From positions 1-13,785 of the forward strand of contig JBHIBR010000011.1 in assembly GCA_046759145.1 (NCBI GenBank): a DNA stretch of 13,785 nucleotides. Direction: 5' to 3'. The notes beneath the pieces were generated by a model. That model was given only the letters and a program-made list of their open reading frames with translations, was not told the DNA's origin and did no database searches. The stretch is from JBHIBR01 sp046759145 [NCBI: Nitrospinota bacterium] (GTDB lineage: Bacteria; UBA8248). Shown piece by piece: positions 1-13,785 of this stretch. The position numbers and the translations under genes are program-made. Position 1 is the stretch's first letter. Each line of letters starts with the position of its first letter.

Positions 1-18
1 TCCCGGGCCGGGGGGGGG

Positions 19-654
19 GTGGACGCGGCCCCCCCCACCCGCGCGCCCCGGGGGGAGGGGCGTCTTCTCCGGCGCTATCGGGCGCGGGCGGACGGCCTCT
101 ACGAGTCGCTCCCCCCGGGGGAGCGAGGGGGGGCCTTCGAGAAGCTCCACGCCGCCTTCTTCGAGGAGCTGGGCTTTTCCTCGCTCCTGCAGCGAGGGGT
201 GGAGGAGTTCCCGGCCCTCTCCGAGCGCCTGGAGGGCCTCTTCGTCTTTCCCGCCGCCCACGAGCGCGAAGAAGGGGTGGAGCTCGGCCGGGAGGCGCCT
301 CGCCTGGGGCTCCGCCTGCGGGCCGAGCGCTTCGCCGAGCCGGATGGCCTCGCCCGTTTCCTGCGGAGAGCCCTCACGCGGGCCTCTCTCCTGCTGGACG
401 AGCCCTTCGGCTACCGCCCGGAGGAGGTCCCCGGGCGGAGGGGCCCGCGCGCCCCGGGCGAGCGCTGTCCCCTTTGCGAGTTCCCCACACACGCCTGGTC
501 CTACCCGAGCGGCGGGGCGCAGGCGGAGGTGGTCGCGGCCATCCGGGAGGACTTTCCCCACTGGGCGCCCGAGGATGGCCTCTGTTCCCGCTGCCTCGAA
601 GGCTACCGGCTCCGCGTGGCCTGGGGGGCGAAACGCAGTTTGGCCCCGAATTGA
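19..654 (+). CDS. Unrecognised protein with C-terminal zinc-ribbon-like CxxC pairs (possibly 5' partial)
   Basis: I do not recognise this 211-residue protein. The first two thirds are rich in Arg, Glu, Leu and Ala with no membrane segment or signal peptide. The last third has CPLC (residues 150-153) and CSRC (189-192), 35 residues apart, the spacing of a small zinc-binding ribbon, so a cytoplasmic metal-binding, adaptor or chaperone-like protein is plausible. Third-position GC bias is very strong, as in the genes right of the respiratory operon and unlike the operon itself. The GTG at base 19 follows a run of ten G and has no distinct ribosome binding site. The frame stays open to base 1, so the true start may lie outside the window. 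It ends 142 bases before the molybdoenzyme operon on the same strand; a functional link to it is only possible. Being a real gene is likely; its function is unknown. Confidence 0.7.
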   Translation: MDAAPPTRAPRGEGRLLRRYRARADGLYESLPPGERGGAFEKLHAAFFEELGFSSLLQRGVEEFPALSERLEGLFVFPAAHEREEGVELGREAPRLGLRLRAERFAEPDGLARFLRRALTRASLLLDEPFGYRPEEVPGRRGPRAPGERCPLCEFPTHAWSYPSGGAQAEVVAAIREDFPHWAPEDGLCSRCLEGYRLRVAWGAKRSLAPN

Positions 655-796
655 CCGCTCCGGAGGAGATTTTGGGTCGCTTCGGCCCTTGGAGTGGCCG
701 TTTTGTGCTAGGATGGCTTCAACCAAGGAACCAAATGGGAAATCTCGGAGATTCGGTTAACTGGAAAGCCAAGCTAAGGAATGGGGGGGATGAGAA
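655..796 (+). promoter_or_regulatory. Leader region of the respiratory operon
   Basis: This 142-base gap marks the shift from about 73% GC to the more moderate GC of the operon and must hold its promoter if the operon is transcribed on its own. I found no convincing -35/-10 pair: TTGACC at 650-655 and TAGGAT near 710 are not properly spaced with partners. There is no FNR-type TTGAT-N4-ATCAA box. A G-rich Shine-Dalgarno-like stretch (783-790) lies about 6 bases before the GTG start of the catalytic subunit gene. The palindrome inside the gap is listed separately. Confidence 0.4.
741..753. repeat. 13-base palindrome AATCTC-G-GAGATT upstream of the molybdoenzyme operon
   Basis: AATCTCGGAGATT reads the same on both strands apart from its central base: six-base perfect arms around a single G. 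It lies 43 bases before the GTG start of the catalytic subunit gene, where an operator or short hairpin could act on the operon. It matches no site I know for FNR, NarL, NnrR or ModE. Chance occurrence is possible in a leader this long. Confidence 0.4.
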
Positions 797-3700
797 GTGG
801 AGCTGACGAGGAGGAAGTTTTTAGGGATTGCAGCGGCAGGAGCTGGGCTGGTCTTTGCTGAGAATGTCTTTGCCTTCCGGACGCTCAGGCCTGCCCTCGA
901 GGTCGGAAATCCGTTGGAAACCTATCCCGTTAGGAATTGGGAGGAGATCTATCGGGATCAGTATCGGTTCGATAGGACCTTCACTTACGTCTGCTCCCCA
1001 AATGACACCCACGCCTGCCGGGTGCGGGCCTTCGTGAGGAACGGCGTGGTGATGCGCGTCGAGCAGAACTACGACAGCCAAAGGATCAAGGACCTCTATG
1101 GCAACCAGTCCACCCACCATTGGAACCCCAGGATGTGCCTGAAAGGCTATACCTTCCACCGAAGAGTCTATGGCCCTTACCGACTGAGATACCCCATGAT
1201 CCGCAAGGGCTGGAAGCGGTGGGCCGATGATGGCTTTCCCTCGTTAAGCGGGAATCCTGGGCTTCGGACGAAATACAAGTTCGACAGCCGGGGGGCAGAT
1301 GAGTTTGTACGGGCCTCCTGGGATGAGGTCAGCACCTACCTGGCCAATGCTCTCATCACCATCGCCAGAACTTATAGCAGTGAGGAGGGCAGGCGTCGTC
1401 TTCTGATGGACGGGTATCCCCCCGAGATGCTGGAGCACTGGGGGGGTGCGGGAACCCGGACGATGAAGTTCCGTGGGGGGATGGGGCTGCTGGGAGTCAT
1501 CGGCAAATACGGGCTTTACCGCTTCTCAAACATGATGGCTCTTGTCGACGCCCATGTGCGTGGGGTGGGCCCGGAAAAAGCGTTGGCCGGCCGGAACTGG
1601 TCCAACTACACCTGGCATGGCGACCAGGCCCCGGGACATCCCTTCGTCCACGGTCTCCAGACCTCTGACATTGACCTCAATGACTATCGGAATTCCAAGT
1701 TCACCGTCCATGTGGGCAAAAACATGATCGAGAACAAGATGCCGGAGGCCCACTGGTTCGTTGAGATGATGGAACGGGGTGGTCGCATCGCGGTCATCGC
1801 GCCCGAGTATAACCCGCCGGCCACCAAGTCAGACTACTGGATCCCCGTGCGCCCCGGTCTTTCAGACATCTCCATATTTTTATACGTAGCGAAAGCCCTG
1901 ATGGATAAAGGCTGGGTGGATTACGACTTCGTCAAGAGGTTTACCGACTTCCCCCTCCTCGTCCGCATCGACACTTTAAAGAGGCTTAGGGCCCACGAGG
2001 TCTTCCCCGACTACAAGCCCGGCCTCCCCAAGGACGGCCCCTCTTTCGCCATCCAGGGGCTGAAGGAGGACCAGTACAAGAGTGTGGGGGACTTCGTGGT
2101 TTTTGACAAAAAGACGGGTTCCGTTAAAGCCGTCACCCGGGATGATGTGGGGGAGGGGCTCACGGTCAAAGGGATCGACCCCGAGCTGGGGTGGAAGGGC
2201 AAGGTAAAACTGGTGGACGGCTCCCAGGTGGAGGTCTTGACCCTCTGGGAGATGTACAAAGTCCACCTGCGGGACTACGGCCTAGGGACGGTTTCCGAGA
2301 TCACGGGCGCCCCCAAGAAGCTTCTGGAGCGGCTGGCCGGGGATTTCGGCAGGAGGTTCTGGGACCCCGACTTTATGGGGAAGCCCCGCGAAGCCTACCC
2401 CATCTCCGTCCATTACGGGGAGGGAATCAACCACTACTTCCACGCTACGCTACACAACCGCGCTACCTATCTACCCCTGATGCTGGTTGGGAGCATCGGT
2501 GTCCCCGGCTCCGGCTCCCACACGTGGGCCGGTAATTACAAGGCAGCGAATTTCCAGGGCTCCAGGTGGAGCGGCCCCGGCTTCAAGGGTTGGGTAGCAG
2601 AAGATCCCTTCAACCCTAACCTGGACCCGGCAGCCGATGCGAAGGAGATCCGGGTAAGGCCCCACGCCAGGGGGGAGGAGGTAGGCTACTGGGCACACGG
2701 AGAAAGGCCCCTGATCGTCCCTACCCCCAAATACGGCCGAAAGGTGTTCACTGGCAAGACCCACATGCCCACGCCAAGCAAGGTGGTATGGTACACCAAT
2801 GTGAACCTTATCAACAACGCCAAGTGGGCCTACCACCTTATCAAGAATACCAACCCCAAGATCGACATGATCGTCACCCAGGATATCGAGATGACGGGGA
2901 GCGCCGAGTATTCCGATGTGATCCTGCCCGCCAACTCCTGGATGGAGTTCGAGACACTTGAGATTACCTCCTCCTGCTCCAACCCCTTCCTCCAGTTGTG
3001 GAAGGGAGGGATCAAGCCCCTGTACGACAGCCGTGATGATACGCTAATCATGGCTACCGTCGCCGAGAAACTCGCAGAGTTGGCAGGCGACAAACGCTAT
3101 AGGGACTACTGGAAATTCGCCCTGGAGAAGAAGACGGAGGTCTACATCCAGCGCTTGCTGGGCGGCAGCACCACTGGCCGAGGCTATGAAGTGGGCGACA
3201 TCCTGGCCGGTAAATACGGAGAACCTGGCAGCAGTTTGATGCTCTTCAGGACCTATCCTCGGATACCCTTCTGGGAGCAGGTCCACGAGAGCGTCCCCTT
3301 CTACACAGACACGGGGAGGCTTCACGCCTACTGCGACATTCCAGAGGCCATCGAGTACGGTGAGAATTTTGTTGTCCACCGGGAGGGGCCCGAGGCTACC
3401 CCCTATCTTCCCAATGTCATCGTGAGCACCAACCCCTTCGTCAGGCCCGACAACTACGGCTTCACCCCGGAGATGCTTCGGCGGGGGAACGGATTAGACT
3501 GGGAGTCAAGGCATGTGGCCAACAACAAGCTCCCCTGGTCCAAGGTGAAGGAAACCAGAAATCCATTGTGGGAGAAGGGCTTCCGGTTCTTATGCGCTAC
3601 CCCTAAGAGTCGCCACACCGTCCACTCCCAGTGGACTGTTACCGACTGGAACTGGATCTGGAGCCAGAATTTCGGGGACCCCTACCGCATGGATAAGAGG

Positions 3701-4297
3701 CAACCTGGCGTGAATGACTGGCAGATCCATATGAACCCCCAGGCCGCTAAGGACCTGGGCATTAACGACGGGGACTACGTCTATGTAGACGCCGACCCGG
3801 CCAATCGCCCCTACATAGGCGCCAACCCTGCGGACCCCTTCTACAAGGTCTCCCGTCTGATGCTCCGGGTCAAATACAATCCCTCCTATCCTTACCACTT
3901 CACGATGATGAAGCACGCCTCCTTTATCTCCACCGAGCGGACGGTTAAGGCGCATGAGGAGAGGCCCGATGGCAGGGCCCTCTCCCCCACGGGCTACCAG
4001 GCCAGCTTCCGCTACGGCTCCCAGCAGAGTCTCACCATTTCCTGGCTGATGCCGATGCACCAGACCGATTCCCTCTTCCATAAGAAGAAGGTGGAGATGG
4101 CTTTTACTTTCGGCTTCGAGTCGGATAACCACGCTATCAACTCGACCCCCAAGGAGACGCTGATCAGGATCGCCAAAGCCGAGGACGGTGGCTTGGGCGG
4201 AAAGGGCCTCTGGAAGCCGGCCAGAACGGGGTTCAGCCCGGACAACGAAAGCGACTTCATGGAGCTATACCTTCAGGGAAAATTAGTAAAAACATAA
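797..4297 (+). CDS. nxrA: NxrA-like periplasmic molybdopterin oxidoreductase, catalytic alpha subunit
   Basis: Catalytic subunit of the type II DMSO reductase family. It matches the nitrite oxidoreductase alpha subunits of Nitrospira and anammox bacteria closely and throughout, as I recall them, and is similar in length (1166 residues; about 1150 expected). The N-terminus has a twin-arginine signal (TRRKFLG, residues 4-10) followed by a hydrophobic stretch, so the folded enzyme should go to the periplasm. The FS0 iron-sulfur ligands appear to be C66, D70, C74 and C114, Asp taking the second Cys position. D276 in WHGDQAPGHP aligns with the aspartate that binds molybdenum in NarG. A C-terminal molybdopterin-binding domain starts near residue 975. 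The start is GTG, preceded by GGGGGGGA. Family assignment is very secure. Substrate and direction (nitrite oxidation, nitrate reduction, or another oxyanion) are inferred and unproven. Confidence 0.93.
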   Translation: MELTRRKFLGIAAAGAGLVFAENVFAFRTLRPALEVGNPLETYPVRNWEEIYRDQYRFDRTFTYVCSPNDTHACRVRAFVRNGVVMRVEQNYDSQRIKDLYGNQSTHHWNPRMCLKGYTFHRRVYGPYRLRYPMIRKGWKRWADDGFPSLSGNPGLRTKYKFDSRGADEFVRASWDEVSTYLANALITIARTYSSEEGRRRLLMDGYPPEMLEHWGGAGTRTMKFRGGMGLLGVIGKYGLYRFSNMMALVDAHVRGVGPEKALAGRNWSNYTWHGDQAPGHPFVHGLQTSDIDLNDYRNSKFTVHVGKNMIENKMPEAHWFVEMMERGGRIAVIAPEYNPPATKSDYWIPVRPGLSDISIFLYVAKALMDKGWVDYDFVKRFTDFPLLVRIDTLKRLRAHEVFPDYKPGLPKDGPSFAIQGLKEDQYKSVGDFVVFDKKTGSVKAVTRDDVGEGLTVKGIDPELGWKGKVKLVDGSQVEVLTLWEMYKVHLRDYGLGTVSEITGAPKKLLERLAGDFGRRFWDPDFMGKPREAYPISVHYGEGINHYFHATLHNRATYLPLMLVGSIGVPGSGSHTWAGNYKAANFQGSRWSGPGFKGWVAEDPFNPNLDPAADAKEIRVRPHARGEEVGYWAHGERPLIVPTPKYGRKVFTGKTHMPTPSKVVWYTNVNLINNAKWAYHLIKNTNPKIDMIVTQDIEMTGSAEYSDVILPANSWMEFETLEITSSCSNPFLQLWKGGIKPLYDSRDDTLIMATVAEKLAELAGDKRYRDYWKFALEKKTEVYIQRLLGGSTTGRGYEVGDILAGKYGEPGSSLMLFRTYPRIPFWEQVHESVPFYTDTGRLHAYCDIPEAIEYGENFVVHREGPEATPYLPNVIVSTNPFVRPDNYGFTPEMLRRGNGLDWESRHVANNKLPWSKVKETRNPLWEKGFRFLCATPKSRHTVHSQWTVTDWNWIWSQNFGDPYRMDKRQPGVNDWQIHMNPQAAKDLGINDGDYVYVDADPANRPYIGANPADPFYKVSRLMLRVKYNPSYPYHFTMMKHASFISTERTVKAHEERPDGRALSPTGYQASFRYGSQQSLTISWLMPMHQTDSLFHKKKVEMAFTFGFESDNHAINSTPKETLIRIAKAEDGGLGGKGLWKPARTGFSPDNESDFMELYLQGKLVKT

Positions 4298-4306
4298 AGG
4301 GGTGAG

Positions 4307-4645
4307 ATGGTGAAGAAAGAGTTTGATGCCCATGACCCCATGGAGCTGGTAGGGGTGGCACTCCCTGGAGGGGATCTCGAGCGGATGGCGGAGTGCTTCG
4401 TGGAGGAGTACATCCGGGCCGGCTGGGACGATGAAAGTCTACTTCGCCTCTTCCGAGATCCCTTTTACCGGGCCACCCATAGGGTCTACCAAGAGAAGGG
4501 CGAAATGTATGTCCGCCGCCTCATTGCCACGCTGAGGCGGAGATGGGGGTATTGGAAGGACGAGGACATATCCCGCCGGCTTGGTCAGGACGAGCTTAAG
4601 AAACGGCGTCTTGAGGAGGCGAAGAGCGATGGCAAACTGGCATGA
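4307..4645 (+). CDS. Small 112-residue protein encoded between alpha and beta subunit genes, function unknown
   Basis: I cannot name this protein. It starts 9 bases after the alpha subunit stop (AGGGGTGAG just before ATG), and its last 17 bases overlap the beta subunit gene, so it is a co-translated operon member. It has no Cys, no signal peptide and no membrane segment. It is highly charged and probably all helical, with aromatic-rich patches around residues 30-70 (YIRAGWDDESLL, LFRDPFYRATHRVY) and a very basic, coiled tail. This suggests a cytoplasmic assembly factor or small accessory subunit that handles the alpha or beta protein before export. Base composition matches the neighbouring respiratory genes. 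Role is inferred from position only. Confidence 0.82.
   Translation: MVKKEFDAHDPMELVGVALPGGDLERMAECFVEEYIRAGWDDESLLRLFRDPFYRATHRVYQEKGEMYVRRLIATLRRRWGYWKDEDISRRLGQDELKKRRLEEAKSDGKLA
4613..4619 (+). promoter_or_regulatory. Ribosome binding site fixing the beta subunit start
   Basis: GAGGAGG lies 9 bases before the ATG at 4629. This favours 4629 over the upstream in-frame ATG at 4581, and the resulting N-terminus (MANWHEVYNWQLGRKM) matches the start of known NxrB proteins. The site lies inside the preceding small gene, consistent with translational coupling. Confidence 0.75.
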
Positions 4646-5915
4646 GGTTTACAACTGGCAGCTCGGAAGGAAGATGGCCTATCCCTATGAGGAGGCCCAT
4701 CCCAGGTGGCAGTTCGCTTTCGTGTTCAACACCAACCGCTGCATCGCATGCCAGACCTGCACCATGGCCTGTAAGTCCACCTGGACCTTCTCCAAGGGCC
4801 AGGAGTTCATGTGGTGGAACAACGTAGAGACGAAGCCGTATGGGGGCTACCCTCAGTTCTGGGATGTGAAGACCCTCAGGCTTTTGGAAGAGGCCAACGC
4901 CGGTGGACAGGTCTGGGATACTGCGCAGAAGGATGGGGGCAGGCGCCCCTACGGCACCTTCGATGGGATCACCATCTTTGAGGCGGCCATCAAACGCTAC
5001 GGTCCTGAAGGGCATCAACGAGCTGTCGGTTATATCCCTACCGACGAGGAGTGGCGCTTTCCCAATATTTATGAAGACACGGCCACAGGCCACGAAGGAG
5101 CCCTCGGCAAGTGGGGCGATTCGGCAGAGCTGCCCGAGCACAGAACCTGGTTTTTCTACCTCCAGCGGATCTGCAACCACTGCACTTACCCGGCCTGCCT
5201 CGCTGCATGCCCCAGAAAGGCCATTTATAAAAGGCCCGAGGATGGGATCGTTTTGATCGACCAGAAGCGCTGCCGGGGCTATGGAAAATGTGTCGAGGCC
5301 TGTCCTTACAAGAAGCCAATGTTCAGGGGGACAACAAGAATTACGGAGAAATGCATCGCCTGCTATCCCAGGATCGAGGGGAAAGACCCGCATATTACCC
5401 CCGATGGGGCCCCCATCGAGACCCGCTGTATGACCGCCTGCGTGGGGAAGATTCGGCTGCAGGGCTTGGTCAGGATCGACGAAAAGACCGGCGACTGGGC
5501 GGAGGATCGCTATAACCCGCTCTATTTCCTGGTCAAGGTGGAAAAAGTAGGCCTTCCCTTGTATCCACAGTTCGGAACCGAGGCGAATGGCTACTACATC
5601 CCTCCGAGGTGGGTGCCGCGCCCATACTTAAGACAGATGTTCGGCCCCGGGGTGGATGAGGCCATTGAAAGGTACACGGCCCCCTCCAGGGAGCTTCTGG
5701 CCGTTATGCAGCTTTTCCGGGCCCAGCAGAAGATCATCTACCGGTATGAGATTAAGAAAGGACCGAAGATCTTCGAGAGAACCGTCAACGGGAAGAAGTG
5801 GGAGATGTACAACGACACGGTCATCGGCTTCGACAAGAACGGCAAGGAGGTTGTAAGTCTTACCGTCGAGGAGCCAAAACACGTCAGGCCCGATAAGCAC
5901 TATAACTCTATTTAG
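4629..5915 (+). CDS. nxrB: NxrB-like iron-sulfur beta subunit
   Basis: Electron-transfer subunit with four iron-sulfur clusters, 428 residues, almost exactly the length of Nitrospira NxrB. Cluster ligands in order: C38, C41, C44, C48; C182, C185, C190, C194; C215, Y218, C221, C225; C242, C245, C267, C271. Tyr218 sits where NarH has a Trp replacing a Cys, which predicts one [3Fe-4S] and three [4Fe-4S] clusters. Stretches such as FSKGQEFMWWNNVETKPYGG, RPEDGIVLIDQ and MFGPGVDEAIE are hallmark NxrB sequence. There is no signal peptide, so the protein should be carried out by the Tat signal of the alpha subunit. The start at 4629 is set by a strong ribosome binding site and overlaps the preceding small gene by 17 bases. 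The DdhB/EbdB/SerB/PcrB subunits are relatives, but the match to NxrB is closer. Confidence 0.93.
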   Translation: MANWHEVYNWQLGRKMAYPYEEAHPRWQFAFVFNTNRCIACQTCTMACKSTWTFSKGQEFMWWNNVETKPYGGYPQFWDVKTLRLLEEANAGGQVWDTAQKDGGRRPYGTFDGITIFEAAIKRYGPEGHQRAVGYIPTDEEWRFPNIYEDTATGHEGALGKWGDSAELPEHRTWFFYLQRICNHCTYPACLAACPRKAIYKRPEDGIVLIDQKRCRGYGKCVEACPYKKPMFRGTTRITEKCIACYPRIEGKDPHITPDGAPIETRCMTACVGKIRLQGLVRIDEKTGDWAEDRYNPLYFLVKVEKVGLPLYPQFGTEANGYYIPPRWVPRPYLRQMFGPGVDEAIERYTAPSRELLAVMQLFRAQQKIIYRYEIKKGPKIFERTVNGKKWEMYNDTVIGFDKNGKEVVSLTVEEPKHVRPDKHYNSI

Positions 5916-5926
5916 GGGAGAGGACG

Positions 5927-6682
5927 ATGAATCTGGAAGAGGCCTCCAGGCGCGCGCTGGCCAGGAGCCGTGTTTATAGCTTCCTCTCTCCTCTTTTTTT
6001 ATACCCAGATGAGGAGATCTTCTCTGACCTAAACTGGGAGGGGGCAAAGGAAGCCCTAGCCCTCCTCGGAAACCCCGACGGCCTCAAAGAGGCCATCGAA
6101 TCCCTAGGGGGCTGTCTGAAGGACCCCGTGGATCTTGAACGGGAATACGTAAGGGTCTTCGGCCACACGATCTCGACGGAGTGCCCGCCCTATGAGACCC
6201 AGTACGGGAGTGCCCACGTCTTTCAGCAGGCCCAGAACTTAGCCGACATTGCCGGCTTTTATCGGGCTTTCGGTCTGGAGGTCTCAGACCAGGTTAAGGA
6301 GCGACTCGACCATGTCGCCATCGAGCTGGAGTTCATGGCGGTTTTGGCTTACAAGCAGGCTTACGCTTTGGCCTCTGGTTCGGAGGATAAAGCCGAGGTC
6401 TGCCGGGAGGCCCAGAAGAAGTTCTTGAACGATCACCTGGGCCCGTGGGTACCGCTTCTCACCAAGCGTCTTGAGGCGAAAGATGGCTTTTACCAAAGGC
6501 TTGCCCTGCTGACGGAGATGTTTCTGGCTTTCGAGGTCGAAGCGTTCGGGGTAAAGCCCTTATTAGTAGAGAGCTTGACACCGACCCCCTTGGAGCCGGA
6601 TGGGAGTTGCTTCTCCTGCGGGGTCGAGGATCATAGTTTACCAACGGAGGGATCGTCATGGGGAGAATCTGTGGAGGGATAG
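5927..6682 (+). CDS. TorD/NarJ/DmsD-type molybdoenzyme maturation chaperone
   Basis: A 251-residue, mostly helical cytoplasmic protein of the TorD/NarJ family. These chaperones bind the Tat signal and body of the catalytic subunit, aid cofactor insertion and hold back export until assembly is complete. Family features seen: an N-terminal helical stretch SRVYSFLSPLFLYPDEE (14-30), the EC-PP-YETQYG segment (85-94) and the LDHVAIELEFM helix (127-137). The C-terminal tail carries CFSC (228-231), which could bind metal or be incidental. The gene starts 11 bases after the beta subunit stop with GGGGAGAGG before ATG. Its end overlaps the gamma subunit start by 25 bases, so the two are probably co-translated. 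Its place in the operon identifies the alpha subunit as the likely client. The symbols nxrM, narJ and ebdD have been used for equivalents. Confidence 0.88.
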   Translation: MNLEEASRRALARSRVYSFLSPLFLYPDEEIFSDLNWEGAKEALALLGNPDGLKEAIESLGGCLKDPVDLEREYVRVFGHTISTECPPYETQYGSAHVFQQAQNLADIAGFYRAFGLEVSDQVKERLDHVAIELEFMAVLAYKQAYALASGSEDKAEVCREAQKKFLNDHLGPWVPLLTKRLEAKDGFYQRLALLTEMFLAFEVEAFGVKPLLVESLTPTPLEPDGSCFSCGVEDHSLPTEGSSWGESVEG

Positions 6683-8235
6683 CGATCGCCTTGTTTCCGC
6701 TCTTCGTCGGGGCCTCGGTTCAGGGTGCTGCCCCCCCCAAGTTGACGCCTGAGCTTCTGAAGCAGGGAAAGGCCCTTTACAATAAACAATGTGCTATCTG
6801 TCATGGAGCGGAAGGAAGGGGGGATGGCCCAGCTGCCGATTTCCTCTTCCCCAAGCCTCGAAACCTCACGACGGGGCTCTTTAAAATCCGCTCCACTCCA
6901 AGTGGTTCTCCCCCGACCGACCAGGACCTCTTCCGAACAATCACCAATGGGATACCGGGTTCCCTCATGCCCAATTTCTCCTTCTTTTCCGAGACGGAGC
7001 GATGGGCACTCGTGGCCTTTGTCAAGAAGCTTGGCGAAATTGAGGAAGAAGAACCGGAGAGGGTCATCCAGGCCCCGCCAGAGCCTCCCACAACCTCTCA
7101 GACCTTGGCACGGGGCAAAGAGCTTTACAGAAAGATGAAGTGTTGGGAGTGCCACGGCCTTGAGGGAAGGGGGGATGGCCCTACGGCGGATCAACTGTTC
7201 GATGACTGGGGCTTCCCTATTCCGCCTAACGACTTTACCCGTGGCATCTACAAAGGGGGCGGCAAGCCTTCCGATATCTACCTCCGATTTACGACCGGGA
7301 TGACCGGAACCCCCATGCCCTCCTACGAAGATCTGCTGAACGAAGCCGAGCGCTGGGCCTTAGTTCATTACGTCAAGTCACTGGCAGGCCCAAAGGTGGC
7401 TGTGCAGCCGACGACCGAGAGGATTGTGGCGAAGAGGGTCTCAGGCCCCGTCCCAAAGGATGCTTTGGACCCCTTGTGGAGTAGGGTCCCCGAGACGACG
7501 ATCCCCCTTATGCATCTCTGGCAGAGACGGAAGGCGGCTGATGCGATCTCAGTAAGGGCCGTCCACGACGGAAGGGAGATTGCCTTTTTGCTCGAGTGGG
7601 AGGACTGGGAGGTCAACTCGAGGTTTCTCCGCCACCAGGACTTTGCCGATTCAGCAGCCATCATGTTCTCACTCTCCCCGGATCTGCCCCTTTCCGAGCA
7701 GCCTCATTTTGCTATGGGGGAGAAAGGGAGGCCTGTCAACATCTGGTACTGGCGGCTCGACAGACAAATGGACCTCGCCGGCTTCCGGGACATCGAAACG
7801 GCCTATCCAAACATGGTCTCCGACGATTATCAGTTGGAGGCGGGCAGGTATCTGAAGGACGTCGAGAAGCCGAGCCATCTCCCCATCACATCGGCCCCCG
7901 CACATGACCCGGTCTTCATCACCGGCTGGGGTGCGGGCAACCCCCTCTCGATCCCCATGAGGCGTTCGGCCGTAGAGGACACCAACGCGGAGGGGTTTGG
8001 AACTCTCACCACTCAGCCCCAGAAGGATCAGGACGTGAAGGGCCAGGGTCTTTACGTGGCAGGGAGATGGAGGGTTGTCTTCTTTAGAGAGCTTCGCTCA
8101 AAGGGGCCGTTCGATGTGCAGCTTAAAAACGGGGGTCAGTTCCCCGTCGCCTTTGCTGTCTGGGATGGCTCCAAGGGGGACCGGGATGGCCAGAAGTCGG
8201 TGAGCACCTGGTACACCCTGCAGCTCGCCCCTTGA
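6658..8235 (+). CDS. nxrC: NxrC-like gamma subunit: two cytochrome c domains fused to a heme b domain
   Basis: Exported 525-residue electron-exit subunit. Residues 1-24 form a Sec-type signal peptide (hydrophobic core IAIALFPLFVGA). Cytochrome c domain 1 has CAICH at 45-49 with M104 as probable distal ligand; domain 2 has CWECH at 162-166 with M220 in GTPMPSY. From about residue 255 to the end the protein resembles the heme b subunit of ethylbenzene dehydrogenase and relatives, which uses a Met/Lys heme pair. M353 (HFAMGEKG) and K506 or K513 (GSKGDRDGQKS) are the candidates here. Electrons would pass from the beta subunit to heme b and then to the hemes c, or the reverse. Gamma subunits of this family with only the heme b domain are about half this length. 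There is no C-terminal membrane anchor. ATG at 6658 follows GGAGGG by six bases. Confidence 0.88.
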   Translation: MGRICGGIAIALFPLFVGASVQGAAPPKLTPELLKQGKALYNKQCAICHGAEGRGDGPAADFLFPKPRNLTTGLFKIRSTPSGSPPTDQDLFRTITNGIPGSLMPNFSFFSETERWALVAFVKKLGEIEEEEPERVIQAPPEPPTTSQTLARGKELYRKMKCWECHGLEGRGDGPTADQLFDDWGFPIPPNDFTRGIYKGGGKPSDIYLRFTTGMTGTPMPSYEDLLNEAERWALVHYVKSLAGPKVAVQPTTERIVAKRVSGPVPKDALDPLWSRVPETTIPLMHLWQRRKAADAISVRAVHDGREIAFLLEWEDWEVNSRFLRHQDFADSAAIMFSLSPDLPLSEQPHFAMGEKGRPVNIWYWRLDRQMDLAGFRDIETAYPNMVSDDYQLEAGRYLKDVEKPSHLPITSAPAHDPVFITGWGAGNPLSIPMRRSAVEDTNAEGFGTLTTQPQKDQDVKGQGLYVAGRWRVVFFRELRSKGPFDVQLKNGGQFPVAFAVWDGSKGDRDGQKSVSTWYTLQLAP

Positions 8236-8249
8236 GGGAGGGAGCCGCC

Positions 8250-9368
8250 CTAACCTCTGTGGTAGAAGTCGCGGATGGCACGGACGACGCAGCGCTGGGC
8301 CTCCTCGGGGAGCTCGGCATAGAGAGGAAGCGCCAGCACCTCGCGGCTCGCCCGTTCGCTCTCGGGGAAATCCCCCGGGAAGTAGCTCAGGGAGGCCAGG
8401 CAGGGCTGGAGGTGAAGGGGGAGGGGGTAGTAGACGCCGGTCTGGATGCCCCGGGCGGCGAGGGGCTCCCGGAGGGCGTCCCGGCGCTGGGCGCGGATGA
8501 CGTAGAGGTGGAAGACGTGTCGCCCGGCGCTGAGCGCAGGGGGCCGGACCTCGCGGCCCGCCAGCCCCTCTTCCTCGAGGAGCTCCCCGTAGCGGCGGGC
8601 CCGCTCGATCCGGGACGCGATCCAATCATCCAGATGGCGCAGCTTGACCCTGAGGATGGCCGCCTGGAGGGCGTCGAGCCGAAAGTTCCCGCCCACCTCC
8701 TGGTGGGTGTAGGGCTCCCCCGCCCCGTGGTCGCGGAGGCGCCTGAGCCGCTCGGCGAGGGGAGCCTCCCGCACCAGCACCATCCCGCCCTCGCCCCACC
8801 CGCCCAGATTCTTCGTGGGGTAGAAGGATAAACACCCGGCATCCCCCACCGACCCCGCCCGTCCCCCCTCCCCCTCCGCTCCGGTGGCCTGGGCGGCGTC
8901 CTCGATGAGGAAGAGCCCGTGCGCGCGCGCCAGCTCCGAGAGCGGCCCCAGCGCGGCGCACTGGCCAAAGAGGTGGACGGGAAGGAGTGCGCGGGTCTTT
9001 GGGCCCACTGCGCGTGCCGCTTTCTCCGGGTCCAGGTTAAAGGTCCCGGGCTCGATGTCCGCAAAAACGGGCCTGGCACCGACGCGGAGGATAGCCTCCG
9101 CTGTCGCGAAGAAGCTGAAGGCGGGCGTCACCACCTCATGGCCCGGGCCCACCCCGAGCGCCTGGAGGGAAAGGAGGAGGGCATCCGTGCCCGAGGAGAC
9201 CCCCACCCCGTGCCGGGCGCCGCAGTAGCGGGCCACCTCCTGCTCCAGCCCTTCGACCTCGGGGCCCAGGATGAATTGCTGGCTCGTGAGCACCCGCTGG
9301 AGCGCTTCCGAGAGTTCGCCTTCAAGCGCCCGGTATTGCTCGGTGAGGTCGAGAAGGGGGACGCGCAT
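8250..9368 (-). CDS. DegT/DnrJ/EryC1/StrS-family PLP-dependent sugar aminotransferase
   Basis: A 372-residue fold-type I aminotransferase of the kind that aminates keto sugars on nucleotide carriers for surface polysaccharides, glycans or glycosylated metabolites. The PLP-binding lysine is K186 in SFYPTKNLGG. D157 and Q160 in IEDAAQATGA contact the cofactor ring, and GTDAL (60-64) lies at the phosphate end. The N-terminal VPLLDLTEQY and C-terminal TGVYYPLPLHLQ segments are typical of the family, and length is normal. ATG is preceded on the minus strand by GGGAGAG. The gene is convergent with the respiratory operon, only 14 bases separating the two stop codons, and divergent from the DUF72 gene. 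No other sugar-nucleotide genes are in the window, so the exact sugar is unknown. GC content is high, like the right flank. Confidence 0.92.
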   Translation of the reverse strand: MRVPLLDLTEQYRALEGELSEALQRVLTSQQFILGPEVEGLEQEVARYCGARHGVGVSSGTDALLLSLQALGVGPGHEVVTPAFSFFATAEAILRVGARPVFADIEPGTFNLDPEKAARAVGPKTRALLPVHLFGQCAALGPLSELARAHGLFLIEDAAQATGAEGEGGRAGSVGDAGCLSFYPTKNLGGWGEGGMVLVREAPLAERLRRLRDHGAGEPYTHQEVGGNFRLDALQAAILRVKLRHLDDWIASRIERARRYGELLEEEGLAGREVRPPALSAGRHVFHLYVIRAQRRDALREPLAARGIQTGVYYPLPLHLQPCLASLSYFPGDFPESERASREVLALPLYAELPEEAQRCVVRAIRDFYHRG

Positions 9369-9376
9369 CTCTCTCC

Positions 9377-9446
9377 CGCTGGCGAAGGTGCTTCGCGCAG
9401 CCTCTCAACCCGGGATTATCCGCCAATCCCGGCGTTCCCGCCAGCG
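9377..9446. repeat. Nested inverted repeats in the aminotransferase leader
   Basis: Two perfect inverted repeats share nearly the same centre. The outer arms are CGCTGGCG (9377-9384) and CGCCAGCG (9439-9446). The inner arms are CCGGGATT (9410-9417) and AATCCCGG (9425-9432) around a 7-base loop, extendable by three more pairs past a bulged G. In the minus-strand transcript they would fold just ahead of the aminotransferase ribosome binding site, and one outer arm adjoins it. There is no U-run, so an ordinary terminator is unlikely; an operator or leader RNA structure is possible. Confidence 0.45.
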
Positions 9447-9554
9447 ATGGCCTCTGGGAGGGCTGGCCGCCCCTCCCCGAGGAGTCAATGCTTGCGCCAA
9501 GGGCGATTGCCCGGAGGGGTTCGCGGGCCTCACAATGGACCCCAGGACAGCTTC

Positions 9555-9560
9555 GGGAGG
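9555..9560 (+). promoter_or_regulatory. Ribosome binding site fixing the DUF72 start
   Basis: GGGAGG lies 9 bases before GTG at 9570. This start places the family's conserved GTSGW at residues 9-13 and removes a long in-frame upstream extension that runs antisense to the aminotransferase gene. Confidence 0.7.
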
Positions 9561-9569
9561 CGGCCGAAG

Positions 9570-10526
9570 GTGGCGGGAGCCAGCGTCCTCATCGGGACCT
9601 CGGGCTGGAGCTATCTCTCGGGAGAGGGGAAGTGGTGGGGCATTTTCTACCCCCGAGGTGCCGACGAGCTGGAGTTCTACGCCCGCTTCTTCGACACGGC
9701 CGAGGTCAACTCCACCTTCTACCGTCCCGCAACCCCCCAGATGGCGCGCAGCTGGGTGCGGAGGACTCCTCCGGGTTTCCGCTTCTCCGTCAAACTCTGG
9801 CAGAAGTTCACCCACCCCAGGATGTTCGAAGAGGCAACGGGGGAGAGGGCCATTGTGGAACAGAAGGATTTCCAGCTCTTCAAGAAGGGCCTGGACCCCC
9901 TGGCCGAGGAGGGGAGGCTGGGCTCCCTCCTCATCCAGTTTCCCCCGAGCTTCCGCGCGATGGGGGCGAGCCTTGAAGGGCTGGAGCGCCACCTGGTCCA
10001 GTTCCGGGAGTACCCCCTGGCCGTCGAGCTCAGGCATCGGAGTTGGGGCGAGGTCAAAGAGAGGCTCAAGGAGATTTTCTGCTCTTTGAACGTATCCTGG
10101 GTCTACATCGACGAGCCGAAATTCAGCTCCTCCATCGAGCAAACGCTGGAGCCAACGGGCGATACCCTCTACGTGCGCTTTCACGGCAGGAACCGGGCGA
10201 AATGGTGGCAACACCAGGAGGCATGGGAGCGCTACGACTACTTTTACTCCGAGCAGGAACTCCTGCCCTTCGCGGAGGCTTTCCGGAAGCTCCTGAAGGA
10301 AGGACACGTCCGGCGCATCTGCGCCTACTTCAACAACCACGCCCGCGCGCAGGCCGTCGCCAACGCCCTGATGCTCAAGGGGCAGATGGGCCTGCCGCTG
10401 GAGGGTGACCTCCCGGAGGCTTTCTTGGAGGCCTACCCGGGGGTGAAGGCGCTGACAGAGGGGAGCGAGCCCTCAGGGCCTCGAGATCGCGGCCGGCGGG
10501 GAAAGGGACAGATCTCCCTGTTCTGA
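9570..10526 (+). CDS. DUF72 (YecE-like) TIM-barrel protein with C-terminal QISLF tail
   Basis: A 318-residue member of the DUF72 family, TIM-barrel-like proteins without an agreed biochemical function. Family signatures are all present: IGTSGWSY (8-15), EVNSTFYR (45-52), LLIQFPPSF (120-128), ELRHRSW (153-159), YVRFHGRN (201-208) and YFNNHARAQAVANA (253-266). Length is slightly above the usual 240-300 because of a basic linker (RDRGRRGKG) ending in QISLF at the extreme C-terminus. That pentapeptide resembles the QL(S/D)LF motif by which DNA-replication and repair proteins bind the beta sliding clamp. The start is GTG at 9570, chosen because of the ribosome binding site and the family N-terminus. 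It is cytoplasmic, with no signal or membrane segment. It stands alone, divergent from the aminotransferase and convergent with the CoA-transferase genes. Function is not assigned. Confidence 0.88.
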   Translation: MAGASVLIGTSGWSYLSGEGKWWGIFYPRGADELEFYARFFDTAEVNSTFYRPATPQMARSWVRRTPPGFRFSVKLWQKFTHPRMFEEATGERAIVEQKDFQLFKKGLDPLAEEGRLGSLLIQFPPSFRAMGASLEGLERHLVQFREYPLAVELRHRSWGEVKERLKEIFCSLNVSWVYIDEPKFSSSIEQTLEPTGDTLYVRFHGRNRAKWWQHQEAWERYDYFYSEQELLPFAEAFRKLLKEGHVRRICAYFNNHARAQAVANALMLKGQMGLPLEGDLPEAFLEAYPGVKALTEGSEPSGPRDRGRRGKGQISLF

Positions 10527-10716
10527 GGAGGTCTTCCTCGTAGAATTTCGGGTGTAGCCCCGCCTCCCGCCGCGCCCGCCCCCGGTGAAGAACGTAACGT
10601 TTTCCCCCAGGTTCATGTTTTCCTCCCCTTCCTCTGGCTAGTGTTCACTCCGTGTCCTTAGGGAGTTGCCGGGGACGGGGACGACCCTTCCGATTCAGCG
10701 ATTGCCCCGCCGGATG
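10527..10716. other. Convergent intergenic gap without a recognisable gene
   Basis: This 190-base gap lies between the DUF72 stop and the CoA-transferase beta stop on the other strand. It contains a pyrimidine-rich stretch and a short AACGT-A-ACGTT palindrome near 10595. I found no GC-rich hairpin followed by a T-run on either strand, so no intrinsic terminator is called. Confidence 0.4.
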
Positions 10717-11388
10717 CTAGGTGGGCATGGCGGAGAGCCCCATGACGGGCACCGGCTCGCGCCAGATGAGCGGCGCGCCCGTCGCGGCCCGCACCTGCTC
10801 CAGCGTCACATCCGGCGCCAGCTCCCGCAGCTCCAGTCCCTCGGGCGTCACCGCCACCAGCGCGAGGTCCGTGACGATCAGGTCCACCACGCCGGCGCCG
10901 GTCAGCGGCAAGGTGCAACGCTCGAGGATCTTCGGCTCGCCCCGCTTGGTGGTATGGGTCATGGTGACGATGACCTGCCTCGCCCCCGCCACGAGGTCCA
11001 TGGCGCCGCCCATGCCGGCCGCCATCTGGCCCGGGATCATCCAGTTGGCCAGGTCCCCGTTGGCGGCCACCTGCATGGCTCCCAGGATGGCCACATCCAC
11101 GTGCCCGCCGCGGATCATGGCGAAGGATTCATCGCTGCCGAAGAAGGCCGCCCCGGAGAGCAGAGAGACCGTCTCCTTGCCGGCGTTGATGAGATCCGCG
11201 TCCTCCTCTCCCTCGAAGGGGTAGGGCCCGTAGCCCAGGATGCCGTTCTCGGACTGCAGGGTGACGCCCCTGTCCGGCGGCAGGTAGTTGCTGATCAGGG
11301 TGGGCAGGCCGAGGCCCAGGTTGACGTAGGCGCCGTCGGGGATCAGCAGGGCGGCGCGGTAGGCGATCTGTTCGCGCGCAAGCGCCAT
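10717..11388 (-). CDS. scoB: 3-oxoacid CoA-transferase, beta subunit
   Basis: The 223-residue subunit B of a family I CoA-transferase, which with subunit A moves CoA between an acyl-CoA donor such as succinyl-CoA or acetyl-CoA and a 3-oxo acid. The catalytic glutamate is E47 in the family motif [11 protein letters not shown] (45-55). [13 protein letters not shown] (25-37), [17 protein letters not shown] and [19 protein letters not shown] are further hallmarks. Length is usual for ScoB/AtoA/PcaJ. The start is ATG at 11388, 8 bases after the alpha stop. The frame stays open well into the alpha gene (to 11940), but that extension is antisense-free overlap, not family sequence. Acetoacetate, 3-oxoadipate or another short 3-oxo acid could be the substrate. 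Confidence 0.92.
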
Positions 11389-11393
11389 GGAGC

Positions 11394-11398
11394 ACCTC
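11394..11398 (-). promoter_or_regulatory. Coupled ribosome binding site of the beta subunit gene
   Basis: On the minus strand the sequence GTGAGGTGCTCC precedes the beta ATG. GAGGT sits about 6 bases before the start and shares bases with the TGA stop of the alpha gene. This suggests ribosomes finishing alpha start beta, which would give equal amounts of the two subunits. Confidence 0.7.
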
Positions 11399-12098
11399 AC
11401 GGGGCGGGGCGGGGCCGCGTCGTACGGATCTCGATGAAGCGTTCGAACTCGGCGCCGCGGAACATGCGCTGGACGAAGATGCCGGGCGTGTGGATGCAGT
11501 CGGGGTCCAAGGCGCCCGCCGGCACGATCTCCTCCACCTCGGCGATGGTCACCCGCCCGGCCGTGGCCATGGCGGGGTTGAAATTGCGCGCGCTCATCCG
11601 GTAGACGAGGTTGCCCGCCGCGTCCCCCCGCCAGGCGCGCACGAGGGCGAAATCGGCCGTGATGGGCCGCTCGAGCAGATAGGTGCGGCCATCGATCTCC
11701 CGCACCTCCTTGCCCTCGGCGACCACCGTGCCCACGCCGACCGGCGTGTAGAAGCCCCCGACGCCCGCTCCCCCGGCCCGGATGCGCTCCGCCAGCGTCC
11801 CCTGAGGGATGAGCTCGAGCTCGACCTCGCCGCGGAAGTACTGCTCTTCGATGAACTTGCACCCCGTCCGGCTGCCGATGAACTTTCGGATGCGGCGCGC
11901 CTTGGCCAGCGTGGCGAGGCCCCTCTCGCCCGCGCCGCACGAGTTGGAGATGAGCGTCAGGTGCTTTACGCCCTTGTCCAGGAGGGCCCGGATCAGGTTT
12001 TCGGGGATTCCGGCGAGGCCGAAGCCCCCGCTGAGAATCACCGCGCCGTCCTGGACATCGCGGATGGCATCAAAAGCGGAATCGAGGATTTGGACCAT
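11397..12098 (-). CDS. scoA: 3-oxoacid CoA-transferase, alpha subunit
   Basis: The 233-residue subunit A, at the family's usual length, forming an active enzyme with the beta subunit encoded immediately downstream. Family signatures: [12 protein letters not shown] (29-40, CoA-binding glycine-rich loop), [40 protein letters not shown], and [13 protein letters not shown]. After ISNS the sequence reads [11 protein letters not shown] rather than the more usual AGVDGFGLGLL-type segment, a mild divergence near the active-site cleft that could affect substrate choice. The chosen start is ATG at 12098, at which the protein begins [17 protein letters not shown] is only 3 bases upstream, and a GTG at 12107 is an alternative. 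It is cytoplasmic, and divergent from the methyltransferase gene. Confidence 0.92.
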
Positions 12099-12340
12099 AT
12101 TCTCCACTGATGCATGAGACGAGGCTGTGACCCCCCTCGCCGCTCGCTCCCATGGGGCGTTGGCCCCCGCGCGAGCCACCTCCTCCCTCCGGCGGTGCCC
12201 TCGACCGACATTATCGGCCGATTCAGCCGAGCGCAACCCTTGGCGTGGAAATTGGCTCCCGGAGGTAGTACCTTCCCAGCATGACGATGATCCGGTGAGA
12301 GAGCGGCTCGGGCAGGAAGGGCCGGGGCTTGCGAATCCCA

Positions 12341-12355
12341 TTCGGTTCAACCGAA
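12341..12355. repeat. 15-base palindrome TTCGGTT-C-AACCGAA upstream of the methyltransferase gene
   Basis: TTCGGTTCAACCGAA has seven-base perfect arms around one C. It ends 12 bases before the ribosome binding site of the methyltransferase gene, a typical place for a repressor operator such as a TetR- or GntR-type site. It does not match a binding site I can name. Confidence 0.5.
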
Positions 12356-12367
12356 CCGCCCCCTTTT

Positions 12368-12372
12368 GGAGG
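12368..12372 (+). promoter_or_regulatory. Ribosome binding site fixing the methyltransferase start
   Basis: GGAGG lies 8 bases before the ATG at 12381, and rules out the in-frame TTG at 12366, which overlaps this site. Confidence 0.75.
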
Positions 12373-12380
12373 CAATCTCA

Positions 12381-13424
12381 ATGCCCGAGCCTTTCCTCAC
12401 CACCGCGATCGGGAGCCTCCCCAAACCGACTTGGCTCTTCGCCAAGACGGCCCTGGACGCCAAGGGGGCGGATCATCACGGGGGCGGCGCGGCCTGGCTC
12501 TTCGAGGGTGAGAGGCTGCGCGAGGCGCAGGACGATGCGGTCCGCCTCGCCATACGCGACCAGGAGCGCGCCGGGGTCGACATCATCAGCGACGGCGAGC
12601 AGCGGCGGAAGTCCTACCTCACCCACATCACAATGCGCCTCGAGGGCTTTGACTACGAAACGCCGGCCGAGAAGTGGATTCGGGACCGTCGCCGCCTCGC
12701 CCAAGTGGGCCGCTGCACGGGGCCGGTCCGCCGCCGAGGTCCCATCCTGGAGGAGGACCTGCGCTTCCTTATGGCCGAGGCCCGCTCCCGGGTGAAGGTC
12801 ACGCTGCCGGGGCCCATGACGGTTGCCGACTCCACTTTCGACGCCTACTACGGCGACGAGAGGCTCTTCGCCCTCGCGGTGGCCGCCGCCCTCAACGAGG
12901 AGGCGCGGGCCCTCGACGCCCTCGGCCCCGCCGTGATCCAATTCGATGAGCCGGCTTTCAGCCGCTACCCCGAGAGAGTGGCCGGGTGGGGCATCGAGGC
13001 CCTCGACCGCTGCCTGGAGGGGCTTCGCGCCCAGACGGCGGTGCACGTCTGCTACAGCTACCCCATGCCCGGCGTTCCGCGGCCCATCAAGCCGAGCTAC
13101 CCGGCCATCCTCAGGGAGCTGGAGCGCTCGAAGGTGGACCAGCTCGCCCTGGAGTTCGAGGCCCCCAAGCTCGACCCCTCGCTCCTGCGCCTTTGCCCCT
13201 CGAAGACGGTGCTCTTCGGCTGTGTGGACAACGGCAAGGAGGAGGTCGAATCGCCCGAGCACATCGCCTCGAGGCTCCTGGCCGCCGCCGCGCACCACCC
13301 GCCCGAGAAGCTTCAGGCCGCGCCCGACTGCGGTCTCCTGCCCCTGAGCCGCGGCGCCGCCCGCGCCAAGCTCGCCGCCATGGTCGAGGGAGCCCGCCTG
13401 GCCCGCGAGCGGGTGGGGGGATGA
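12381..13424 (+). CDS. Short cobalamin-independent methionine synthase (MetE C-terminal type) methyltransferase
   Basis: A 347-residue zinc methyltransferase equivalent to the catalytic C-terminal half of MetE, without the N-terminal half of the roughly 750-residue enzyme. All zinc ligands of MetE have counterparts: H222 and C224 (VHVCYSYP), a Glu in LALEFEAP (E258 or E260) and C317 (APDCGLLPL). TTAIGSLPKP (7-16), ISDGEQRR (69-76), LPGPMTVADS (142-151) and QFDEPAFSRYP (187-197) are typical of the family. Stand-alone 'core' MetE proteins in bacteria and archaea make methionine using a methyl-cobamide protein instead of methyl-folate. Related short proteins transfer other thiol-linked groups, so homocysteine as acceptor is likely but not certain. 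The start is ATG at 12381, set by GGAGG. The gene is divergent from the CoA-transferase genes and is followed by a phenylacetate-CoA ligase-like gene. Confidence 0.87.
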   Translation: MPEPFLTTAIGSLPKPTWLFAKTALDAKGADHHGGGAAWLFEGERLREAQDDAVRLAIRDQERAGVDIISDGEQRRKSYLTHITMRLEGFDYETPAEKWIRDRRRLAQVGRCTGPVRRRGPILEEDLRFLMAEARSRVKVTLPGPMTVADSTFDAYYGDERLFALAVAAALNEEARALDALGPAVIQFDEPAFSRYPERVAGWGIEALDRCLEGLRAQTAVHVCYSYPMPGVPRPIKPSYPAILRELERSKVDQLALEFEAPKLDPSLLRLCPSKTVLFGCVDNGKEEVESPEHIASRLLAAAAHHPPEKLQAAPDCGLLPLSRGAARAKLAAMVEGARLARERVGG

Positions 13425-13436
13425 CGGCGCGCCGTC
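13423..13436. repeat. 14-base perfect palindrome at the methyltransferase stop codon
   Basis: GACGGCGCGCCGTC overlaps the TGA stop and is fully self-complementary. With no loop and no following T-run it is a poor intrinsic terminator. In DNA this GC-rich it may be incidental. Confidence 0.35.
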
Positions 13437-13638
13437 GAGGAGCGGGGGAGGGCGGTGGCCCAGGGGCTTGACCGCCCCGGAAGCTGATGGCAACTTTGTT
13501 ATGCCCCATCGAGGCGCGTGGGGAGAGGGATTCGAAACCGGCCAGATGGTATGTGCCGCAGGAGGCCTGTGGGCCGGCCCCCGGGAGCGGCCACCGGCGG
13601 GCAGGGCCTGGGCTGGCCAGTGATTCCGGAGGGGCGGC
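13437..13638. other. Intergenic gap before the ligase gene
   Basis: About 200 bases with several GC palindromes: GGCGGT (13451-13456) pairing with ACCGCC (13471-13476) over a 14-base loop, GGGCCGGCCC (13571-13580) and CTGGCCAG (13612-13619). TTGACC at 13469 could be a -35 box but has no -10 at the right distance. No gene or RNA was identified. Confidence 0.35.
13628..13634 (+). promoter_or_regulatory. Ribosome binding site of the ligase-like gene
   Basis: GGAGGGG lies 4 bases before ATG at 13639 and supports a true start for the gene cut by the window edge. Confidence 0.65.
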
Positions 13639-13785
13639 ATGGGCGAGCGGGGGGCCTTCTGGGAGGAGCGGGTCGAGACCCTGAGTCGGGATGAGCTCGC
13701 CGCCCTCCAGCTCGACCGTCTGCGCCGCCAGGTGGACCGACTGTACCGAGGCTCGGAGTTTTACCGGGAGAAACTGCGGGCCGCC
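13639..13785 (+). CDS. Phenylacetate-CoA ligase-like (PaaK family) AMP-forming enzyme, N-terminus only
   Basis: Only the first 49 codons are visible; the frame is open to the last base. The translation has the N-terminal PaaK-family pattern: FWEERVETLSRDELAALQ (residues 7-24) followed by LRRQVDRLYRGSEFYREKL. In known members this helical segment precedes the adenylate-forming domain, whose ATP-binding motifs would lie outside the window. These enzymes activate aryl acids such as phenylacetate to their CoA thioesters with ATP. A strong ribosome binding site stands just upstream. The close CoA-transferase genes fit a region for acid activation and breakdown, but the actual substrate cannot be told from this fragment; coenzyme F390 synthetase and capsule-associated CapK proteins share the N-terminal pattern. 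Confidence 0.8.
   Translation, partial: MGERGAFWEERVETLSRDELAALQLDRLRRQVDRLYRGSEFYREKLRAA

Follow-up and report, generated by a model that had tools for sequence, protein, structure and literature searches.

A predicted periplasmic nitrite oxidoreductase operon of the Nitrospira/Nitrospinota/anammox clade, probably acquired by a GC-rich host

A contig of a Nitrospinota bacterium carries what is probably a complete periplasmic nitrite oxidoreductase (NXR) operon of the Nitrospira/Nitrospinota/anammox clade, horizontally acquired by a GC-rich host, for which we propose an assembly pathway and an electron route. The enzyme is of a known kind, while its small companion protein and its upstream neighbor are uncharacterized. 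Three observations are new here: a small-protein family that has no Pfam entry and is tied to nxr genes, an upstream family, mostly HExxH-bearing, that accompanies NXR, and a drop in nxrAB GC content that none of 57 related loci (from the best 80 of 583) equals.

Organization of the operon

The window, that is, the whole 13,785-nucleotide stretch of DNA analyzed, holds five intact open reading frames on the plus strand at 797-8235, with no internal stops (Table 1). Going from nxrA to the gamma gene, the junctions are a 9-base gap, a 17-base overlap, an 11-base gap, and a 25-base overlap. The Pfam scan found Molybdopterin (PF00384), Fer4, and Nitrate_red_del (PF02613) domains, and cytochrome c domains together with EB_dh (PF09459) in the gamma subunit. 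A sequence-only reading of this DNA had described a complete, contiguous set of alpha, small, beta, TorD-like, and multiheme gamma genes separated by gaps of 9 to 11 bases or overlapping, and this description is confirmed in its gene content, spacing, and domain makeup. The upstream reading frame belongs to a family of nxr neighborhoods (see below), which adds a sixth gene to the cluster beyond the five-gene interval.

Table 1. Features of the nxr cluster and its upstream region
Feature	Coordinates	Strand	Description
Upstream sixth gene, cut by window edge	1..654	+	C-terminal CPLC...CSRC zinc ribbon
Intergenic stretch before nxrA	655..796		GC 0.535; GC step here and in end of upstream ORF
nxrA, catalytic alpha subunit	797..4297	+	1166 aa, GTG start, TAA stop
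Small gene, 112 aa	4307..4645	+	Family without Pfam entry, predicted all-helical
nxrB, iron-sulfur beta subunit	4629..5915	+	428 aa; 71% identity to 7b04_A
TorD/NarJ-type assembly chaperone	5927..6682	+	251 aa; PF02613 match
Gamma subunit, alternative-NxrC type	6658..8235	+	525 aa; diheme cytochrome c fused to heme-b EB_dh

Placement and cofactor ligands of NxrA and NxrB

In a comparison with PDB sequences, NxrA scored 1830.7 bits against NXR subunit A (7b04_B, which we take to be from Kuenenia stuttgartiensis), and the next best match, 4ydd_A, presumably the perchlorate reductase PcrA, reached 161.6 bits; the ethylbenzene enzyme EbdA (2ivf_A) scored 122.1 bits, both latter values being pairwise scores only. 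Identity to Kuenenia-type NXR is 66% for NxrA (row L161) and 71% for NxrB.

NxrA falls inside the NXR clade, which comprised Nitrospira, two Nitrospinota rows (L074 and L075), and anammox-type rows (L161 to L163), with a support of 100 in a FastTree phylogeny of 72 rows. The placement was repeated with a support of 99 in a quick IQ-TREE analysis (SH-aLRT) of 33 rows, which used L161 and L163 as the anammox-type members. Rows outside this clade were L006_0 and L001 (the pNar-type label being our own), L002, the Ideonella ClrA (L089), and NarG (L090); the 33-row tree included L006_0 and L001, and named Nitrotoga, SerA, DdhA, and EbdA rows were in neither tree. NxrA lies outside the L006_0 and L001 group with a support of 100 in both trees, and ClrA sits outside the NXR clade on a long branch of the 72-row tree, whose long outgroup branches carry the tree tool's own warning of unreliable placement. 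Among the tree rows, the nearest relatives of NxrA are metagenome-assembled genomes (MAGs) of Elusimicrobia and Desulfobacteraceae, two other phyla (support 100).

As an alternative, the operon could encode a periplasmic nitrate reductase like those of Nitrotoga or the haloarchaeal pNar, or an enzyme for chlorate, perchlorate, or ethylbenzene; all are type II DMSO reductases with similar operon content. Yet NxrA groups with the NXRs away from all the rows outside the clade, to which it is 26 to 40% identical as against 66% to the Kuenenia-type row, and the bit scores differ in the same direction, so that we regard such an enzyme as highly improbable. The phylogeny that the sequence-only reading had proposed thus upholds its NXR-type assignment, as does the closest match, and gave no placement with ClrA or the pNar-type rows; chlorate reduction, which it had also suggested, finds no support, given the position of ClrA and its 26% identity to NxrA.

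The ligand residues C66, N69, D70, C74, C114, and D276 of NxrA are conserved in the alignment, C114 presumably being the third FS0 cysteine of the motif. The FS0 pattern of three cysteines and one aspartate, the Mo-ligand aspartate, and the active-site asparagine are all present, and the alpha subunit is, as judged from these residues, the predicted carrier of the Mo cofactor and the FS0 cluster. C66, N69, D70, C74, and D276 are the counterparts of Kuenenia Cys67, Asn70, Asp71, Cys75, and Asp275, with Cys67, Asn70, Asp71, and Asp275 named in PMC8387239. In NxrB, all 15 cysteines of the window protein are also cysteines in the Kuenenia-type row L161, as expected for four Fe-S clusters. By inspection, a twin-arginine motif (TRRKFLG) is present at the N terminus of NxrA and none in NxrB, which supports the claimed periplasmic location as a prediction.

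Gamma subunit, proposed mechanism, and direction

The gamma subunit has a hydrophobic N terminus, two CxxCH motifs (CAICH at 45 and CWECH at 162), and a C-terminal heme-b domain. It matches 6h5l_B (E = 1.3e-70) and 7b04_C (E = 8.2e-37), and was aligned with Kuenenia-type NXR-C and with the fused paralogue of the latter. Met353 and Lys513 occupy the alignment columns of the conserved Met/Lys pair of NXR-C, whose heme-b ligands, Met155 and Lys305, are named in PMC8387239. The chaperone matches PF02613 (E = 1.1e-26) and TIGR03482 (E = 5.6e-29), the latter under the curated TIGR03482 cutoff.

We propose that the TorD-type chaperone helps NxrA and NxrB to fold in the cytoplasm, and that the small helical protein may assist as a second assembly factor. 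The NxrA-NxrB pair would be exported together through the Tat system on the twin-arginine signal of NxrA. Nitrite would be converted to nitrate, or the reverse, at the molybdenum site, and electrons would pass from FS0 through the beta Fe-S clusters to the heme b of gamma, then to its two fused hemes c, and on to a soluble carrier.

Within this reading, the same enzyme might run mainly backwards in the host, as a periplasmic nitrate reductase fed through the fused cytochrome; we see this as a serious possibility, falling somewhat short of an even chance. The hosts of the nearest relatives (Elusimicrobia and Desulfobacteraceae MAGs) are not known to oxidize nitrite, which favors nitrate reduction. 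So do the report that NXRs catalyze both directions (PMC8387239) and the argument that, in Nitrospinota other than Nitrospinia, NXR/NAR-like proteins are more likely to act as nitrate reductases (PMC10839748). On the other side, the Nitrospira, Nitrospina, and anammox enzymes are called exclusively NXRs in PMC6050957, and the FS0 aspartate and the heme-b Met/Lys pair match the Kuenenia enzyme; none of these points fixes the direction.

Gene order and the small protein

Of 583 confirmed stretches, the best 80 served as related loci, each reaching at most 10 kb from nxrB; nearness to nxrB is therefore given by construction, weight is placed only on exact gene order and genome-wide searches, and the clipped flanks make the counts of gamma and chaperone genes too low. 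The sequence-only reading had held that known nitrite oxidizers keep gamma and chaperone genes elsewhere. This fits Nitrospira-type loci only (22 of the best 80 have nxrA and nxrB alone, 12 of these with full flanks) and is contradicted by Nitrotoga, where nxrA, nxrB, nxrC, and the chaperone share one locus (PMC6050957), by the Chloroflexota nitrite oxidizers and Nitrosediminicola, which keep the four together (PMC11009272), and by the Kuenenia-type cluster. The survey of gene order cut both ways: the same five-gene order, with a heme-b-only gamma, does occur in 12 of the best 80 of 583 loci, but all 12 are from MAGs or uncultured bacteria and none from a described nitrite oxidizer.

Matches to a profile model of the small family, built from 36 nxr-adjacent proteins, occur in 50 of these 80 loci, and in 49/49 loci that have the small gene together with nxrA and nxrB it lies exactly between them. 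Across 924 genomes of four phyla, 33 of 34 genomic places adjoin nxr genes; the center genomes of these searches were chosen as NXR carriers, and at most 17 to 20 candidates were scored per genome in Chloroflexota, Planctomycetota, and Pseudomonadota, so that some members may have been missed. From position and co-occurrence we infer that the small protein is a second assembly factor for NxrA and NxrB.

Its AlphaFold model consists of five helices (mean pLDDT 85.6). The window protein had no Pfam match at E up to 1, matches of the 36 family members were scattered (best E = 0.0044), and Foldseek returned nothing at E <= 0.001. An FF domain was rejected as its fold, the best VIA-align Z of only 6.1 being in a range common for that tool. 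Two designed repeat proteins (E = 1.1e-8 and 8.2e-7 in a PDB-sequence profile search) were likewise set aside, as they cover 22 positions and no stretch passes alone; beyond them that search gave nothing under 0.05. The small protein may be a remote relative of TorD.

The family has no match in the 22 loci with nxrA and nxrB alone, in six Planctomycetota regions (three of them anammox-type), or in L005, L006, L007, L074, and L075; L005 and L006 have the order A-B-TorD-gamma. Not every NXR, therefore, needs the small protein. None was found in 80 Nitrospirota genomes, a set lacking a positive control, in which, by the search tool's own warning, absence shows nothing. A literature search for a gene between nxrA and nxrB found none, a weak absence, as most subscription journals lay outside it.

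The upstream gene

A first model of the upstream-gene family finds it in 19 of the best 80 of 583 nxr neighborhoods, and the family co-occurs with NxrB; it was found in 13 of 80 Nitrospirota genomes. HExxH is present in 16 of 23 members, and by alignment the window copy lacks both this motif and a middle stretch. Foldseek gave nothing at E <= 0.001 and Pfam a best E of 0.027, and a second look with VIA listed mostly zincins (Z <= 5.6). The name "zincin-like" rests on the family HExxH and this listing, which suggest but do not prove it. Searches of the literature for NXR with HExxH, metalloprotease, or zinc returned nothing on topic, most subscription journals being outside their reach.

Composition and probable transfer

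The GC content of nxrAB is ~0.58 (0.579) as against 0.69 in the flanks. This difference of -0.116 compares with a mean of -0.006 (SD 0.034) in the 57 of the best 80 of 583 loci with enough flank, none of which is as low; in the 18 loci whose flanks have a GC of 0.65 or more, core GC does not fall below 0.608. GC3 is 0.69 to 0.78 in the five operon genes versus 0.85 to 0.95 in six neighbors, and GC changes abruptly at either edge (upstream from 0.75 to 0.58 in 300-base windows). Because its composition contrasts so strongly with its surroundings, the cassette was probably acquired from another microbe, with the proviso that its closest relatives are MAGs, in which misbinning can imitate transfer.

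No mobile-element families were found among the nine window proteins scanned with Pfam, and no tRNA in the window. In 600-8500 the repeats are short, most have low identity, and no listed family brackets the operon. A plasmid origin was not borne out by tblastn of NxrA against 72,556 plasmids (227 records matched; best identity 36.5% among the matches listed). Of the neighbors, the DUF72 protein has 47 to 54% identity in 15 of 95 genomes, matching at E <= 1e-60, from the phylum of the Methylomirabilota locus, and for the MetE-like protein the highest identity in 27 genomes is 44%, in one (G067) of the set for that phylum.

An assembly chimera could also give GC steps that are sharp at both ends. 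However, the high-GC upstream neighbor is a member of an NXR-associated family, and a random join is unlikely to bring in such a gene. On the downstream side, the end of nxrC lies 14 bases ahead of that of a convergent DegT gene, and no gene is disrupted. We thus consider a chimera improbable and horizontal transfer the better explanation.

A more speculative extension, which we hold to be rather doubtful, is that the small protein is a dedicated, unnamed NXR assembly factor marking a large environmental NXR branch (Planctomycetota, Verrucomicrobiota, Chloroflexota, Omnitrophota, Pseudomonadota, and others), and that the cassette moved between phyla as a unit and replaced an nxr cluster already present in the host; the zincin-like gene upstream, high in GC and today lacking HExxH, would be what remains of that older cluster.

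Discussion

NXR is described as the source of virtually all nitrate in nature, and anammox metalloproteins as not expressible heterologously (both in PMC8387239). A short cassette whose frames are intact, and which includes a linked gene of unknown function, offers parts worth adding to expression trials. The presence of nxrAB in a metagenome does not tell which organism carries it or which way the reaction runs.

The NXR-ABC of Kuenenia stuttgartiensis (kustd1699-1713; PMC8387239) has the same metal and heme-b ligands as the window. Its cluster likewise has neighboring TorD-type and zincin-like genes and, in the same region, a fused diheme-c and heme-b gamma, which is longer than the window protein and continues into a hydrophobic stretch at its C terminus. 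In contrast to the window, the Kuenenia-type order is C-B-TorD-zincin-A with no small-family match in that region, and NXR-C has no CxxCH where the window gamma has two. Nitrospira NXR shares the clade and the adjacent nxrA-nxrB pair (54% NxrA identity to N. moscoviensis, L034) but no small gene, chaperone, or gamma was found near that pair in the 22 loci with nxrA and nxrB alone, 12 of which have full flanks. Nitrotoga and the Chloroflexota nitrite oxidizers resemble the window in that each locus includes its own chaperone and gamma genes (PMC6050957, PMC11009272), but Nitrotoga NxrA belongs to a sister clade (PMC6050957). The Chloroflexota loci among the best 80 of 583, none from a named nitrite oxidizer, mostly have a heme-b-only gamma, with the small gene present. 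An Elusimicrobia MAG locus (L003) has the same five-gene order and fused gamma, with 82% NxrA and 85% NxrB identity; unlike in the window, its operon GC of 0.57 is close to that of its own flanks (0.56), and the zincin-like gene was not found on its 17.7 kb.

Operon content and identity of the encoded enzyme

The five ORFs proposed for the cassette in the sequence-only reading were all found, with no internal stops, at the coordinates listed in the table. Pfam assigned Molybdopterin, Fer4, and Nitrate_red_del domains to the window proteins and cytochrome c and EB_dh domains to gamma, and the Pfam scan returned no family match for the 112-aa protein. NCBIfam type II DMSO reductase models matched alpha, beta, chaperone, and gamma, all with scores under the curated cut-offs.

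Coordinates of the features discussed
Feature	Location	Coordinates	Remarks
Sixth gene	window	1-654	GC 0.753; family member near nxr
nxrA	window	797-4297	
Small gene	window	4307-4645	
nxrB	window	4629-5915	
TorD-type gene	window	5927-6682	
Gamma gene	window	6658-8235	
Sixth-gene family member	L161 (Kuenenia-type)	6190-7158 (-)	family: HExxH mostly, C-terminal zinc ribbon
Sixth-gene family member	L008	350-1252	same family
NXR locus	L005	337-5210	
Tandem type II operons	L006 (Nitrospinae MAG)	1-10566	
NxrA-like gene	L001 (Natronococcus occultus plasmid 2)	8001-11464	
Type II molybdoenzyme cluster	L091 (Alisedimentitalea scapharcae conjugative plasmid)	1619-7148	
Small-family match	L130 (G541)	C32:31268-31486	E 1.5e-11

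NxrA matched 7b04_B (NXR subunit A, presumably from Kuenenia) with 1830.7 bits, against 161.6 bits for the runner-up 4ydd_A, and NxrB was 71% identical to 7b04_A. Gamma residues 31-246 matched 6h5l_B, a “conserved hypothetical cytochrome protein” that we also take to be from Kuenenia, and residues 295-523 matched NXR-C (7b04_C). In the alignments, NxrA C66, N69, D70, C74, and D276, 15 NxrB cysteines, and the gamma haem-b residues Met353/Lys513 agree with Kuenenia-type residues, several of which are named in PMC8387239.

The window NxrA groups with the Nitrospira, Nitrospinota (L074/L075), and anammox-type rows in one clade, whose support is 100 in an 82-row FastTree and 99 in a 36-row IQ-TREE quick tree. 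Both trees separate it from the second NxrA of L006, which stands with haloarchaeal L001, and the larger one also from L002, ClrA (L089), and NarG (L090); outgroup branches are long, their placement is unsure, and the L001 row is missing its N-terminal part. A cysteine replaces the FS0 aspartate (Kuenenia Asp71 column) in 10 of the 82 alignment rows, including the L002, ClrA, NarG, and L091 rows and, inside the NXR clade, L013. The L001 NxrA-like gene lies in two overlapping frames, carries no annotation in the (incomplete) PLSDB table, and is possibly frameshifted or a pseudogene. In L091, chlorite dismutase adjoins a type II molybdoenzyme, FeS subunit, TorD, and cytochrome c, likely a chlorate-reduction cassette on a conjugative plasmid.

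Gene order among related loci

One pattern scan of a species-genome collection gave 583 related loci, the best 80 of which were compared. At the thresholds used, 76 of the 80 have an nxrA-nxrB pair, with the small gene in between in 49; L067, whose contig begins at a small gene upstream of nxrB, brings the total to 50/80. By script rules, 12 of these best 80 loci have the order A-small-B-TorD-gamma with a haem-b-only gamma. The fused gamma of the window type lies downstream in L003, an Elusimicrobia MAG, and in L004, with a zincin-like gene in front; a fused gamma lies upstream of nxrA in 24 loci. In three loci, a zincin-like gene separates TorD from gamma. L005 and L006 lack the small gene and have the order A-B-TorD-fused gamma, L007 is B-TorD-zincin-A-gamma, and 10 are cut or single arrangements. 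A-B only was found in 22 loci, 21 of them in a single Nitrospira-type branch of the NxrA tree, from which L054 is absent. Compact clusters are thus commonplace in the uncultured relatives. L006 carries tandem type II operons, one of the true NXR type, its nxrA cut at the contig end, and one distant and pNar-like. The NXR cluster of L020, a MAG titled Akkermansia muciniphila, groups with other Verrucomicrobiota, and its species label looks doubtful.

The small protein

The predicted model of the small protein has five helices (mean pLDDT 85.6), and fold and family searches gave no convincing match. Its family occurs in 5/251 Chloroflexota, 27/294 Planctomycetota (28 places), and 1/299 Pseudomonadota genomes (the L009 gene, by coordinates), and in 0/80 Nitrospirota genomes, a set without a positive control. 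Thirty-three of 34 places adjoin NxrA, NxrB, or both. The only match away from NXR, L130, comes from a genome that carries an NXR-linked copy as well. Of the 294 Planctomycetota genomes, 44 have strong NxrB (E 1e-180 or better), 26 of them together with the small gene; among the remaining 18, the window-plus-Kuenenia NxrB profile gives the top score in 13, leaving 5 others. All four Chloroflexota genomes with strong NxrB (E 1e-200 or better) have it; in G248, it shares a short contig with nxrA; G158 has only a distant NxrB and lacks the small gene. On the NxrA tree its distribution needs 4 changes. Inspection revealed no signal peptide, so the protein is probably cytoplasmic, and it may act in assembly alongside TorD.

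A zincin-like family near nxr

The family of the sixth gene was found in 19 of the best 80 nxr neighborhoods with a first model and in 3/3 anammox-type clusters read. A 16-row model detected it in 44/294 Planctomycetota genomes (strong NxrB in 37, partial in 2, none at E 1e-100 in 5), within 10 kb of NxrB in 30 of them (31/48 matched places). It is absent from 7 Planctomycetota genomes with strong NxrB and, among 11 with only distant or partial NxrB, present in the 2 partial ones only. These co-occurrence counts strengthen its link to NXR. It also occurs in 13/80 Nitrospirota genomes; the N. moscoviensis member sits a long way from the L034 copy of nxrAB. HExxH is present in 16/23 members and a C-terminal CxxC pair in 21/23; structure search with the predicted L008 model (pLDDT 92.0) returned mostly zincins, the best matches being weak. 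The NXR-associated family, predicted to be zincin-like, is a candidate maturation protease, a role for which no test was found in the literature searched. Judged by gene order, the “putative zinc finger” protein of PMC3578206 and kustd1701, an “unknown protein” in PMC6423088, probably belong to it.

Composition and transfer

The A-B core has a GC content of 0.579 vs 0.695 in the flanks, with steps at about 600-650 and 8200-8250; GC3 agrees. This difference (-0.116) is below those of all 57 loci with enough flank among the best 80 of 583. In the 18 loci whose flanks reach a GC of 0.65 or more, core GC is 0.608-0.697, and NXR proteins alone therefore do not force the low core GC of the window. 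The nearest NxrA rows among the best 80 of 583 loci, at 82% identity, belong to an Elusimicrobia MAG (flank GC ~0.56) and a Desulfobacteraceae MAG (~0.43). A recent move of the cassette between phyla would fit these data from MAGs and one window. The window copy of the sixth gene lacks HExxH and a middle stretch in the alignment and is host-like in composition, which points to, but does not prove, replacement of a resident nxr cluster by the cassette. L005, among the closest kin of the window, has the opposite contrast (NXR core GC 0.54, flank GC 0.43).

Comparison with known nitrite oxidizers

The premise of the sequence-only reading that known nitrite oxidizers often keep gamma and chaperone genes elsewhere is not supported beyond Nitrospira-type loci; compact clusters occur in uncultured relatives and, according to the papers, in described oxidizers. 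Nitrotoga has two identical loci of NxrA, NxrB, putative NxrC, and chaperone (PMC6050957); Nitrosediminicola has NxrABC with chaperone NxrD and a reported likeness to Chloroflexota and Nitrotoga (PMC11009272); and Nitrospina has nxrABC operons, with another NxrC adjoining a TorD-like chaperone (PMC3578206). NXR-like genes of non-anammox Planctomycetota (19 sequences; PMC10732223) and NXR-related NxrA/NarG of Sysuimicrobiota (PMC11604079) have likewise been published. The Kuenenia-type cluster L161 is transcribed as gamma-NxrB-TorD-zincin-NxrA, an order different from that of the window. Its region also has a fused diheme-c/haem-b gamma, and the alternative NxrC of PMC3578206 has the same fusion in outline. 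The diheme-c/haem-b fusion is therefore not new.
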